Of a stretch of 64,000 bases of DNA, positions 1 to 64,000 are shown one piece after another. Position numbers and translations under genes: made by a program. Position 1 is the stretch's first letter, and each line of letters begins with the position of its first letter. Under the pieces are notes generated by a model that was given only the letters and a program-made list of their open reading frames with translations, was not told the origin of the DNA and searched no databases. The DNA comes from Alphaproteobacteria bacterium SO-S41 (lineage in GTDB: Bacteria; Pseudomonadota; Alphaproteobacteria; Micropepsales; Micropepsaceae): the NCBI GenBank assembly GCA_019670725.1, contig AP024629.1, forward strand, positions 1,736,001 through 1,800,000, read 5' to 3'.

Positions 1-78
1 AAGCGCGGGCAGTACCTGTCGGCGCTGCTCGATCCCGACTCGCCGGAGACGATCGAGATCGATTGGGAGAAGATCTGA
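1..78 (+). CDS. C-terminal end of an unidentified protein (partial)
   Basis: An open frame enters from the left edge and ends at TGA 76-78, giving 25 residues that finish in DPDSPETIEIDWEKI. The stretch is acidic and has normal codon use for this genome, so it is probably the true tail of an upstream gene. It converges on the TerC gene with only 4 bases between the stops. Too little is present to name a family. Confidence 0.55.
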   Translation, partial: KRGQYLSALLDPDSPETIEIDWEKI

Positions 79-82
79 GCCG

Positions 83-712
83 CTAAAGCGGCCAGTGGCC
101 GACCCAGCCGAAATCGTAGAGGCCTTCCCAGGTCATCTTGGCGGCGACATAGACGATGACGACAAGGCCGACCCAGGCGATCCAGCGATACTTGCTGAGC
201 AGGCGCGCGATCAGTGAGGCGGCGACCGCCATCAGGACGATCGAGACGATGAGGCCGAAGATCAGGACCCATTCGTGGCCGCCGGCGGCGCTGGCGACGG
301 CGAGCACGTTGTCGAGCGACATCGAGAGATCGGCGATGGCGATCTGAAGAATGGCGCGGCCGAGCCGGCGATTGCCGTCGCCCTTGGCGTTGTCCGCGGC
401 CTGTTCGTGCGCGAGTTCATGGGCGGGCTTCAGCAGGTCCTGCAGGAAGCGCCAGCAGACGAAGAAGAGGAGGAGGCCGCCCGCGAGGCGGACGCCCGGG
501 AATTCCAGCAGCTGGACCGTCGCGACCGCAAAGGCGATGCGCATGACGACCGCAACGCCGATGCCGAGGACGATGACCTTGCGCCGGATTTCCGGCGCGA
601 CGCTGGCGGCGGCGAGACCGACGACGATGGCGTTGTCCCCCGCCAGGACGAGATCGATGATCAGAACCTGCCAGAGGGCGTTCAGTTCAGAGGCGGAGAT
701 GAAGTCGAACAT
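83..712 (-). CDS. TerC/YjbE-family integral membrane protein
   Basis: A 209-residue, very hydrophobic inner-membrane protein of the TerC superfamily, which is linked to metal-ion export or homeostasis (manganese for several characterised members) and to tellurite resistance. Two characteristic acidic membrane motifs are visible: AGDNA at about residues 24-28 and DLSMSLDN at about 128-135, each in a predicted helix. The length fits the short YjbE-like subgroup rather than the longer Alx/TerC type. About six to seven helices are expected, with a charged cytoplasmic loop around residues 95-118. The gene stands alone; the substrate is inferred from the family only. Confidence 0.85.
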   Translation of the reverse strand: MFDFISASELNALWQVLIIDLVLAGDNAIVVGLAAASVAPEIRRKVIVLGIGVAVVMRIAFAVATVQLLEFPGVRLAGGLLLFFVCWRFLQDLLKPAHELAHEQAADNAKGDGNRRLGRAILQIAIADLSMSLDNVLAVASAAGGHEWVLIFGLIVSIVLMAVAASLIARLLSKYRWIAWVGLVVIVYVAAKMTWEGLYDFGWVGHWPL

Positions 713-804
713 GAGGTCCTGATAGCGGAAGATCGGCGGACGCCAAAGCGATGGATGATCCGCCGGGGCGGATTATGGCGCCAAGACAGGGGAGGCGAGG
801 AGCG

Positions 805-1344
805 TTAGGGCGCGAATCGCGTGAGGGCGCCGGAGGCGCGGCGGGTGAGGACACCGTCGAGCACGCGGGTATAGCTGAGGCCGAGGCTCTCGCCTTCGAG
901 GGTGCGGCGCCAGGTCTGGAGCTGGGCCTGGCCCTCTTCGAGGCGAGCAAAGCCGGTGACAATGAGGGTCTCCTCGTCGAGGCGGGCATACCAGAGCGGC
1001 TGGCCCTTGGCGGGGTCGCCGCCCTCGGCGTGCCAGCGATTCGCGGCCTCGTCCTTCACGAAGACGACCTGGGTGTCCGCGACCTTTTCGGTCGGGTCCT
1101 CGGGATCGCCGGTTTCGCGCTTGGCGGTCGACCATTCCAGGGTGAAGCCGCCCTTGTCGTCGGGCGTCAGCGTGACGCCCGAATCACGGACGGAGGTGGG
1201 GAAATCGGTCGGTCCAAGGGTCTCGACTGTGACCTTGCCGACCCACTGGCCGGCGAAGTCGCCGATTCCCGCGGCCTCGGCTGCGGCGCTGCCCACGATG
1301 AACCCGACAGCCACGGCCAGGTGTTGCAGAAAGCGGACGGTCAT
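805..1344 (-). CDS. Secreted beta-rich hypothetical protein
   Basis: The open frame extends up to 1407, but the ATG at 1344 is preferred because it starts a clean signal peptide (MTVRFLQ followed by a hydrophobic run and an AEA cleavage site near residue 23). The mature part is about 155 residues, rich in alternating hydrophobic and polar residues, with GQWVGKVTVE near its start, which resembles small lipocalin-like or calycin-like barrels. I do not recognise a named family. It is divergent from petA, with about 230 bases between the starts. A periplasmic location is inferred from the signal peptide. Confidence 0.65.
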   Translation of the reverse strand: MTVRFLQHLAVAVGFIVGSAAAEAAGIGDFAGQWVGKVTVETLGPTDFPTSVRDSGVTLTPDDKGGFTLEWSTAKRETGDPEDPTEKVADTQVVFVKDEAANRWHAEGGDPAKGQPLWYARLDEETLIVTGFARLEEGQAQLQTWRRTLEGESLGLSYTRVLDGVLTRRASGALTRFAP

Positions 1345-1576
1345 GGCGATTTCCCTTGAACGGCGCGGCAAGCGCCAGCGTGCCCGGGGAACTCGACATA
1401 ACGTCACTGCCGCGTCAACCGCGCGATAAGCGGCGGCTTGCGGGGCGCGGCGGGCTTGCGCTACGGAAACCCGGGGGCTGCGAAAGCGCCGGGGGACCTC
1501 AAGATTTCAGTCGAAATCCCTGTGGCCGCGATGTATGCCCCTGCCGGGGCCATGGAATTATTAGGGGTTCGTTCCC

Positions 1577-2098
1577 GTGTCAGCACCATCGCACGACGAA
1601 GCATCGCGCCGTGATTTTCTTTATGTGTTTTCGGCCGCTGCGGCGGGCGTCGGCGTTGCCGTGACCGCTTGGCCGTTCATCGACCAGATGAACCCGAGCG
1701 CCGCGACGCAGGCGCTGTCCACGACCGAGGTCGACCTGACGCCGATTACGCCCGGCCAGCAGATCACCGTCATGTGGCAGGGCAAGCCCACCTGGGTTCG
1801 CCGCCGCACGCCGGAAGAGGTCGCCCAGATCCGGGCCATTCCCAATTCGGAGCTGAAGGACCCCCAGCCCGACCAGGAGCGCGTCCAGAAGGCCGAGTGG
1901 CTGGTCGTCATCGGCATCTGCACGCATCTGGGCTGCATTCCCAACCGCGACAATTCGGGCGAGCAGGGCGGTTATCTCTGCGCCTGCCACGGCTCGGTCT
2001 ATGACGGGTCGGGGCGCATCATGCGCGGGCCGGCGCCGCTCAATCTGGCCGTGCCGCCCTACGCGTTTCTTTCCGACACGCTCGTCCGCATCGGCTAA
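1577..2098 (+). CDS. petA: Ubiquinol-cytochrome c reductase Rieske iron-sulfur subunit
   Basis: The 173-residue Rieske subunit of the cytochrome bc1 complex, which moves an electron from ubiquinol at the Qo site to cytochrome c1. It starts at GTG with a Tat-type signal/anchor (RRDFL at residues 11-15, then a hydrophobic helix to about 35). The cluster motifs are CTHLGC (115-120) and CACHGS (135-140). By family rules Cys115, His117, Cys135 and His138 hold the 2Fe-2S cluster, and Cys120 and Cys137 form the disulfide. It is the first gene of petABC, 15 bases before petB. Confidence 0.97.
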   Translation: MSAPSHDEASRRDFLYVFSAAAAGVGVAVTAWPFIDQMNPSAATQALSTTEVDLTPITPGQQITVMWQGKPTWVRRRTPEEVAQIRAIPNSELKDPQPDQERVQKAEWLVVIGICTHLGCIPNRDNSGEQGGYLCACHGSVYDGSGRIMRGPAPLNLAVPPYAFLSDTLVRIG

Positions 2099-2113
2099 GC
2101 GAAAGTCCTGCAC

Positions 2114-3460
2114 ATGGCCTCCGGTCCTTCCACCTACACGCCGTCCAACGGTCTCATGCGCTGGCTTGATGCGCGGCTGCCGATCGTCCGCTTTGCGAAC
2201 GACAATCTGCTGACGTTTCCGACGCCGAAGAACCTAAACTACAGCTACACGTTCGGCGCGATCCTGCTGTACTGCCTGGTCATCCAGATCGTGACCGGCA
2301 TCGTGCTGGCGATGCACTTCGTGCCGAACGCGGCGCTGGCGTTCAACAGCGTCGAATACATCATGCGCGACGTGAATTACGGCTGGCTGCTGCGCTACAT
2401 CCACATGAACGGCGCGTCGTTCTTCTTCATCGCCGTCTATGTCCACATCCTGCGCGGTCTCTATTACGGCAGTTACAAGGATCCGCGCGAAGTGCTGTGG
2501 ATCCTCGGCGTCATCATCTTCCTGCTGATGATGGCGACGGGCTTCCTCGGCTACACACTGCCCTGGTCGCAGATGTCGCTGTGGGGCGCCAACGTCATCA
2601 CCAACCTGCTGGGCGCGCTGCTGGGCACCGACTTCACGCAGTGGCTGTGGGGCGGCTTCTCGGTCGACAACCCGACGCTGCAGCGCTTCTTCTCGCTGCA
2701 CTACCTGCTGCCCTTCGTAATCCTGGGCGTTTCGGTTCTGCATATCTGGGCGCTGCATCACGTCGGCAACTCGAACCCGACGGGCATCGACCCCAAGGGT
2801 CCGCAGGATACTGTGCCGCTGATGCCCTATTACACGGCGAAGTATTTCTTCGTGATCACGGTCTTCACGATCTTCTTCGCCTTCGTGGTGTTCTACGCGC
2901 CGAACCTGTTCGGCCATGTCGACCATTATGTCGAAGGCAACCCGCTGAAGACGCCCGCGCATATCGCGCCCGAATGGTATCTCGGCGCCTTCTACGCGAT
3001 GCTGCGCGCGATGGACTTCAACTTCCTGTTCATCGACTCCAAGCTGCTGGGCGTGCTGACCATGCTGGGCGCGATCGGCATTCTGTTCATCGTGCCGTGG
3101 CTCGACACCTCGAAGGTGCGGTCGGCGAACTACCGCCCGGTCTACTGGTGGTGTTTCTGGATCTTCGTCGCGGACTACGCGATGCTGAGCTGGGCCGGGT
3201 TGCAGCCCGCGGGCGTCATCCTGCTGCAGACGGGCGTCGGCGCCGACGGCGCGCCGACCGGGTTCTCGATCACCCACCTGTCGCAGATCGGCACCGCCTA
3301 CTACTTCGCGTTCTTCATCATCATCATGCCGCTGCTCGGTCTGTTCGAGACGCCCCGCGCTTTGCCCGAAAGCATTGCGCAGGCGGTGCTCGGCAAGAAG
3401 CGCGGCGGCGGGGCTGCGGCGCCCGCGGGTGCGGCTGCCGCACCCGAGAGCCGCGTGTAA
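2114..3460 (+). CDS. petB: Cytochrome b subunit of the bc1 complex
   Basis: A 448-residue, eight-helix membrane protein that binds the two b hemes and forms the Qo and Qi quinone sites. The heme-ligand helices are visible: one carries [11 protein letters not shown] and VHILRG, the other SLHYLLPF and [10 protein letters not shown]. The Qo-site PEWY motif is present. The Ala/Gly-rich C-terminal tail, about 25 residues from [11 protein letters not shown] onward, is an unstructured extension seen in some alphaproteobacteria. It is translated between petA and petC with short spacers, as expected for a stoichiometric complex. Confidence 0.98.
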
Positions 3461-3475
3461 GGGGCGGTGACATCC

Positions 3476-4261
3476 ATGCGCAAGATCATCATCGCCGCCG
3501 CACTGACGCTTGGGACGGTCCTGCCCTTCGGCGCCGCCCAGGCCTCCACGGCCGGCGCCGAGCCGCCGCATGTCGATTTCAGCTTTGACGGGCTGTTCGG
3601 CACGTTCGACCGCAACCAGCTGAAGCGCGGCTTCCAGGTCTACAAGGAAGTCTGCTCGTCCTGTCACAGCCTGAAGCTGCTGGCCTATCGCAACCTCAAG
3701 GATCCCGGCGGGCCGGAATTCACCGAGGACGAGGCCAAGGCGCTGGCCGCCGAGGCGCAGATCCCGACGCTGGACGATGCCGGCGAGCCGACGACCCGCA
3801 AGGGGACGCTGGCGGACCATTTCGCCTATCAGACGACGCCGCAGGAACATGCGACGTTGAAGGGCGCGTATGGCTCGATCCCGCCGGACCTCTCGCTGAT
3901 GGCCAAGGGCCGCGAGCATGGGCCGGTCTACATCCACGCGTTGATCTCGGTCGGCTACGAGCACGAAGCGCCCGAGGGCGTGACGATCCCGGCCGGCGGC
4001 AACTACAACTCGATCTTCCCCGGCGGCGTCATCGCAATGCCGAAGCCGCTGTCGGACGGCCAAGTCGCCTATGCGGAGAAGGAAATCCCGCAGACGGTCG
4101 ATCAGTATGCCAAGGACGTCTCGGCCTTCCTGATGTGGGTGGCGGAGCCGAAGCTGGAAGCGCGCCACCGGCTCGGCTTCGGCGTCATCCTGTTCCTCGG
4201 CATCATGGGCGTGCTGTTCTTCCTGTCCTATCGCCGGGTGTGGCGGAACGTCGATCACTGA
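3476..4261 (+). CDS. petC: Cytochrome c1 of the bc1 complex
   Basis: Membrane-anchored c-type cytochrome that takes electrons from the Rieske protein and passes them to soluble cytochrome c. I chose ATG 3476, which follows a GGGGCGG stretch at good spacing and opens a signal peptide (MRKIIIAAAL, cleaved after AQA); GTG 3467 in the same frame is the alternative and adds three residues. The heme-attachment site is CSSCH, about residues 60-64. The axial methionine is probably in GGVIAMPKPLSDG. A C-terminal helix (ILFLGIMGVLFFLSY) anchors the protein. It is the last petABC gene, with a terminator 25 bases downstream. Confidence 0.97.
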   Translation: MRKIIIAAALTLGTVLPFGAAQASTAGAEPPHVDFSFDGLFGTFDRNQLKRGFQVYKEVCSSCHSLKLLAYRNLKDPGGPEFTEDEAKALAAEAQIPTLDDAGEPTTRKGTLADHFAYQTTPQEHATLKGAYGSIPPDLSLMAKGREHGPVYIHALISVGYEHEAPEGVTIPAGGNYNSIFPGGVIAMPKPLSDGQVAYAEKEIPQTVDQYAKDVSAFLMWVAEPKLEARHRLGFGVILFLGIMGVLFFLSYRRVWRNVDH

Positions 4262-4285
4262 ACCGATCGCGGTTGAGATTGTTTC

Positions 4286-4319
4286 ATTGGCCGCCCCTTC
4301 GTGGGCGGCCAATTTCTTT
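4286..4319 (+). terminator. Rho-independent terminator of petABC
   Basis: ATTGGCCGCCC (4286-4296) pairs perfectly with GGGCGGCCAAT (4303-4313) around a six-base CTTCGT loop, followed by TTCTTT. It lies 25 bases after the petC stop and before the TPR gene, so it should close the bc1 operon. Confidence 0.85.
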
Positions 4320-4349
4320 GCGGGCCGATAGACGGCGGACGGACGGATC

Positions 4350-4847
4350 ATGGACTGGGAAGAGCGACTGGCGGCGCATTGGACGTCGCTCGACAGTTTG
4401 AGCGCCGAGGTCTTCCTGGAAGGCATCGAGCAGCTCGCGGCCGAACTGCCCAGCCCGAATGCGATCGCGATGTTCGAGCGGGCGGCGGCGCTGGATTCCA
4501 CCGGCCATTCCGATCTCGCGGTGCCGCGCTATCGCAAGGCGCTGGAGCTGGGCCTCACCGGCGAGCGGCGGCGGCGGGCGGTGATCCAGCTCGCGAGCTC
4601 GCTGCGCAATGTCGGCGGCGTGGCGGAGAGCGTCGAGCTGTTGCGCGCGGAGCAGGCGGAGCCGTCGGACGAGCTCGACGAGGCGGTGGCGGCGGTGCTG
4701 GCGCTGTCGCTGACGACGTTGGGGCGCGAGCGCGAAGCGGTGGCCGTCGCCGTCATGGCGCTGACCAAGCACATGCCGCGATATAAACGTTCGATGACAA
4801 ACTACGCGGCCGAATTGTTGGCCGGCGATGACGAGGAAGAAGGCTGA
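4350..4847 (+). CDS. Small tetratricopeptide-repeat protein
   Basis: A 165-residue, all-helical soluble protein. The middle looks like TPR units: AAALDSTGHSDLAVPRYRKALELG at about 49-72 has the small-residue and aromatic pattern of a TPR hairpin, and RRAVIQLASSLRNVGG begins the next. It has no signal peptide, so it is probably a cytoplasmic scaffold or interaction protein, with no catalytic residues seen. It follows the petABC terminator, so it has its own promoter. The C-terminus ends in an acidic DDEEEG tail. Confidence 0.8.
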   Translation: MDWEERLAAHWTSLDSLSAEVFLEGIEQLAAELPSPNAIAMFERAAALDSTGHSDLAVPRYRKALELGLTGERRRRAVIQLASSLRNVGGVAESVELLRAEQAEPSDELDEAVAAVLALSLTTLGREREAVAVAVMALTKHMPRYKRSMTNYAAELLAGDDEEEG

Positions 4848-4918
4848 GCCCTTTTTCTTGCGCGGAGGTCCTCGCGTGATAAAACCCGCACCTTCCTTGA
4901 AATTGGTGGGTTAGAGCG

Positions 4919-5794
4919 ATGGCGCAGACAGTTCTCGGCATCATCGGCGGCAGCGGGCTGTACCAGATCGACGGCCTGGAGAACCCGCAATGGAAGCGGG
5001 TGGAGAGCCCGTGGGGCGAGCCGTCGGACGAGATCCTGTTCGGGACGCTGGGCGGCGTCGAGATGCGCTTCCTGCCGCGTCACGGGCGCGGGCACGTGCA
5101 GTCGCCGACCTCGATCAATTATCGCGCCAATGTGGACGCGATGAAGCGGGCGGGCGTCACCGACCTCATCTCGATTTCGGCCTGCGGTTCGTTCAAGCAG
5201 GAATTGCCGCCGGGCTCGTTCGTGGTGGTGGACCAGTTCATCGACCGCACGTTCGCGCGCGAGAAGTCGTTCTTCGGGCCGGGGTTCGTGGCGCATGTCA
5301 GCCTGGCGCACCCGACCTGCAAGCAGCTGGATGCGGCGCTGTTCGAGGCGGCGAAGGAAGCCGGCGTCGAGGTGACGAAGGGCGGCACGTATCTGGCGAT
5401 GGAAGGCCCGCAGTTTTCGACGCAGGCCGAATCGCTGCTCTACAAATCCTGGGGCTGTTCGGTGATCGGCATGACCGGCATGCCTGAAGCCAAGCTCGCG
5501 CGCGAGGCGGAGCTGCCCTATGCGCTGGTCGCGATGGTGACGGACTATGATTGCTGGCATCCCGACCACGATCACGTGACGGTCGACCAGGTCGTGAAGA
5601 TCCTGGGTCAGAACGCCGACAATGCGCGGACGCTGGTCAAGCTGGTCGCGCCGAAGTTGGGGCCGGTGCGGATGCCGTCGCCCAGCGGCATCGAGACGAC
5701 GCTCGACACCGCCTTCATCACCGCGCCCGAGAAGCGCGATCCCGCATTGTTTGCGAAACTCGATGCGGTCGCCGGCCGCGTGCTGAAAGGCTGA
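4919..5794 (+). CDS. mtnP: S-methyl-5'-thioadenosine phosphorylase
   Basis: Cleaves methylthioadenosine with phosphate to adenine and 5-methylthioribose-1-phosphate, the first step of methionine salvage. The 291-residue length is usual. Visible family features are the N-terminal GIIGGSGLY phosphate-binding loop, the purine-site block [12 protein letters not shown] and the [19 protein letters not shown] block. It heads the group mtnP-apt-mtnA: apt reuses the adenine product and mtnA the sugar phosphate, so the three genes handle both halves of the same substrate. The apt start lies 4 bases after its stop, which implies cotranscription. Confidence 0.95.
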
Positions 5795-5798
5795 TTTG

Positions 5799-6335
5799 AT
5801 GTCGAAGTTCGACCTGCGCGACGCGATCCGCACCATTCCGGACTATCCCAAGCCCGGCATCATGTTCCGCGACGTGACGACGCTGATGGGCGACGCGCGC
5901 GCGCTGCGCACGACGATCGACCGGATGGTGCAGCCCTTCGCGGGCGTGCGCATCGACAAGGTCGCGGGCATCGAGGCGCGCGGTTTCATCATCGGCGGAG
6001 CGATCGCGCATCAGCTGTCGATCGGCTTCATCCCGATCCGCAAGAAGGGCAAGTTGCCCTACAAGACGATCCAGCAGTCCTATGACCTGGAATACGGGCA
6101 GGATGTCGTTGAGATCCACGAGGACGCCGTGAAGCCGGGCGAGAACGTGCTGATCGTCGATGACCTGATCGCGACGGGCGGCACCTGCGAGGCGGGGATC
6201 AAGCTGATCGAGCGGGCCGGCGGCAAGGTGATCGGCTGCAGCTTCATCGTCGACCTGCCGGAACTGGGTGGGCGCAAGCGGATTGAAGCGATGGGCCAGA
6301 CGGTGCTGACGCTGGTCGATTTCGAAGGGCACTGA
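5799..6335 (+). CDS. apt: Adenine phosphoribosyltransferase
   Basis: Makes AMP from adenine and PRPP. At 178 residues it is a standard type I phosphoribosyltransferase with the PRPP-binding signature [13 protein letters not shown] at about 116-128. I take ATG 5799 rather than the in-frame TTG 5796, because AAAGG at 5786-5790 gives good spacing and the family starts with a short polar N-terminus. Placement immediately after mtnP suggests that it salvages the adenine released there. PRPP is supplied by prs, also in this window. Confidence 0.95.
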
Positions 6336-6344
6336 AGGTTTCGC

Positions 6345-6409
6345 GCCCCCCTCTGCCGCCCTTGGAAAAGCCAAGGGCGGCTGTCTCCCCCGCAAGCGGG
6401 CGGGAGCAA
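6345..6409. repeat. Structured dispersed repeat, family A copy 1
   Basis: The unit has a conserved left edge, GCCCCCCTCTGCC, and a right part containing GGCTGTCTCCCCC then GCGGGAGCAA. Between them is a perfect 11-bp hairpin (6355-6365 with 6371-6381, loop AAAAG); a second hairpin forms from CTCCCCC and GGGCGGGAG. A second copy at 51670-51741 keeps both edges and the pairing but has a different stem sequence. It fills most of the apt-mtnA gap. Confidence 0.75.
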
Positions 6410-6428
6410 CGAAGCGGAGCACTACAAG

Positions 6429-7529
6429 ATGAAAATCAACGGCGTTCCCTATCGCACGATCTGGCTGAACGATGACGGGTGGTCGATCACGGTGATCGAC
6501 CAGACGAAGCTGCCGCATCGCTTCGAGACCAAGGAACTGAAATCGGCGGAAGACTGCGCCGAGGCGATCCGCACCATGACGGTGCGCGGGGCGCCGTTGA
6601 TCGGGGCGACGGCTGCCTATGGCTTCGCCATGGCGCTGCGCGACGATGCTTCGGACGAGGCGCTGGAAGCGGCCTGCAAGATGCTGGGCGAGACGCGGCC
6701 GACTGCGATCAATTTGCGCTGGGCGCTGAACGAGATGGCCTCGGCGGTGCGCAACCGGCCGCGCGAGGAGCGGGTCGCGGCCGCTTATAAGCGCGCGGCC
6801 GTGCTGTGCGACGAGGATGTCGAGACCTGCCGCCGGATCGGCGAGAACGGGCTGAAGCTGATCGAGCAGGCGGCGGCGACCAAGGAGAAGGGCGAGACGG
6901 TCAATATTCTCACCCACTGCAATGCAGGCTGGATCGCCTGCGTCGATTGGGGCACCGCGCTGGCGCCGATCTACATGGCGCATGACAAGGGCATTCCGGT
7001 TCATGTCTGGGTGGATGAGACCCGGCCGCGCAACCAGGGCGCCTCGCTGACGGCGTTCGAGCTGGGCGCGCATGGCGTGCCGCACACGATCATCGCCGAC
7101 AATGCGGGCGGGCATCTGATGCAGGCGGGCGAGGTGGACCTCTGCATCGTCGGCACCGACCGCGTGACCGCGAACGGCGATGTCGCGAACAAGATCGGCA
7201 CGTACCTCAAGGCGCTGGCCGCGAAGGATAACGGCGTGCCGTTCCATGTCGCGCTGCCCTATTCGACCATCGACTGGACGATGAAGAAGGGCGTCGGGAT
7301 GATCCCGATCGAGGAGCGTTCGCCGGACGAGCTGCTGAAAATGACCGGCCGCCTGCCGGACGGGTCGCTCGCGACGGTGGAGATCGCGGCGCCGGGTTCG
7401 CCCGCGGCCAATCCGGGCTTCGACGTGACGCCGGCGCGGCTGGTGTCAGGCTTCATCACCGAGCGCGGCCTGTGCCACGCGAGCGAAGCCGGGCTGCTGA
7501 CGCTCTATCCAGAGCACAAGCCGAAATAG
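6429..7529 (+). CDS. mtnA: S-methyl-5-thioribose-1-phosphate isomerase
   Basis: Isomerises 5-methylthioribose-1-phosphate to the ribulose form in methionine salvage. The 366 residues show the eIF2B-like/MtnA signatures TVRGAPLIGATAAYG (about 50-64), the catalytic-cysteine region HCNAGW (about 162-167) and GTDRVTANGDVANKIGTY carrying the catalytic aspartate. It lies downstream of mtnP and apt on the same strand, separated from apt by a repeat that could uncouple their expression. The later pathway genes (mtnB to mtnD) are not in the window. It converges on a dienelactone hydrolase gene with one base between the stops. Confidence 0.95.
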   Translation: MKINGVPYRTIWLNDDGWSITVIDQTKLPHRFETKELKSAEDCAEAIRTMTVRGAPLIGATAAYGFAMALRDDASDEALEAACKMLGETRPTAINLRWALNEMASAVRNRPREERVAAAYKRAAVLCDEDVETCRRIGENGLKLIEQAAATKEKGETVNILTHCNAGWIACVDWGTALAPIYMAHDKGIPVHVWVDETRPRNQGASLTAFELGAHGVPHTIIADNAGGHLMQAGEVDLCIVGTDRVTANGDVANKIGTYLKALAAKDNGVPFHVALPYSTIDWTMKKGVGMIPIEERSPDELLKMTGRLPDGSLATVEIAAPGSPAANPGFDVTPARLVSGFITERGLCHASEAGLLTLYPEHKPK

Positions 7530-7530
7530 C

Positions 7531-8259
7531 TCAGTCGGCGCCGCCGACAGGGTTGCCGTATTCGTCGCGCTTGGGCGCGGGCGTCAGGCGGCTGGTGGCG
7601 AAGAGATCCAGCGTACGCTGACGCGCAATGGCGGCGCTTTCCGCGCTGTAATCGGTGCGGCGGTCGGAGTTGAAGCCGTGGCCGGCGTCGTAGCGGAAGA
7701 CCAGCACTTCGGGATGGACGGCTTCGATCTTGTCGACCCATTCAAGCGGGATCGAGGCGTCGGTCTTGCCGAAATGGAGGATGGTCGGACAGCGCGGCTG
7801 TTCGTCGATGTGGTCGATGATCGCGCGGCCGTAATAGCCGGAGGCGGCCGCGATATACTTGCAGCGGCAGGCCGCGACCCAGGCGACGCTGCCACCGTAG
7901 CAATAGCCGGTGATGTAGACGGGCTCTTTCTCGGCGTGATCGCGGAACCAGTCGACGACGCTCTGCACGTCGCCGATGGAATCGGCCATGTCGTGGCCGT
8001 CGCGCAGCTTCATCGCCTGGGCGATGCCTTCGGGCGTGTAGTCGGCTTCGAAACCGCGCTCCTGGCGGTCGTAGAGCGAGGGGGCGATGACCTCGTAGCC
8101 GTCAGCGGCATAGCCGTCGCAGAGTTCGCGGATGTGGTCGGTGACGCCGAAGATCTCCTGAACGAGGATAAGACCGCCGAGACGCTCGCCGTCCGGTTTC
8201 GCGTGGTAGGCGCGGAAGGCGAAGCCGTCCTTCTTTGACTTCAGGAGGATCATCGGCAT
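7531..8259 (-). CDS. Dienelactone hydrolase family protein (copy 1)
   Basis: A 242-residue alpha/beta hydrolase. The triad is recognisable: Cys in GYCYGGS, Asp in FGKTDASIP and His in DAGHGF, with the early Glu of VQEIFGV that modulates the nucleophile. The family hydrolyses dienelactones or other small cyclic esters; the true substrate here is unknown. It is the last gene of a four-gene minus-strand operon, following a MaoC gene by 4 bases. The C-terminus (PAPKRDEYGNPVGGAD) is longer than in copy 2. MPM at the start gives two possible ATG codons, 8259 and 8253. Confidence 0.85.
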   Translation of the reverse strand: MPMILLKSKKDGFAFRAYHAKPDGERLGGLILVQEIFGVTDHIRELCDGYAADGYEVIAPSLYDRQERGFEADYTPEGIAQAMKLRDGHDMADSIGDVQSVVDWFRDHAEKEPVYITGYCYGGSVAWVAACRCKYIAAASGYYGRAIIDHIDEQPRCPTILHFGKTDASIPLEWVDKIEAVHPEVLVFRYDAGHGFNSDRRTDYSAESAAIARQRTLDLFATSRLTPAPKRDEYGNPVGGAD

Positions 8260-8263
8260 GGCG

Positions 8264-8728
8264 CTATTCCTTGGGACGGCGGGGCCAGAAGCCCTGGCCG
8301 GTGAAGCTCATGACGGTCTCGCCATTGTCATCGACGGCGAGGTTCAGCGTGCGGATGAGGCCGATGTCCTGGCGTGATTTCAGCTCGATCTTCTCGTGCG
8401 TGGTGCTGTCGTAATGCAGCGTCATGCCGGGGCGGGTGGGTTTCAGCCAGCGGAGGTCGAGGAAGCCGGGCGAGACGCCGGCGCGCGGCTCGTCGGCATC
8501 GGCGTTGCGGCGCGCCTCGCTGCTCGCGATCATCAGCTTCATCCAGATGGCGCAGACATGCCAGCCGCTGGCGATGATGCCGCCATAGAACGACGCCTTG
8601 GCGGCCTCGCGATCGATATGGAAGGGCTGGGGATCGTAGGCGCGCGAGAATTCGATCATCTCGCCTTCGCGGAAGGTGTAGGCGCCCAGCTGCGTGGTGA
8701 CGCCGAGTTCGACATCTTCCCAATACAT
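8264..8728 (-). CDS. MaoC-like dehydratase, hot-dog fold (copy 1)
   Basis: A 154-residue single hot-dog-fold protein of the MaoC/enoyl-CoA hydratase type. It has the YDPQPFHIDREAAK block, in which the D-x-x-x-x-H pattern forms the hydratase active site, and a later GWHVCAIWMK helix. It starts at ATG 8728, overlapping the stop of the other MaoC gene (TGATG), so the two are translationally coupled. The two paralogues probably form a heterodimer or act in sequence on acyl-CoA or related thioester substrates. No acyl-CoA synthetase or dehydrogenase is nearby to fix the pathway. Confidence 0.85.
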   Translation of the reverse strand: MYWEDVELGVTTQLGAYTFREGEMIEFSRAYDPQPFHIDREAAKASFYGGIIASGWHVCAIWMKLMIASSEARRNADADEPRAGVSPGFLDLRWLKPTRPGMTLHYDSTTHEKIELKSRQDIGLIRTLNLAVDDNGETVMSFTGQGFWPRRPKE

Positions 8729-9195
8729 CAGGCTACCCCTCCAGCTTGAGGATGGCGCACGCCGTAGAGGCCGGTGGCGCGCATCAGGGCGACCTGTTCG
8801 CGCTGATTGAAGAGCGCCCAGACGATATCGACGATGCCCATGTCTGGTCTGGACTTCGACACGCGGGCGCCGACGACCTCGCCGCGCATCTTCAGCACGT
8901 CGCCGGGACGGACGGGTTTCATCCAGCGGACCTCTTCGATGCCCGGCGAGCCCATCGAGGCCGCGCGGCGGGCGAGGCCGTCAACCAGCATGCGCATCAT
9001 CATCGCGCAGGTGTGCCAGCCGCTGGCCGAGAGGCCGCCCAGGATGGATTCCTTGGCGGCTTCGTCGTCGAGGTGGTGCGGCTGTGGGTCGAACTCCTGC
9101 GCGAAGTCGATGATCTCCTCGCGCGTGACCCACTTGCCGCCGAATTCGATGATCTTCCCGACCGGGAGATCCTCGAAGTAGATGTCGATCGTCAC
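8728..9195 (-). CDS. MaoC-like dehydratase, hot-dog fold (copy 2)
   Basis: A 155-residue hot-dog protein with the hydratase block FDPQPHHLDDEAAKES and the helix SGWHTCAMMMR. It is clearly paralogous to the next gene. It begins with GTG 9195 inside a GTGA overlap with the stop of the dienelactone hydrolase upstream, so it is the second gene of the operon. Conserved EVRWMKPVRPGD matches the strand found in acyl-thioester hydratases of this class. Function is at family level only. Confidence 0.85.
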   Translation of the reverse strand: MTIDIYFEDLPVGKIIEFGGKWVTREEIIDFAQEFDPQPHHLDDEAAKESILGGLSASGWHTCAMMMRMLVDGLARRAASMGSPGIEEVRWMKPVRPGDVLKMRGEVVGARVSKSRPDMGIVDIVWALFNQREQVALMRATGLYGVRHPQAGGVA

Positions 9196-9860
9196 GCGTT
9201 GGCCTCGAAGAGATCGAGCGTGCGCTTCAGCGAGGCGTCATGCGCGGCCTTGTCGTAGGCCATGCCGCCCTTGGTGAAGAAGCCGTGGCCGGCGGGATAG
9301 ACATAGGTTGGAACATCGGGGCGCTCGGCCTTAAAGCGCTCGACGCCTTCCTGCGGGATGAACGGGTCCTGGCCGCCGAAATGCGCGATGACCGGGCATT
9401 TCGGCGTGAGGTGCGCAAGGTTGGGCAGCATCGAGCCGTAATAGCAGGAGGCGGCGGCGACGCCTTCGACCTGGGTCGCGGCGATCCACGAGGCGGAGCC
9501 GCCATAGCAGAAGCCGGTGACGAAGACCGGGCCGCGGGCTTTGAGGAAATCGACGGAGGCCTGGAGATCCTTCACGGGATTTTCGAGGCCGTTCTTCTGG
9601 GCGATCGGCATCGCCTCGGCGAGCGCTTCCTGGGTGTGGCTGTCGATCTTCAGACCCTTCTGGACGCGGTCATACATCGACGGTGCGAGCACCTCGTAGC
9701 CCATGGCGGCGAAGTCGTCGGAGGTGGCGCGGATGTCGGCGTTCACGCCGAAGATTTCCTGCACGACGATGAGGCCGCCTTTGCGGGGGCCCGTCGGTTC
9801 GACGTGATAGGCGTCGAAGGTGAAGCCGTCAGAGGCGGTCAGTTCGATGAATTTGCCCAT
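9192..9860 (-). CDS. Dienelactone hydrolase family protein (copy 2)
   Basis: A 222-residue alpha/beta hydrolase and the first gene of the operon. ATG 9860 is chosen because homology begins at MGKFIELTASDGFTFDAY; the open frame continues far upstream, but only as antisense of the divergent gene. The catalytic Cys is in GFCYGGS, Asp in GGQDPFIP and His in PAGHGFF. It is paralogous to the last gene of the same operon, so the order is hydrolase-MaoC-MaoC-hydrolase. Its promoter should lie in the 159-base divergent gap before 10020. Confidence 0.88.
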   Translation of the reverse strand: MGKFIELTASDGFTFDAYHVEPTGPRKGGLIVVQEIFGVNADIRATSDDFAAMGYEVLAPSMYDRVQKGLKIDSHTQEALAEAMPIAQKNGLENPVKDLQASVDFLKARGPVFVTGFCYGGSASWIAATQVEGVAAASCYYGSMLPNLAHLTPKCPVIAHFGGQDPFIPQEGVERFKAERPDVPTYVYPAGHGFFTKGGMAYDKAAHDASLKRTLDLFEANA

Positions 9861-10019
9861 GGCGCGTGTCCTCGTTTGTTGGTCGATGCTTATGCCCCGT
9901 GAGGCTAAACGCTTGGCCGCCCCGGCGCGAGGGGGCGGCGCGCGCCAAAATATCGCGGCCCATGGCCGGGGCTGACAGCGGGCCCCGGCGGGGGCAGAGT
10001 GCCTGCAGGGAGAAACAAA

Positions 10020-10967
10020 ATGACCCAGCCATTTGAGACTGACATCGCCGAGGAAAACGGCGCGCTGACCGGGCCGTGGCGCGGGCCGCGGCAGATGCTG
10101 GCGGCGCAGGAATATGGCGGACATGCCTCGATTCATGACGACGCCACGGCGCAGAAACTGGGCTTCAAGGGCGGCACGATCGAGGGGCCGACGCATTTCA
10201 GCCAGGTCGTGCCGCTGGGCGTGAAGCTGTGGGGTGAGCGGTTCCTGAGCGAGGGGAATATCAGCGCGCATTACCGCAATGCCTGTTTCGAGGGCGACAA
10301 GGTGCGGGCGCTGGTGACGGTGCCCGAGGTGGGCGCGACGCAGGCGGAGCTGCGGCTGGAGCGCGAGGACGGCGTCGAGGTGCTGAAGGGCACGATCGGG
10401 GTCGGCGGCGGCGACACAAGCGCGCTGACGACGCGGCTGAGCGGGTTGCCGGCGCCGCATATGCTGGTCGTGCTGCGCGATGTGCGGGTGGGCATGAAGA
10501 CGCCGCGGCAGAGCGTGACGATGGGCGCCGATCAGAACATGGGCGCGCTCTATCCGTTTTCGCTGAGCCAGAAGCTGGAGCGGATCACCGAGAACTCGCC
10601 GTGGTACGCGAGCGGCGAAAATCCGTTCGGGCGGGCGATCGTGCCTTTCGAAATGGTGAGCGTGCTGCTGAACCATGTCGGCAGCAGCTTCCCGGTGAAG
10701 GGGCCGGCCGTCGGGCTGTTCGCGGATCAGGAGATCCGGATGGTGAAGGGACCGCTGTTCGTGGGCGCCCCCTATGAGATCGAGCGCGAGGTGGTGGGCC
10801 TCAGCGAGAGCAAGCGCACCGAAAGCATGTGGGTGCTGACCAAGGTGTTCGCGCCGGGCGGCAGCGACATGCTGGCGACGATGCTGCTCAACAGCGCGAC
10901 GATGAAGGAAAGCTACGCGCCGTATGCGGACGAGGCGGCCGAGCTGAAGCGGATGCACACGCTGTAG
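10020..10967 (+). CDS. Double hot-dog MaoC-like protein, unknown substrate
   Basis: 315 residues, starting at ATG 10020 with AGGGAG 8-13 bases upstream; GTG 9999 in frame is less likely. The N-terminal half has TIEGPTHFSQVVPLG and YRNACFEGDKVRA, and the C-terminal half repeats a hot-dog-like pattern (LFADQEIRMVKGPLFVGAPYEIE), typical of tandem MaoC-type proteins. It is divergent from the dienelactone hydrolase/MaoC operon and probably shares its control region, so it may act in the same acyl-thioester or lactone pathway. I do not recognise a characterised orthologue. Confidence 0.75.
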   Translation: MTQPFETDIAEENGALTGPWRGPRQMLAAQEYGGHASIHDDATAQKLGFKGGTIEGPTHFSQVVPLGVKLWGERFLSEGNISAHYRNACFEGDKVRALVTVPEVGATQAELRLEREDGVEVLKGTIGVGGGDTSALTTRLSGLPAPHMLVVLRDVRVGMKTPRQSVTMGADQNMGALYPFSLSQKLERITENSPWYASGENPFGRAIVPFEMVSVLLNHVGSSFPVKGPAVGLFADQEIRMVKGPLFVGAPYEIEREVVGLSESKRTESMWVLTKVFAPGGSDMLATMLLNSATMKESYAPYADEAAELKRMHTL

Positions 10968-10973
10968 GCTCGC

Positions 10974-12071
10974 CTAGTTGTTGAAGCGGAACATCAGGAT
11001 GTCGCCGTCCTTGACGACGTATTCCTTGCCTTCCAGGCGCATCTTGCCGGCTTCCTTGGCGCCGGCTTCGCCGCCGGCGGCGACGTAATCGTCATAGGCG
11101 GTGGTTTCGGCGCGGATGAAGCCCTTCTCGAAATCGGTGTGGATGACGGCGGCGGCGCGGGGCGCCTTGGTGCCTTTCACGATGGTCCAGGCGCGGGCTT
11201 CCTTGGGGCCGACCGTGAAATAGGTGATGAGGCCGAGCAGGTGGTAGCCGGCGCGGATCATGCGATCGAGGCCGGCTTCGGGCAGGCCCGCGGCTTCGAG
11301 ATAATCGCCGCGCTCCTCGAAGGGCAGGACGGCGATTTCGGATTCGATCTTGGCGGAGAAGACGACGGCCTCGGCGTTCTCGGCGGCGGCCATGGCTTCG
11401 ACGCGCTTCGAGAATTCGTTGCCGGTGCCGGCCGAGCCTTCATCGACATTGCAGACGTAAAGGACGGGCTTTGAGGTGATGAGGCCGAGCTGGCTGTAGG
11501 CCGCAAGCTCCTCAGCATCCAGCTTGGCGAGGCGGGCGGGCTTGCCGTCGCGCAGGAGGACGAGCGCCTTGGTCATCAGCGCGGCGAGGGCGATGGCTTC
11601 CTTGTCGCCGCCCTTGGCCTTCTTCTCGAGCGGCTGGATGCGCTTCTCGAGGCTGTCGAGGTCGGCGAGCATCAGTTCGGTTTCGACCGTCTCGGCGTCG
11701 GCGATCGGGTCGATCTTGCCTTCGACATGGGTGACGTCGCCGTCCTCGAAGCAGCGCAGGACATGCACGATCGCATCGACCTCGCGGATATTACCGAGGA
11801 ACTGGTTGCCGAGGCCTTCGCCCTTCGACGCGCCACGCACCAGGCCGGCGATGTCGACGAACGAGATGCGGGTGGGGACGATCTGCTGCGACTTGCCGAT
11901 CTTCGCCAGCGTATCGAGGCGCGGGTCGGGCACGGCGACCTCACCGACATTCGGCTCGATCGTGCAGAAGGGATAGTTCGCGGCCTGGGCAGCGGCGGTC
12001 TGCGTCAGGGCGTTGAAGAGAGTCGACTTACCGACATTAGGCAGGCCGACGATGCCGCATTTGAAGCCCAT
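10974..12071 (-). CDS. ychF: Redox-regulated ATPase YchF (Obg-like)
   Basis: A 365-residue P-loop NTPase of the Obg/OLA1 group that binds ribosomes and prefers ATP. Motifs: G1 GLPNVGKST at about 8-16, G3 [17 protein letters not shown] and the divergent G4 NVDE in place of NKxD, the change linked to ATP preference. The C-terminal TGS-like region ends in [10 protein letters not shown], as is standard. It follows pth with two bases between them, so rplY-pth-ychF looks like one translation-related operon. Confidence 0.96.
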
Positions 12072-12073
12072 GG

Positions 12074-12715
12074 CTACTCCTTGGCCTCGGCGGCCTTGTT
12101 CGGTTTTGGCTTTTCAGCCTTCGGTTTCTCTTCCGGCTCGCCGCGGAGCACCGCGACCTTGTTCATGAAGCCGATATCGTCGCTCATCGCGAGAAAGGGC
12201 GCGGCGTCGGCCATCGCGTCGAGCAAGGGCTCGAGCCAGGCGGCGTCGTCCTTGTTGAAATTGCCGAGCACGTGGCCGGTGACGCGCGCCTTGTCGCCGG
12301 GATGGGCGATGCCGATTCGCACGCGGCGAAAGTCGGGTCCCAGCATCGCGGCGATGGAGCGGATGCCGTTATGGCCGGCGGCGCCGCCGCCGGTGCGGGC
12401 GCGGATCTTGCCGGCGGCGAGGTCGAGCTCGTCATAGAGGACGACGATGTCGCTGGGATCGATCCGATAGAAATGCGCGGCGGCCTGCACGGCTTCGCCC
12501 GAGAGATTCATGTAAGTCTGGGGCTTCAGCGCGAGGACCTTGAAGCGGCCCTTGGGCGTGTCGAGGAAGCCTTCGGCGACCTCCGCCTTGAACTGCTTCT
12601 TCCATGGGCCGAAGCGGTGGCGGGACGCGATCGCGTCCACCGCCATAAAGCCGACATTGTGACGATGCCCGGCATAGTCGCGGCCGGGATTGCCGAGACC
12701 GACGAGCAGCAGCAT
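12074..12715 (-). CDS. pth: Peptidyl-tRNA hydrolase
   Basis: Releases tRNA from peptidyl-tRNA that has dropped off ribosomes. The core has GLGNPGRDYAGHRHNVGF, which contains the catalytic His of the HNVG motif, plus PQTYMNLSGEAV and VVLYDELDL. At 213 residues it is slightly longer than usual because of a Lys/Glu/Pro-rich tail of about 25 residues (EEKPKAEKPKPNKAAE), probably disordered. It lies between rplY and ychF, the usual alphaproteobacterial order. Confidence 0.96.
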   Translation of the reverse strand: MLLLVGLGNPGRDYAGHRHNVGFMAVDAIASRHRFGPWKKQFKAEVAEGFLDTPKGRFKVLALKPQTYMNLSGEAVQAAAHFYRIDPSDIVVLYDELDLAAGKIRARTGGGAAGHNGIRSIAAMLGPDFRRVRIGIAHPGDKARVTGHVLGNFNKDDAAWLEPLLDAMADAAPFLAMSDDIGFMNKVAVLRGEPEEKPKAEKPKPNKAAEAKE

Positions 12716-12733
12716 GGGAGTTTCCTCGACGAG

Positions 12734-12755
12734 GTAAGACCCGCGTGGGTCTTAC
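12734..12755 (-). other. Perfect hairpin overlapping the rplY stop codon
   Basis: GTAAGACCC (12734-12742) pairs perfectly with GGGTCTTAC (12747-12755) around a four-base loop. The rplY stop codon lies inside one arm, and pth starts 19 bases beyond the hairpin. No U-tract follows, so this is more likely an mRNA processing or stability structure, or a partial attenuator that sets the rplY to pth ratio, than a full terminator. Confidence 0.55.
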
Positions 12756-13471
12756 TTCTTCTTGGCGGCCGGGGCCTTGGCGGCGGCGGCAGGGGCGGCC
12801 TTGCCGGCAGCGCCGGGCGCGGCCTTGGGGGCAGCAGCCTTGGCGGCGGGGGCAGCGGCGGCTTCGCCTTCGGCGGCGGGCGCTTCCTCGTCGGCGGCCT
12901 TCACGGACGGCGCGGCGACGGTGGCGACGGTGAAGTCACGGCCCTGAATGGCGGGCGTCACGCCTTCCGGCAGCTTGAAGGCGGAGATGTGGAGCGAGTC
13001 GTTGATGTTGAGGCCGGTGAGGTCGGCGACGAGCTCGGAGGGAATGTTGTCGGACGGGCAGATCAGTTCGACTTCGTGACGGACGATGTTCAGAACGCCG
13101 CCGCGCTTGAGGCCCGGCGAGGCTTCCTGGTTGACGAAGGTCACCGGGATGAAGAGCGAAACCTTGCCGCCGGTCTCGAGGCGGAAGAGGTCGAAATGCA
13201 CGGGGCGGTCGGTGACCGGGTGGAACTGCACGGCGCGCGGCACGACGCGGGTCTTGGCGCCGGACAGCTCGATCTCAAACAGCGAGGAGGTAAAGCGGCC
13301 ACCGCCGGCGATCGCCTTTTCAAGCTCACGCGTTTCGATCGCGATGGCGGCGGGTTGGTCCTTGCCGCCATAGACGACACCGGGAACGAGGCCGGCCTTG
13401 CGGGTGGCGCGGGCGCCGCCGGTGCCGACGCGGTCGCGCGACTGGATCTTGAGAGGACGGACCTGGGCCAT
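12752..13471 (-). CDS. rplY: 50S ribosomal protein L25 (Ctc/TL5 type)
   Basis: Binds 5S rRNA in the large subunit. The 239 residues consist of the N-terminal L25 domain (about 1-95, RKAGLVPGVVYGG and HFDLFRLE), the C-terminal TL5/Ctc beta domain (about 100-185) and an extreme low-complexity tail of about 50 residues made almost only of Ala, Lys, Pro and Glu (EAAAAPAAKAAAPKAAPG and similar, ending in KKK). The tail is common in alphaproteobacterial L25 but long here. It is first in the rplY-pth-ychF group, with about 250 bases upstream before prs. Confidence 0.96.
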   Translation of the reverse strand: MAQVRPLKIQSRDRVGTGGARATRKAGLVPGVVYGGKDQPAAIAIETRELEKAIAGGGRFTSSLFEIELSGAKTRVVPRAVQFHPVTDRPVHFDLFRLETGGKVSLFIPVTFVNQEASPGLKRGGVLNIVRHEVELICPSDNIPSELVADLTGLNINDSLHISAFKLPEGVTPAIQGRDFTVATVAAPSVKAADEEAPAAEGEAAAAPAAKAAAPKAAPGAAGKAAPAAAAKAPAAKKK

Positions 13472-13653
13472 CGTAGTAACTCACCTTTCGCACGCGGACA
13501 GCGCCACAAGTCCAGGGTTCCCGGACGGGCGCAGAGCCGCGCATCATCGTATTTGAATGCCGGACCGGGCGGCAGAAGCCCCCCGGAAAGTGGGGCTCTT
13601 TACAGCAGAGGTTAGGGGCGCGCAACAGGCCGATAGCGGGGTTTCAGACCGGT

Positions 13654-13692
13654 CCGCAGGTTTCCCGGCCGGAAAATCCGGGCGGCCTGCGG
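13654..13692 (-). terminator. Stem-loop after prs, possible terminator
   Basis: CCGCAGG (13654-13660) pairs with CCTGCGG (13686-13692), and inner CCCGG pairs with CCGGG around an A/T-rich loop. It begins 34 bases beyond the prs stop in the prs-to-rplY gap. There is no clear U-tract, so it may be a weak terminator or part of the rplY leader. Confidence 0.4.
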
Positions 13693-13725
13693 GCGCCGAG
13701 GAACATTTCGTGAATTGGCGGCCGT

Positions 13726-14658
13726 TCAGTCGAACAGGCTGGAGACCGATTCTTCGTTGGTGATGCGGCGGATCGCTTCGCCGAGCAGGGGGGCGATGTC
13801 GATCGTGCGGATCTGGCTGCAGGCGACGACGTCGGGCGTCGGGGCGATTGAGTTGGTGACGACGAGGCTCTGAAGCTGCGACTTCGACACGCGTTCGACG
13901 GCGCCGCCGGAGAGGACGGCGTGGGTCGCGTAGGCGAAGACGCGCTCGGCGCCCTTCTTCATCAGCGCGTCGGCGGCGTTGCAGAGCGTGCCGGCGGAAT
14001 CGACGATGTCGTCGACGAGGATGCAGGTGCGGCCGGTGACGTCGCCGATGACGTTCATGACTTCCGATTCGCCGGCGCGCTCGCGGCGCTTGTCGATGAT
14101 GGCGAGGTCGGCGTTGAGGCGCTTGGCGAGCGCGCGGGTGCGCACCACGCCGCCGACATCGGGCGAGACCATGGTGAGGTTCTTGGTGCCGATGTTCTGG
14201 ACGATGTCGCGGTCGAAGACCGGCGCGGAAAAGAGGTTGTCGGTCGGGATGTCGAAGAAGCCCTGGATCTGACCGGCGTGGAGATCAACGGTGAGGACGC
14301 GCGCGGCGCCCGCCTCGGTGATGAGGTTGGCGACGAGCTTCGCCGAGATGGGCGTGCGCGGACCGGCCTTACGGTCCTGGCGGGCATAGCCGAAATAGGG
14401 AATGACCGCCGTGATGCGCTGCGCCGAGGCGCGCCGCAGCGCGTCCATCATGATCAGCAGTTCCATCAGGTTGTCGTTCGCGGGGAACGAGGTCGACTGG
14501 AGGACGAAGACGTCCTCGCCGCGCACGTTCTCGAGAATCTCGACAAAGACCTCGTTGTCGGCGAAGCGCTTGACGTTCGCCTTGACGAGCGAATTGCCGA
14601 CGACCTTGGCGATGCCTTCCGCCAATCCCCGGTTCGAATTTCCCGCGAGAAGTTTCAT
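13726..14658 (-). CDS. prs: Ribose-phosphate pyrophosphokinase (PRPP synthetase)
   Basis: Makes PRPP from ribose-5-phosphate and ATP for purine, pyrimidine, histidine and NAD synthesis. The 310-residue length is standard. The signature [14 protein letters not shown] (about 128-141) and the PRPP-binding loop [15 protein letters not shown] (about 210-224) are intact, as is the ATP-loop region GYARQDRK. Its product is the co-substrate of apt in this window. A gap of about 96 bases upstream suggests its own promoter. Confidence 0.97.
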
Positions 14659-14754
14659 GCCCCACGCGCCGTTTCAGCGGCGCGCCCCCTGACGCGAAAT
14701 GACGGATAAATGACGCGCGCGCGTTCTAGCGGGGCGGGGCGCTGATTGGAAGCG

Positions 14755-15645
14755 TCAGGGCGCGGGTTTGTTGAAATCGCTGGCGATGATTTCGGCGATC
14801 GAGCGCGCCGCGGCCCCGCCGGCGAGCGCCGCCTGCTCGGCCCAGGTCTTGCGGACGGATTCGGTCGGCAGCGCATTCTCCTGGCGGGCTTCGCCGAGAT
14901 TCTTCCCGTCCGGCGCATAGACTGTCCAGATGAGCGAGATCGAGGTGCGGCCGCCCTGGTCGGGGCCGAGGGTGAGGACGCCGGTGATCGCGTAGGTTTC
15001 CTTGGTTGCGGCGTCGCTCATGCGCACGCCCATATTAGCGAGGCTCTGCACGACGGCGCGGCGCAAAGGTTCGGCCTGGCCCGAGGCGGGGGCGGTGATG
15101 GCTTTGACATAGGCGGCGGGCGTGCGCTTCGGCCTGGGCGGCGGGGCGGTCGCTGGGGCCGCGCCGGGAGCGGCCGGCGCGGCAGCGGTCGCATCCGTGG
15201 GCGGCGTGCTGCCGAGGCGGCCGAGGCTTTCCGACAGCGCGCGGGCGGCGCCGACGGCGATGAGCGAGAGGTCGCCGGCGGCACTGAACTGGGCGATCGC
15301 CGTCGCACCGTCCGCCAGGACGAAATCGACGGCGCCGGGTTTGGCGGTGCCCGTGAGTGTGAGGCTTTCCAGCGGCACGGCATCGGCCGAGGCGAGGACA
15401 TCGAGCGCGGCGGCGTTGGTGGCGATGCCCTTGCGCAAGGCGGCTTCATCGGCCGGCGCGAGACCTGCGATGGCGCCGATATAGACGGAGCGCTCGCCAA
15501 GCACGCCGCCGACGATCTTGGGATCGCCGGTCCCGCGGAAGGGCTGCGGTGTCGCGAAGGGGTCGGGGATGCCGGTCGCGGCTTCCATGCCGCCGCAAGC
15601 GGCGAGCAGGAGGGCGGCGAGGGCGAAGAGAAAACTGCGAATCAT
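14755..15645 (-). CDS. Predicted lipoprotein, unknown function
   Basis: 296 residues with a clear lipobox (LLLAAC, Cys17) after a short signal. The rest mixes alpha and beta segments with an Ala/Pro-rich linker (TAAAPAAPGAAPATAPPPRPKR) around residues 155-180. The C-terminal half is a domain of about 110 residues (YAITGVLTLGPDQGGRTSISLIWTVYAPDG). It is translationally coupled to pgeF by an ATGA overlap and forms the last gene of lgt-midA-pgeF-lipoprotein. Since lgt makes the lipoprotein modification, the pairing is suggestive but not a functional proof. Confidence 0.75.
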   Translation of the reverse strand: MIRSFLFALAALLLAACGGMEAATGIPDPFATPQPFRGTGDPKIVGGVLGERSVYIGAIAGLAPADEAALRKGIATNAAALDVLASADAVPLESLTLTGTAKPGAVDFVLADGATAIAQFSAAGDLSLIAVGAARALSESLGRLGSTPPTDATAAAPAAPGAAPATAPPPRPKRTPAAYVKAITAPASGQAEPLRRAVVQSLANMGVRMSDAATKETYAITGVLTLGPDQGGRTSISLIWTVYAPDGKNLGEARQENALPTESVRKTWAEQAALAGGAAARSIAEIIASDFNKPAP

Positions 15646-16409
15646 GGGGTCAGCGCGATGGCGGAGATGTTGCGGCCGTAGTCGGGTTCGCGGCGGTGCG
15701 TCGTGCGGCGGTAGGAGAAGAAATCACCATCGACATAGGTGTCGATGCCGCAATCGTCGAGGTTCTGGATGCCGGCGGCGCGGAGGCGGTGTGTGAGGTA
15801 GCCGGGCAAGTCGAACTGGAATTTGCCGTCTGCCGCGCCGGGGATGAACCAGGCGGCATTGGCGGGGGCGGCCTCGACGAAGCGGTCGCGGAAGTCGGCG
15901 CCGACCTCGTAGGAGGCCTGACGGATCGTCGGGCCGATCGCGGCGGCGATGCGGCTGCGGTTGGCGCCCAGCGCCGTCATGGCATCGATGGTCGCCTCGG
16001 CGACGCCGGCGAAGGCGCCCTTCCAGCCGGCATGGCAGGCGCCGACGACGCCGGCGGCGATGTCGGCGAAGAGGATGGGCGTGCAGTCCGCCGCGAGAAT
16101 GCCGAGGGCGAGACCGGGCACACGCGTGACCATGCCGTCGGCCTGGGGGCGGTCATCCGTCCAACCCTTGGTGACGGTGAGTACGATGGGCGAGTGGATC
16201 TGGTAGAGCGACAGCAGGTTGGCGGGCGCGATGCCCAGCAGGGTCGCGACGCGGGCGCGGTTTTCCGCGACATGGGCGGGATTGTCGTTCGAGCCGGGGC
16301 CGCAATTGAGGCTTTCATAGACGCCGGTCGAGACGCCGCCGATACGGCCGAAAAAGCCGTGGGCGATGCCGTGCTGACGCGCCAGGAGTTCGCTGCGCAG
16401 GATCCTCAT
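15642..16409 (-). CDS. pgeF: Peptidoglycan editing factor PgeF / laccase-domain protein (YfiH)
   Basis: A 255-residue YfiH/DUF152 protein; E. coli PgeF corrects peptidoglycan precursor composition, and relatives act as purine nucleoside-cleaving or polyphenol oxidase enzymes. The metal site is intact: His72 (YQIHS), Cys109 (AADCTPI) and His126 (ACHAGWKG). ATG 16409 overlaps the midA stop (ATGA), and its own stop overlaps the next gene in the same way. It lies in the lgt-midA-pgeF cluster common in alphaproteobacteria. Confidence 0.92.
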   Translation of the reverse strand: MRILRSELLARQHGIAHGFFGRIGGVSTGVYESLNCGPGSNDNPAHVAENRARVATLLGIAPANLLSLYQIHSPIVLTVTKGWTDDRPQADGMVTRVPGLALGILAADCTPILFADIAAGVVGACHAGWKGAFAGVAEATIDAMTALGANRSRIAAAIGPTIRQASYEVGADFRDRFVEAAPANAAWFIPGAADGKFQFDLPGYLTHRLRAAGIQNLDDCGIDTYVDGDFFSYRRTTHRREPDYGRNISAIALTP

Positions 16410-17542
16410 GCGGCGAACCCTGCGGGAACGGGACCGCCGGGTCCAGTGAGCGCCATCGCTTTGAAGAGGGTTCCCATGCCGCCGGCGTCGATCAGCCGGG
16501 TGAGCGCGGCGGCGATGGCGGCGGATTGGTCCGGGCGGGCGCGGATGAGGGCCTGGGCGCGGGCTTCAGTGCCGAGCGCAGTTAGGAAGGCGCCCTGGGT
16601 GACCGGGCCGTGGGCTGTGGCGCTGGAGGATTCGGCGAGCGCCTGGAAGTCGACATGGGCGGTGAGGTCGGCCTCGCCGGGGGCTTCAAGCGGATTGGTG
16701 AAGCGGTGGGCTTTGACGGCCTGGAGCGTATCGCCGAATGCGGTGGCGGCGTGGCCGTAGTCGATAATGAGAGCCAGGCCGGTGTGGGTGTTGAGCGCTG
16801 TGCCGATCTGGGCGCCGATCTCTCGGGTGGGTTCGTTGAGTTCGAAGATGGCTTCCTCGTTTCTCCCATCGTTATCCCGGCCGGAGCGAAGCGGAGAGCC
16901 GGGACCTACATGACTGGGCGCGGTATCCAGTCTCCTGGGTCCCGGGTCTCGGACGCCTCCGGCGGCCTCGCCCGGGATGACGGTAGAGGAAAGTCCCCAA
17001 GTGAAGTTGCCCGCGTCATCGAGCGCCACGAAGCGTTCGTGCCAGGCGCCATTGGTGCGCACGAACTGGCGGATGGGGAGGGCGTCGAAGAATTCGTTGG
17101 CGACGAGATAGAGCGGGGCGTCGAGCGGGATGGCGTCGAAGTTGTCGGCCCATGACGGCGTGTGACCCTTGAGCGTTTCCACCTGACGGGCGCGAAGCGC
17201 CGGGCTGGTTTCGACGAGGGTGAGTTGAGCCGCATCAATGAAGGCCGGGCGGAGTTTGGCGGCGCGCAGTATGTCGGCCATCAGCGTGCCGCGGCCGGGG
17301 CCGAGTTCGACGAGATGGATGCGGGTCGGCGATCCCGCGCGTTCCCAATGATCGATGAGGCAAAGCCCGATCATCTCACCGAAAAGCTGGCTGATCTCGG
17401 GCGCGGTGGTGAAGTCGCCCGCCGCGCCGAGCGGGTCGCGCGTCGCGTAATAATGCGCATTGGCGAGCGCCATGAAACGGTCGAGACGCAGCGGCCCGTC
17501 GGCGCGGATCAACCCCGCCAGATGACGGGCGAATGCCGTCAT
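16406..17542 (-). CDS. midA: MidA/NDUFAF7-type SAM-dependent methyltransferase with an in-frame repeat insertion
   Basis: A class I methyltransferase of the DUF185/NDUFAF7 family, whose mitochondrial member methylates an arginine of complex I. I chose ATG 17542 because it overlaps the lgt stop as ATGA; the frame is open to 17599. The N-terminus (HYYATRDPLGAAGDFTTAPE), the SAM loop VELGPGRGT and the substrate motif NEFFDALPIRQF are intact. Residues about 186-226 are unlike the family: they are the translation of a palindromic repeat (16870-16982). Normal family sequence resumes afterwards at YGHA and LTAHVDF. The gene therefore appears functional with an inserted loop of about 40 residues. Confidence 0.9.
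   Translation of the reverse strand: MTAFARHLAGLIRADGPLRLDRFMALANAHYYATRDPLGAAGDFTTAPEISQLFGEMIGLCLIDHWERAGSPTRIHLVELGPGRGTLMADILRAAKLRPAFIDAAQLTLVETSPALRARQVETLKGHTPSWADNFDAIPLDAPLYLVANEFFDALPIRQFVRTNGAWHERFVALDDAGNFTWGLSSTVIPGEAAGGVRDPGPRRLDTAPSHVGPGSPLRSGRDNDGRNEEAIFELNEPTREIGAQIGTALNTHTGLALIIDYGHAATAFGDTLQAVKAHRFTNPLEAPGEADLTAHVDFQALAESSSATAHGPVTQGAFLTALGTEARAQALIRARPDQSAAIAAALTRLIDAGGMGTLFKAMALTGPGGPVPAGFAA
16870..16982. repeat. Intergenic-type palindromic repeat located inside midA
   Basis: A 113-base element bounded by near-perfect inverted ends (CGTTATCCCGG at the left, CCCGGGATGACG at the right), with internal pairing such as CCGGAGCGAAGCGGAGAGCCGG. Its text matches the kind of dispersed element normally seen between alphaproteobacterial genes. 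Here it is translated in frame, minus strand, as VIPGEAAGGVRDPG and onward without any stop codon. Confidence 0.8.
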
Positions 17543-18417
17543 GCGGTCTTCGGCCGGTGGGACATCGCCCACCAGGCGAAGAAGAGCGCGCCAACCCACA
17601 TCCCGGCGCTCAGCAACTGGCCCATCGAGATCGTGCCGTCGCCGATGAGCTGATCGGAGTCGCGGAAGATCTCGGAGATGATGCGGAAGAGGCCGTAGAA
17701 GAAGAGGAAGGCGGAGATGATGACACCGGGCCGGTCGAAGGCGCGGAAGCGTGTCGCGAGCAGGCGCAGGATAAGGAAGAGCACGACGCCTTCGAGCATG
17801 GCCTCATAGAGCTGGCTCGGATGACGCGGGAAGGGGCCGGGGTCTGAGACCATATTGCCGGCGGCGTCGTAGCGGGTGGGGAAGACCATGGCCCACGGCA
17901 CGTCGGTCACCTTGCCCCAGAGCTCGCCGTTGACGAAGTTGGCGATGCGGCCCGTGAAGAGGCCGATCGGCGCGACGCTGGCGACGACATCGCCGAAGCG
18001 CACCATGTCGATGCCCTTGCGCCACGAGAACAGCATCACCGCGATGATCACGCCGATGAGGCCGCCGTGGAAGGACATGCCGCCCTCCCAGATCTTCAGC
18101 CACTGCATCGGGTCGCTGTAGAGGGTGGGCTGGTAGATGAGGCCGTAGAAGAGGATGAAGCCGATGCGGCCGCCCAGGATGATGCCGAGCGTCGCCCAGA
18201 CGATGAAATCGTCGACCTGGATGGGGGTGAGCGGCGGGCTGCCCCATTTCGTCCAGAAGCGCGCGGTGTTGATGAGGCGGACCGCATACCACCAGCCCAG
18301 CAGGATGCCCGCCACGTAAGCGAGGGCGTACCAGCGGATCGCCAACGGGCCGATCTCGACCAGGACCGGGTCGATCATCGGATAGGGGATCACCAGAGCG
18401 GGCAGAAGCTGCATCAT
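17539..18417 (-). CDS. lgt: Prolipoprotein diacylglyceryl transferase
   Basis: A 292-residue inner-membrane enzyme that moves diacylglycerol from phosphatidylglycerol onto the lipobox cysteine of prolipoproteins. The Lgt signature GRIANFVNGELWGK is present, as are the YALAYVAGILLGWWY helix with the conserved arginine region after it, and SFHGGLIG, the H-G-G-L motif of the active site. It is first in the coupled run lgt-midA-pgeF-lipoprotein. MM at the start leaves 18417 or 18414 as the start. It is divergent from ubiK. Confidence 0.97.
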   Translation of the reverse strand: MMQLLPALVIPYPMIDPVLVEIGPLAIRWYALAYVAGILLGWWYAVRLINTARFWTKWGSPPLTPIQVDDFIVWATLGIILGGRIGFILFYGLIYQPTLYSDPMQWLKIWEGGMSFHGGLIGVIIAVMLFSWRKGIDMVRFGDVVASVAPIGLFTGRIANFVNGELWGKVTDVPWAMVFPTRYDAAGNMVSDPGPFPRHPSQLYEAMLEGVVLFLILRLLATRFRAFDRPGVIISAFLFFYGLFRIISEIFRDSDQLIGDGTISMGQLLSAGMWVGALFFAWWAMSHRPKTA

Positions 18418-18514
18418 CGGCGTGTTTCCAGCTGCGAGGCCGGTGTGTTGCGCGGCGGTGTTTAAGTCAAGCGGGGCGGTTTCACGGAGCCGTGTCGCGC
18501 GTTATAGTGCCGCC

Positions 18515-18778
18515 ATGCAGTCATCAAATCGTTTCATGGACGAACTCGCCAAGATGGCGACCAATGCGGCCGGCGCGGCGCGCGGCCTCCAGCAGGAGGT
18601 CGAGGCGATCATGCGCGGCCAGGCCGAACGTCTGCTCGGCGGCATGGACCTGGTACAGCGCGACGCCTTCGAGGCGGTAAAGGCGATGGCCGCCAAGGCG
18701 CGCGAAGAAAACGAGACGCTGGCGGCGCGCGTGACGGCGCTGGAGGCCGAGGTCGCGGCGCTGAAGGCGAAGGGCTAA
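18515..18778 (+). CDS. ubiK: UbiK-type accessory factor (BMFP domain)
   Basis: An 87-residue helical protein of the BMFP/UbiK family, an accessory factor for the ubiquinone biosynthesis complex that binds lipids and forms coiled coils. Typical features are a membrane-interacting N-terminal helix (MDELAKMATNAAGAARGLQQEV) and a C-terminal coiled coil with heptads (AREENETLAARVTALEAEVAALK). ATG 18515 is taken; the frame extends upstream only into the divergent lgt promoter. Ubiquinone is the electron carrier used by the petABC complex in this window. Confidence 0.85.
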   Translation: MQSSNRFMDELAKMATNAAGAARGLQQEVEAIMRGQAERLLGGMDLVQRDAFEAVKAMAAKAREENETLAARVTALEAEVAALKAKG

Positions 18779-18791
18779 GTCCGCCTTATCC

Positions 18792-18853
18792 ACGATTCGT
18801 TACGGGGCCGTCCGTTCGAATCGTTGACAGACTCAGGGCGTCGCGGCTGTTTA
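18792..18853 (+). promoter_or_regulatory. Inverted repeat and candidate sigma70 promoter before the YbjN gene
   Basis: ACGATTCG (18792-18799) and CGAATCGT (18817-18824) form an inverted repeat that could be an operator or the ubiK terminator stem. TTGACA at 18824-18829 and TGTTTA at 18848-18853, 18 bases apart, resemble -35 and -10 elements for the gene starting at 18900. This is by eye only. Confidence 0.35.
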
Positions 18854-18899
18854 ACCCGATGATGTCCGTCGCCCGATTCACCAGGACTTTCGTGCTCGC

Positions 18900-19403
18900 A
18901 TGACCGCCATATTGATGGCGGCGGAAGCCGCGCATGAGAATCCCATCGACCTGATCGAGCAGCTCGTCTCCGAAAACGAGTGGCCGTTCGAGCGCTGCGG
19001 CGACGGCGATATCGCGGTCTGCGTCAGCGGCTCGTGGTGCGACTACAATCTCGCCTTTGCGCTGGCCGGGCCGCACGAGGCGCTGACCCTGTCGGCCGCG
19101 TTCGACTTCCGGGTGCCGAAGACGCGCCGCGCGGAGCTGTGCCAGTTGCTGGCGCAGGTGAACGAGCGGCTGTGGATCGGGCATTTCGATCTCAGCGGCG
19201 AAGAGGGCTCGATCCTTTACCGTCACGGCATTCCGCTGGGCGGCGGGGCGCAGGCGACGGCCGAACAGTGCGAGCAGATGCTGCGAGCGGGGCTGGATGC
19301 CTGCGAGCGGTTCTATCCCGCGTTCCAGTTCGTGCTGTGGGGCGGCAAGAACGCCGAGGAAGCCATCGCTGCGGCGATTCTCGACTGCCGCGGCGAGGCA
19401 TGA
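18900..19403 (+). CDS. YbjN domain-containing protein
   Basis: A 167-residue soluble protein of the YbjN family, which has a fold related to type III secretion chaperones; E. coli YbjN influences motility and stress responses. The N-terminus IDLIEQLVSENEWPFERCGDGDI and the WCDYNLAF and LWIGHFDLSGEEGSILYRHG blocks are typical. Its stop overlaps the proC start as ATGA, an arrangement found widely in alphaproteobacteria. The biochemical activity is not known. Confidence 0.88.
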   Translation: MTAILMAAEAAHENPIDLIEQLVSENEWPFERCGDGDIAVCVSGSWCDYNLAFALAGPHEALTLSAAFDFRVPKTRRAELCQLLAQVNERLWIGHFDLSGEEGSILYRHGIPLGGGAQATAEQCEQMLRAGLDACERFYPAFQFVLWGGKNAEEAIAAAILDCRGEA

Positions 19404-20206
19404 GCGCGCCCATCCTGCTGATCGGAGCCGGCCGCATGGGCGCGGCGCTGGCGCGCGGCTGGATCGAGGACGGCCGGGGACCGGATATCACTGCCATCGA
19501 GCCGCGGCCCGAAGCGGGGTTTGCGCGCGCGCTGCGCAAGGCGGGCGGGCGGCTCAATCCCAAGGCAGCCTCGATCGGAACGCCGCAGGCCGTGGTGCTG
19601 GCGGTGAAGCCGCAAATGCTGGAGGACGTGGCGCGCGATGCGGCGCGGTTCGTCGGCAAGCCGGTCTTTATTTCCATCGCGGCGGGCATTGCGCTGAAGA
19701 AGCTGGGCGGATGGCTGGGCGAGCGCGCGGCCATCGTGCGGGCGATGCCGAACCTGCCGGCCGCCATCGGCCAGGGCGCCACCGTCGCTGCCGCCAATAC
19801 GCGGGTGACGCGGCCGCAAAAGGCGCTGGCAGGTGCGCTGCTCGCTGCGGCGGGTGCGCTGGAGTGGTTGAACGACGAGACGCCGATCGATGCGGTGACG
19901 GCGGTTTCGGGATCGGGGCCGGCCTATGTCTTCCTGCTGGTCGAGGCCCTGGCGGCGGCGGGTGTCGGGGCGGGGCTGAAGCCCGACCTCGCGATGCGGC
20001 TGGCGCACAGCACGGTCGCGGGGGCGGGCGGCCTGCTCGCCGCTTGGCCGGATCGGCCGGCGGAAACGTTGCGGCGTGACGTGACGAGCCCGGGTGGCAC
20101 GACCGAAGCCGCGCTGAAGGTGCTGATGGGCACGGGCGGCATGACGCCGCTGCTGGCCAAGGCCGTGAAGGCGGCGGTCAAGCGCGCCAAGGCGCTCGGC
20201 GCTTAG
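19400..20206 (+). CDS. proC: Pyrroline-5-carboxylate reductase
   Basis: Last step of proline synthesis: NAD(P)H-dependent reduction of 1-pyrroline-5-carboxylate. The 268 residues start at ATG 19400 with the Rossmann loop LIGAGRMGAALARGW. The C-terminal signature AVSGSGPAYVFLLVEALAAAG and the conserved RRDVTSPGGTTEAAL motif are intact. It is coupled to the YbjN gene by the ATGA overlap and followed by a TetR gene 34 bases on. A longer in-frame start at 18980 would overlap ybjN completely and is rejected. Confidence 0.97.
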   Translation: MSAPILLIGAGRMGAALARGWIEDGRGPDITAIEPRPEAGFARALRKAGGRLNPKAASIGTPQAVVLAVKPQMLEDVARDAARFVGKPVFISIAAGIALKKLGGWLGERAAIVRAMPNLPAAIGQGATVAAANTRVTRPQKALAGALLAAAGALEWLNDETPIDAVTAVSGSGPAYVFLLVEALAAAGVGAGLKPDLAMRLAHSTVAGAGGLLAAWPDRPAETLRRDVTSPGGTTEAALKVLMGTGGMTPLLAKAVKAAVKRAKALGA

Positions 20207-20240
20207 TCGCTGCCGTCACGTCGTCGTGCTAGGATACGGC

Positions 20241-20840
20241 ATGGCCACCAAGAAGAAATCCGCGCCCCTCCCCGTCCCGCCGCGCGAGGCGATCATCGCC
20301 GCGGCGCTCAAGATCGCCGACGATGGTGGCTGGCGGGCTGCGACATTGCGCGAGCTGAGCGAAGCCGCCGCGCTGCCGTTTGCCGAGGTCTATGGCTTGT
20401 TCGAAACGCCGGGGCATGTGGCGGCGGCCGTGTTGGGCGATGCGGTGACGGCGGCGATGGACGAGGTGCTGCCCGACGCGTCGCTGTCGCCGAAGGATCG
20501 CATCTTCGATGCGGCGATGAATGTGTTTGACGGTTTGAAGGACAGGCGCACGGCGCTGGGCGCCATGCTCGCCGCCTATCGGCTACGGCCGATTGCGGGG
20601 GCGCCGGCGCTGGGGGCACTGGCGCGGTTTGCGCGGGTGACGCTGGAGCGGGCGGGGATCGGCGCGGGCGGTGCAGCGGGCGCGGCGCGGATCGCCGTGC
20701 TGGCGCGCGCGCTGTCGCTGGTTCTGGGCGTTTTCGCCGAGGACGATGCAGGCTTGTCCCGCACCATGGCGGCGCTGGACACGCGGCTGCGCGAGGCGGA
20801 ACGCTGGGCGAAACGGCTCGGCTGGTCAGACCCTGCGTAA
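20241..20840 (+). CDS. TetR/AcrR-family transcriptional regulator
   Basis: A 199-residue one-component repressor-like protein. The N-terminal helix-turn-helix is seen in AALKIADDGGWRAATLRELSEAAALPFAEVYGLF (about 22-55). The C-terminal ligand domain is Ala/Arg/Leu-rich and resembles the COQ9-like domain of some alphaproteobacterial TetR proteins. It follows proC on the same strand, 34 bases away. No inverted-repeat operator is obvious right before it, so its target genes are unknown; the pilus operon downstream is a possible target by position only. Confidence 0.82.
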   Translation: MATKKKSAPLPVPPREAIIAAALKIADDGGWRAATLRELSEAAALPFAEVYGLFETPGHVAAAVLGDAVTAAMDEVLPDASLSPKDRIFDAAMNVFDGLKDRRTALGAMLAAYRLRPIAGAPALGALARFARVTLERAGIGAGGAAGAARIAVLARALSLVLGVFAEDDAGLSRTMAALDTRLREAERWAKRLGWSDPA

Positions 20841-21026
20841 ATCACGCGTTCTGCGCGGCGACCGGTCGTAGATTCCGTTGTGGATTGGGGCTGACCCCGC
20901 GTTTGCCTAGCGGCGCTTTTTGCGAAGCATGTAATTTTCGCATTTCGCGCCGGGGCCGATTTTACGGCGATGCAAGCGCGCATGGCTAACGTCGCGCTGG
21001 TGAGTTTCCCAGCCCGGCCAAGTCGC

Positions 21027-21524
21027 ATGACCGCTTCCCTCCGCAGCATTCTTGGATTGTCCGCCGGCGCCATCGCCTTGGCGAGCATCGCCTCGGCCGC
21101 AACGGCGACGGCCGATTTCAACGTGAAGATCCAGATCACATCAGAATGCCTCATCAATTCGGCATCGGACCTCGATTTCGGAACGACCGGCGTGATCGCG
21201 ACGGCCATTCCCGGGACGAGCACGCTGGGCATCCAGTGCACCAGCGGCACGACCTATAGCGTCGGGATCAGCGCCGGCGCCGGCGTCGGCGCGACGGTTG
21301 CGGCGCGCAAGATGACGGGGCCGAGTTCGCAGACGGTGCAGTATTCGCTCTATCGCGACGCTCCCCACACGTTGCTGTGGGGCGTGTCGATCGGCAGCAA
21401 CACGCTGGCGGGTACCGGCAACGGCGCCAATCAGATCATCACTGTCTACGGGCTGGTGCCCGTGCAGACGACCTCGGGGGTCGGCTCGTACACCGATACG
21501 GTGACGGCGACAGTCACCTATTGA
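21027..21524 (+). CDS. Csu-type pilus subunit (spore coat U domain)
   Basis: A 165-residue secreted protein with a signal peptide (MTASLRSILGLSAGAIALAS, cut near ASA) and one SCPU/spore-coat-U domain: CLINSASDLDFGTTG, then GIQCTSGTTYSVGISAG and the C-terminal GSYTDTVTATVTY strand. In archaic chaperone-usher pili this is the main rod subunit (CsuA/B-like). It is first of four genes, followed by chaperone, usher and a two-domain tip protein. ATG 21027 is taken as it starts the signal peptide; the frame is open from 20970. A 186-base upstream region should hold the operon promoter. Confidence 0.9.
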   Translation: MTASLRSILGLSAGAIALASIASAATATADFNVKIQITSECLINSASDLDFGTTGVIATAIPGTSTLGIQCTSGTTYSVGISAGAGVGATVAARKMTGPSSQTVQYSLYRDAPHTLLWGVSIGSNTLAGTGNGANQIITVYGLVPVQTTSGVGSYTDTVTATVTY

Positions 21525-21531
21525 GCGCATC

Positions 21532-22251
21532 ATGCCCCCCTTCAAATTCCTCGCCGTCCTGTTCCTGGCCTTCACCACAGCCGGCGCCGCTACCGCCGCA
21601 TCACTGCGTGTTGCGCCCGTGATGATCGACCTGAATCCTCCCCAGGCCGCATCGTCGCTCAAGGTATGGAACGACGGCGAGGAACCCATCAACGTCCAGG
21701 TTCGCGTCTTCCGCTGGCGCCAGGTGAACGGCGAGGACGTGCTGGAGCCGACCACCGATGTCGTCGTCAGCCCGCCCATCGCACGGTTGATGCCGGGCGA
21801 GGAAAATCTGGTCCGCGTGGTGCGCGTCTCGCAGACGCCGATCGTGGGCGAGGAAAGCTATCGCGTGCTGGTCGACGAACTGCCTGATCCCGGCGCGCGC
21901 AAGAGCGGTGCGGTGAAGCTGGTGCTGCGCCATTCCATTCCGTTGTTCTTCGCCGCCGAGGGAAGTCTCGCGCCGTCCGTCGTCTGGAAGATGCAACGCG
22001 AGGCCGGCGGCATTCGGATCGTCGCGACGAACAGCGGAACGAAGCGGTTGCGGGTCGTGAACCTCGCTTTGGGCGTCGCGGGCGCTGAGGTGGCGCGGCA
22101 AGAGGGGCTGGTCGGTTACGTACTAGGCGGTGCGTCGGCCAGTTGGTTCATTCCGGTCAAGTCCGGCACGCCGGCCGGCGCGGCCGTGACGATCTCGGCG
22201 GAAAGCGAAGCGGGGCGCATCCATGCGATCGCCGAGCCGACTGGCGGGTAG
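21532..22251 (+). CDS. Periplasmic pilus chaperone (PapD-like, CsuC type)
   Basis: A 239-residue periplasmic chaperone with a signal peptide (about 1-22) and two Ig-like domains. The N-terminal domain starts SLRVAPVMIDLNPPQAASSLKVWNDGEEPINVQVRVFRW, and the conserved EESYRVLVDELP block precedes the subunit-binding region. It keeps pilins folded and hands them to the usher by donor-strand complementation. It lies 7 bases after the subunit gene, and its 3' end overlaps the usher gene by 29 bases. Confidence 0.93.
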   Translation: MPPFKFLAVLFLAFTTAGAATAASLRVAPVMIDLNPPQAASSLKVWNDGEEPINVQVRVFRWRQVNGEDVLEPTTDVVVSPPIARLMPGEENLVRVVRVSQTPIVGEESYRVLVDELPDPGARKSGAVKLVLRHSIPLFFAAEGSLAPSVVWKMQREAGGIRIVATNSGTKRLRVVNLALGVAGAEVARQEGLVGYVLGGASASWFIPVKSGTPAGAAVTISAESEAGRIHAIAEPTGG

Positions 22252-24640
22252 GGCGTCAGGCTTCGTCGCAGGCGTTCTGATCATGTCCGCAACGTGTTCG
22301 GCCGCACCGCTCGCGCCCGACCTCGCCCTGAGACCGCACAGTCTGGGCGAGGGGGCGGACCTGTATCTCGAAGTCTTCATCAACGGCGTATCGCGCGAGC
22401 TGATCGCCGCCTTTCGCATGGGCGCGAACGGCGCGCTGACGATCGAGCCGGGCGAACTGCGCGAGGCGGGACTGGAACCCGTTTCCACGGCGCTGGATGC
22501 ATCCGGGCGGATCGTGGTGGCGCGCTTGCCGGGAGTCACGGCGGACTATGACGAGACCAAGCAGGTCGTTCGCTTTACCGCAACGGAGGGGGCGCGCGTG
22601 CCGCTGGTCATCGCGGCGCGGCCGCAACTGGCCGATGTGCGGGACGGCGGCAGCACGCACTGGGGCGGCGTGGTGAACTACACAGTCTTTGCGGCGGGCG
22701 GGCATGATCGCGGCTGGCGGTTTGACGGCGTGTCGGGCTTCGTAGAGGCGCGGGCGTTCGGGCCGTTAGGGATTTTCAGTACAACACTGCTTGCGCAGGG
22801 CGGCTCGGATATCGGCGCGCGGGTCACGCGGCTGGAGACCGCGTGGACGTGGTCCGATCCGAGCGGGCCGACGACCTATCGCGCGGGCGACCTGATCACA
22901 GGTGGGCTTGGGTGGACGCGGCCCGTGCGGCTGGGCGGACTCCAGGTGCGGCGCAATTTTGCGTTGCGGTCCGATCTGGTGACGACGCCGCTGGCCGATC
23001 TGCGCGGCGCTGCCGACGTGCCCTCCAGCGTGGAGGTCTATGTCAACGGCGCCCAGCAGTTTGCCGCCGATGTGCCCGCCGGGCCGTTCGAGATTTCCAA
23101 TCTGCCGCTGGTAACCGGTGCAGGGACTGTGCGCGTGGTGGTGCGCGATGCGCTGGGCCGCGAGACGATGGCGGAGCGGCCGTTCTTCGCCTCCGCGCAG
23201 ATGCTGGCGCCGGGCTTGCTTGATTTCTCGGCGGAGCTTGGCTTTGCGCGGCGTGGGTTCGGCGGCCTGGCGGATACCTATGACGACCGGCTGATGGCGT
23301 CGGCGAGCGTGCGCTATGGGCTCAGCGACGGTTTGACGCTGGAAGCGCATGGCGAGGGCGGCGGCGGATTGATCAATGGCGGGGCGGGGATGATCGCGTC
23401 GTTGGGGTCGGCTGGCGCTACCGCGGTCTCGGCGTCATTCAGCCGGTACAAGGAACAGGTCGGATATCAACTCGCGGCCAGCTTCGAGATGGCGTGGCGC
23501 GATGTGCGGTTGTTCGCGCTCACGCAGCGCAGTTTTGGCGACTACGCCGATATCGCATCGGTCACTGCTGCGGCAGAGGAGGTGGGTTCGCCTTTTCTGT
23601 GGCGGCAGGCGGCGCCGCCGCGCGCGCTGGACCAGCTTGCGCTGTCGCTGCCAGGGCCGTTCGAAAACGGGGCGCTCTCGTTCAGCTACACCCGCTTCAG
23701 CCCTTATGGCGGGGAGACGTCGCGTCTGGTGGCCTTCAGTCTCAGCCAGCCGGTCGGCGAGAAGCTGCAGCTCTTCGCGACGGCGTTCCAGGACCTGGAG
23801 CGCGACGGCTCCTATGGATTGTTTGCGGGCCTGTCCTTCCCGCTGGGCGACGACATTCAGACATCGGCAAGCCTGTCGCAGACGGCGGAGCGGAATGTCG
23901 CGACGGCCGATATCGTGAAGGCGGAGCGCGCGGTGGTCGGCGACTATGGCTGGCGCGTGCAGTTGGCGGATGGCCGTGACAGCGTGCAGTCGGCGGGTGC
24001 CAGCTATCGCGCCTCCTTCGGGCGGCTCGAAGCGACGGCCAGCTATGGCGAAGGGCGCTCGCGCGCCACGGCGGAGATCGACGGCGCGATCGCGCTGGGA
24101 AGCGGCGGCGTCTTCTTCACGAACCGGATCGACGATGCGTTCGCAGTGGTGGAAACCGGTGCGCCGGATGTCGAGGTGAAGCTGGAGAACCGTCCGGTGG
24201 GCCGCACGGATTCGGCGGGCCGGCTGCTGGTGCCGGGGCTCAATGCCTATCAGGAAAACCATCTTTCGATCGATCCCGACAATCTGCCGCTGGATGCGAG
24301 CGTCGAGACGACGGCGCGCGTGGCCATACCCGCGGATCGCAGCGGCGCCGTGGTCAGCTTTGCGGTAAACGCGACGCCGGCGGCCTTGGTTACCCTGCGC
24401 ACCCCGACGGGCGGTTTCGTCGAGGCGGGGTCGAGCGGGCAGCTCGACGGCGGGACCGAGACATTCATCGTGGGCTATGACGGCGAGGCCTATGTGACGC
24501 ATCTCGCGGCGCAGAACCGGTTGACCGTGATCTCGCCGGAGGGTGCGACCTGCGCTGCGGAATTCGCGTTCGCGGCGCAGCCGGGCGTGCAGGTGCGCGT
24601 GCCCGATGTGTTGTGCAGACCGGTCGGAGGGACGCCGTGA
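22223..24640 (+). CDS. Outer-membrane usher protein (CsuD type)
   Basis: An 805-residue outer-membrane translocon for chaperone-usher pili. After the signal region come an N-terminal chaperone-binding domain (LYLEVFINGVSRELIAAF), a long beta-barrel of alternating strands with the plug in the middle (VEVYVNGAQQFAADVPAGPFEI) and C-terminal domains ending in CAAEFAF and VPDVLCRP with paired cysteines. Length and order fit the archaic ushers. It starts within the chaperone gene and its stop overlaps the next start as GTGA, so the operon is tightly coupled. Confidence 0.93.
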   Translation: MRSPSRLAGRASGFVAGVLIMSATCSAAPLAPDLALRPHSLGEGADLYLEVFINGVSRELIAAFRMGANGALTIEPGELREAGLEPVSTALDASGRIVVARLPGVTADYDETKQVVRFTATEGARVPLVIAARPQLADVRDGGSTHWGGVVNYTVFAAGGHDRGWRFDGVSGFVEARAFGPLGIFSTTLLAQGGSDIGARVTRLETAWTWSDPSGPTTYRAGDLITGGLGWTRPVRLGGLQVRRNFALRSDLVTTPLADLRGAADVPSSVEVYVNGAQQFAADVPAGPFEISNLPLVTGAGTVRVVVRDALGRETMAERPFFASAQMLAPGLLDFSAELGFARRGFGGLADTYDDRLMASASVRYGLSDGLTLEAHGEGGGGLINGGAGMIASLGSAGATAVSASFSRYKEQVGYQLAASFEMAWRDVRLFALTQRSFGDYADIASVTAAAEEVGSPFLWRQAAPPRALDQLALSLPGPFENGALSFSYTRFSPYGGETSRLVAFSLSQPVGEKLQLFATAFQDLERDGSYGLFAGLSFPLGDDIQTSASLSQTAERNVATADIVKAERAVVGDYGWRVQLADGRDSVQSAGASYRASFGRLEATASYGEGRSRATAEIDGAIALGSGGVFFTNRIDDAFAVVETGAPDVEVKLENRPVGRTDSAGRLLVPGLNAYQENHLSIDPDNLPLDASVETTARVAIPADRSGAVVSFAVNATPAALVTLRTPTGGFVEAGSSGQLDGGTETFIVGYDGEAYVTHLAAQNRLTVISPEGATCAAEFAFAAQPGVQVRVPDVLCRPVGGTP

Positions 24641-25572
24641 CCAGGTATCTTTTCGGGGTTTTCCTTGCCGCGTTCCTGCTCACGCCGCGTGCCGAAGCGC
24701 TGAATTGCACCTTCGCGATCTCGACGCTCGATTTCGGCGATGTCGATACGCTGGGCGGCGGGGCGGTCGATCGTACGGCGACGCTCAGCATCAACTGCAC
24801 CAGCGTCACGCTGGGGACCGTGCGCATCTGTCCGAATATCGGGGCGGGGAGCGGGGGCTCGTCGGGCGCGGTGCGCTACATGCGCAATCCCGCCAACGCG
24901 CCATTGGAATTCTCGCTCTACACCGACACTGGAACGACGCCCTGGGGGTCGATCGAGCAGGCTTTGCTGGGGACGCCGCCGACGATCGACTTGAACACCA
25001 GCCTGTTCGGGTCGATCAGCACGACACGCACGATTTATGGGCGCGTGAGTGCGAACCAGCAGACGGCGGCGACGGGGCATTTCAGTTCGATGTTCACGAG
25101 CGCCTATTCGAAAATCTCCTATTCGGACCTGACGCTGTTCAATTGCCTGACGCTGGCGAGTCCGGTTGCCGTCCCGTTCGAGGTGAAGGCCGATGTGCAG
25201 CCCAACTGTCTGGTGACGGCGGACAATATCAATTTCGGCGTGCATGGGGTGCTGAAGACGAATGTCGATGCGGCCGGCGCGGTCAATGTGCGGTGCACGC
25301 CGGGGACGAGCTATTCCGTGGGCTTGAACGGGGGCCTTGCCAATGCGGCGCCGACTGCGCGGCAGATGAAGTTAGGGGCCGCGGTTGTGACGTATGGGCT
25401 CTATCTGAATACCCAGCGAACACAGCCCTGGAGTCAGACCGTGGGGCAGATTGCCTCCGGTACCGGGACGGGGCTGGTGCAGGGCCTGCCGGTCTATGGG
25501 CGTGTTCCGGCGCAGACGACGCCGGGCGCGGGTGTCTATAACGATACGGTCGTCGCGACCGTCACCTACTAG
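24637..25572 (+). CDS. Two-domain Csu-type tip adhesin-like subunit
   Basis: 311 residues starting at GTG 24637 (GTGA overlap with the usher stop). It has a signal peptide, then two SCPU-like domains: the first from LNCTFAISTLDFGDVD to about residue 165, the second from VQPNCLVTADNINFGVHG to the end (GVYNDTVVATVTY, nearly identical in pattern to the single-domain subunit). Two domains are the hallmark of CsuE-type tip adhesins, where the distal domain binds hydrophobic surfaces. It converges on a histidine kinase gene, sharing a CTAG stop. Confidence 0.88.
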   Translation: MTRYLFGVFLAAFLLTPRAEALNCTFAISTLDFGDVDTLGGGAVDRTATLSINCTSVTLGTVRICPNIGAGSGGSSGAVRYMRNPANAPLEFSLYTDTGTTPWGSIEQALLGTPPTIDLNTSLFGSISTTRTIYGRVSANQQTAATGHFSSMFTSAYSKISYSDLTLFNCLTLASPVAVPFEVKADVQPNCLVTADNINFGVHGVLKTNVDAAGAVNVRCTPGTSYSVGLNGGLANAAPTARQMKLGAAVVTYGLYLNTQRTQPWSQTVGQIASGTGTGLVQGLPVYGRVPAQTTPGAGVYNDTVVATVTY

Positions 25573-26945
25573 ACGGGAATCCGCACGGTCGCCTTGAGGC
25601 CGCCGAGCGCGCTTTCGCCGAGCTTGACGTCGCCGCCATGGCCACGGGCGATGTCGCGGGCGATGGCGAGGCCGAGGCCGACGCCGCCGGCCGCGAGGTT
25701 GCGGCCTTCGTCGAGGCGGCGGAAGGGGCGGAAGGCTTCCTGACGGCGTTCGGCGGGAATGCCGGGGCCGTCATCCTCGACGAAGATCTCGATATAGTCC
25801 TCGTCGCGCCGCGCCGCGAGCTGGGTGCGCTTGCCGTATTTGATCGCGTTCTCGACCAGGTTGACGACGCAGCGTTTGAGGGCGTTGCGCTTCACGGGGG
25901 CGACGAGATCGCCGACGGTCGTGACGTCGATGCGGAAGTCACCCTTGCGGCGGACGTCGTCGGCGATTTCCGAAACCAGTTCGGCGACATTGGCGTTCGC
26001 GGCCTGCTCGCCGCCTTCGCCACGCGCAAAGGCGAGATATTCATCGAGCATCCGTTCCATCTCGAGGATGTCGTTGCGGAGATCGGCCGTGCAGGGCTCG
26101 TCGCCCATCATGGCGAGCTCAAGCTTCATGCGGGTGAGCGGGGTGCGCAGATCGTGGCTGACGCCGGCGAGCATTTCAGTGCGCTGCGCCATCTGGCGGG
26201 CGATGCGCTGACGCATGCCGATAAAGGCGATCGCGGCGCGGCGGACTTCGGTGGCGCCGGCGGGCTTGAAGTCGGGCACGTCACGGCCGCGGCCGAACGC
26301 CTCGGCGGCGAGGGCAAGGCGCTGGATCGGGCGGATCTGATTGCGCAGGAAGAGGATCGCGATGCCGAGCAGGAAGAGCGAGAAGACGATCATCCAGATC
26401 GGCAGGAGGTGCATGTTGATGTTGATGAAGCGCTTGCGCTCGATCAGGAAGCGCAGCACGCCGGCCTCGTCGACCTTGACGCGGAGATCGACGAGCTCGC
26501 CGAAGCGCTGGGCGTCATACCAGTGTGGCTCGGGAATGCGGCCATCCATCTCGCGGCCGATATATTCGCCGACCTGGGTGTCGGTGGTGCCGGGCTGGGT
26601 GGGGAGCTGCTCGCCTGGAAGATAGGCGACCGACATGCCGAGGCGGCCGGAAGCTTCGGCCACCAGTTCATGGCGCTTGGCGGGGTCGGGCTCGCCCTGG
26701 ACGAGCTGGATCACTAGCGCCATCTGGTCGACCTGACCGCGGGTGAGATTGGCGGTTGTGCGGGCCTCGTGGTCGGCGAGGAACATGTAGGCGACGACCG
26801 CCTGAAGCAGCACCATCGGCACGACGACGATGAGCAGCGACCGGACGAAAAGACGGCGGGGCAAGAAGTCGCGCAGACGCGCGCCCCTGCGCCGGCGCGG
26901 CGGGGATGTAGGCAGGACGGCCGGGCGATCCGAGGTCAGGGACAT
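25569..26945 (-). CDS. EnvZ-type sensor histidine kinase
   Basis: A 458-residue inner-membrane kinase: arginine-rich cytoplasmic start, TM1 (about 35-57), a periplasmic sensor region of about 120 residues, TM2 (about 181-200), HAMP, HisKA with VSHDLRTPLTRMK (His264), and HATPase_c with LVENAIKYG (N box), EDDGPGIP and GVGLGLAIAR (G boxes). All catalytic motifs are intact. No response regulator is adjacent; the nearest is the OmpR-family gene at 30293-31009 on the same strand, 3.3 kb upstream, and pairing with it is an inference. Confidence 0.94.
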   Translation of the reverse strand: MSLTSDRPAVLPTSPPRRRRGARLRDFLPRRLFVRSLLIVVVPMVLLQAVVAYMFLADHEARTTANLTRGQVDQMALVIQLVQGEPDPAKRHELVAEASGRLGMSVAYLPGEQLPTQPGTTDTQVGEYIGREMDGRIPEPHWYDAQRFGELVDLRVKVDEAGVLRFLIERKRFININMHLLPIWMIVFSLFLLGIAILFLRNQIRPIQRLALAAEAFGRGRDVPDFKPAGATEVRRAAIAFIGMRQRIARQMAQRTEMLAGVSHDLRTPLTRMKLELAMMGDEPCTADLRNDILEMERMLDEYLAFARGEGGEQAANANVAELVSEIADDVRRKGDFRIDVTTVGDLVAPVKRNALKRCVVNLVENAIKYGKRTQLAARRDEDYIEIFVEDDGPGIPAERRQEAFRPFRRLDEGRNLAAGGVGLGLAIARDIARGHGGDVKLGESALGGLKATVRIPV

Positions 26946-27009
26946 GGGTTCAGTCTAGCCTGAATGGCCGCGCGGTGCGACATGGGGCGCCGGAAAGCAG
27001 GAGAAGCAG

Positions 27010-27363
27010 ATGGCCGGCGGCATCACGATCTATCACAACCCGGAATGCGGGACCTCGCGCACGGTTCTGGCGTCGATCGAGGCGGCCGGGTTTCAGCCCG
27101 AGGTCGTGCTTTATCTGGAGGCCGGCTGGACGCGGGATGGGCTGACTCGGCTACTGGAACGGGCGTTGGCCAACCCGCGCGACTGGCTGCGCGTGCGGAA
27201 CAGTCCGGCGGAAGAGCTGGGGCTGACCGCGCCGGACACGGCGGACGAGGCGATCTTCGAGGCGATGCTGGTGCATCCCGTGCTGGTGGACCGGCCGGTT
27301 GTGGAGACGCCGAAGGGCGTGAAGCTGTGCCGGCCGGCGGAGACGGTGCTGGAGCTGCTGTAA
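27010..27363 (+). CDS. arsC: ArsC-family arsenate reductase (glutaredoxin type)
   Basis: A 117-residue thioredoxin-fold protein. The redox cysteine is in IYHNPECGTSRTVL (Cys13), and the later RPVVETPKGVKLCRP block keeps the arginines that bind the oxyanion. Canonical ArsC reduces arsenate to arsenite using glutathione and glutaredoxin. The gene is shorter than the plasmid type and has no arsR, arsB or acr3 beside it, so a general oxidoreductase role is possible. The start of the histidine kinase lies divergent 64 bases upstream; the stop abuts the convergent ABC permease stop with no gap. Confidence 0.85.
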   Translation: MAGGITIYHNPECGTSRTVLASIEAAGFQPEVVLYLEAGWTRDGLTRLLERALANPRDWLRVRNSPAEELGLTAPDTADEAIFEAMLVHPVLVDRPVVETPKGVKLCRPAETVLELL

Positions 27364-28125
27364 TCAGGACTTCAGCTTGTAGCCCGTGCGGAACATCCAC
27401 CAGATGATGGCGATGCAGAGCGCCATGAAGCCGATGGTGATGCCGAGGCTGACGCCCACCGCGACGTCGGCAACGCCGAAGAAGCTCCAGCGGAACCCGT
27501 TCACGAGATAGACGACCGGGTTGAAGAGCGAGACCTTCTGCCAGAACTCGGGGAGCATCGAGATCGAATAGAAGCTGCCGCCGAGAAAGGTGAGCGGCAT
27601 GACGATCATCATCGGAATGATCTGCAGCCGCTCGAAGCCGTCCGCCCAGACGCCGATGGCGAAGCCGAAGAGGCAGAAGCTGAGCGCGGTGAGAACCAGG
27701 AAAGCGAGCATGACAAAGGGGTGCTCGATCTCGAATGGTACGAAGAGGCGGGCGGTCACGAGGATCACGACGCCCAGGATCAGCGACTTGGTCGCGGCGG
27801 CGCCGACATAGCCGATGATGATCTCCAGCGGCGACAAGGGCGCGGAGAGCAGCTCGTAAACGGTGCCCGAGAATTTCGGCATGTAGATGCCGAATGAGGC
27901 GTTGAAGATGCTCTCGGTCAGCAGCGAGAGCATGATGAGGCCAGGCACGATGAAGGCGGCGTAGGCGACACCGTCGATCTCGGTCATGCGCGAGCCGATC
28001 GCCGAGCCGAAGACAATGAAATAGAGCGAGGTCGTGAGAACGGGCGTGACGAGGCTCTGCAGCAGCGTGCGGAACATGCGCGCCATTTCGAAGCGATAGA
28101 TCGCGCGGATGCCGTAGACGTTCAT
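27364..28125 (-). CDS. ABC-2 type transporter permease
   Basis: A 253-residue, six-helix ABC-2 permease of the YadH/NodJ type: amphipathic start ([19 protein letters not shown]), six hydrophobic segments and the conserved [22 protein letters not shown] block before the last helices. It forms an exporter with the ATPase encoded just upstream (ATGA-type overlap at 28122-28125). Exported substrate unknown; relatives handle lipids, polysaccharides or drugs. Confidence 0.93.
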
Positions 28126-29060
28126 TGCGCGTGCACCAGGCTGACGAAGATGTCCTCCAGCGAGCTTTGCCGGGTCTGGAGGTCCTTGAAGTCGATGCCG
28201 AGATCGCCGAGGCGCTTCAGTAAGGCGGCGATGCCGGTATCGTCGGCGTGGGCGTCGAAGGTGTAGACGAGTTCGTGGCCGTCGGCGCTGAGCGCGATGC
28301 CGGTTCCGTCGAGTTCAGGCGGTAGGGCATCGAGCTTCACCTGGAGCTGAAGCGACAACTGCTTCTTGCCGAGCTTGGCCATCAATGCGGCCTTTTCCTC
28401 GACCAGGATGATCTTACCCTTGAGGATGACGCCGATGCGGTCGGCCATGTCCTCGGCTTCCTCGATATAGTGGGTGGTGAGGATAATGGTGACGCCGTCG
28501 GCGCGGAGCTTGCGCACCATCTCCCACATGTCGCGACGCAGTTCGACGTCAACGCCGGCGGTGGGTTCATCAAGGAAAAGGATTTTCGGTTCATGGCTGA
28601 GCGCCTTGGCGATCAGCACGCGGCGCTTCATGCCGCCGGAGAGTTCCTTGATCTTGCTCTTGCGCTTGTCCCACAGCGACAGGGCGCGGAGGGTCTTTTC
28701 GATATAGGCGGGGTTGGGTGGCTTGCCGAAGAGGCCGCGGCTGAAGCGCACCGTATCCCACACGGTTTCGAAAGCGTCGGTACTGAGTTCCTGAGGCACC
28801 AGGCCGATCAGGCTGCGCGTGGTACGGTATTCGGCCTGGATGTCGTGGCCGTTGATGAGAACCGAGCCGGTGCCCGGCTTCACGATGCCGCAGATGAGGT
28901 TGATCAGCGTCGTCTTGCCGGCGCCGTTGGGGCCGAGCAGCGCGAAGATCTCACCGGGACGGATGTCCAGGTTGATATCGTTCAGCGCAGTGAGGCCTGA
29001 GGCATAGGTCTTGGTGAGGCCGGAAATACTGATCGCGGCGGGCGATGAGGGGGCATGCAT
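28122..29060 (-). CDS. ABC transporter ATP-binding protein
   Basis: A 312-residue ATPase of the YadG/NodI/CcmA class. Walker [10 protein letters not shown] (about 44-52), Q-loop LVPQE, signature LSGGMKRR (about 140-147), Walker [13 protein letters not shown] and the switch His in TTHYIEEAE are all present. A C-terminal domain of about 90 residues follows, as in drug or lipid exporters. It is first of a two-gene operon with the permease. Confidence 0.95.
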
Positions 29061-29104
29061 CGCCGCAGTCTACAGACTGATGCGGGCCGGCATAACCCCC
29101 GCGA

Positions 29105-30247
29105 TCAGGCCGCGCTGCCGCCGAGGCTCGATTCGAAGTCCTGCAGGATGTCGAGCGCCTCCTCGACCGTCACCACGAGGCGCTTGGGATCGGGGAATCG
29201 GTAACGCCAGAAGCTCGCGACGTGGGCAGTGTTCCCGAGGCGCTCGCCGAGTTGCAGGAACTTGGCCGGCGCGCTGAGCAGGAATTCGCGGAAGGCGTTG
29301 GCCTTCGAGTTCGTGATGAGGTCGTCGAACATCCGGTCATAGTCGGCGATCGATTCGCGCGCTGCCTGGATTTCAGCGCGGATGTTCTGGCGGACCTTGG
29401 CCTGTGTTGTGGTGATGTAGTCCATCGACGGCTTGTCGCGCGGCCCGGTGATGCGGAGATGGTCGATCTCCTTCACGACGCGGGCGACATCGCCCAGCAT
29501 CTCGTCGCGCATCCACTTGTAGTAGAGGAAGCCTTTCCAGCAGAAGACGCCTTCGCGGAACGCGTCGCCTTCGAGGCGCAGCGTCAGGCGCAAAGGTTCC
29601 AGCCGTTCGTCGAGCTGGGTGGAGAGGAGCGCTTCGGCGAGGCGGTTGGCGGATTCGCCGCCGCCTTCCATGCCGAACGCCATCGAAACGAGCTGCTTGA
29701 TTTCACCGGCGACGAAGGCCTGCATGCGGGCAAGGTCGCCCGGCGAAATGTTGAAATAGGTATCGGCCGCGTTGTGTCCGTTACGGCGCAGTTGTTCGCG
29801 CATCAGGAACGGATCGAGCGAGGGCAGGGCGTCGATTCGCTCGAGAACCAGCATGTCGTGCTTGAGATCGTCGTCCTTGATGCCGGCGGTCTCGCGCAGC
29901 TTGGCGGCCTGATGGCTTTCGCCCACGAAGAACGAGTGGCCACCGGTGCGCAGGTTGGCGGCTTCGAACGGAATCACGACCTTGGTCGCGTTCAGCCGTT
30001 TGACCGACTTGTCCCAACGTTCGTTGCCGCGCAGGCGATGCTTGATGATGATCGCAGTGTTCAGCTGCCGGCTGCGGAAAAGCGGGGTGGAACGGTGCGC
30101 CTCTTCATTGCCGTGGCGCAGATCCAGCAACGCAAGGTTGAGCACGCGGCTGGAAGAGGCCGTGTTCGACAGGGCGGCTAGATCGCGGTGGCTGCGGGCT
30201 GACAAAGCGGCGTTTCCCAAGGACGCCGGACCATGCCCCGCCCGCAC
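29105..30247 (-). CDS. Conserved-looking hypothetical protein
   Basis: A frame of up to 380 residues with GTG 30247 as the farthest start; the first 25 residues look weak and the true start may be the TTG near 30220 or later. The rest is a soluble, mostly helical, charged protein with no signal peptide, TM helix or recognised catalytic motif. Noticeable blocks are LRTGGHSFFVGESHQAAKLRE (within about 100-121) and EIDHLRITGPRDKPS. It stands alone between the exporter and the response regulator, behind an AT-rich stretch at 30259-30278. I do not recognise the family. Confidence 0.65.
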   Translation of the reverse strand: MRAGHGPASLGNAALSARSHRDLAALSNTASSSRVLNLALLDLRHGNEEAHRSTPLFRSRQLNTAIIIKHRLRGNERWDKSVKRLNATKVVIPFEAANLRTGGHSFFVGESHQAAKLRETAGIKDDDLKHDMLVLERIDALPSLDPFLMREQLRRNGHNAADTYFNISPGDLARMQAFVAGEIKQLVSMAFGMEGGGESANRLAEALLSTQLDERLEPLRLTLRLEGDAFREGVFCWKGFLYYKWMRDEMLGDVARVVKEIDHLRITGPRDKPSMDYITTTQAKVRQNIRAEIQAARESIADYDRMFDDLITNSKANAFREFLLSAPAKFLQLGERLGNTAHVASFWRYRFPDPKRLVVTVEEALDILQDFESSLGGSAA

Positions 30248-30260
30248 TTGCAGGAAGGTT

Positions 30261-30278
30261 AAGTATTATAAGTATTTT
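30261..30278 (-). promoter_or_regulatory. AT-rich direct repeat upstream of the hypothetical gene
   Basis: AAGTATT occurs twice (30261-30267 and 30270-30276) separated by AT, in an otherwise GC-rich 45-base gap between the response regulator stop and the start at 30247. It is a candidate promoter or binding site for the downstream minus-strand gene. Confidence 0.3.
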
Positions 30279-30292
30279 CGGCTGCCGGGCCG

Positions 30293-31009
30293 CTAGGTCA
30301 CGCCGTCGGGGATCAGGACGTAGCCGATGCTACGGACCGTCTGGAGGTAGAGCGGCATCTTGGGGTCGTCCTCGATCTTGCGGCGAAGGCGCGTGACCTG
30401 GACGTCGATGGAGCGCTCGAGGCCGGCGCCCGTGCGCTGGGCAAGTTCGAGGCGGCTGATCGGCTTGCCCGCATTGGCAGAAAGCAGGCGCAGCAAGGCG
30501 GTTTCGGCGCCAGTCAGCTTCACCTGATGGCCGTCGCGGGTCATCTCGCCGCGTTCGGGATCGAAGCGGTAGGCGCCCATGCGGATTTCCTTGAGCGCCG
30601 AGCGCTCGGCGCGGGCACGGCGGCCGATCGCGGCGATGCGGAGCAGGAGTTCGCGCGGCTCGAAGGGCTTGGCGAGATAGTCGTCGGCGCCGCTTTCGAG
30701 GCCGGCGATACGGTCGGCCGCCTCGCCGCGGGCGGTGAGGAGAAGGACCGGCACGTCGCTGGTCTTACGAAGAGAAGCCGTGAGGCTGAGCCCATCCTCG
30801 CCCGGCATCATGATGTCGAGCACGATGAGGTCGAAGGTGAAGTTCTTGAGATGGTGGCGCGCCTCTGCGGCATCGGCCGCCATGGTGATGCGGTAGCCGT
30901 TGGTCGTGAGGAAGCGCTGCAGCAGCGTGCGGATGCGCGTGTCGTCGTCCACCACGAGGATGTGGCGGTTGTCGCCTTCGACGGGGGCGAGATTGGCGGC
31001 TTCGCTCAT
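30293..31009 (-). CDS. OmpR-family response regulator (PetR-like)
   Basis: 238 residues: a receiver domain (acidic pocket VVDDD at 19-23, phosphoacceptor Asp65 in VLDIMMPGEDG, Lys in LAKPFEP) and a winged-helix DNA-binding domain ending in RRKIEDDPKMPLYLQTVRSIGYVL. All signalling residues are intact. It follows a MarR gene by two bases; in Rhodobacter capsulatus a MarR/OmpR pair (petP-petR) controls petABC and is essential, and this order next to ilvE is common in alphaproteobacteria. The PetR link is by context, not proved. Confidence 0.94.
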   Translation of the reverse strand: MSEAANLAPVEGDNRHILVVDDDTRIRTLLQRFLTTNGYRITMAADAAEARHHLKNFTFDLIVLDIMMPGEDGLSLTASLRKTSDVPVLLLTARGEAADRIAGLESGADDYLAKPFEPRELLLRIAAIGRRARAERSALKEIRMGAYRFDPERGEMTRDGHQVKLTGAETALLRLLSANAGKPISRLELAQRTGAGLERSIDVQVTRLRRKIEDDPKMPLYLQTVRSIGYVLIPDGVT

Positions 31010-31011
31010 GG

Positions 31012-31524
31012 TCAGTTTCCTGCGCCGATCATAGCCAAAACCCGCGCGCGTTCATCCTCGGCGATGAGGCCGGCGAGCACCTTGCGGAAACCGGCGACGG
31101 CATCGGGACCGGCCTCGCGGAAGGCGCGCGCCATGCGGGTGCGCTGGCGGGTGAGGAGCTGGGCATGGAGCGCTTCGCCGGCGGGGGTGAGGCGGAGGAG
31201 GCGCTGGCGGCGGTCGCGGCGGCCGGGGCGTTGTTCGATGAGATCGCGGGCGAGCAGGTCCTTCAGCACGCGGCCAAGGCTCTGCTTGGTGATCTTGAGG
31301 ATGGTCAGCAGTTCGTTGACCGCGAGATCGGGCTGGCGGCCGATGAAATGCAAAGCGCGGTGGTGGGCACGGCCGAGACTGAGCGTCGCGAGTTCGGCGT
31401 CGGCGTCCGACAGGAAATCGCGGTAGCCGAAGAACAGCAGCTCGATGCCACGGCGCAGCTCGTCCTCGCGCAAATAGAGCAGCGAGGCGGGCGAGCGGCT
31501 CTCGGCGGATTTTAAGTCAGTCAT
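31012..31524 (-). CDS. MarR-family transcriptional regulator (PetP-like)
   Basis: 170 residues from ATG 31524. The winged helix is clear: LAVNELLTILKITKQSLGRVLKDLLARDLIEQRPGRRDRRQRLLRLT spans helix-turn-helix and wing. It is cotranscribed with the OmpR-family regulator and divergent from ilvE, with 75 bases between the starts, in which TTGACA at 31526-31531 may be part of a promoter. The longer frame to 31959 only mirrors ilvE and is not used. Confidence 0.92.
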   Translation of the reverse strand: MTDLKSAESRSPASLLYLREDELRRGIELLFFGYRDFLSDADAELATLSLGRAHHRALHFIGRQPDLAVNELLTILKITKQSLGRVLKDLLARDLIEQRPGRRDRRQRLLRLTPAGEALHAQLLTRQRTRMARAFREAGPDAVAGFRKVLAGLIAEDERARVLAMIGAGN

Positions 31525-31599
31525 GTTGACATATTTAGGCGGGATCGCTAGCAAACGGCAAGAGCGTAGATGCGGCCGCCTGTGCCGCTGGAGGGAACC

Positions 31600-32493
31600 A
31601 TGTCCGCCGCCATCCTGCCTTTCGACGACCGTGACGGCTTCATCTGGTTCGACGGCAAGCTGGTGCCCTGGCGCGACGCCAAGGTTCACGTGCTGACCCA
31701 CGGACTGCACTATGGCTCCTGCGTGTTCGAGGGCGAGCGTGCCTATGGCGGGGCGATCTACAAGTCGGCCGAGCATACGGACCGGTTTATCGAATCCGGC
31801 CGGCTGATGGGCTTCAAGATTCCCTTCAGCGCCGAAACGATCATTGCCGCGAAGGAAGAGGTCATCAAGGCGAACGGCTTCACCGACGCCTATCTGCGCC
31901 CGGTCGCGTGGCGCGGCAGCGAGATGATGGCGGTGAGCGCGCAGCATTCGACGATCCATGTCGCGATCGCCTCATGGATCTGGCCCTCGATGTTCGATCC
32001 CGCGACCAAGATGAAGGGCATCCGTCTCGACATCGCCGACTGGAAGCGGCCGAGCCCGGAAAGCGCGCCGTGCCATGCGAAGGCCGCGGGGCTCTACATG
32101 ATCTGCACGCTGTCGAAGCACGCGGCGGAGGCCAAGGGCTACCAGGACGCGCTGATGTTCGACTATCGCGGCTATGTCGCCGAGGCGACCGGTGCGAACA
32201 TGTTCTTCGTGAAGGACGGCAAGATCCACACGCCGACGCCGGACTGCTTCCTGAATGGCATCACGCGTCAGTCGGTGATCGCGCTCGCCAAGGCGCGGCA
32301 GATCGAAGTGATCGAGCGTCACATCATGCCGGAAGAACTGGGCGGCTTCAGCGAGGCGTTCCTGTGCGGGACAGGCGCAGAAGTGACGCCGATCTCGGAG
32401 ATCGGGCCGCACACCTTCAAGCCGGCGGCGATCAGCCAGACGTTGATGGAAGACTACGCGGCCGAAGTGCGCGGCGAGCGGAAGTCGGCTTAG
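31600..32493 (+). CDS. ilvE: Branched-chain amino acid aminotransferase
   Basis: A class IV PLP aminotransferase that forms Val, Leu and Ile from their keto acids. 297 residues from ATG 31600, preceded by GAGGGAA at a good distance. Visible features are the N-terminal HGLHYGSCVFEGERAY block, the PLP-lysine region SAPCHAKAAGLY and the EATGANMFFVKDG motif typical of IlvE. It is divergent from the MarR/OmpR pair. Its stop overlaps that of the convergent moaE by four bases. Confidence 0.96.
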   Translation: MSAAILPFDDRDGFIWFDGKLVPWRDAKVHVLTHGLHYGSCVFEGERAYGGAIYKSAEHTDRFIESGRLMGFKIPFSAETIIAAKEEVIKANGFTDAYLRPVAWRGSEMMAVSAQHSTIHVAIASWIWPSMFDPATKMKGIRLDIADWKRPSPESAPCHAKAAGLYMICTLSKHAAEAKGYQDALMFDYRGYVAEATGANMFFVKDGKIHTPTPDCFLNGITRQSVIALAKARQIEVIERHIMPEELGGFSEAFLCGTGAEVTPISEIGPHTFKPAAISQTLMEDYAAEVRGERKSA

Positions 32494-32930
32494 CGCCAGC
32501 GCGCCTTCGCGCTGCTGTCCGCCTTGCGGGCATCGACCCACGCTGATGTGCCGTCGGCGTGTTCCTCGTTCTTCCAGAACGGGGCGTCGGTTTTGAGATA
32601 GTCCATCAGGAAGCTCGCGGCCTCGAAGGCGGCGTGGCGGGTTTGTGATGCGGCGGCGACGAGGACGATGCGCTCGCCGGGCAGCAGGCGGCCGACGCGG
32701 TGGAGGATGAGCGTCGCTTTCAGCGGCCAACGGGCGTTGGCTTCCGCCTCGATCTTCTGCAGCGCCTTCTCGGTCATGCCGGGGTAGTGCTCCAGCGTCA
32801 TGGCGGTGACGTCGCCGCCGCGGACGAGGCCGGAGAAGGTGACGATGGCGCCCATGTCGTCGCGGCCGGCGAAGAGCGCGGCGAGTTCGGCGGCGATGTC
32901 GAAATCTTCGCTCTGGATGCGGACGGTCAT
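32490..32930 (-). CDS. moaE: Molybdopterin synthase catalytic subunit
   Basis: The large subunit of molybdopterin synthase, which transfers sulfur from thiocarboxylated MoaD onto precursor Z. 146 residues, with the family blocks GAIVTFSGLVRG, TLEHYPGMTEKALQKI and HRVGRLLPGE; the catalytic lysine region PFWKNEE near the C-terminus is present. It is downstream of moaD on the same strand, separated by a repeat of about 46 bases, which is unusual because moaD and moaE are often contiguous. Confidence 0.96.
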   Translation of the reverse strand: MTVRIQSEDFDIAAELAALFAGRDDMGAIVTFSGLVRGGDVTAMTLEHYPGMTEKALQKIEAEANARWPLKATLILHRVGRLLPGERIVLVAAASQTRHAAFEAASFLMDYLKTDAPFWKNEEHADGTSAWVDARKADSSAKARWR

Positions 32931-32935
32931 GGGTC

Positions 32936-32981
32936 GTGCGTCCTTCGAGACGGCCGCCGCGTGGCCTCCTCAGGATGACGA
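32936..32981. repeat. Dispersed palindromic repeat between moaD and moaE
   Basis: GTGCGTCCTTCGAGACGGCC, GCCGCGT and GGCCTCCTCAGGATGACGA form an imperfect hairpin of a type seen many times between alphaproteobacterial genes. It fills most of the 73-base moaD-moaE gap and could alter their relative expression. Confidence 0.6.
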
Positions 32982-33003
32982 AGAGGGGCGTAGGCGATCA
33001 CTT

Positions 33004-33255
33004 CTAGCCGCCGGTCATCGGGGGGAAGAAGGCGATTTCGTCGTTGGCGGCAATGTGAGCGGTGAAGTCGGCCTGATCCTGGTTGACGGCGACGCGCAGG
33101 CGGTTGCGGTCGGCGAAAGCGGCTTCGTAACCGGGGCCGCGGGTGGCGAGCCAGTCGGCGAGGTCGGCGACGGTGGCGATGGGCGTGGTCGGCTGCACCT
33201 CTTCCTCGGCACGGCCGACGCGTTCGCGGACCCAGGCGAAATAGCGGATGCGCAT
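33004..33255 (-). CDS. moaD: Molybdopterin synthase sulfur-carrier subunit
   Basis: An 83-residue ubiquitin-fold protein ending in Gly-Gly (FFPPMTGG). The terminal glycine is adenylated by MoeB and thiocarboxylated to give sulfur to MoaE. MRIRYFAWVRERVG and the NDEIAFFPP block are typical. It lies 3 bases after pgsA and before moaE, the common alphaproteobacterial arrangement uvrC-pgsA-moaD-moaE. Confidence 0.96.
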   Translation of the reverse strand: MRIRYFAWVRERVGRAEEEVQPTTPIATVADLADWLATRGPGYEAAFADRNRLRVAVNQDQADFTAHIAANDEIAFFPPMTGG

Positions 33256-33258
33256 GGC

Positions 33259-33816
33259 TCAGTCTTCCATGTGCTTCAGGCTGGCGACGAGATAGCTCCA
33301 GCCCGTGTAGACCGTCATCGCGGCGGCCAGCCACAGCGCGATGGTGCCGACGTCGTCGATGGTCGGCCAGTGCGGCAGGAGCGGCGGGACGGCGATGAGG
33401 ACGCAGATGGCGATCATCTGCACGGCCGTCTTGATCTTGCCGATGCGCGAGACGCGCACCTTCACCTGCGCGGCGGCGAGATATTCGCGCAGGCCCGAGA
33501 GCAGGATTTCGCGGCTGACGATGACGATGGCGGCGATGACCGTGTAGTCGTGGATCGTGCCGTCCTTTACCAACATGACAAGCGCGGCGCAGACAATGAG
33601 CTTGTCGGCGATGGGATCGAGCATTTCACCGAGCTTTGACGAGGCGTTGGTGACGCGGGCGAGGTAGCCGTCGAACCAGTCGGTAAGGGCGGCAATGATG
33701 AAGACGGCGAGCGCCGTCCAGCGGGCGAGATCGCCGCCGAGATAAAACAGCGCGACCATCACCGGGATGAGCACGATGCGCAGCAGCGTCAGGACGGTCG
33801 GCCAGGTAATTCGCAT
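33259..33816 (-). CDS. pgsA: CDP-diacylglycerol-glycerol-3-phosphate 3-phosphatidyltransferase
   Basis: A 185-residue membrane enzyme that makes phosphatidylglycerol phosphate. The CDP-alcohol phosphotransferase signature is complete: DGYLAR, then G eight residues on, then D-x3-D in GEMLDPIADK. About four to five helices. PG is also the donor used by lgt in this window. It sits between uvrC and moaD, with gaps of a few bases, so it is cotranscribed with both. Confidence 0.95.
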   Translation of the reverse strand: MRITWPTVLTLLRIVLIPVMVALFYLGGDLARWTALAVFIIAALTDWFDGYLARVTNASSKLGEMLDPIADKLIVCAALVMLVKDGTIHDYTVIAAIVIVSREILLSGLREYLAAAQVKVRVSRIGKIKTAVQMIAICVLIAVPPLLPHWPTIDDVGTIALWLAAAMTVYTGWSYLVASLKHMED

Positions 33817-33825
33817 GAGGGCAGC

Positions 33826-35733
33826 TTATGCCCGGAAGTGATCATAAATGCGACGGGCGAGGGCCTCGCTGACGCCGTCGATCGAGGCGAGGTCGGCTGC
33901 ACTCGCATTACGGATGGCCTTGGCCGAACCGAAATGGAGCAAGAGCGCCCGTTTGCGCTTGGCGCCGATGCCCTCGATTGCGTCGAGCGGGTTGTCGGCG
34001 ATGGCTTTCGACCGCCGCGCGCGATGGGTGCCGATGGCGAAGCGGTGGGCTTCGTCGCGCAGGCGCTGGAGATAGAAGAGCACGGGATGGTTGGGCTCCA
34101 GCATGAAGCTGGGCTTGCCTGGCAGGTGGAAGTTCTCGCGGCCGGCGTCTCGGTCGGGGCCTTTCGAGATGCCGGCGATGGTGATGCCTTCGACGCCGGC
34201 ATTGCGCATTGCCTCCAGCGCCGATGAGAGCTGGCCGAGGCCGCCGTCGATCAGGATGAGGTCGGGGCGTTCGGCGACCTCGTCGGTTTCCTTCTCGTCG
34301 AAGATCGGCGCGTGGGCGTCGTCGGCGGTTTCCTTGACATCGGCAAGGCGCGCGAAGCGGCGGGTCAGCATCTCGCGCATCATCGCGAAGTCGTCATTCC
34401 CCGCGGCAGTTTTGATATTGAACTTGCGGTACTGGCCTTTTTCGAAGCCGCGCGGGCCGGCGACGATCATGCCGCCGACGGGCTTGGAGCCCTGGATGTG
34501 GGAGTTGTCGTAGACCTCGATGCGCTGGGGCGGGCCGTCGAGACCGAAGACTTCGGCGACGCCGAGCAGGAGTTCGGTTTCGGCGGCGCTTTCGGCCTGG
34601 CGGCGCATCAGCGCGTCGCGGGCGTTCATGCGTGCAGCGTCGGCGATCTCGCGCTTCTCGCCGCGCTGGGGCAGCAGGACCTCGACCTTGCGCTCCTGGC
34701 GCAGCGACAGCGCCTCGGCGAGCAGGGCGCGGCCGGGAATTTCTTCCGAGACGATGATCTGCTTCGGCGCTTCGCGGCCATCGTAGAACTGGGCGAGAAA
34801 CGCATCGAGCACTTCGCCTGTCGGCGCGCCGCGATCATGGCGCGGGAAGTAGGCGCGGTTGCCCCAGTTTTGGCCGCCGCGGAAGAAGAAGACCTGAATG
34901 CAGGTTTCGCCATGCGCGGCGGTGATCGCGAAGACGTCGGCTTCGTCGATGGTCTGCGGATTGATGCCTTGCGTCTGCTGCACATGGGCGAGCGCGCGGA
35001 TGCGATCGCGCAGACGTGCGGCGGATTCGAAATCGAGATTGGCCGCTGCGTCCTCCATGCGCTTGCCGAGGGCCTCGCTAACCGCACGACTACGGCCGGT
35101 GAGGAAGGCTTCGGCATCGTCCATCAGCGCTTTGTAGCCGGCCTCGTCGACGCGGCCGGTGCAGGGGGCGCTGCAGCGTTTGATCTGGAAGAGGAGGCAA
35201 GGCCTTGTGCGGGATTCGAAGACGGAATCGGTGCAGGAACGGAGAAGAAAAGCGCGCTGCAGCGTGTTCAGCGTGCGGCCGACGGCGCCGGCGGAGGCGA
35301 AGGGGCCGAAATAGATCCCCTTGCGGGTCCGGGCGCCGCGATGCTTGACGATCTGGGGGAAGGGGTGGCCTCCGGTCAGGAGGATGTTCGGGAAGGATTT
35401 ATCGTCCCGCATCAAGACGTTGTAACGCGGACGATAGCGCTTGATGAGGTTCGCTTCGAGCAACAGAGCCTCGGTTTCGGAGGCGGTTTGGACAAACGCC
35501 ATGTCGGCGGTCGCCATGATCATCCGGGCGATCCGGGTCGTGTGGCCCTGGCCCTTGGTATAGGCGGTCACGCGCTTCTTCAGATCGCGGGCCTTGCCGA
35601 CGTAAATGACCTCGCCGTCGCGGTCGATCATGCGGTAGACGCCGGGCGCGTTTGGGAGCGTCCGGACCTTTTCCGCGATCAATTCGGCGCCGGTTACGGC
35701 GGGGGCGGGGGGCGCATTGTCGGACGGGGTCAT
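33826..35733 (-). CDS. uvrC: Excinuclease ABC subunit C
   Basis: A 635-residue nucleotide-excision repair nuclease that cuts on both sides of the lesion after UvrB binding. The N-terminal GIY-YIG domain (APGVYRMI with [13 protein letters not shown]), a UVR motif ([18 protein letters not shown]), the C-terminal RNase H-like nuclease ([20 protein letters not shown] with [12 protein letters not shown]) and the final HhH tandem ([22 protein letters not shown]) are present. It heads uvrC-pgsA-moaD-moaE. The partner uvrB is about 11 kb away. Confidence 0.97.
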
Positions 35734-35856
35734 GCGCGGGATTCGGGCTGTGGATAACTCTGTGGCTGCATTTTCGGCGCGGGCGACGCGACAATCGCGC
35801 GACGGGACTTTAACACTAGCATGACCGGCAGATGAACGAACTATCTATCTGATTTT

Positions 35857-35886
35857 ATTGACGTATTTCGCGACTCTAACGTCAAT
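35857..35886. promoter_or_regulatory. Inverted repeat ATTGACGT upstream of uvrC
   Basis: ATTGACGT (35857-35864) and ACGTCAAT (35879-35886) form a perfect 8-bp inverted repeat with a 14-base spacer in the AT-rich 259-base gap between the uvrC start and the folB stop. It could be an operator or a stem-loop in the uvrC leader. It does not match the GAAC-N7-GAAC LexA form. Confidence 0.35.
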
Positions 35887-35992
35887 TTTAGGAAAAGAAG
35901 CGTTGATTCGGCCGGAATCGAGGCCATTTCGGCGCTTCCGGGGCTTGTGTGAAAGTCCGCGTGCGGAGCATTCATCGGACGATTTTCCTGCC

Positions 35993-36433
35993 TCAATTTT
36001 CGCCCGCCAAACGCTCGATTTCGACGCCGACGCTCGCAGCGTCAGGCACGATCTCAAGTTTTTCGATCCGTACACGGACGGCGCGTACCCGGGGGTCGCG
36101 CAACGCAAAGGCGGCGACCGCCTCGGCGAGGGTTTCGACCAGCCGGACATGGCCTTCGGCGACGATGGCGCGGACGCCGTTTATGACGTGCTCGTAGTCG
36201 ACGACATTGGCGAGGAGGTCGCCGATGGGGGCGGCGGTTTCCGCGACCGTCAAGTCAATGTTCACCCGGATCGGCTGGGCCCGATCCTCCTCGTGGCGAT
36301 GGACCCCGATATGGGCGTCCAGGGTGAGGTCGCGCACGAAGACATGGCGGATGGCCCGCGCGGCGTCGGCGATCTTGAGGGACTGGACGGCCTGGGTTGT
36401 CTTCACCGTTGCCTCGTTGCATGGAGCGCGCAT
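35993..36433 (-). CDS. folB: Dihydroneopterin aldolase (FolB)
   Basis: 146 residues; homology starts near residue 25 (HVFVRDLTLDAHIGVHRHEEDR), so the GTG at 36406 is another possible start. FolB cleaves dihydroneopterin in folate synthesis. The active-site Glu (GVHRHE), Tyr (VDYEHV) and Lys (RIEKLEIVPDA) are all kept, and VGVEIER closes the domain. It is divergent from a second FolB-type gene with only 17 bases between the annotated starts, so both promoters must overlap coding sequence, or the starts lie further in. Confidence 0.9.
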   Translation of the reverse strand: MRAPCNEATVKTTQAVQSLKIADAARAIRHVFVRDLTLDAHIGVHRHEEDRAQPIRVNIDLTVAETAAPIGDLLANVVDYEHVINGVRAIVAEGHVRLVETLAEAVAAFALRDPRVRAVRVRIEKLEIVPDAASVGVEIERLAGEN

Positions 36434-36450
36434 TGGTTCAAGATCGCCCT

Positions 36451-36897
36451 ATGAGCGAGGTGGGTATGAAAGCGTCGTCGGGCAAGGATGCGGGGTCTCA
36501 CGGGCTGTGGGATGCGACGCGCGGCTATCAGCGTGTGATCCTGCGCGACGTGGTGGTGGAGGTGCGGCTGGGGCTGCATCCCTGGGAGCGTCATCCCGAG
36601 CGGCTGCAGCGCATCGTCGTCAATGTCGAACTGTTCGCCCATTTGGCGCGGCCGTTCAGCGGCAGCGGCGTGGAGGCGGTGGTGAACTACGACGCGATCC
36701 GCGACGAGCTGCGCGGCTGGTCGAAACGCGAGCACACCGACCTGATCGAGACGCTGGTGGAGGAACTGATCACGCTCAGCTTTCGTGACACGCGCGTGGA
36801 GGCCTGTCGGGTCTCGATCGTGAAGCCGGATATTTTCAACGAAGCGGGCGGGGCGGGGATCGAGGTCTATCGCCTGCGCAGCGAGCAGGCGGCATGA
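36451..36897 (+). CDS. Second FolB/FolX-type dihydroneopterin aldolase
   Basis: 148 residues; homology starts at YQRVILRDVVVEVRLGLHPWER. Glu (HPWERHPE), Tyr (VNYDAI) and Lys (VSIVKPDIF) active-site positions are kept, so it is probably catalytic, either as a second FolB or as a FolX-type epimerase. Its stop overlaps the start of a pteridine-reductase-like SDR as ATGA. In E. coli FolX and FolM act together in tetrahydromonapterin synthesis, so a FolX role is attractive but inferred. ATG 36466 is an alternative start. Confidence 0.85.
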   Translation: MSEVGMKASSGKDAGSHGLWDATRGYQRVILRDVVVEVRLGLHPWERHPERLQRIVVNVELFAHLARPFSGSGVEAVVNYDAIRDELRGWSKREHTDLIETLVEELITLSFRDTRVEACRVSIVKPDIFNEAGGAGIEVYRLRSEQAA

Positions 36898-37679
36898 GCG
36901 CGCGCACGTCATCGCCGAGCCGCCACGGGTTTGCCGTCGTCACCGGAGGGGCGAAGCGGGTGGGCGCGGTCTTCGCCAAGGCGCTGGCGGCGGACGGCTG
37001 GTTCGTGCGGCTGCACTATAACGGCTCGACGGTTGCGGCGGAGGCGACGGCGGCGGCGATCCGCGCCGATGGCGGACGCTGCGATCTCGTGCAGGCCGAT
37101 CTTGCGAACCCCGATGTCGCGGAGCGTATCCTGGCGCCGGCGGGCGAGGCGGGCTTCGCCTCGCTGCTGGTCAACAGCGCGTCGATCTTCGACTACGACA
37201 CCGCCGCCAGCGTCACGGCGGCGCATCTGGCGCATAACTACGCGATCAACGCGACGGCGCCGATCCTGTTGAGCAAGGCCTTCGCCGTTCAGTTGCCGGA
37301 GGCGAAGCGCGGGTTGATCGTCAACCTGCTCGACCAGAAGCTGGTCAATCTCAATCCGGATTTCTTCTCCTACACGCTGTCGAAAGTGGCGCTGGGCGCG
37401 GCGACGACGATGCTGGCGCAGGCCCTCGCGCCGCGCATTCGCGTCAACGGGATCGCACCCGGGATCACGTTGCCGAGTTCGGACCAGACGGACGAGGAGT
37501 TCGCGAAGGCGCAGGCGAAGACGCCGCTCGGCTATGGCAGCACGCCGGACGATCTGGTGCAGGCGCTGCGTTATCTGATCGCGGCCGAGGCGGTGACGGG
37601 GCAGACCGTGATCGTGGACGGCGGGCAGAGCCTCAACCCGTCGCCGCGTGACGTGATGTATATCGTGCGGGGCGAGTAG
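36894..37679 (+). CDS. SDR oxidoreductase, pteridine reductase/FolM-like
   Basis: A 261-residue short-chain dehydrogenase. The cofactor loop is TGGAKRVG, the TG-x3-R-x-G variant typical of pteridine reductases instead of TG-x3-G-x-G. The catalytic YTLSK (Y-x3-K) is present with NSASIF (N-S-A-S) before it. It is translationally coupled to the second FolB-type gene, which supports a reductase for dihydropterin or dihydromonapterin, as in E. coli FolM. Substrate is inferred. Confidence 0.88.
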   Translation: MSARTSSPSRHGFAVVTGGAKRVGAVFAKALAADGWFVRLHYNGSTVAAEATAAAIRADGGRCDLVQADLANPDVAERILAPAGEAGFASLLVNSASIFDYDTAASVTAAHLAHNYAINATAPILLSKAFAVQLPEAKRGLIVNLLDQKLVNLNPDFFSYTLSKVALGAATTMLAQALAPRIRVNGIAPGITLPSSDQTDEEFAKAQAKTPLGYGSTPDDLVQALRYLIAAEAVTGQTVIVDGGQSLNPSPRDVMYIVRGE

Positions 37680-37680
37680 C

Positions 37681-38010
37681 TCAGCCCTTCGTCACGGAGA
37701 GCGCCCACTCCAGATAGAATTCGCTGACGCCGTCGATCGGCACCCTTACGAAGCACGGCGCTTCGTGAGGATGCAGCGCGTGCGCGGCGTCGACGGCTTC
37801 GGCGACGAGCGTGCGTCGCGTCTTGATCAGGACCGGAATTTCCGACGCCTCTTCGATGGCGCCGTCCCATGAATAGATCGAGCGGATTGGCGCGCCGATA
37901 TTGCAGCACGCCGCGAGGCGCCGTTCGACAAGCGCGTGCGCGATTGTGACAGCCGATTCTTGATCGGGCAGCGTCGTGTAGATGAAAACGAGATCATCGT
38001 TTTGCTTCAT
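37681..38010 (-). CDS. cutA: Divalent-cation tolerance protein CutA
   Basis: A 109-residue trimeric ferredoxin-like protein. ERRLAACCNI, SIYSWDGAIEEASEIPVLIKTR and HPHEAPCFVRVPI are the CutA family blocks. It is widespread and linked to copper tolerance in E. coli, but the molecular function is unsettled. It converges on the SDR gene, with one base between the stops, and is divergent from a hydrolase gene 110 bases away. Confidence 0.93.
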   Translation of the reverse strand: MKQNDDLVFIYTTLPDQESAVTIAHALVERRLAACCNIGAPIRSIYSWDGAIEEASEIPVLIKTRRTLVAEAVDAAHALHPHEAPCFVRVPIDGVSEFYLEWALSVTKG

Positions 38011-38120
38011 TTGCGTGATGCTTTCGTGTAGCTTGCGCGGTTCTGCTGCGGCGATGCCGCGAGCATGGCGGCGGGTTGCCGCGCCAACAAGATCGAGCTT
38101 CAGGAGCGAAAAGAAAAATC

Positions 38121-38852
38121 ATGGGCAGCGTCGCGCATCATTCACTGGCGATCTGGCCGGGCCGCGAGTCCGGGCTGGGGATGCGCAGTTGGTTGGGTGA
38201 GACGGCGCAGCTTGCGCGCATTTCGGCCTTCCCGCCGAAGAGCGTCGCGAACGATCTGCTGCCGCGCGGCGACGGGCAGACCGTGCTGGTCATTCCGGGC
38301 TTCCTGACCAATGACGGCACGACCGGCCGGCTGCGGCGCTTTCTTTCAAGCCTCGGCTATCGCGCCGAAGGCTGGCAGAGCGGGCTCAATCTGGGGCCGC
38401 GCACCAAGTCGATCGAGTGCCTGAAGGAGCGCGTTGCGGCGCTGGCCGAAGCGTCGGGCGGCAAGATCGCCGTGGCGGGCGTCAGCCTGGGCGGCGTGTT
38501 CGCGCGTGAGATCGCCAAGATGATGCCTGAGCAGGTGGGTGTGGTGGCGACGCTGTGCTCGCCGGTGCAACTGCCCGTGCCGACGCCGCTGGCGCCGTTC
38601 GTGTGGATGCTGCAGCGCTGGTTCGATCAGGGGCTGGTGGCTGGCGTGTCGGGCGAGCCGGTCATGCCGGGTCAGAAGCTGCTCGCGGTCTATTCGCGCG
38701 ACGACGGTATCGTACAGTGGGAAGCGTGCGTGCCGCCCGCGGGCGATAATGTGACAGCGATCGAAGTCTCCGGCGCGAGCCACACCACGATCGGCTCCAA
38801 TCCCGGTGCGCAGAGCGTGCTCGCGCACTTCCTGGCGGACGCCTTCGCCTAA
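38121..38852 (+). CDS. Alpha/beta hydrolase (lipase/PGAP1-like)
   Basis: 243 residues from ATG 38121, with AGGAG at 38102-38106 upstream. The strand QTVLVIPGFLTNDGTTGRLRRFL and the nucleophile elbow GVSLGG (G-x-S-x-G) fit an esterase/lipase fold similar to bacterial PGAP1-like or EstA-type hydrolases. The Asp in YSRDDGIV and the His in GASHTTIG likely complete the triad. It has no signal peptide. The gene is monocistronic; substrate unknown. Confidence 0.85.
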   Translation: MGSVAHHSLAIWPGRESGLGMRSWLGETAQLARISAFPPKSVANDLLPRGDGQTVLVIPGFLTNDGTTGRLRRFLSSLGYRAEGWQSGLNLGPRTKSIECLKERVAALAEASGGKIAVAGVSLGGVFAREIAKMMPEQVGVVATLCSPVQLPVPTPLAPFVWMLQRWFDQGLVAGVSGEPVMPGQKLLAVYSRDDGIVQWEACVPPAGDNVTAIEVSGASHTTIGSNPGAQSVLAHFLADAFA

Positions 38853-38920
38853 GCCCCTGTGCAATTCCGCCGCAGGCTTCGCGGCGACTTGACGCGTTCC
38901 GCCCGCCGCCGGGTAGCTGC

Positions 38921-39355
38921 ATGCTCAATGCCGATATCGAGCTGCGCGAGGGCGGCTGTATGGGCTTTTCGGTTCAGAAGGCAGTCGTCTACGGCGTCGC
39001 GATGTTTGCCGGGCTTCTGGTGGGCATCTCGCTCGGCGGCCGGCTGCGCTTTGAGGCGGTGCTGGTCGGTGCTGCCATAGGCGCGGTGCTGACCGGTCTC
39101 ATCATCGGCTTCCTGATGCGCGCCTCGTCGTTGGACGTGGCAGCAGCGACACCGGCGTCCGTGGAGGCCGCGGTGCGCGCGTCCTGGATGCTGCGCAGCT
39201 TCAAGCGAACGGCGGCCGAGGACGGCGTCGTCACCTATGCGCGGGGCGCTGGGATCTTCGGCGACCGCTTCACCGTCACGCCGACAGCGACGGGCGTGAT
39301 GCTGAACGGGCCGGCCAACATTCTCGCCGTGGTCAAGCGCAAGGCGGCGGCCTGA
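38921..39355 (+). CDS. Small membrane protein, unknown function
   Basis: 144 residues, or 131 if the ATG at 38960 is used (MGFSVQKAVVYGVAMF), which starts closer to the first helix. Two hydrophobic helices lie close together (VVYGVAMFAGLLVGISLGG and VLVGAAIGAVLTGLIIGFLM), followed by a cytoplasmic domain of about 75 residues with basic patches. I do not recognise a family. It stands alone between a hydrolase and a dioxygenase gene. Confidence 0.65.
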   Translation: MLNADIELREGGCMGFSVQKAVVYGVAMFAGLLVGISLGGRLRFEAVLVGAAIGAVLTGLIIGFLMRASSLDVAAATPASVEAAVRASWMLRSFKRTAAEDGVVTYARGAGIFGDRFTVTPTATGVMLNGPANILAVVKRKAAA

Positions 39356-39459
39356 CCTTGCCATGCTGCCGTCGCGACAGTCTGGCCGTGCTGAAGACTT
39401 CGGCCTAACCTGATGCGCGCGAAGCCGTCCGCATGAGACGGCACGCGGGAGGGTGCGCG

Positions 39460-40311
39460 ATGTCGTTCGATTTCGATGCGCATGAGGCGCGGCTGCGGCG
39501 CGACGGCTTTACCATCATCGACGACTTCATGAGTGCGCCGCAGCTCGATGCGGCGCGCGCGGCGCTGGCGCCGCATCTCGGCTTGCATACCGGGCGCAAC
39601 TCGTTCGAGGGTCTTGAGACCGAGCGCGTCTATACCTTGGTCGCGCGCGGCAAGGTGTTCGAGGATGCGACGGCCGATCCGCGCCTTCTCGGGCTGCTCG
39701 ACCGGTTCTTGCAGCCGGGCTATTTGCTGACGGCCAGTCAGGCGATCTGCATCTATCCGGGCGAGAAGGCGCAGCCGCTGCACTTCGACGACGGCTTCTA
39801 TCGCATGGCGCGGCCGCGGCCGGCGATCAGCCTGTCGATTATCTGCGCCGTCGATGCCTTCACCGACGACAACGGCGCGACGGACATCGTCGCCGGCAGC
39901 CACGACTGGAGCAGCGAGCAGGTAAGTGCGTTCCTCAACCCCTATGGCATTGGCGGCGCGCCGGATGGCGAGATCGCCGCGCTGCTGACGCCGGCCGTAA
40001 TGCCGGCGGGCGCGGCGATCGTCTTCCAGGGCACGCTGCTGCATCGCGGTGGCGCCAATCGCAGCACTGCACCGCGGCTCGCCTTCACCAACCAATATTG
40101 CGAGCCCTGGGCGCGGACGCAGGAGAATTTCTATCTGGGCGTGCCGCGCGCATGGGCGGCGCGCATGTCGCCCGAACTGCAGTCGTTGCTCGGCTACAAT
40201 ATCTGGCCGCCCTTCATGGGGCAGGTGACAGCGTCGCATCCGCTGAAATCGCTGGAGCCCGGCTGGATCCCGCCCGTCGTCGCGCAAATGCCCAAGGGAG
40301 AAACCAGATGA
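39460..40311 (+). CDS. Phytanoyl-CoA dioxygenase family protein
   Basis: 283 residues from ATG 39460 with a GGGAGGG element upstream. A PhyH/EctD-type Fe(II)/2-oxoglutarate oxygenase: the iron ligands H-x-D are in LHFDDGF and the distal His in LLHRGGANRS, followed by the arginine that holds 2-oxoglutarate (TAPRLAFTNQY). Substrate is unknown. Its stop overlaps the start of an alpha/beta hydrolase (ATGA), so the two likely work in one pathway. Confidence 0.9.
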   Translation: MSFDFDAHEARLRRDGFTIIDDFMSAPQLDAARAALAPHLGLHTGRNSFEGLETERVYTLVARGKVFEDATADPRLLGLLDRFLQPGYLLTASQAICIYPGEKAQPLHFDDGFYRMARPRPAISLSIICAVDAFTDDNGATDIVAGSHDWSSEQVSAFLNPYGIGGAPDGEIAALLTPAVMPAGAAIVFQGTLLHRGGANRSTAPRLAFTNQYCEPWARTQENFYLGVPRAWAARMSPELQSLLGYNIWPPFMGQVTASHPLKSLEPGWIPPVVAQMPKGETR

Positions 40312-41033
40312 CCGCCGTCTTCGTGCATGGGGTGCCCGATACGCATCGGGTGTGGAACGACGTGCTGAAGCATATCAAGCGCACGGACGTGGTGGCGCTG
40401 TCGCTGCCGGGATTCGGGACGCCGGCGCCGGACGGGTTCGGGGCGACGAAGGAAGACTATGTGAACTGGCTGATCGGCCAGCTCGAGACCTTCGCGGCGC
40501 CAGTGGACATTGTCGGCCATGACTGGGGCGCGTTGCTGACGCTGCGCGCCGTGTCGCTGCGCGGCGATCTGATCCGGAGCTGGGCGGCGGGTGGGGCGCC
40601 GCTGGACAGCACCTATACCTGGCATGACGCGGCGCAGGCCTGGCAGACGCCGGAGGTCGGCGAGCAGGTGATGCAGTTGATGACGCCCGAGGCGATCGCC
40701 GGCGGGCTGGCGCAGGCGGGCCTCACCCACGCGCAGGCGGACGAGGTGGGCCGGCATGTCGATCCGCTGATGAAGGACTGCATCCTGAAGCTCTATCGCT
40801 CCGCCGTCACGGTGGGTGCGGAGTGGGAGGGCGATCTCGCCAGGATTACCGCGCCGGGGCTGGTGATTTTCGGCGCGGACGATCCCTATGTGCCGGCGCG
40901 TTTCGCCGCGCGGCTGGGCGAGAAGACACGGGCGCGCGAGGTGCTGGTGTTCGAGAGTTGCGGCCACTGGTGGGAAAGCCAGCGGCCGGCCGAGGTGGCG
41001 GCGGCGCTGGAAGCCCACTGGGCCGCAGCGTGA
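40308..41033 (+). CDS. Alpha/beta hydrolase, haloalkane dehalogenase/epoxide hydrolase-like
   Basis: 241 residues. The oxyanion-type HGVPD start (residues 7-11) and the nucleophile elbow VGHDWGA, with Asp instead of Ser and a Trp beside it, place it near epoxide hydrolases and haloalkane dehalogenases. The acid is likely in FGADDPY and the base His in ESCGHWWES. It is coupled to the PhyH-type oxygenase. The substrate cannot be read from sequence. Confidence 0.87.
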   Translation: MTAVFVHGVPDTHRVWNDVLKHIKRTDVVALSLPGFGTPAPDGFGATKEDYVNWLIGQLETFAAPVDIVGHDWGALLTLRAVSLRGDLIRSWAAGGAPLDSTYTWHDAAQAWQTPEVGEQVMQLMTPEAIAGGLAQAGLTHAQADEVGRHVDPLMKDCILKLYRSAVTVGAEWEGDLARITAPGLVIFGADDPYVPARFAARLGEKTRAREVLVFESCGHWWESQRPAEVAAALEAHWAAA

Positions 41034-41043
41034 ATTCTCTTGA

Positions 41044-41064
41044 TATTGAGAATGATTCTCAATA
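41044..41064 (+). promoter_or_regulatory. Fur-type operator before the siderophore-interacting protein gene
   Basis: A 21-bp perfect palindrome with 10-bp arms, TATTGAGAAT / ATTCTCAATA around a central G. The core TGAGAAT-G-ATTCTCA is the 7-1-7 Fur box form. It lies 43 bases before ATG 41107, a position suited to iron-dependent repression. Confidence 0.8.
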
Positions 41065-41106
41065 AGAGAGTGTTCCGGAGCGGTATTCGGCCGTTTCCGT
41101 AAAAGC

Positions 41107-41877
41107 ATGAGCGCGAACATGGCGGATGTGATCGAACGAACCCAAACCAAGGCGCCGGTGCCCAAGCCGGGTTTTCTGCAGGCGGCGGCGCTGCATCTGC
41201 TGACCCGTGCGGCGGTGATCGAGACGGCGGTGGATTTGAGCCCGCACTTCCGGTCGATCACGCTGGCGGGGAGGGCGCTGCAGGGCATCGCCTGGGCGCC
41301 GGGGCAGAAGCTGCAGATCCAGATGCGCGGGCTGACCTTCCGGACCTATACGCCGATCCTGTGGGATGCGGTGGCGGGACGGACGCAGGTTGTCGCCTAT
41401 CGCCATGGCGAGGGCCGCGGGGCGGCGTGGGCGGCGGCGGCCGAGGCGGGCGATCCCGTCCTGCTGTTCGGGCCGCGGCGCTCGCTGGACTTTGCGGGGC
41501 TGGAGCGGCCGGCGCTGTTCATCGGCGACGAGACCTCGATCGGTCCGGCGGCGGCGCTGCTGGAGACGGCGCAGGGCGCCGACGAGATGCGCTTCCTGTT
41601 CGAGGCGACTTCAGCGGCGGAGAGCGCGGCGGTGCTGGGGAAACTGGGCGTGCACGGCGCGGAGATCGTGGAGCGACAGGCGGGTGATGGGCATTACGCG
41701 GCGCTGGAGGCGATGGCGGTGGCGGCGTTCGAGGCGGACCGCCAGCAGAGCGTGGTGCTGACGGGCAAGGCGGCGACGATCCAGCGGCTGAGCCGGGCGC
41801 TTAAGGCGCGCGGGGCGGTCTCGGGACAGCTCAAGACCAAGGCGTATTGGGCGCCGGGGAAGCAGGGGCTCGACTAG
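41107..41877 (+). CDS. Siderophore-interacting protein (FAD-dependent ferric reductase)
   Basis: A 256-residue flavoprotein of the SIP/ViuB type that reduces ferric siderophores in the cytoplasm using NAD(P)H. The FAD motif RTYTPILWD (R-x-Y-T) and the NAD-domain start PALFIGDETSIGPAAALLE (G-D-E-T-S) are diagnostic; the C-terminal KTKAYWAPGKQGLD keeps the aromatic-rich tail typical of the family. A perfect Fur-type palindrome lies just upstream, but no siderophore receptor or transporter is adjacent. Its stop overlaps a small convergent gene through CTAG. Confidence 0.92.
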   Translation: MSANMADVIERTQTKAPVPKPGFLQAAALHLLTRAAVIETAVDLSPHFRSITLAGRALQGIAWAPGQKLQIQMRGLTFRTYTPILWDAVAGRTQVVAYRHGEGRGAAWAAAAEAGDPVLLFGPRRSLDFAGLERPALFIGDETSIGPAAALLETAQGADEMRFLFEATSAAESAAVLGKLGVHGAEIVERQAGDGHYAALEAMAVAAFEADRQQSVVLTGKAATIQRLSRALKARGAVSGQLKTKAYWAPGKQGLD

Positions 41878-42083
41878 GCGGCGAGCGCCATGGCGCTGCC
41901 GGCCCGCAGGGTGCGGCGGCATTCCAGGAGAATGCGGGTCCAGACGGCGCGTTCGAGGCGGTTGCCCTCGAGCGCGAAGTGGCGGCACCAGATGCGCGCC
42001 TCCGCGCAGGCGTTCGCGCCGTAGGTGCGGATGAGCGAGAGCGCGGTGCGCTGGATGTGGCGGTCGGAGAGAGCTGTGATCAT
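41874..42083 (-). CDS. Small hypothetical protein
   Basis: 69 residues from ATG 42083 (MITALSDRHIQRTALSLIRTYG), a plausible single helical domain with conserved-looking Arg, Cys and Trp (EARIWCRHFALEGNRLERAVWTRIL). Codon use and the normal N-terminus support a real gene, although the frame is open further upstream. The stop overlaps that of the SIP gene via CTAG. Family not recognised. Confidence 0.6.
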   Translation of the reverse strand: MITALSDRHIQRTALSLIRTYGANACAEARIWCRHFALEGNRLERAVWTRILLECRRTLRAGSAMALAA

Positions 42084-42187
42084 GGGAGGCGCGGGATACG
42101 CGCCCTGCTGCACTGCGGCAACCCGCCACAGGCTCATATTACGTAAAGGTAATCGTTGACTTTGCAGGCCCGCTGCGGCTGGCGCCC

Positions 42188-42823
42188 CTAGGGCACAGCG
42201 GGGTCGAGCCATGCCCTGGCGGCGGGGCGGGATTGGAGGCGCGCGTAATAGGCGTCGATGTGTGGCAGAGCCGGGCGCTCCATCGGCGTGCCGAACCAGC
42301 GGTGGACGGAGAGGCCGAGGGTGATGTCGGCGAGGGTGAACTCGGCGCCGCCGGCATAGGCGCCTGTCGCGGCGAGGCGATCGTCGAGGAGCTGCATCCT
42401 GGCGGTCCAGCGTTGGCGCGAGGTCTCGATCGCGGCGGGGTCGTCATGGCCGGGCGCGTGGCGGACGAGGGCCGAGAAGGCGTAGGACCAGGCGGGGTTC
42501 AGCTCGGTCGCGCCCCAGGTCAGCCACTGGTCGGCGATCGCCGCTTCATGGGCGCCGGGCGGCATCAGCCGATGCACGCCGCCCCGCGCGCTGAGATAGC
42601 GCATGATCGCGTGGCTCTCCCACAGCACGAAGCCGCCCTCCTCGACGAGGACGGGGACCTGGGCGTTGGGGTTGAGGGCAAGGAAGTCCGGCACTTTGGG
42701 ATCGCGCAGGGGGAGGCCCCAGTCCTCGCGCGTGTAGGCGAGGCCGAGCTCGTCGGCGGTCCACAGGACCTTGCGGACATTGATCGAGGAGATGCGTCCG
42801 AGGATTTTCATGGCGTCGCTCAA
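42188..42823 (-). CDS. Glutathione S-transferase family protein
   Basis: 211 residues with the thioredoxin-like N-terminal domain (ILGRISSINVRKVLWTADELGLAY) including the cis-proline motif NAQVPVLVEEG and LWESHAIMRYLS, which binds the glutathione gamma-glutamyl end. The helical C-terminal domain has FTLADITLGLSVHRW, the N-capping box of GSTs. The second in-frame ATG at 42811 is an alternative start. It may detoxify electrophiles; substrate unknown. Confidence 0.93.
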   Translation of the reverse strand: MSDAMKILGRISSINVRKVLWTADELGLAYTREDWGLPLRDPKVPDFLALNPNAQVPVLVEEGGFVLWESHAIMRYLSARGGVHRLMPPGAHEAAIADQWLTWGATELNPAWSYAFSALVRHAPGHDDPAAIETSRQRWTARMQLLDDRLAATGAYAGGAEFTLADITLGLSVHRWFGTPMERPALPHIDAYYARLQSRPAARAWLDPAVP

Positions 42824-43209
42824 AAAGGGCGGATTTTGGGGGCGGATCGCGACGCAGGGGATTTGAACGTCGCTAAGGGGCAGGGGCCTTTATTCGAACG
42901 TCCGAATTGAACGTCGATTTTTTGGGGAAACGGGCGGAGCAGGCGACAGATCGTTTCGCGAGTCCGGCATAAAGTATCTTCGTTTGACGTGCGTGACGGC
43001 TGGATTGACGTGACGGCTGGGGTTTGTTTGCCGGTGTTTCCATACCGGGGTGCGCCGCCTTTGTGCTCCTGTTCTCCGCGTTCACGACGCCGCCTCCCCC
43101 GTTCAGTCGCGGGGCGAATATAGGATAATATTCCGGATTCGGCAAGGGCGAGAAAGGTCGTCCGATCTCGACGGCACACGCGTGGCGGCAGGCGGCGCGG
43201 GTGGGCGGT
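42824..43209. other. Gene-free stretch with short repeated words
   Basis: No convincing gene. TTGAACGTCG occurs around 42862 and 42906, with a further TTCGAACGTCC near 42894. GACGTG..GTGACGGCTGG is tandemly repeated at about 42986-43022. It probably carries the GST promoter and the end of the next gene's transcript. Confidence 0.5.
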
Positions 43210-43944
43210 TCAGTTCTGCCGGGTGAGGAGCCAGCCGCCGAAATAGATCATCGGAGGCGCGGCGCCGTCGGCGCCTTCGCCTAAGGGGAAGGCAATGTCG
43301 CGCCGCTCGGTGCCATCCGACCCGGTCAGGATCAGCGTCAGGCCCTCGATGCGGTAGCGGCCCTCGCTCGCGCCGGCCGCGGTGACGCGGCCGTCCGGCT
43401 CGGCGCTCGTGAAGCTGCCGGCGGCGAGCAGGCGATAGGTGCCGTCGGCCGAGAACTCGTAATCGGAGGCGACCGCGATGGCGCTCGACGACGAGGAATA
43501 GGAACTGCCGCCGCTGTATTTGCCGGCGAGCGTCGCGCCGGCGAACGGGCGGGCCGGGCACCAGATGCCGTCGCGAAAGTCGAAGCAGGTGTCGGGATTG
43601 AGCTTCACCGGGCCGGTGCGCGGCGGGCCCTCGGCGGGCGTCATGCTCATCGCGTCGCCCGCCAGGCTCCACCGCCCGGACATGGACGGCCTGGCGGCGT
43701 CGAAATTGAACTGGCTGAGATCGCCCTCCGGGTTCTCCGCCCAGCGGTCGCCGGCGAAGAGCACGGTGCGGCGATCGAGCCCGCCGGAGGCGAAGTCGGG
43801 CGTCTGGACGAAATAGATCCCCGCCGGGCCGTCCTGCCACACGCCGGCGAGCGCCTCGGGCGCCGTCGCGCCCTCAGCCCGCGCGGCCGCGCCGAAGGCG
43901 CAGAGCAACGCCAGGCTCAGGGTGCTCATCGCTGACAGTCTCAT
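43210..43944 (-). CDS. Secreted hypothetical protein
   Basis: 244 residues with a signal peptide (MSTLSLALLCAFGAAARAEG, cut after ARA); the ATG at 43929 may be the real start. The mature protein is beta-rich, with repeated Trp/Gly/Asp motifs (GVWQDGPAGIYFVQTPDF, GRWSLAGDAMSM), a Cys pair (CFDFRDGIWC) and a serine run (SGGSSYSSSSSA). It resembles other small exported beta proteins of this window but has no recognised family. Confidence 0.7.
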   Translation of the reverse strand: MRLSAMSTLSLALLCAFGAAARAEGATAPEALAGVWQDGPAGIYFVQTPDFASGGLDRRTVLFAGDRWAENPEGDLSQFNFDAARPSMSGRWSLAGDAMSMTPAEGPPRTGPVKLNPDTCFDFRDGIWCPARPFAGATLAGKYSGGSSYSSSSSAIAVASDYEFSADGTYRLLAAGSFTSAEPDGRVTAAGASEGRYRIEGLTLILTGSDGTERRDIAFPLGEGADGAAPPMIYFGGWLLTRQN

Positions 43945-44049
43945 GCCGGTCTCCCTCCCGGCGCTGCGCCGGACTTGGTTGGGGAGGGAGCATGAGGCGC
44001 GGGCGGGGCGGGGGATATCCCTCGAACGGGGTGCTTCGACGCTATCTTA

Positions 44050-44667
44050 TTATTGAGACAGTATCTGTCGAAACGTCAGGTTGACTCGAGGGCCAACTGG
44101 CTTTGATGACTTTGCAATGCCGTGTTGCCAGTTTTCCTGAGTCTCACCGCGCATTATCAAAAGGCTTCCGGATGCTAAATCCAATCTGACCGTCTTAATG
44201 GCCTTGTTTTTTTTGTGCTTAAACACGAGCGTTCGCACCGCGCCAAAACTCACCGACGCAATTGTTGGCCTAAAGCCGAGTTCGCGCTCGTCATCGCTAT
44301 GAAACCCCATGCTGTCATTTTGATCGCGATAGTAATTCAGTAACACGCTGTTGAATTTTGCTGTTGCGATGTTCTCGACTGAAGCTTGAATTTCTCTAAG
44401 CAGCGTGCTCCACGGGAGAGGTTCTAGTGAGATAGATGAATATTTGTATGTTTTACCAACGTCGCCAAACCAAGCGATCAATCTAGGTTGAGCATATGTT
44501 TTACCCCAAACTGACACCGATTCATGTCGCCATGGAGTGGTACTAACCAGTTCATCTAGCAGGTAGATCGGATCGTGCGGAAGTGCGAGCGAGGCAAGGT
44601 AACTCACCTCCGCATCAACCATCGGGATAGGCTCGAGATTTTCCTGACGACCGAATAAATCCTGCAC
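44050..44667 (-). CDS. alkB: AlkB-family alpha-ketoglutarate-dependent dioxygenase
   Basis: 205 residues, a complete AlkB/ALKBH2-3-like Fe(II)/2-oxoglutarate oxygenase that removes alkyl groups from N1-methyladenine and N3-methylcytosine. The iron ligands are H-x-D in MGFHSDDE and His in NWQHGIAKS; RVNLTFR holds 2-oxoglutarate. QPRLIAWFGD and YKYSS match the nucleotide lid of ALKBH2/3-like proteins. Its start overlaps the stop of the gene upstream by one base. GC content is clearly lower than in the flanks, which points to transfer. Confidence 0.93.
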   Translation of the reverse strand: MQDLFGRQENLEPIPMVDAEVSYLASLALPHDPIYLLDELVSTTPWRHESVSVWGKTYAQPRLIAWFGDVGKTYKYSSISLEPLPWSTLLREIQASVENIATAKFNSVLLNYYRDQNDSMGFHSDDERELGFRPTIASVSFGAVRTLVFKHKKNKAIKTVRLDLASGSLLIMRGETQENWQHGIAKSSKPVGPRVNLTFRQILSQ

Positions 44668-45533
44668 TACTTTGGCTTTCGTAAGGCCCGATAACTTAAG
44701 AGGGCGGATACTCTCGGGCTTCTTTCGAACTTAGTCGTATATTCGTGCAACTCAGATTTTTGTTCCGTGAAGCGCGGGAAAGTTTTCCTGTTTGACTGCT
44801 TTACGAGATTTTCCAAGCCGGCATTCTTACATAATTCGTCGAAGTAGTCGTTGAATTCATCACTGCCGTTGTCCGTGTAGATGAAAAGCGCTCCGGGCTT
44901 CGCCCTTTTGAATATGGTCGTCCAAAATTTGGACACTTGGCCCTTTGCATCGAGTGATCGAACCTCGGATACAAAGTAGCTCATGATGAAAATATCAGCA
45001 TCGAGGAAGCGTTGCTGAGATTTCCAGGAATCAGGTTCGACGACGTCCAGTTGTTGGAAGTAGGTATTAAGTCTGATTTCGACCTTCATGGCATCGTCGA
45101 TCTCAGCCCATGTATCAGACCAGGCCTGCTCTCGATCCAAGAGATAGCAAGCGAGTTTTTCTACCGGCTCTTTCTTGTTTTCGCTCAGATATTTGAGCAT
45201 GCCTATGATATCGCTGCCCGGGCCGCCGCCGATGCACGATGCACGGACATTCTTCTGAGTGAAGATTTTCCCTCCAAGCTTGTCGCGTAGCTTCTCCAAG
45301 ACTTGCACTACAAAATCGCCATGAGCGCAGACGTAGGTATACACATACGCAAATCTGGTCGCGGGGTCCTTGTAGTTGACTGGTTTTCGCTTTGGATCTG
45401 AAAGTGTCGCGTACGTCGATGAAAGATATTTCATCCTCTCTTTGATGAACCCATCCGTCTCTTTCCCGTGCTCTCGCACTGCTTCCTCATACAGCCGATC
45501 CAAAACGATTTTGACGAGCTCAAAAAGTGTCAT
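44667..45533 (-). CDS. Class I methyltransferase-like protein coupled to alkB
   Basis: 288 residues. The Rossmann SAM loop is recognisable (CIGGGPGSDIIGML), an acidic residue ends the second strand (CYLLDRE), DADIFIMSYFVSEV is a plausible motif IV, and GALFIYTDNGSDEF a later strand. No signal peptide. The C-terminal part is Lys/Arg-rich (KQSNRKTFPRFTEQKSELHE). It is strongly lower in GC than the genome, starts behind an AT-rich promoter-like region, and is translated into alkB (one-base overlap). Target (nucleic acid or protein) unknown. Confidence 0.75.
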   Translation of the reverse strand: MTLFELVKIVLDRLYEEAVREHGKETDGFIKERMKYLSSTYATLSDPKRKPVNYKDPATRFAYVYTYVCAHGDFVVQVLEKLRDKLGGKIFTQKNVRASCIGGGPGSDIIGMLKYLSENKKEPVEKLACYLLDREQAWSDTWAEIDDAMKVEIRLNTYFQQLDVVEPDSWKSQQRFLDADIFIMSYFVSEVRSLDAKGQVSKFWTTIFKRAKPGALFIYTDNGSDEFNDYFDELCKNAGLENLVKQSNRKTFPRFTEQKSELHEYTTKFERSPRVSALLSYRALRKPK

Positions 45534-45848
45534 TTATTCTTCCCCCTCAGTATTTTTCCCAGCATTTTCGGTGCTGATTCATTTTAACTCAGGGTTTTAT
45601 AGCAAATCTCCAGTAGAGGAGGGAGGGCGTTCTTGAAGACACGTTCTCAGTTGGAGTTATTGCATCTTGCAAAGCCATCGTTGATCCGGCTGGCAGCTGC
45701 GCTGAAGTTCGTCGCTGGGCGACAGCCTCTCATCGACCTCGCTGCGCGGGGCCACTTCTCCCCGCAAGGGCGGGGGGAAGGGTAGGCTGTGCTTGACGGG
45801 TCGGTGCGCTGCATCCGCCCCCTTTCCCCCTTCGGGGTTTCGGCCGGG

Positions 45849-45871
45849 CAAAAGGTCCACTGGACCTTTTG
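45849..45871. repeat. Perfect palindrome within repeat cluster
   Basis: CAAAAGGTCCA and TGGACCTTTTG form 11-bp perfect arms around a single C. A half copy occurs near 45937 as GCGAAAGGTCC. It lies within the repeat-rich stretch and might form a strong hairpin. Confidence 0.65.
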
Positions 45872-45958
45872 CTGATCCGGCCTCAATCCCCCGCATAATG
45901 GCGGGAGAAGATGGCTTCGCGGTCGTTCGACGGGCGAAAGGTCCGCTGACTCGGTTAG

Positions 45959-46027
45959 GCCGGTGCGCTGCATCCGCCCCCTCCACCGCTTCGCGGTCCC
46001 CCTCCCCCGTAAACGGGGGAGGATCAA
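45959..46027. repeat. Repeat family B, copy 1
   Basis: A 69-base unit starting GGCCGGTGCGCTGCATCCGC, with an internal CCGCTTCGCGG hairpin and a CCCCCGTAAACGGGGG hairpin. Copy 2 at 47039-47107 is nearly identical in the same orientation. Together they flank the two small secreted-protein genes. Confidence 0.75.
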
Positions 46028-46054
46028 ATGGGACGCTGCGGGCTTCGTCGCGCG

Positions 46055-46504
46055 TCAGTCGTTCTTCGGGGTGAGGCCCTGGTAGCGGATGTAGGGGATG
46101 GTCTTCTGGCCCTCGAGGTCGGTGACGGTGCGGGTCAGGGTTTTGCGGTCGGTGAGGGCGACGTGCCAGGCGTGGCTTTGCAGGTCGCCGTTGCGGCGGG
46201 TGAGCGTGAGGGTGAAGCCGCCCTGGCAGTCGCTTGCGCAGGCGAGCTCGAAGCGGCCGAGCCGGGCGGTGCTGCTGCCGTCGGGCAGGATTCGGTAGTC
46301 GACGACGCTGGTGGCGAGATCCGTCACCGATAGGAAGGTCCAGACCTCGGCGCCCGCCTCGCGCTCGGGCGCCTTGGCCGCCCAGGTGCCGCGGAAGAGG
46401 GCGCAGTCATTGTTGATCTCGCTGGGGTAGTCCGTCATGTCGGCCGCGGCGGCGCCCGCGAGGAAAGCGGCCGACAGGACGAGGCCGAGCGCGGTGCGGG
46501 TCAT
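46055..46504 (-). CDS. Small secreted hypothetical protein
   Basis: 149 residues from ATG 46504 (MTRTALGLVLSAAFLAGAAAAD signal peptide); this start overlaps the upstream stop as ATGA, which decides against ATG 46513. The mature part has a Trp-rich beta pattern (CALFRGTWAAKAPEREAGAEVWTFL) and two cysteines in FELACASDCQGG. It is encoded after a similar small secreted protein, and the pair is flanked by direct repeats. Family not recognised. Confidence 0.65.
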   Translation of the reverse strand: MTRTALGLVLSAAFLAGAAAADMTDYPSEINNDCALFRGTWAAKAPEREAGAEVWTFLSVTDLATSVVDYRILPDGSSTARLGRFELACASDCQGGFTLTLTRRNGDLQSHAWHVALTDRKTLTRTVTDLEGQKTIPYIRYQGLTPKND

Positions 46505-46941
46505 CGTTTCCATTGCGGGCGCTTGGCCGCCTCCCAGCTTTCCGGCGCGCCGAGCGCGAGCCGGCCATGCGCGAGATCGATCTCATACTGCCAGTTGCCG
46601 TCGGCCTTGATGCGCAGGATGCCGGGCTTGGTCGTCGCGTCGCATTCGTCGATCACCCGCTTGCTGACGCTGCCCCAGGACGCCTCCCAATCGACGCGCG
46701 CGTCGACCGGATCGGCATAGGAGGTGAACTCGATCTCGGCGATCTCTTGCGAGGCGATGAGCACGGTGAGCTCGGCGCCCTGATCGCCGGCGGAGGCCCA
46801 GATGCCCTGATGGGCGGCGCAGGCCTCGGGCAACGGCGCGGGCGGCGCGTCGGCGCGGCTCATGAGGCCGGGCAGGAGCGCCCCCGCCGCGGCGACGGCG
46901 GTGACCGCGCCGCCAGCAGTGATGAAATCCCTGATCGCCAC
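46501..46941 (-). CDS. Small secreted or anchored hypothetical protein
   Basis: 146 residues from GTG 46941 (N-terminal hydrophobic stretch TAGGAVTAVAAAGALLPGLM, possibly a Tat-less signal anchor). The mature part starts CAAHQGIWASAGDQGAELTVLI and is beta-rich, like its downstream neighbour, and both may be paralogous. The frame reaches 47067 but only through a repeat, so the longer start is rejected. Start is uncertain. Confidence 0.55.
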   Translation of the reverse strand: MAIRDFITAGGAVTAVAAAGALLPGLMSRADAPPAPLPEACAAHQGIWASAGDQGAELTVLIASQEIAEIEFTSYADPVDARVDWEASWGSVSKRVIDECDATTKPGILRIKADGNWQYEIDLAHGRLALGAPESWEAAKRPQWKR

Positions 46942-47038
46942 GCGTGCGCGCCCTCCGATGGTGTGGGGCGAGTATGGCGGCGGGGGTGCGGGGCGCGCAT
47001 CGCTTGAATGGGGCGGTGATGCGCGGCGTGCGTGGAGG

Positions 47039-47107
47039 GGCCGGTGCGCTGCATCCGCCCCCTCCACCGCTGCGCGGTCCCCCTCCCCCGCAGGCGGGGG
47101 AGGATCA
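47039..47107. repeat. Repeat family B, copy 2
   Basis: Direct repeat of 45959-46027 with about four differences in 69 bases. It lies 7 bases downstream of the uvrB stop and its CCCCCGCAGGCGGGGG hairpin may act as a uvrB terminator. Confidence 0.75.
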
Positions 47108-47114
47108 AGGGGAG

Positions 47115-49523
<2,409 letters not shown>

Positions 49524-49524
49524 G

Positions 49525-49539
49525 GAACGAAGTATGAAC
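49525..49539 (-). promoter_or_regulatory. LexA box at the uvrB start
   Basis: GAAC-N7-GAAC (GAACGAAGTATGAAC on the plus strand) is the direct-repeat operator known for alphaproteobacterial LexA. It abuts the uvrB start codon at 49523-49521, so uvrB is very likely in the SOS regulon. Confidence 0.85.
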
Positions 49540-49588
49540 CGTTGCGGGGATTTCGGCTAGCCGGATATGGGGAGAACGAGCGCCGATG

Positions 49589-50131
49589 TCATCCCGTTCC
49601 ACCCGGAACCGGGCGGCGGAGGGTGGCGAGGACGAAGGTGAGGACGACGCCGCCGAGGCTGATAGGGATGATGATCGTCGCGCGCCAGAAGGCGGGGGCG
49701 GCGAGCGCGAAGGCGTCGCCCATCGGGTGGCCCCAGACGATGCAGCCGGCGATGCCGGTCTCGGTGATGTGGCAGCCAGGTGGGGCGCTCCACACGATGG
49801 CAGCATAGGGCAGGATCAGCGCGGCGATGCAGCCCCAGCAGGCGCCCATGAAGCCCCACATCACGGCGCGGGCCCGGCTCTCGAAGCCGTAGGCCGCGCC
49901 GGCGGCGGCGAGCACGCTGAAGGAAGCAAGGACCCAGACGCCGAGGATGCGGTGCCATGACCAGTCCAGCGTGAAGGCGAGCCAGCCGCCGAGATCGAGC
50001 GTGCCGCAGGCGGCGGCTTCGGGCAGGCAGCCCTGGGCGCGGCCGAAGGCGACGATCAGGATCGCGGCCAGCGCCGGGCCGATCATCGCCAGCAGAGCCA
50101 GCAGCAGGACGAGGCGCCAGGCGGTTGTCAT
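49589..50131 (-). CDS. Integral membrane protein, unknown function
   Basis: 180 residues with about four to five helices (start LLLALLAMIGPALAAILIVAF; end ATIIIPISLGGVVLTFVLATL). Periplasmic loops have paired cysteines (GCLPEAAACG and PPGCHITETGIAGC). Divergent in use from no neighbour; it runs parallel to uvrB and 65 bases from its start. I see no transporter signature. Confidence 0.7.
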   Translation of the reverse strand: MTTAWRLVLLLALLAMIGPALAAILIVAFGRAQGCLPEAAACGTLDLGGWLAFTLDWSWHRILGVWVLASFSVLAAAGAAYGFESRARAVMWGFMGACWGCIAALILPYAAIVWSAPPGCHITETGIAGCIVWGHPMGDAFALAAPAFWRATIIIPISLGGVVLTFVLATLRRPVPGGTG

Positions 50132-50163
50132 GAGGACGAGTCTCGCACGCCGAAGCGGAAACG

Positions 50164-50193
50164 AAAAAGGGCGGGACCGAAGTCCCGCCCTTT
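50164..50193 (-). terminator. Rho-independent terminator after the small lipoprotein gene
   Basis: On the minus strand AAAGGGCGGGAC, a UUCG-type tetraloop, GTCCCGCCCTTT, then TTCGTTT. The 12-bp stem is perfect. It closes the gene at 50217-50501, since the next minus-strand gene starts at 50131. Confidence 0.9.
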
Positions 50194-50216
50194 CTGCATC
50201 CGGCGTGAGCCGAATA

Positions 50217-50501
50217 TCAGATGCCGTACTTCTTCTTCAGGTCGTCGATCTTCACGCAGATCGCGCCGTAGTCGCCTTCCTTGACGCCATCGCCGATCTT
50301 CATCATGTCGCTCTGGAGCTCCTGCGCCTTCGCGGCGTCGATCTTGCCCGAGGTGGCGGCGGCCATCATGTCGTCGGTGAACTGCTTGAGATAGGCGGTC
50401 GTCGAAGCCTGGTCCTTACAGGTCGCATGCGACGAACCGCCGCCGCACGCCGAAAGAACGATCGCGCCGACGCTGAGCGCCACAATGCCGAAAATCTTCA
50501 T
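50217..50501 (-). CDS. Small lipoprotein (family of three in this window), copy 1
   Basis: 94 residues: signal peptide with lipobox LSACGGG (Cys19), then a helical mature part of about 70 residues with two further cysteines (ATCKDQA and YGAICVKI) placed near its start and end. Two other genes here (54615-54914 and 55360-55698) share the layout lipobox, Cys, helices, Cys, aromatic end, so I treat them as one family. Function unknown; the strong terminator implies a well-expressed monocistronic unit. Confidence 0.75.
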   Translation of the reverse strand: MKIFGIVALSVGAIVLSACGGGSSHATCKDQASTTAYLKQFTDDMMAAATSGKIDAAKAQELQSDMMKIGDGVKEGDYGAICVKIDDLKKKYGI

Positions 50502-50610
50502 ACCATGTCTCTCCCTGATGAGGGGCGGAGAATGACACGCCGGGGCGGCGGAGAGAAGCGGAACGTCGCCGTTCCGCCCCTTTCAAACCGGGCGTTTTGC
50601 CGCAGAAACC

Positions 50611-51174
50611 CTAGCGGGAATGAACCTGGTAGCGCGCCAATTCGACGCGGGCGGCCTCAAACTTGGGGTCGAGATCGACCGCGCGCTTCAGGTCGTGATA
50701 GGCGCCCTTGATGTCGCCAAGCGCTTCGCTGGCCATCGCGCGGTTGTAGAGGGCGCGCTGGAGTTCGACGCCGCTGGCGAGCGGGATCGCCGCATCGATC
50801 GTCGTGCGGGCCTCGGCATACTGGCCGAGCATGATGAGCGCCGCGGAGCGGTTGACCGAGGCGGCGGTCATCGAGGGTTCGATCTTGAGCGCGTCGTCGG
50901 CGTCGGCGAGCGCCAGCTCGGCCTTGTCGCGGCTGATCAGGAGCGCGCTGCGGTTGGTGTAGGTGGCGGCGCGGTCGCGCGGCGACAGCGTACCCTGCTC
51001 GAGCGCTTCGGTGCAGGTGCGGATCGTCGCGCCGGTGGCGCGGTCGGCCTTGGCCGCCTCGTAGCAGGACCGCTCGGGACCCGTGCCGACGACCATGACG
51101 GCGGCGGACGCCGTTCCAAGCACCGCGAACGACGCCGCGGCGGTCAACGCAAACGCAAATTTCCTGATGCTCAT
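50611..51174 (-). CDS. Periplasmic TPR-repeat protein
   Basis: 187 residues from ATG 51174 with a signal peptide (MSIRKFAFALTAAASFAVLGTASAA). About three TPR hairpins follow: RDRAATYTNRSALLISRDKAELALADADDALKIEPS, AASVNRSAALIMLGQYAEARTTIDAAI and RALYNRAMASEALGDIKGAYHDLKRAVDLDPKFEAA. CYEAAKADRATGATIRTC shows a possible disulfide pair. Probably an envelope protein-protein interaction module. Confidence 0.85.
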   Translation of the reverse strand: MSIRKFAFALTAAASFAVLGTASAAVMVVGTGPERSCYEAAKADRATGATIRTCTEALEQGTLSPRDRAATYTNRSALLISRDKAELALADADDALKIEPSMTAASVNRSAALIMLGQYAEARTTIDAAIPLASGVELQRALYNRAMASEALGDIKGAYHDLKRAVDLDPKFEAARVELARYQVHSR

Positions 51175-51322
51175 TGTGCTCTCCCCAAACGTATCGCGGC
51201 GGCAGGTCCAACTGCGGCAAGCCCACCGCGGCACACCGCCCGACACGAACGATGTACCTAACCGGGGCGCAGCGCACGCGTGTATTGTCGTGTTCCAGTC
51301 ACAAGATCGGGAGGACCAGGAC

Positions 51323-51640
51323 ATGCTGATCGTCGTCGGAAACGCCAAGGTGGTGGCCCGTCAGCGCGACCGGATGATGCGCGCCTGCGAGGCGATGGTC
51401 ACCGCCTCGCGGCTGGAAGAGGGGTGCGCCGGTTATAACTACGCGTTCGATATCCTGGAGCCGGAGATGATGCGGGTGATCGAGTTGTGGCGGGACGAGG
51501 CGGCGCTGCGCTTCCATTTCCGCACGCCTCATATGGCCGCGTTCCTCGGCGAGCTGGCGGCGATGGGCAGCCGGCCGGACATCGTGGTTTACGAGGCGGG
51601 CAACCCGCACCCGATTTCGGGGTATGCGCCGGGGAGGTAG
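51323..51640 (+). CDS. Antibiotic biosynthesis monooxygenase (ABM) domain protein
   Basis: 105 residues forming one ABM dimeric alpha/beta barrel domain. MLIVVGNAKVVARQRDRMMRACEAMVTASRLEEGCAGYNYAFD and RVIELWRDEAALRFHFRTPHMAAF follow the family pattern (EGC.GY; W.d..al..H). The domain is used in quinol or polyketide oxygenation but is also common in stand-alone enzymes. ATG 51323 with GGAGGA 11 bases upstream is the start. No pathway partner is adjacent. Confidence 0.87.
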   Translation: MLIVVGNAKVVARQRDRMMRACEAMVTASRLEEGCAGYNYAFDILEPEMMRVIELWRDEAALRFHFRTPHMAAFLGELAAMGSRPDIVVYEAGNPHPISGYAPGR

Positions 51641-51669
51641 GCGGGTGGGTTGCGGATTACGGATTACGT

Positions 51670-51741
51670 GCCCCCCTCTGCCCGGCCGTTCGCTTCGCGA
51701 TCGGTCGGGCTGTCTCCCCCCGCAAGGGCGGGCGGGAGCAA
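51670..51741. repeat. Structured dispersed repeat, family A copy 2
   Basis: Same outer blocks as 6345-6409 (GCCCCCCTCTGCC; GGCTGTCTCCCCC; GCGGGAGCAA), but the middle stem is a different, imperfectly paired sequence (GCCCGGCCG with CGGTCGGGC). It occupies the region between the ABM gene and the CorC-type gene. Confidence 0.75.
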
Positions 51742-51819
51742 GGGGACGGGAGAGCGGCGGAATGGGGTGTGATTGATGTAGCGTTCGGGGCGGGGGGGCG
51801 GATATAAGACGCGCCTCCC

Positions 51820-53100
51820 ATGATCGCGCTCGAACTCCTCCTCGTTACCATTCTCGTCATCCTCAATGGTTTCTTCGCCATGTCGGAAATGGCGATTGTC
51901 TCCTCGCGCCGGATCCGGCTCGCCTCGATGGCCGAGCAGGGCAATGACGGCGCCCGCACCGCCTTGCAGCTCTTCGACGAGCCGAGCCGGTTCCTCTCGG
52001 CGATCCAGATCGGCATCACGCTGGTCGGCACGCTGGCGGCGGCGGTCTCCGGCGCGACGCTGGCGGAGCGGCTGGGCACCGTGCTGGACCAATATTCCTG
52101 GATCGCACCGCGGGGCGAGACCGTCGCCTTTGTCATCGTCGTTGCCGCCATCACCGTGGCGCAGGTCATCTTCGGCGAGCTGGTGCCGAAGCGGATCGCG
52201 CTGGCCAATCCCGAAGCGATCGCCTCGCGTGTCGCCGGGCCGCTGAACTTCATCGCCCGCGTCGCGCGGCCGCTGGTCTATACGATGCAGGCGGTGAGCG
52301 CCGGCATGTTGTGGCTGCTGCGCGTCAAGCCGATGAACAACCAGGGCGTCACCGAGGAAGAGGTGAAGTCGGTGCTGGCGGAAGGCGCCGAGGCGGGCGC
52401 CATCGAGCACGAAGAGCGCCGCATGATGGTGGAGGTGCTGCGCCTCGCCGACCGCAGCGTCGAGAGCATCATGACGCCGCGCCGCGACATCTACTGGATC
52501 GATCTCGGCGACGGCGAGGCGAAGGTGCGTGACGAGGTGCGCGAGAGCGCCTTCTCACGCATCCTGGTTGGGCAGAACGGCAGCATCGACGAGCCCTTGG
52601 GCGTGGTCCAGAAAAAGGACCTGCTGGACATGATGATCGCCGACAAGCCGTTCGACGTGCGCGGCGTGCTGCGCCAGCCGATCTACGTGCCGGAATCGGC
52701 GACCGCGCTGAACCTGCTGCAACTCTTCAAGACGCAGCCGATCCATCTGGCGGTGGTGGTGGACGAGTACGGCTCGATCCAGGGCGTGGTGACGCCGCAT
52801 GACCTGCTTTCCGCCATTGCCGGCGAATTGCAGGAAGAGCACACGCCGGCGACGCCGTCGGTGATCGTGCGCCAGGACGGCTCGTATCTGGTCGACGGGC
52901 GCTGCGACCTGATCGAGCTGGAAGACGCGATCGGGCTGAAGCTCGACGATGTCGATTTCCACACCGCCGCGGGCCTCGCGCTGGAGGCCTTCAAGCGCCT
53001 GCCGCGCGACGGCGAGGTCACCCAGTGGGGCGAGTGGCGCATCGAGGTCGTCGATATGGACGGCCCGCGCATCGACAAACTGCTGTTCAAGAAGGACTAG
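51820..53100 (+). CDS. CorC/CNNM-type hemolysin family protein (DUF21-CBS-CorC)
   Basis: 426 residues. The N-terminal DUF21 membrane domain (about 1-180) has three to four helices (IALELLLVTILVILNGFF), then two CBS motifs (MTPRRDIYWIDLG region and PIYVPESATALNLLQLFK region with VVDEYGSIQGVVTPHDLLSAI) and a C-terminal CorC_HlyC domain (about 345-426, DGSYLVDGRCDLIELEDAIG). The family mediates magnesium and cobalt resistance or efflux. Single gene. Confidence 0.94.
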   Translation: MIALELLLVTILVILNGFFAMSEMAIVSSRRIRLASMAEQGNDGARTALQLFDEPSRFLSAIQIGITLVGTLAAAVSGATLAERLGTVLDQYSWIAPRGETVAFVIVVAAITVAQVIFGELVPKRIALANPEAIASRVAGPLNFIARVARPLVYTMQAVSAGMLWLLRVKPMNNQGVTEEEVKSVLAEGAEAGAIEHEERRMMVEVLRLADRSVESIMTPRRDIYWIDLGDGEAKVRDEVRESAFSRILVGQNGSIDEPLGVVQKKDLLDMMIADKPFDVRGVLRQPIYVPESATALNLLQLFKTQPIHLAVVVDEYGSIQGVVTPHDLLSAIAGELQEEHTPATPSVIVRQDGSYLVDGRCDLIELEDAIGLKLDDVDFHTAAGLALEAFKRLPRDGEVTQWGEWRIEVVDMDGPRIDKLLFKKD

Positions 53101-53110
53101 TTCTCTCGCC

Positions 53111-53233
53111 GTCATGGTCCGCGCAGGCGGACCATCCACGGCTTGCAGATCTGGTGCTGGGCGCTGCCACTTGCCCACATCCTAACTGGTTGAAGCCGTC
53201 AGTCGTGGATGGTCCGCCTTCGCGGACCATGAC
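53111..53233. repeat. Doublet of inverted REP-like hairpins
   Basis: Left arm 53111-53140 (begins GTCATGGTCCGCGCAGGCGG) and right arm 53204-53233 (begins CGTGGATGGTCCGCC) are inverted copies with one mismatch in 30. Each arm is itself a hairpin (GGTCCGC...GCGGACC). The 63-base centre is unique. This is a BIME/REP-doublet arrangement between two convergent genes. Confidence 0.85.
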
Positions 53234-53261
53234 ACGGGGTGTGAGCGCGTTGGGGTAAGGA

Positions 53262-53789
53262 CTAGCGGCGCGAGAAGAAGAGCTGGCTTGTGTCGAAGCC
53301 GAGGGCGCGGACCTTGGCGACGAGCTGGTCCTTCAGCACGTCGGGCGTCATGGCGTCGCGGGTGAGGATCCAGAGATACTCACGGCCGGGGGCGGTGACG
53401 ATCACCCAGGAATAGTCGTCAGCCAGCGCGACAATCCAGTAGTCGCCGAAGAACGGCCAGAAGAACGAGACGCGCAGCTTGGCGTTGCTGACGGGGTCGG
53501 CGACGACGGCGTAGCCCTCCGCCTGGTCGGTGATGTCGCCGGCCGCGTTCCGGCACGAGTTCAGCACCGAGACATCGCCATCCTTGTCGAGCCCGTACTG
53601 GGCCGTGACGTTGAGGCATTCCGGACCCTGGAAGCGGTTCTCGTAGCGCGCGAGTTCGTGCCAGACGCCGAGATAGCGCTTGAGATCGACGTGCTCGACG
53701 GTCGTCAGCGACGCGTCGGTGGCGGGGGTGCAGGCGGCGGTCACGGCAAGCGCCGCGGCCAGGGCCGCGGCGCGCATCAGGCGAGGCAT
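53262..53789 (-). CDS. Outer-membrane lipocalin lipoprotein (Blc-like)
   Basis: 175 residues from ATG 53789: lipobox AVTAAC (Cys20), then a lipocalin barrel. GxW block YLGVWHELARYENRFQ, conserved Asn/Cys around ECLNVTAQY, and the later YWIVALADDYSWVIVTAPG and YLWILTR strands match bacterial Blc. Blc binds fatty acids or lysophospholipids and is membrane-stress linked in E. coli. Longer upstream frames mirror the next gene and are not used. Confidence 0.92.
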   Translation of the reverse strand: MPRLMRAAALAAALAVTAACTPATDASLTTVEHVDLKRYLGVWHELARYENRFQGPECLNVTAQYGLDKDGDVSVLNSCRNAAGDITDQAEGYAVVADPVSNAKLRVSFFWPFFGDYWIVALADDYSWVIVTAPGREYLWILTRDAMTPDVLKDQLVAKVRALGFDTSQLFFSRR

Positions 53790-53839
53790 GGCGAAAGCTC
53801 CATCATTCCGTCCGTAAACGAACGAAAGGGGCTTTCGGT

Positions 53840-54493
53840 TCAGTGCTTGAGGCCGGTCATGGCGTCGGGGTTGCGCAGCAGCCGGCCGGGGCTCGATTTC
53901 AGCTCGCACATGACCTGGGGCTTGGGAGCGAGATCCGCGTCGCTGCGGACGACGAAGGCGCGGCACTTGTCGTCGCCGGCACAGGCCGTGGCGCAGCGGG
54001 TGACGCCGCCGTCGCCCTTGCCGACATAGTTCCAGGTCGCATAGGCGGCGCCGGAGGCTTCGGAGTCGAGCTGCATGTCGTACTGGCCCCAGAACTCGTC
54101 GGCCGACTTCTCGCCGGGCTTGTAGGGCGGGGGCGGCGGGGTGGAGCCATCGGGGGTGCGCGGGGTCACGACCTCGTCGGGATCGGGGGCGGGCTGCGAG
54201 CGGGCGACCTCGCCGGAGATGTGGGTGTCGTCCCATACAAGGGTCGGGACATTGGAGAGGAGCTCGCAGTCGCCTGTGGCTTCCTTGTAGTTCCAGGCAT
54301 AGCAGCGCAGGTCGCCGCGGCAGGTGTCGCGGCAGGCGGCCGGCACGCCCTGCGGCACCTGGACGAGCGTGTAGTAGGGGCCGTCATATCGGGTGCCCGG
54401 CGACATGCCGGAGCGGTCGTTGGGATTGGCCGCGAGGGCCGGTGCGGTCAGAAGAGCCGCCACCGCGGCCAGGCCAAGAATCAATCGAGACAT
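53840..54493 (-). CDS. PAN/Apple-domain secreted protein
   Basis: 217 residues with a signal peptide (MSRLILGLAAVAALLTAPALAA). Two PAN-like domains: the first about 35-88 (CRDTCRGDLRCYAWNYKEATGDCEL), the second about 145-205 (CATACAGDDKCRAFVVRSD and CELKSSPGRLL), joined by a proline-rich linker. PAN domains mediate protein or carbohydrate binding. Cysteine spacing fits disulfides. It is likely cotranscribed with the lipocalin gene downstream. Confidence 0.85.
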   Translation of the reverse strand: MSRLILGLAAVAALLTAPALAANPNDRSGMSPGTRYDGPYYTLVQVPQGVPAACRDTCRGDLRCYAWNYKEATGDCELLSNVPTLVWDDTHISGEVARSQPAPDPDEVVTPRTPDGSTPPPPPYKPGEKSADEFWGQYDMQLDSEASGAAYATWNYVGKGDGGVTRCATACAGDDKCRAFVVRSDADLAPKPQVMCELKSSPGRLLRNPDAMTGLKH

Positions 54494-54614
54494 CGCAATC
54501 CTCTCGTCGGCGCCCCACGCCCGGACGCACGGATGCTAACGCATTCCGCGGCCGGAGCGAATGACGATAACGCCAGGCGCGGCGCCCGGTTCCGCGCCGC
54601 GCCCGGAACGTGCT

Positions 54615-54914
54615 CTATTCGGGTTTGGGCAGTTCGATGCCGTAGTCGCCGGCGAGGCCGACATAGAACTCGCAGGCCTTCTTGATGTCGCCGCCGGGCA
54701 CCTTGGCGCCGGCGGGCGTGGCGTCGGCGATCTTCTTGGCGACTTCCTCGGGCTTGATCTTGCCCGAGGCGATGCCGGCCGCGATGCCGGCCTGAACCGC
54801 ATCATTGGTCGCTTCGACGTTCTTGAAGCTGTTGCAGTGGTCGCCCGCGCCGCCGCAGGCCGTCAGGCTCAAGGCGAGGCCCAGGACCGCGGTCAGGCCA
54901 AATACGTTCTTCAT
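54615..54914 (-). CDS. Small lipoprotein (family of three), copy 2
   Basis: 99 residues from ATG 54914 (MKNVFGLTAVLGLALSLTACGGAG, Cys20 lipobox). The mature part has Cys in GDHCNSF and KKACEFYV, with helices between (KIKPEEVAKKIADATPAGAK), ending in the aromatic AGDYGIELPKPE. It shares its layout with 50217-50501 and 55360-55698. It lies between the PAN gene and a DMT-type gene in a small envelope cluster. Function unknown. Confidence 0.72.
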   Translation of the reverse strand: MKNVFGLTAVLGLALSLTACGGAGDHCNSFKNVEATNDAVQAGIAAGIASGKIKPEEVAKKIADATPAGAKVPGGDIKKACEFYVGLAGDYGIELPKPE

Positions 54915-54990
54915 CTCGAGATACTCCCCCTCATGTGGACGCGAAAACTGACGTAAAGCTGGCCAACCCGACGAATCGACGGAGCCGTCC

Positions 54991-55335
54991 ATGCCCGCCT
55001 CGCTGCTGACCATCGTGCTGCTGTCGATCTCGAACGTCTTCATGACGTTCGCCTGGTATGGGCATCTGAAGTTCAAGGATCAGCCGCTGTGGCTGGTGAT
55101 CGTGGTGAGCTGGGGCATCGCGTTCATCGAGTACTGCTTCGCGGTGCCGGCGAACCGCTGGGGCTCGGCGGTCTATTCGCCGGCCGAGCTGAAGGGCATC
55201 CAGGAGATCGTGACGCTGAGCGTGTTCGCGCTGTTCGCGTGGTTGTACCTGGGCGAGTCCTTCCGCTGGAACCATGCGGTCGGGTTCGCGCTGCTGGTCG
55301 CGGCGGCGTTCTTCATTTTCTACAAGCCGGATTGA
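54991..55335 (+). CDS. DMT-family/DUF486 membrane protein
   Basis: 114 residues with four hydrophobic helices, as in the small DUF486 members of the drug/metabolite transporter group. Diagnostic blocks: NVFMTFAWYGHLK, IAFIEYCFAVPANRWG and GIQEIVTLSVFALFAWLYLGE. Complete and similar in length to the family. Substrate unknown. It is flanked by two small lipoprotein genes on the opposite strand. Confidence 0.9.
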   Translation: MPASLLTIVLLSISNVFMTFAWYGHLKFKDQPLWLVIVVSWGIAFIEYCFAVPANRWGSAVYSPAELKGIQEIVTLSVFALFAWLYLGESFRWNHAVGFALLVAAAFFIFYKPD

Positions 55336-55359
55336 CCGCGTCAGCCGGGGCGGCATCGA

Positions 55360-55698
55360 TCAGTAGCCGATGCCCGTCAGATAGCCGTCGACCGCCTTGC
55401 AGTAGCCGATCCAGTCGTTCGAGGTCTTCGCCGCGTTGGCCTTGTCGCTCACTAGCCGGAAGAAGCCCTGCGCCTTGTCGACCGGGACCTTGTTCGCCTG
55501 GACGTCGGCGATGAACTTCTTCTGGCGTTGGTCGACATAGCTGATCGCCATGGTGCCCGAGGTGCAGTCGGCGGTCGTGAGGGTCGGCGCCCCCAGCGGC
55601 TTCGAGCCGTCATTGCCGCCCGAATTGGAACTGTCGCCGCAGGCCGACAATGCTAAGGCTAGCGCCACGGCCGCAAATCCCGCCCCTGCACGTTTCAT
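55360..55698 (-). CDS. Small lipoprotein (family of three), copy 3
   Basis: 112 residues from ATG 55698 (lipobox ALSACGD, Cys21) followed by a Gly/Ser/Asn-rich linker and a helical domain with Cys in TTADCTSG and IGYCKAVDGYL. Similar architecture to 50217-50501 and 54615-54914, though the linker differs, so relation is structural rather than a clear sequence match. It is divergent from the glycosyltransferase gene at 55786. Confidence 0.7.
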   Translation of the reverse strand: MKRAGAGFAAVALALALSACGDSSNSGGNDGSKPLGAPTLTTADCTSGTMAISYVDQRQKKFIADVQANKVPVDKAQGFFRLVSDKANAAKTSNDWIGYCKAVDGYLTGIGY

Positions 55699-55785
55699 GG
55701 TCAGCTTCCCCCATCCCATCGACTCACGATTGTCGCGTGCGCCGGGCAAGCGCGCGTCCCCGGATTCGGGGAGGGCGGCTGCGGC

Positions 55786-56844
55786 ATGACGACCGTCGGC
55801 TTCGATGCGCTGATCTATGCCTGGCCGCCGGGGGGTATCGCGACCTACCAGACCGGGCTGATGCAGGGCCTGCGGGCGACGGGGGAGGTCGAGGTCAAGT
55901 TCGCGGGCGGGGTAAGCGCGGTCGAGACGGGGTTGCCGGGGCTGAAGGTCTCAAACAGCGGACGGCGGGTGCTGTTCGCGCGGAACATGATGAAGGCGGC
56001 CGGACTGAAGTCGGATGTGCATCATCTCACCGCATTCTGGCGGCCCCCGCTGCTGCGCGCGCGGCGGATGGTACTGACGGTGCACGACATGATCCCGGAG
56101 CGGCTGGGCCGCGACTATCCGGAGATCGCCGGGGTGCATTACGGCAAGGTGCGGCTGGCGGCGCAGGCGGATGCCGTGATCTGCCCCAGCGAGGCGGCGC
56201 GGCAAGATGTGCTGGAGCTGCTGAAGCTGCCGGAGGACCGGGTCTTCGCGGTGCCGCATGGCGCGCCGGAGACGGTGGCGGCGGCGACCGGAACGCGGTT
56301 CGAGGCCGAGGCGGGGCGCTATGTGCTGATCGTCGGGCGGCGGGGGCACTACAAGAATTTTCTGGGCGTGCTGCCGGCGCTGGGGCCGGTGCTGGTGCGG
56401 CACGGGTTGAAGCTGATCTGCGTCGGCGGCGGCGCCTTCACGGCGGAGGAGCGGGCGGCGCTTGTTGCGGCGGGCTTAAGCGATCGGGCCGAACAGCAGA
56501 GTCTATCGGTGGCCGCGTTGGCCGCGGCTTGTGCCCATGCGCTGTGCCTCGTCGCGCCGTCGCGCGCCGAAGGGTTCGGCCTGCCGCTGCTGGAGGCGAT
56601 GGCCTATGGCGCGCCGGTGCTGGCGTCCGACATTCCCGTGCAGCGCGAGGTCGGGGGCGATGCCGTGCTGTGGTGGGATGTCCAGCGGCCCGACTCTCTG
56701 GCGGCAGCGCTGGAGCGGCTGATTGCGGAGACCGATCTGCGCGGCACGTTGCAGACCGCGGGGCGGGCGCGGGCGGCGCTCTATACGTGGGAGCGAACGG
56801 CGCGGCTGACGGCCGAGATCTATCGGCGTGCCGCGGCCGGCTAG
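55786..56844 (+). CDS. GT4-family glycosyltransferase
   Basis: A 352-residue GT-B enzyme. The N-terminal half has the acceptor region (PPGGIATYQTGLMQGL), and the C-terminal half has the donor-binding block (EGFGLPLLEAMAYGAPVLASD and QREVGGDAVLWWD, E-x7-E motif). Soluble or peripheral. The single gene makes a role in envelope polysaccharide or glycolipid synthesis likely, but no other glycan genes are nearby. Its stop shares CTAG with a small convergent gene. Confidence 0.9.
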   Translation: MTTVGFDALIYAWPPGGIATYQTGLMQGLRATGEVEVKFAGGVSAVETGLPGLKVSNSGRRVLFARNMMKAAGLKSDVHHLTAFWRPPLLRARRMVLTVHDMIPERLGRDYPEIAGVHYGKVRLAAQADAVICPSEAARQDVLELLKLPEDRVFAVPHGAPETVAAATGTRFEAEAGRYVLIVGRRGHYKNFLGVLPALGPVLVRHGLKLICVGGGAFTAEERAALVAAGLSDRAEQQSLSVAALAAACAHALCLVAPSRAEGFGLPLLEAMAYGAPVLASDIPVQREVGGDAVLWWDVQRPDSLAAALERLIAETDLRGTLQTAGRARAALYTWERTARLTAEIYRRAAAG

Positions 56845-57041
56845 ATCATCACCGCGGCAAGCGGCGGGGTCTCAGGGGTCATCTGCCAGATCACCTGGTC
56901 GCCTTGGAGAAGGGCGACGCGCGAAAAGACGCCTGTTCGCCAATACGCGAAGGCGTCGTCGATGGCGCGATCAAGATCGGTCTTGCGAATGACAGCGGAG
57001 TCGCCAGAGGCGCATCTCAGCTCGATACTGTAAGCGATCAC
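56841..57041 (-). CDS. Small hypothetical protein
   Basis: 66 residues starting MIAYSIELRCASGDSAVIRKTDLDRAIDDAFAYWRTGVF; it looks like a compact alpha/beta domain with no membrane segment. The stop overlaps that of the glycosyltransferase via CTAG. An anaerobox-like site (57098-57111) lies about 57 bases upstream of its start, suggesting oxygen-linked control. Family not recognised. Confidence 0.55.
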   Translation of the reverse strand: MIAYSIELRCASGDSAVIRKTDLDRAIDDAFAYWRTGVFSRVALLQGDQVIWQMTPETPPLAAVMI

Positions 57042-57361
57042 CCCAAGCCCCCGCTCCAGCTGGCGTTACAGCGTAACGGAAAAGCGGCGGGTGCGTGCTG
57101 ATCTACATCAAGTCTTAGGGCAAAATCGGTGAGAATAGCCCCGTTGGAGCGCTTTGGATGAAATCGAACAAAAGTATTTGAAATAAGATTTCGGGAACCA
57201 AACAATCTGTTCAGCGCCTGCCGCCGCTAACCCATAGGCCGAGCGATCGTCGCGCGACTATTGCCGGCGAGGCTCGCTCGCGATGACGAAATTTGCGTAG
57301 AATCGTCCGCGCCGCTTAACCTAGATCAACGTCCCCGCGGGAGGGCCAAGGTTAGCCTCAC
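57042..57361. other. Gene-free regulatory stretch with palindromes
   Basis: It holds CGTTAC-AGC-GTAACG (57064-57078), an Fnr/FixK-like site (57098-57111), a weaker one at 57316-57329 (TTAACCTAGATCAA), an AT-rich part around 57160-57195, and an imperfect palindromic repeat near 57240-57292. No gene is supported. Confidence 0.5.
57098..57111 (-). promoter_or_regulatory. Fnr/FixK-type anaerobox
   Basis: CTGATCTACATCAA differs by one base from the TTGAT-N4-ATCAA consensus used by Fnr/FixK-type regulators. It lies upstream of the small gene 56841-57041. A Crp/Fnr-family gene starts at about 57839, so an interaction is possible but not shown. Confidence 0.45.
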
Positions 57362-57736
57362 CTAGGCTTGAGAATCGGCGGCCAAGCTTGCGGCAATCTT
57401 CGCCAGAAGGTTCAGCGACTCCTGTATGCGGGTATCGGACTCGCCCGTTTCCGCCGCAACCTCTCGTTTGACCTCGGCTGCCGTTTGAACGACCGCAATT
57501 GCCTCATCTACGGACAAGACCGACGCCTCGATAAGGGCGTGCAGGATGCTCTCCACCAGCAAGAGAGCCGCCTGACCGTGGGCGTCCGGCTTGGCGAGAG
57601 AGCCTTGCTGAATGGAAGTGGCTGGCGGCTGGTCGCCACGCGTGGTCGAATTGTCTGACAGGATGACCGCCGGTTTTTCCCAGGCGAGAGTACGGCGTCT
57701 CTCTCTGCCATCGGCGCCTGATTCACATGCCGACAA
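57362..57736 (-). CDS. Hypothetical protein with uncertain start
   Basis: A frame whose C-terminal 70 residues (GQAALLLVESILHALIEASV, then VDEAIAVVQTAAEVKREVA) look like a real helical protein with good codon use. No ATG is available; TTG 57736 is a candidate and the region just before it is weak, so the protein may be shorter (about 100 residues). It is divergent from the Crp/Fnr gene, whose start is about 100 bases away. Family not recognised. Confidence 0.4.
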   Translation of the reverse strand: MSACESGADGRERRRTLAWEKPAVILSDNSTTRGDQPPATSIQQGSLAKPDAHGQAALLLVESILHALIEASVLSVDEAIAVVQTAAEVKREVAAETGESDTRIQESLNLLAKIAASLAADSQA

Positions 57737-57838
57737 TAGAATTCGTATACATGATCCGGCGGCGGCGACCACAACCCAGGTTATAGACTTGGGTCGAATG
57801 TTGCGAAGTCCGTCGCGCTTTGCTTGGACATACACGCA

Positions 57839-58561
57839 GTGACGAACCTTTTCGTCGCAAAGCTGGGTGGGCATGCCACCCTGACCACCGCGGAAATCGC
57901 GAAGCTCACCCGGGCGTGCCAAGGCGCGCGCGGCTATCCCGCCGGACATGACCTGATCCATGAGGGCGATGCCTCCGGTGGGACCTTCGTTGTGCTCGAA
58001 GGCTGGGCGTGCCGCTACAAATCGGTGCCGGGCGGCGGCCGGCAGATCGTGGCGTTCCTCTTGCCGGGCGATTTCGGCGATCTCCATGCCGGTGTCCTCA
58101 CCGGCCTCGATCACAGCATCGCCACCGTCACCAAGGCGCTGATCGCGACGATCCCGGCCGCCGAGATGGACGAGCTGGTCACCATGAGGCCCGCTGTCAC
58201 CGAGGCATTCTGGTGGGCGCAGCTGGTGGACGAGAGCATCCTGCGCGCCTGGGTCGTCAGCATGGGCCGGCGCAGCAGCATGGAGCGCGTCGCCCATCTG
58301 ATGTGCGAGCTCTATGCCCGGATGCGCAATATCGGCCTCGCCGACGCCGACAGCTGCGAGATGCCGCTGACCCAGCTTGTGCTCGCCGATGCGCTGGGGC
58401 TGACGCCGGTCCATGTGAACCGGGTGCTGCGCAAGCTGCGGACGGCGGGGATCATGCTGCTGAGCGACGGCGTGCTGCGGGTGCTGGACCCCGCTGGCCT
58501 CACGCGGCTGGCCGGCTTCGACGACAACTATCTCCACCGGCGGCCGACGCGCACCGCCTGA
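57839..58561 (+). CDS. Crp/Fnr-family transcriptional regulator
   Basis: 240 residues from GTG 57839 (TTG 57824 also possible). Cyclic-nucleotide-binding-like sensor domain (about 25-130, HDLIHEGDASGGTFVVLEG, FLLPGDFGDLHAG) and a C-terminal winged helix (MPLTQLVLADALGLTPVHVNRVLRKLRTAG). It lacks the N-terminal Cys cluster of Fnr, so oxygen sensing by Fe-S is not expected. Typical of alphaproteobacterial Crp-like regulators (FixK/NnrR group) acting on TTGAT-N4-ATCAA sites; one such site lies upstream at 57098. Confidence 0.9.
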   Translation: MTNLFVAKLGGHATLTTAEIAKLTRACQGARGYPAGHDLIHEGDASGGTFVVLEGWACRYKSVPGGGRQIVAFLLPGDFGDLHAGVLTGLDHSIATVTKALIATIPAAEMDELVTMRPAVTEAFWWAQLVDESILRAWVVSMGRRSSMERVAHLMCELYARMRNIGLADADSCEMPLTQLVLADALGLTPVHVNRVLRKLRTAGIMLLSDGVLRVLDPAGLTRLAGFDDNYLHRRPTRTA

Positions 58562-58567
58562 GCCGGT

Positions 58568-60435
<1,868 letters not shown>

Positions 60436-60448
60436 GAAGGGTAGTGCG

Positions 60449-60799
60449 ATGAAGTGGATGGCCCTGCTGATCGGTTCCGCAGCGCTGGCGGCGAGCGCCC
60501 AGGCGGCGACGCTGGACGAGTTGAAGGACCGCTATCGCGAGCTTTGCCTGCACGAGGCGGGCGGTGACATGATGGGGCCCAAACTCTGCAAGTGCCTGGT
60601 CAAGAAGATCGACAAATCCGCGAGCGAGGACCAGTTGCCGCTGATCTATGCGGTGCTGGTGGCGGATGACGAGGATCTGGACGATGCCGCGGCGGCGGCC
60701 GAGACGGGCCTGACGGTCGAGAACTACGTCACGCTACGCGACCAGACGCGCGATATGGAGACGTCGCAGCGCAAGGCCTGCAGCAAGGAAGTGAAGTAG
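60449..60799 (+). CDS. Small secreted hypothetical protein
   Basis: 116 residues with a signal peptide (MKWMALLIGSAALAASAQAA). The mature part has three to four cysteines (LCLHEAGGDMMGPKLCKCLV and RKACSKEV) and is helical and acidic. It lies 13 bases after aspC and converges on a LuxR-type gene. Family not recognised; periplasmic location inferred. Confidence 0.65.
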   Translation: MKWMALLIGSAALAASAQAATLDELKDRYRELCLHEAGGDMMGPKLCKCLVKKIDKSASEDQLPLIYAVLVADDEDLDDAAAAAETGLTVENYVTLRDQTRDMETSQRKACSKEVK

Positions 60800-60802
60800 G
60801 GC

Positions 60803-61552
60803 TCAAATTTCGCCGGAGACGGCGAGGAGGGCGACAGCTTCGGCGCGGGAGGAGGCGTCGAGCTTGGCGCGGGCGTTGTCGATGTGGTGGCGCACCGTCG
60901 AGGCCGCGACGCCGAGTGTGCGGGCGATCTGATCGTCGGTCTGGCCCATGGCGACCAGCGACATGCTTTCGCGCTCGCGCGGCGTGAGGCGGGCGGTGCG
61001 CGACACGGTTTCCAGATTGGCGGCACGGCGGGCGATGTCGAAGAGGCAGCGCGCGGCGGCGGCGAGCGTCGCCTCGTCGCCGGGGCTGAGAGCGACCGGT
61101 TCGGCCGACACCATCGCGACCATGCCGAGATAGCCGAACGGGCCGTGGACGGGCACGACCACGCCGTCGATGACGCCGCACTGAAGCGCAAGGGCGCCGA
61201 CGGTTTCGAGGTCGAATCCCGCCGAGGCATCGGCGCCGAGTTCGAGAAAAGTGAATGGTCGGTGGCGCGAGATCGAGGCGGCGACGACGGGATCGCCGTG
61301 GACGTCGATCTCGCCCACGAACAGTGAGCGCAGCGGTTCGGGCAGGCGGTTGAAGAGGAACTTGCAGGTCCGGCCCGTGCCGAAGCCGATGCTGTAGGCG
61401 GCGCAAGGCGCGCGCAGGCCGAAAGCGGCGATCGCCTGCTCGAAGGCGGTGAGCGCCGCGGGCAGCGCTCCGCCGTCCGACCAGTCGTCGACGAACTGCA
61501 GGGCGGACTGGCTGCGCGGGATGGCGGGGAAGGGCTCTGGCCGGATGGTCAT
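60803..61552 (-). CDS. LuxR-type regulator with autoinducer-binding-like domain
   Basis: 249 residues. The N-terminal 160 resemble Autoind_bind: D-P-V in HGDPVVAASISRHRPF and aromatic pocket residues; the C-terminal LuxR helix-turn-helix is LTPRERESMSLVAMGQTDDQIARTLGVAASTVRHHIDNARAKL. No LuxI synthase is in the window, so it may be a solo receptor, possibly for signals made by others. Ligand specificity cannot be told. Confidence 0.85.
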   Translation of the reverse strand: MTIRPEPFPAIPRSQSALQFVDDWSDGGALPAALTAFEQAIAAFGLRAPCAAYSIGFGTGRTCKFLFNRLPEPLRSLFVGEIDVHGDPVVAASISRHRPFTFLELGADASAGFDLETVGALALQCGVIDGVVVPVHGPFGYLGMVAMVSAEPVALSPGDEATLAAAARCLFDIARRAANLETVSRTARLTPRERESMSLVAMGQTDDQIARTLGVAASTVRHHIDNARAKLDASSRAEAVALLAVSGEI

Positions 61553-61716
61553 GGGGCGATCCTAGAGAGCGATGGCCCGGCGCATAAGCGATCAGGCAGC
61601 GTCAGACTGTCACGCCCAACTCCCCGCTTCCGGGGATTGACCTGCGGCCCGCTGCCGCGAATGTCGGCCGAATGCCGGTATTCCGTGTGAGCCGGCGCTT
61701 GGGAGGATATCGAGTG

Positions 61717-62775
61717 ATGCGCAGCCAACTGACCGCCGGGTTGATGATCGCCGCGGCGAGCGCCGCCGTGATGACCGGCCTTGCCGCGACGCCGAAGAAC
61801 GCGCTGGGCGCGATCGCCGTGTCGCCGGACGGGGCGACGGTGGTCGCGGCGGGCGACAACCGGGTGCTCTATGTGCTCGATCCCGCGACGCTGGAGGTCA
61901 AGAACCGCGTCTATCTGGGCGTCAATCCCTATGACGCGTTCTTCAGCAAGGACGGCGCGACGCTGGCGCTCGTCGACACGGACGGCAATGTCCATCTGCT
62001 GTCGTCCGCCGACTGGAGCGAGAAGACGAAGATCACCGGCGGCACGGTCGTCGCGCTCTCGGCCGGTGCCGACACGTTTGCGACGCTCTCGTATGCGACC
62101 AGCGAAGGCGATGCCTACAAGACGCCGCTGACGGTCTATGCGATCGGCGACGGGTCCAAGAAGCTGGAAGCCAGCATCGCCGGGCAGGCGACGGCGCTGG
62201 TCGCGGCGGCCGATGGCTCGGGCTATGCCGTCATGCTGGAGCGCAAGGAAGACGCGGCGGAGAAAAAGGAAGACGTGCCCGCCGACGTGACGGACGAAGC
62301 GGCGAAGGCCGAGTTCGAGCAGAAGCACGACGGCTACACGACCGAGATCGTCATGCTGGACGGAACCGGCAAGGAGACCGCGCGGGTGACAAGCTGGTAT
62401 TCGACCTATGACACGATGGTCGGCAGCTATGAGGGCGGGACCGCGTATTTCATCGGCTACAGCAACGACAATCTGAAGATCGCCGCCGACGGCACCGCCT
62501 CGATGTTCAAGCTGCCGCCGAGCTATCTCTACGGGATCGGCGTCGGCCCGGACGGCAAGAAGATCGCGGCCGGTTCGCTGCGCGACGGCACGGTCTACGA
62601 TCTCGCCGCCGGGACCGGGAGCACCTACGAGCTCGACAACCAGGAAGGCTGGCCGGAATATTTCGAGGGCTTCGGCTTCGCGCCGGACGGCTCGGTCTAT
62701 GGCGGCACCACGGCCTACCGCCTCGCCCATATCGGCGCGGACGGCACCATCATCGCGGCGAAGCCGGTTTATTGA
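61717..62775 (+). CDS. Secreted beta-propeller-like protein
   Basis: 352 residues from ATG 61717 (GGGAGG at 61701-61706; GTG 61714 is an in-frame option). Signal peptide (MRSQLTAGLMIAAASAAVMTG). WD40/YVTN-like blades repeat as AIAVSPDGATVVAAGDNRVLYVLDPATLEV, DAFFSKDGATLALVDTDGNVHLL and GVGPDGKKIAAGSLRDGTVYDL. Acidic insert KKEDVPADVTDEAAKAEFEQ near the middle. Probably periplasmic; ligand unknown. Confidence 0.78.
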   Translation: MRSQLTAGLMIAAASAAVMTGLAATPKNALGAIAVSPDGATVVAAGDNRVLYVLDPATLEVKNRVYLGVNPYDAFFSKDGATLALVDTDGNVHLLSSADWSEKTKITGGTVVALSAGADTFATLSYATSEGDAYKTPLTVYAIGDGSKKLEASIAGQATALVAAADGSGYAVMLERKEDAAEKKEDVPADVTDEAAKAEFEQKHDGYTTEIVMLDGTGKETARVTSWYSTYDTMVGSYEGGTAYFIGYSNDNLKIAADGTASMFKLPPSYLYGIGVGPDGKKIAAGSLRDGTVYDLAAGTGSTYELDNQEGWPEYFEGFGFAPDGSVYGGTTAYRLAHIGADGTIIAAKPVY

Positions 62776-62813
62776 TCGTGTAAGGGGCAGCCTGCGCCGC
62801 CCCTCGTTCGATC

Positions 62814-64000
62814 CTACAAGCCGGCCGCCTGCTTCGACTTTCGCGTCAGGGAGTCGCGCAGCTTCACCTTCGCGGCGTTCTCATCGCCGCCCTGCGACTC
62901 GACGACCGCGTCGCGATAGGCGCGGAGCACGTCATTGTCGTTACCGCTGGCATCGCGGCCATTGTCGCGAAGGATACGGCGGGCATCGGTTACGGAGTCT
63001 GCTGAACCCAGCGCGATCATCTCGTCGATCTTCGCCATGTCGCCGACCGGCGGCTTGGCGGGCAGCGGATGGTTGAAGAGGCGCGCGACATAGCCGGCCG
63101 AATACCAGGTCGCGTAACCGCGCCGATCGCCGCGTTCGTTGACGTTGTCGATCGTCCACGCGATGAGGGCGGTGCACGAAATCCCGCCGAGGATTGAAGC
63201 GAAGGCAATGGCGGCGCCGGCAACGATGCCTTCCGCCAGCAGATACTGCCATGTTGCCGCGAGCTGAGCGCCGGCGCGCTGGAAGAACTGCTTGAGCGCT
63301 TTTTCGCCGACATATTTGAAGACGGCTTTCCAACCGTCAGCGGAGAGGCCGATATTGATGGAGAACTTGATCGTGAACTTGAGCGGAACAGGGCCCGCAG
63401 CAAGTTTCAGCGTGTTCTTGCCGGTATAAGAGCCCTTGAAGCCGGCAAAGGCCGGGCTGCCCTCGATCGTAAACTCGTGGCCGATCGAGTAGCTCCCGTC
63501 ATCGCTGGTCCATGCCGTATTCTTGAAAGCCAGCTCGAAGGGCTCGGCGATGGCGGCGACGACTTTTTGTTTTTCGCTGGTTGCGACCGCCTTGGCGATT
63601 TTTTCAAGATATTGCGGCCCGAGCTTGTCGAGCGCGGCGCCAAATCCGACCTTCCAATCCTCGGTTAATTTGGCCTCCGCCGCGGCCTTCATCTTGTCCT
63701 TCTTGTACTGAAACTTGACCGCGGACTCGGTGACGATTTCGCCTTCAAAATTGATCTTCAAGACGGCGATAAAATATTTGTACTCGAAGAACTTCTTGGG
63801 ATCGGGCGGCAGTTTCACTTCGAAGCCGAATTTTTGTCCCGGCAGAAGGTCATAGACGTAGCCGGGGCCGGGATCGTCATCGAGTGAGATGACCGGCTCG
63901 GGCCGGTTGAAGACCTTTTCGCCACGCTCCATGCGGCCGACGATGGGGATCGCGATGTTCTCGCCGCCGCGGAAGCGCCGGTTCTTGCGATCGGCGGTTT
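62814..64000 (-). CDS. Large hypothetical protein, partial at its N-terminus
   Basis: The frame is open to the right edge; ATG 63932 is only an internal methionine because clearly coding sequence continues upstream (RRFRGGENIAIPIVGR). At least 395 residues. A Lys-rich soluble N-part (KFQYKKDKMKAAAEAKL, DKLGPQYLEKIAKAVATSEKQK), a beta-rich middle (YSIGHEFTIEGSPAFAGFKGSYTGKNTLKL), one hydrophobic helix (AEGIVAGAAIAFASILGGIS) and an Asp/Arg-rich helical tail. No recognised domain. Amino-acid use is more Lys/Asn-rich than its neighbours. Confidence 0.6.
   Translation of the reverse strand, partial: TADRKNRRFRGGENIAIPIVGRMERGEKVFNRPEPVISLDDDPGPGYVYDLLPGQKFGFEVKLPPDPKKFFEYKYFIAVLKINFEGEIVTESAVKFQYKKDKMKAAAEAKLTEDWKVGFGAALDKLGPQYLEKIAKAVATSEKQKVVAAIAEPFELAFKNTAWTSDDGSYSIGHEFTIEGSPAFAGFKGSYTGKNTLKLAAGPVPLKFTIKFSINIGLSADGWKAVFKYVGEKALKQFFQRAGAQLAATWQYLLAEGIVAGAAIAFASILGGISCTALIAWTIDNVNERGDRRGYATWYSAGYVARLFNHPLPAKPPVGDMAKIDEMIALGSADSVTDARRILRDNGRDASGNDNDVLRAYRDAVVESQGGDENAAKVKLRDSLTRKSKQAAGL

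Follow-up and report, generated by a model that had tools for sequence, protein, structure and literature searches.

The midA gene analyzed here raises the question of how a dispersed palindromic repeat came to lie in frame within a conserved enzyme gene, and whether the protein segment it encodes is tolerated or useful. The gene is located between lgt and a pgeF-type gene (Table 1) in the window, i.e. the whole stretch of 64,000 nucleotides of DNA that was analyzed.

Table 1. Features of the midA locus. Positions are those of the window; both REP-like units of the midA copy were delimited by eye against the 36-copy consensus.
Feature	Position	Strand	Characteristics
Dispersed palindromic element	16870..16982	+	Two CGTC-tagged REP-like units forming an inverted dimer; blast, covariance model, 36-copy alignment
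First REP-like unit	16870..16908	+	CGTT tag, ATCCCGGC/GCCGGGAC stem, ~16-nt loop
Second REP-like unit, inverted	16934..16982	-	CGTC tag, ATCCCGGG/CCCGGGAC stem, long loop, CCA tail
midA (Methyltransf_28, PF02636; COG1565/NDUFAF7 type)	16406..17542	-	378 codons plus stop; open throughout despite the element
lgt, prolipoprotein diacylglyceryl transferase	17539..18417	-	TIGR00544, PF01790; 4-base overlap with midA start
pgeF-type gene, downstream of midA	15642..16409	-	TIGR00726, PF02578; 4-base overlap of its ATG with the midA stop

A repeat-derived segment in MidA

The predicted MidA matches PF02636 with an E value of 2.8e-60 and gives no match in NCBIfam. Its relatives in the PDB, by sequence and by fold, are 1zkd, 5ztz (MidA) and 4f3n. 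Like MidA/NDUFAF7 proteins it possesses the Methyltransf_28 domain and the conserved SAM motif; methylation of the NDUFS2/NuoD subunit of complex I would be its putative activity. An alternative in-frame GTG start is present at position 17599. The genome contains one MidA; when the protein was searched against this genome, 11 further hits were obtained, all of them on copies of the repeat.

The midA copy of the element comprises 113 bp with the ends CGTTATCCCGG from 16870 and CCCGGGATGACG up to 16982. Its core (16871-16981, 111 bp) corresponds to MidA residues 188-224 on the minus strand (VIPGEAAGGVRDPGPRRLDTAPSHVGPGSPLRSGRDN). The frame used in midA is free of stops, which occur in the other two frames of that strand. 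A preliminary description of this DNA had placed the repeat ends at the same bases, as the sequence check bore out; its estimate of about 40 residues near residue 186, without a stop codon or frameshift, was right to within 3, as 37 residues are encoded.

The segment from RFV to NEP comprises 69 amino acids in this protein vs 36-43 in all of the 80 named relatives that were kept out of 242 found. The loop is absent from these relatives; they do not carry the same residues as ordinary family sequence, and other copies of the element exist in the genome. Among the 80 kept, the closest named MidA proteins belong to three unclassified alphaproteobacterial MAGs (61-64% identity); next come one Hyphomicrobiales MAG and numerous Sphingomonas at about 50%. 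By MidA similarity the organism would thus be a relative of Sphingomonadales. In a second sample, MidA was matched in 57 of 60 family genomes, present one included. The matched span is 326-367 residues in the 54 others whose MidA lies on a single contig, vs 378 residues here; besides the present genome, this count leaves aside two in which MidA is split or partial. Subtraction of the 37 encoded residues from 69 leaves 32, which is below the 36-43 of the relatives. Thus a few ancestral residues were probably replaced or lost, and the sequence comparison suggests that the event was probably not a clean insertion. Since the residual segment is shorter than that of the relatives, the exact empty site cannot be reconstructed.

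Structure and copy number of the element

The preliminary description had assumed a dispersed repeat, and genome searches established this. A blast search with the 113 bases against one contig of 4,443,179 bases (4.44-Mb genome) identified at least 40 genomic places including the midA copy, with E values of at most 9.8e-22 and 40 of 105 candidates scored. A covariance model built from 36 aligned copies identified at least 63 distinct places. This number is a lower bound, as 150 of 9373 candidates were scored, and it was obtained from 94 matches after removal of 31 reverse-strand reads of the same places. The E values are 4e-6 or below for 62 of the 63 places; one match is weak (2.7e-4). All 63 places fit the dimer model, where the query itself is a dimer and single units lie outside the search. 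Copy lengths fall into classes of 111-116 bp (43 copies), 125-127 bp (10) and 101-103 bp (6), with 4 copies of other length. The paired structure, which was drawn from the same alignment, is kept in 98.1% of cells vs 97.1% in shuffles, and one inner pair is altered on both sides in 7 of the 36 aligned copies. An Rfam scan of 16300-17700 gave nothing at E values up to 1. Within the window, 60669-60753 and 12204-12312 match the element model weakly (E 0.051 and 0.095) and might be degraded copies or chance matches.

Among 60 sampled genomes of the family, the present one included, 25 contain matches to the element model at E values of at most 1e-6. At this threshold the present genome has 60 matches and four genus mates have 7, 4, 0 and 0, all counts including reverse-strand reads. 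The element is best described as a dispersed repeat of the non-autonomous kind, in which CGTC-tagged REP-like units are arranged as an inverted dimer and their loops are unusually long. It appears to have multiplied in the present lineage, and its usual place of landing or survival would be just downstream of genes.

Genomic placement and orientation

Genes were called by means of a codon model, for which the window served as training set (68 genes, 83% coding). This model was also used for the genic calls, and in the case of midA and the GH57-domain gene the interrupted gene was additionally examined for homology. Most of the 63 copies are intergenic (53), eight touch a gene end and two are located inside genes, namely midA and the GH57-domain gene. 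Both genic copies are in frame. Two of 63 copies inside genes, compared with 83% coding sequence in the window, corresponds to a binomial probability of 4e-45. This rarity inside genes reflects strong filtering or site choice. Among relatives, 14 copies picked from the best matches were placed in five other genomes: 13 are intergenic, one lies over a gene end and none is inside a gene.

With a tolerance of 15 bp, 31 of the 63 copies lie in gaps between same-direction genes, 21 in convergent and 4 in divergent gaps, and 7 overlap a gene. The control, a small set of 38 window gaps of at least 30 bp, contains 25 same-direction, 4 convergent and 9 divergent gaps. Convergent gaps are enriched (Fisher 0.004) and divergent gaps are depleted (Fisher 0.033). 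The gaps are generally short, and of the 52 copies with a neighboring gene 3' end, 47 are no more than 40 bp away from it. Between same-direction genes, the element and the genes occupy opposite strands in 26 of 31 cases (binomial 0.0002), a bias noticed post hoc. Both genic copies (2/2) share this orientation.

Five predicted genes start in or just before an element (L176:1980-2933, L178:1150-2175, L180:2042-2920, L029:1999-2613 and L017:897-2093). In each of them the best Pfam match starts at residue 50 or beyond, downstream of the element. As the domains begin after the element, these five gene-end overlaps are probably 5' leaders or start miscalls, and the copies may code for N-terminal extensions. 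Since long false frames are common in GC-rich sequence, long open frames across many copies were not counted as genes.

This placement also bears on a function of the midA copy at the RNA or DNA level, for instance as an attenuator or mRNA 3'-end element in the lgt-midA-pgeF row, with translation being incidental. The short distance to 3' ends would be expected of such a function, as would the strong fold of the transcribed strand (-69.1 kcal/mol, z -3.24) and the orientation of the genic copies, which is that of most copies between same-direction genes. However, the copies are not followed by a T run (T in at most 27 of 62 copies at any of the first 20 positions) and are thus unlike intrinsic terminators, and a hairpin within midA should be opened by translating ribosomes. 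A regulatory role of this kind is considered unlikely, although somewhat less so than the other alternatives to a tolerated insert discussed below.

The linker of a GH57-domain protein and further palindromic repeats

The second genic copy is part of a gene (1320265-1322331) whose product of 689 residues has a GH57 domain, and is positioned between this domain and a C-terminal region without Pfam match. The same strand of the element is read in both genes, in frame 1 in the GH57 gene and in frame 0 in midA. The linker comprises 93 residues here. Among 19 relatives used for comparison, 18 have a linker of 61-80 residues, and the remaining one, the genus mate G002, has 113. In G002 the linker (L209:2645-2828) holds a different palindromic repeat of 184 bp in frame, with the ends GATCCTCCCC and GGGGAGGATC. 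Parts of this repeat recur in all five genus genomes, and no second full-length copy was found across them. An assignment of the G002 linker to the first element (model E 0.17) was rejected, as its DNA reads as another repeat family. By sequence, one linker would thus have received an in-frame insert in each of two species, from a different repeat family each time, with one of the species represented by a draft sister genome. Together with the midA case, this suggests that exposed linkers in the genus keep collecting palindromic repeats.

A second palindromic family of the CCCCCTCC..GGGGGAGGATC type is represented in the window by a pair of sequences that are 94% alike (45958-46027 and 47039-47108); further partial copies occur both in this genome and in those of genus mates. 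The 184-bp repeat in the G002 linker belongs to this family. In the present genome 22 copies of this family were placed, of which 18 are intergenic and 3 lie over a gene end. The remaining copy is inside a very weakly scored frame and was not trusted as genic.

Mobility of the element

Target-site duplications were searched for in 40 copies, of which 38 had readable ends; identical flanks of at least 4 bases occur in none of the 38. Identical flanks of 3 bases occur in 3 of 38 copies, with a mean of 0.6 and a maximum of 4 in shuffles. As no target-site duplication of at least 4 bases was found, transposition as such is not demonstrated. The genome contains no match to Y1_Tnp (PF01797), which is matched in 5 of 14 control genomes, and a RAYT was ruled out as mobilizer of the element on this basis. 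For end and flank statistics one of the 63 copies was left out for its poor end match. Nesting of the copies in a larger hairpin was rejected: flank pairing was 4.89 vs 4.81 in shuffles, with 304 of 1000 shuffles as high, and the duplex energy of 62 copies was equaled or undercut by 63 of 300 shuffles. The flanks of a few individual copies of the present genome (G000), at 542136, 3259180 and 2786051, can pair well across the element.

Taken together, the placement, orientation and linker data could be read as transcription-linked insertion of REP dimers near 3' ends in one orientation to transcription, which the rare genic copies share, with repeated hits of linkers, even by unrelated repeat families in sister species, as a source of flexible loops that operates without RAYT. 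This proposal is tentative and its probability is low. If true, REP dimers would form a standing supply of new flexible protein loops in free-living bacteria.

Constraint on MidA and fate of the insert

Downstream of the insert, the divergence of midA from its counterparts in three genus mates amounts to 0.22-0.31, 0.19-0.20 and 0.41-0.49 at codon positions 1, 2 and 3, respectively. Pairs of mates without the insert differ in the same region by 0.19-0.29, 0.15-0.24 and 0.42-0.51. The part of midA behind the insert remains under coding constraint, with a pattern like that of the insert-free mates, and family sequence resumes there as the preliminary description had stated. The C-terminal protein identity to the three mates is 60, 66 and 68%, vs 62, 67 and 75% among the mates; this slightly lower identity of the sequences would leave room for some relaxation in MidA.

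Among the 43 copies of the full-length class, only one is more diverged from the consensus than the midA copy, which has 9 differences at 95 conserved columns; the 20 of 63 copies outside 110-116 bp were left out of this ranking. This high divergence suggests that the insertion is probably old and that the frame has been kept open since. Divergence as a measure of age presumes a common master, and origin from a divergent subfamily would also explain the midA copy.

The residues of the SAM motif (E79, G81-G85) are invariant among 23 aligned sequences. An AlphaFold model of MidA based on these 23 sequences has a mean pLDDT of 83.9, and its core superimposes on 1zkd and 5ztz with a TM score of 0.81 each. 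Residues 194-205 and 211-227, between the strands 180-184 and 231-235, have pLDDT values below 50, which are expected as no other aligned row has insert residues and hence point weakly to disorder. According to the model, most of the insert is probably a floppy, low-confidence loop of an intact MidA fold.

These data also speak to an interrupted gene on its way to becoming a pseudogene, with a frame left open by accident in a GC-rich genome. The used frame of the element is stop-free in 29 of 43 copies, so that an open frame is not rare, and the C-terminal identity of MidA is slightly low. Against this, the divergence of the midA copy indicates that time has probably elapsed, the codon positions behind the insert show the same pattern as in intact relatives, and the SAM-motif residues and the fold core are kept, which makes decay of midA very improbable. 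Even a little less probable is an adaptive insert, i.e. a repeat-coded loop that alters partner binding or activity of MidA: the element has persisted in frame in a single-copy gene, and two genes have such inserts, with one linker hit by two repeat families in two species, but the insert is modeled as a low-confidence loop, both sites are variable segments, as neutral tolerance predicts, and a known function for the loop was not found. The preliminary description had suggested that repeats can donate new loops to such a methyltransferase; as to a useful loop, tolerance explains the present evidence no less well than adaptation does.

With high confidence, the midA locus is thus regarded as a tolerated in-frame insertion of a REP-like dimer, which would be translated as a flexible loop of an enzyme whose core is under selection. 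One copy of the element would have entered midA at a variable segment between two beta strands, with loss of a few ancestral residues. Given a compatible length and frame, whether original or acquired, its translation would have added 37 residues to the protein in the form of a flexible loop. Purifying selection would have continued to act on the enzyme core, with the insert being tolerated and mostly neutral. The data directly establish the repeat family, the lack of the insert in relatives, the open frame, the coding constraint behind the insert and the second genic copy in frame; for the midA case we infer the translation of the insert, its flexibility and neutrality, and the movement of the repeat. 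The locus provides a clean and checkable example of how a dispersed repeat becomes protein sequence in a single-copy enzyme, in a family with solved structures.

Comparison with known palindromic repeats

Two of the hosts named below, S. alaskensis and E. lithoralis, belong to the genera Sphingopyxis and Erythrobacter, respectively. According to the available text of Di Nocera et al. 2013 (PMC3733652), CGTC-tagged REPs are mainly alphaproteobacterial and most of their hosts are free-living. GTAG and CGTC REPs were found there within coding regions of several species, and genes of S. alaskensis and E. lithoralis carry intragenic REPs of unstated type. Tolerance of intragenic REPs was ascribed to flexible linkers or loops. 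The preliminary description had regarded an intragenic repeat as notable for a free-living alphaproteobacterium. This does not hold, since CGTC REPs have been reported from such hosts and intragenic REPs, CGTC type included, have been known since 2013 (PMC3733652); the midA insert is no first. The available text of PMC3733652 does not name midA or the GH57 gene as REP hosts. Among the papers listed, titles and abstract openings mention no repeat insert in MidA, and the insert is not claimed as unreported.

As described in PMC3733652, CGTC REPs share with the element the CGTC/TGTC tag, the ATCCCGG stem, the CCA tail and the arrangement as inverted dimers. They also share the position near gene 3' ends, the rarity between divergent genes and the presence of some intragenic copies; the location of the element mostly in same-direction and convergent gaps matches theirs. 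CGTC REPs lack a dedicated transposase (PMC3733652), and the present genome likewise has no PF01797 match for a tyrosine transposase. In 62 copies the left base before GTC is C (44) or T (16), and the mirrored base on the right is G (43) or A (19); the midA copy has CGTT at one end and CGTC at the other. The tail of CGTC REPs, mostly CCA, is found as GGGACCCA at both consensus units, with one tail of the midA copy reading CTA. The stem of CGTC REPs comprises 8-9 bp starting from complementary A-T pairs (PMC3733652); ATCCCGGC/GCCGGGAC of the element pairs at 7 of 8 consensus positions, and the outermost A-T reads A-C in most of the 36 aligned copies. The loops comprise 4-5 nt in CGTC REPs, although a few species deviate from this length (PMC3733652), compared with about 16 and 23 nt in the element. 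Because of these longer loops the units are called REP-like and placed outside CGTC-1 to CGTC-4. The GTAG REP/RAYT system differs from the element, whose consensus lacks a GTAG end and whose genome lacks a Y1 transposase.

In-frame fusions of RPE, ERIC and other repeats have been described (PMC10969869, PMC2229807). Based on the available parts of these papers, the parallel to the Rickettsia palindromic elements drawn in the preliminary description stands in part. RPEs and the element are alike in being palindromic, about 100-150 bp long and in frame inside unrelated conserved genes. However, nearly half of the RPEs are reported to be genic, and RPEs are reported to carry a conserved peptide (PMC10969869, PMC2229807), compared with 2 of 63 genic copies here and the use of different frames of the element in the two genes. 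A tie between the element and RPEs exists only through the CGTC tag as described in PMC3733652, where RPE-4 and RPE-6 of R. conorii are CGTC REPs.

The doubly hit GH57 linker resembles recB of X. campestris and X. oryzae, in which different REPs lie at about one site (PMC3733652). The recB case concerns Xanthomonas, whereas the GH57 inserts belong to unrelated palindromic families. Of the present findings, this linker with its two different inserts and the bias in orientation are of greater interest and deserve a wider survey. Together, the midA and GH57 cases make the question raised by Rickettsia, whether such inserts are tolerated or useful, testable beyond obligate parasites.
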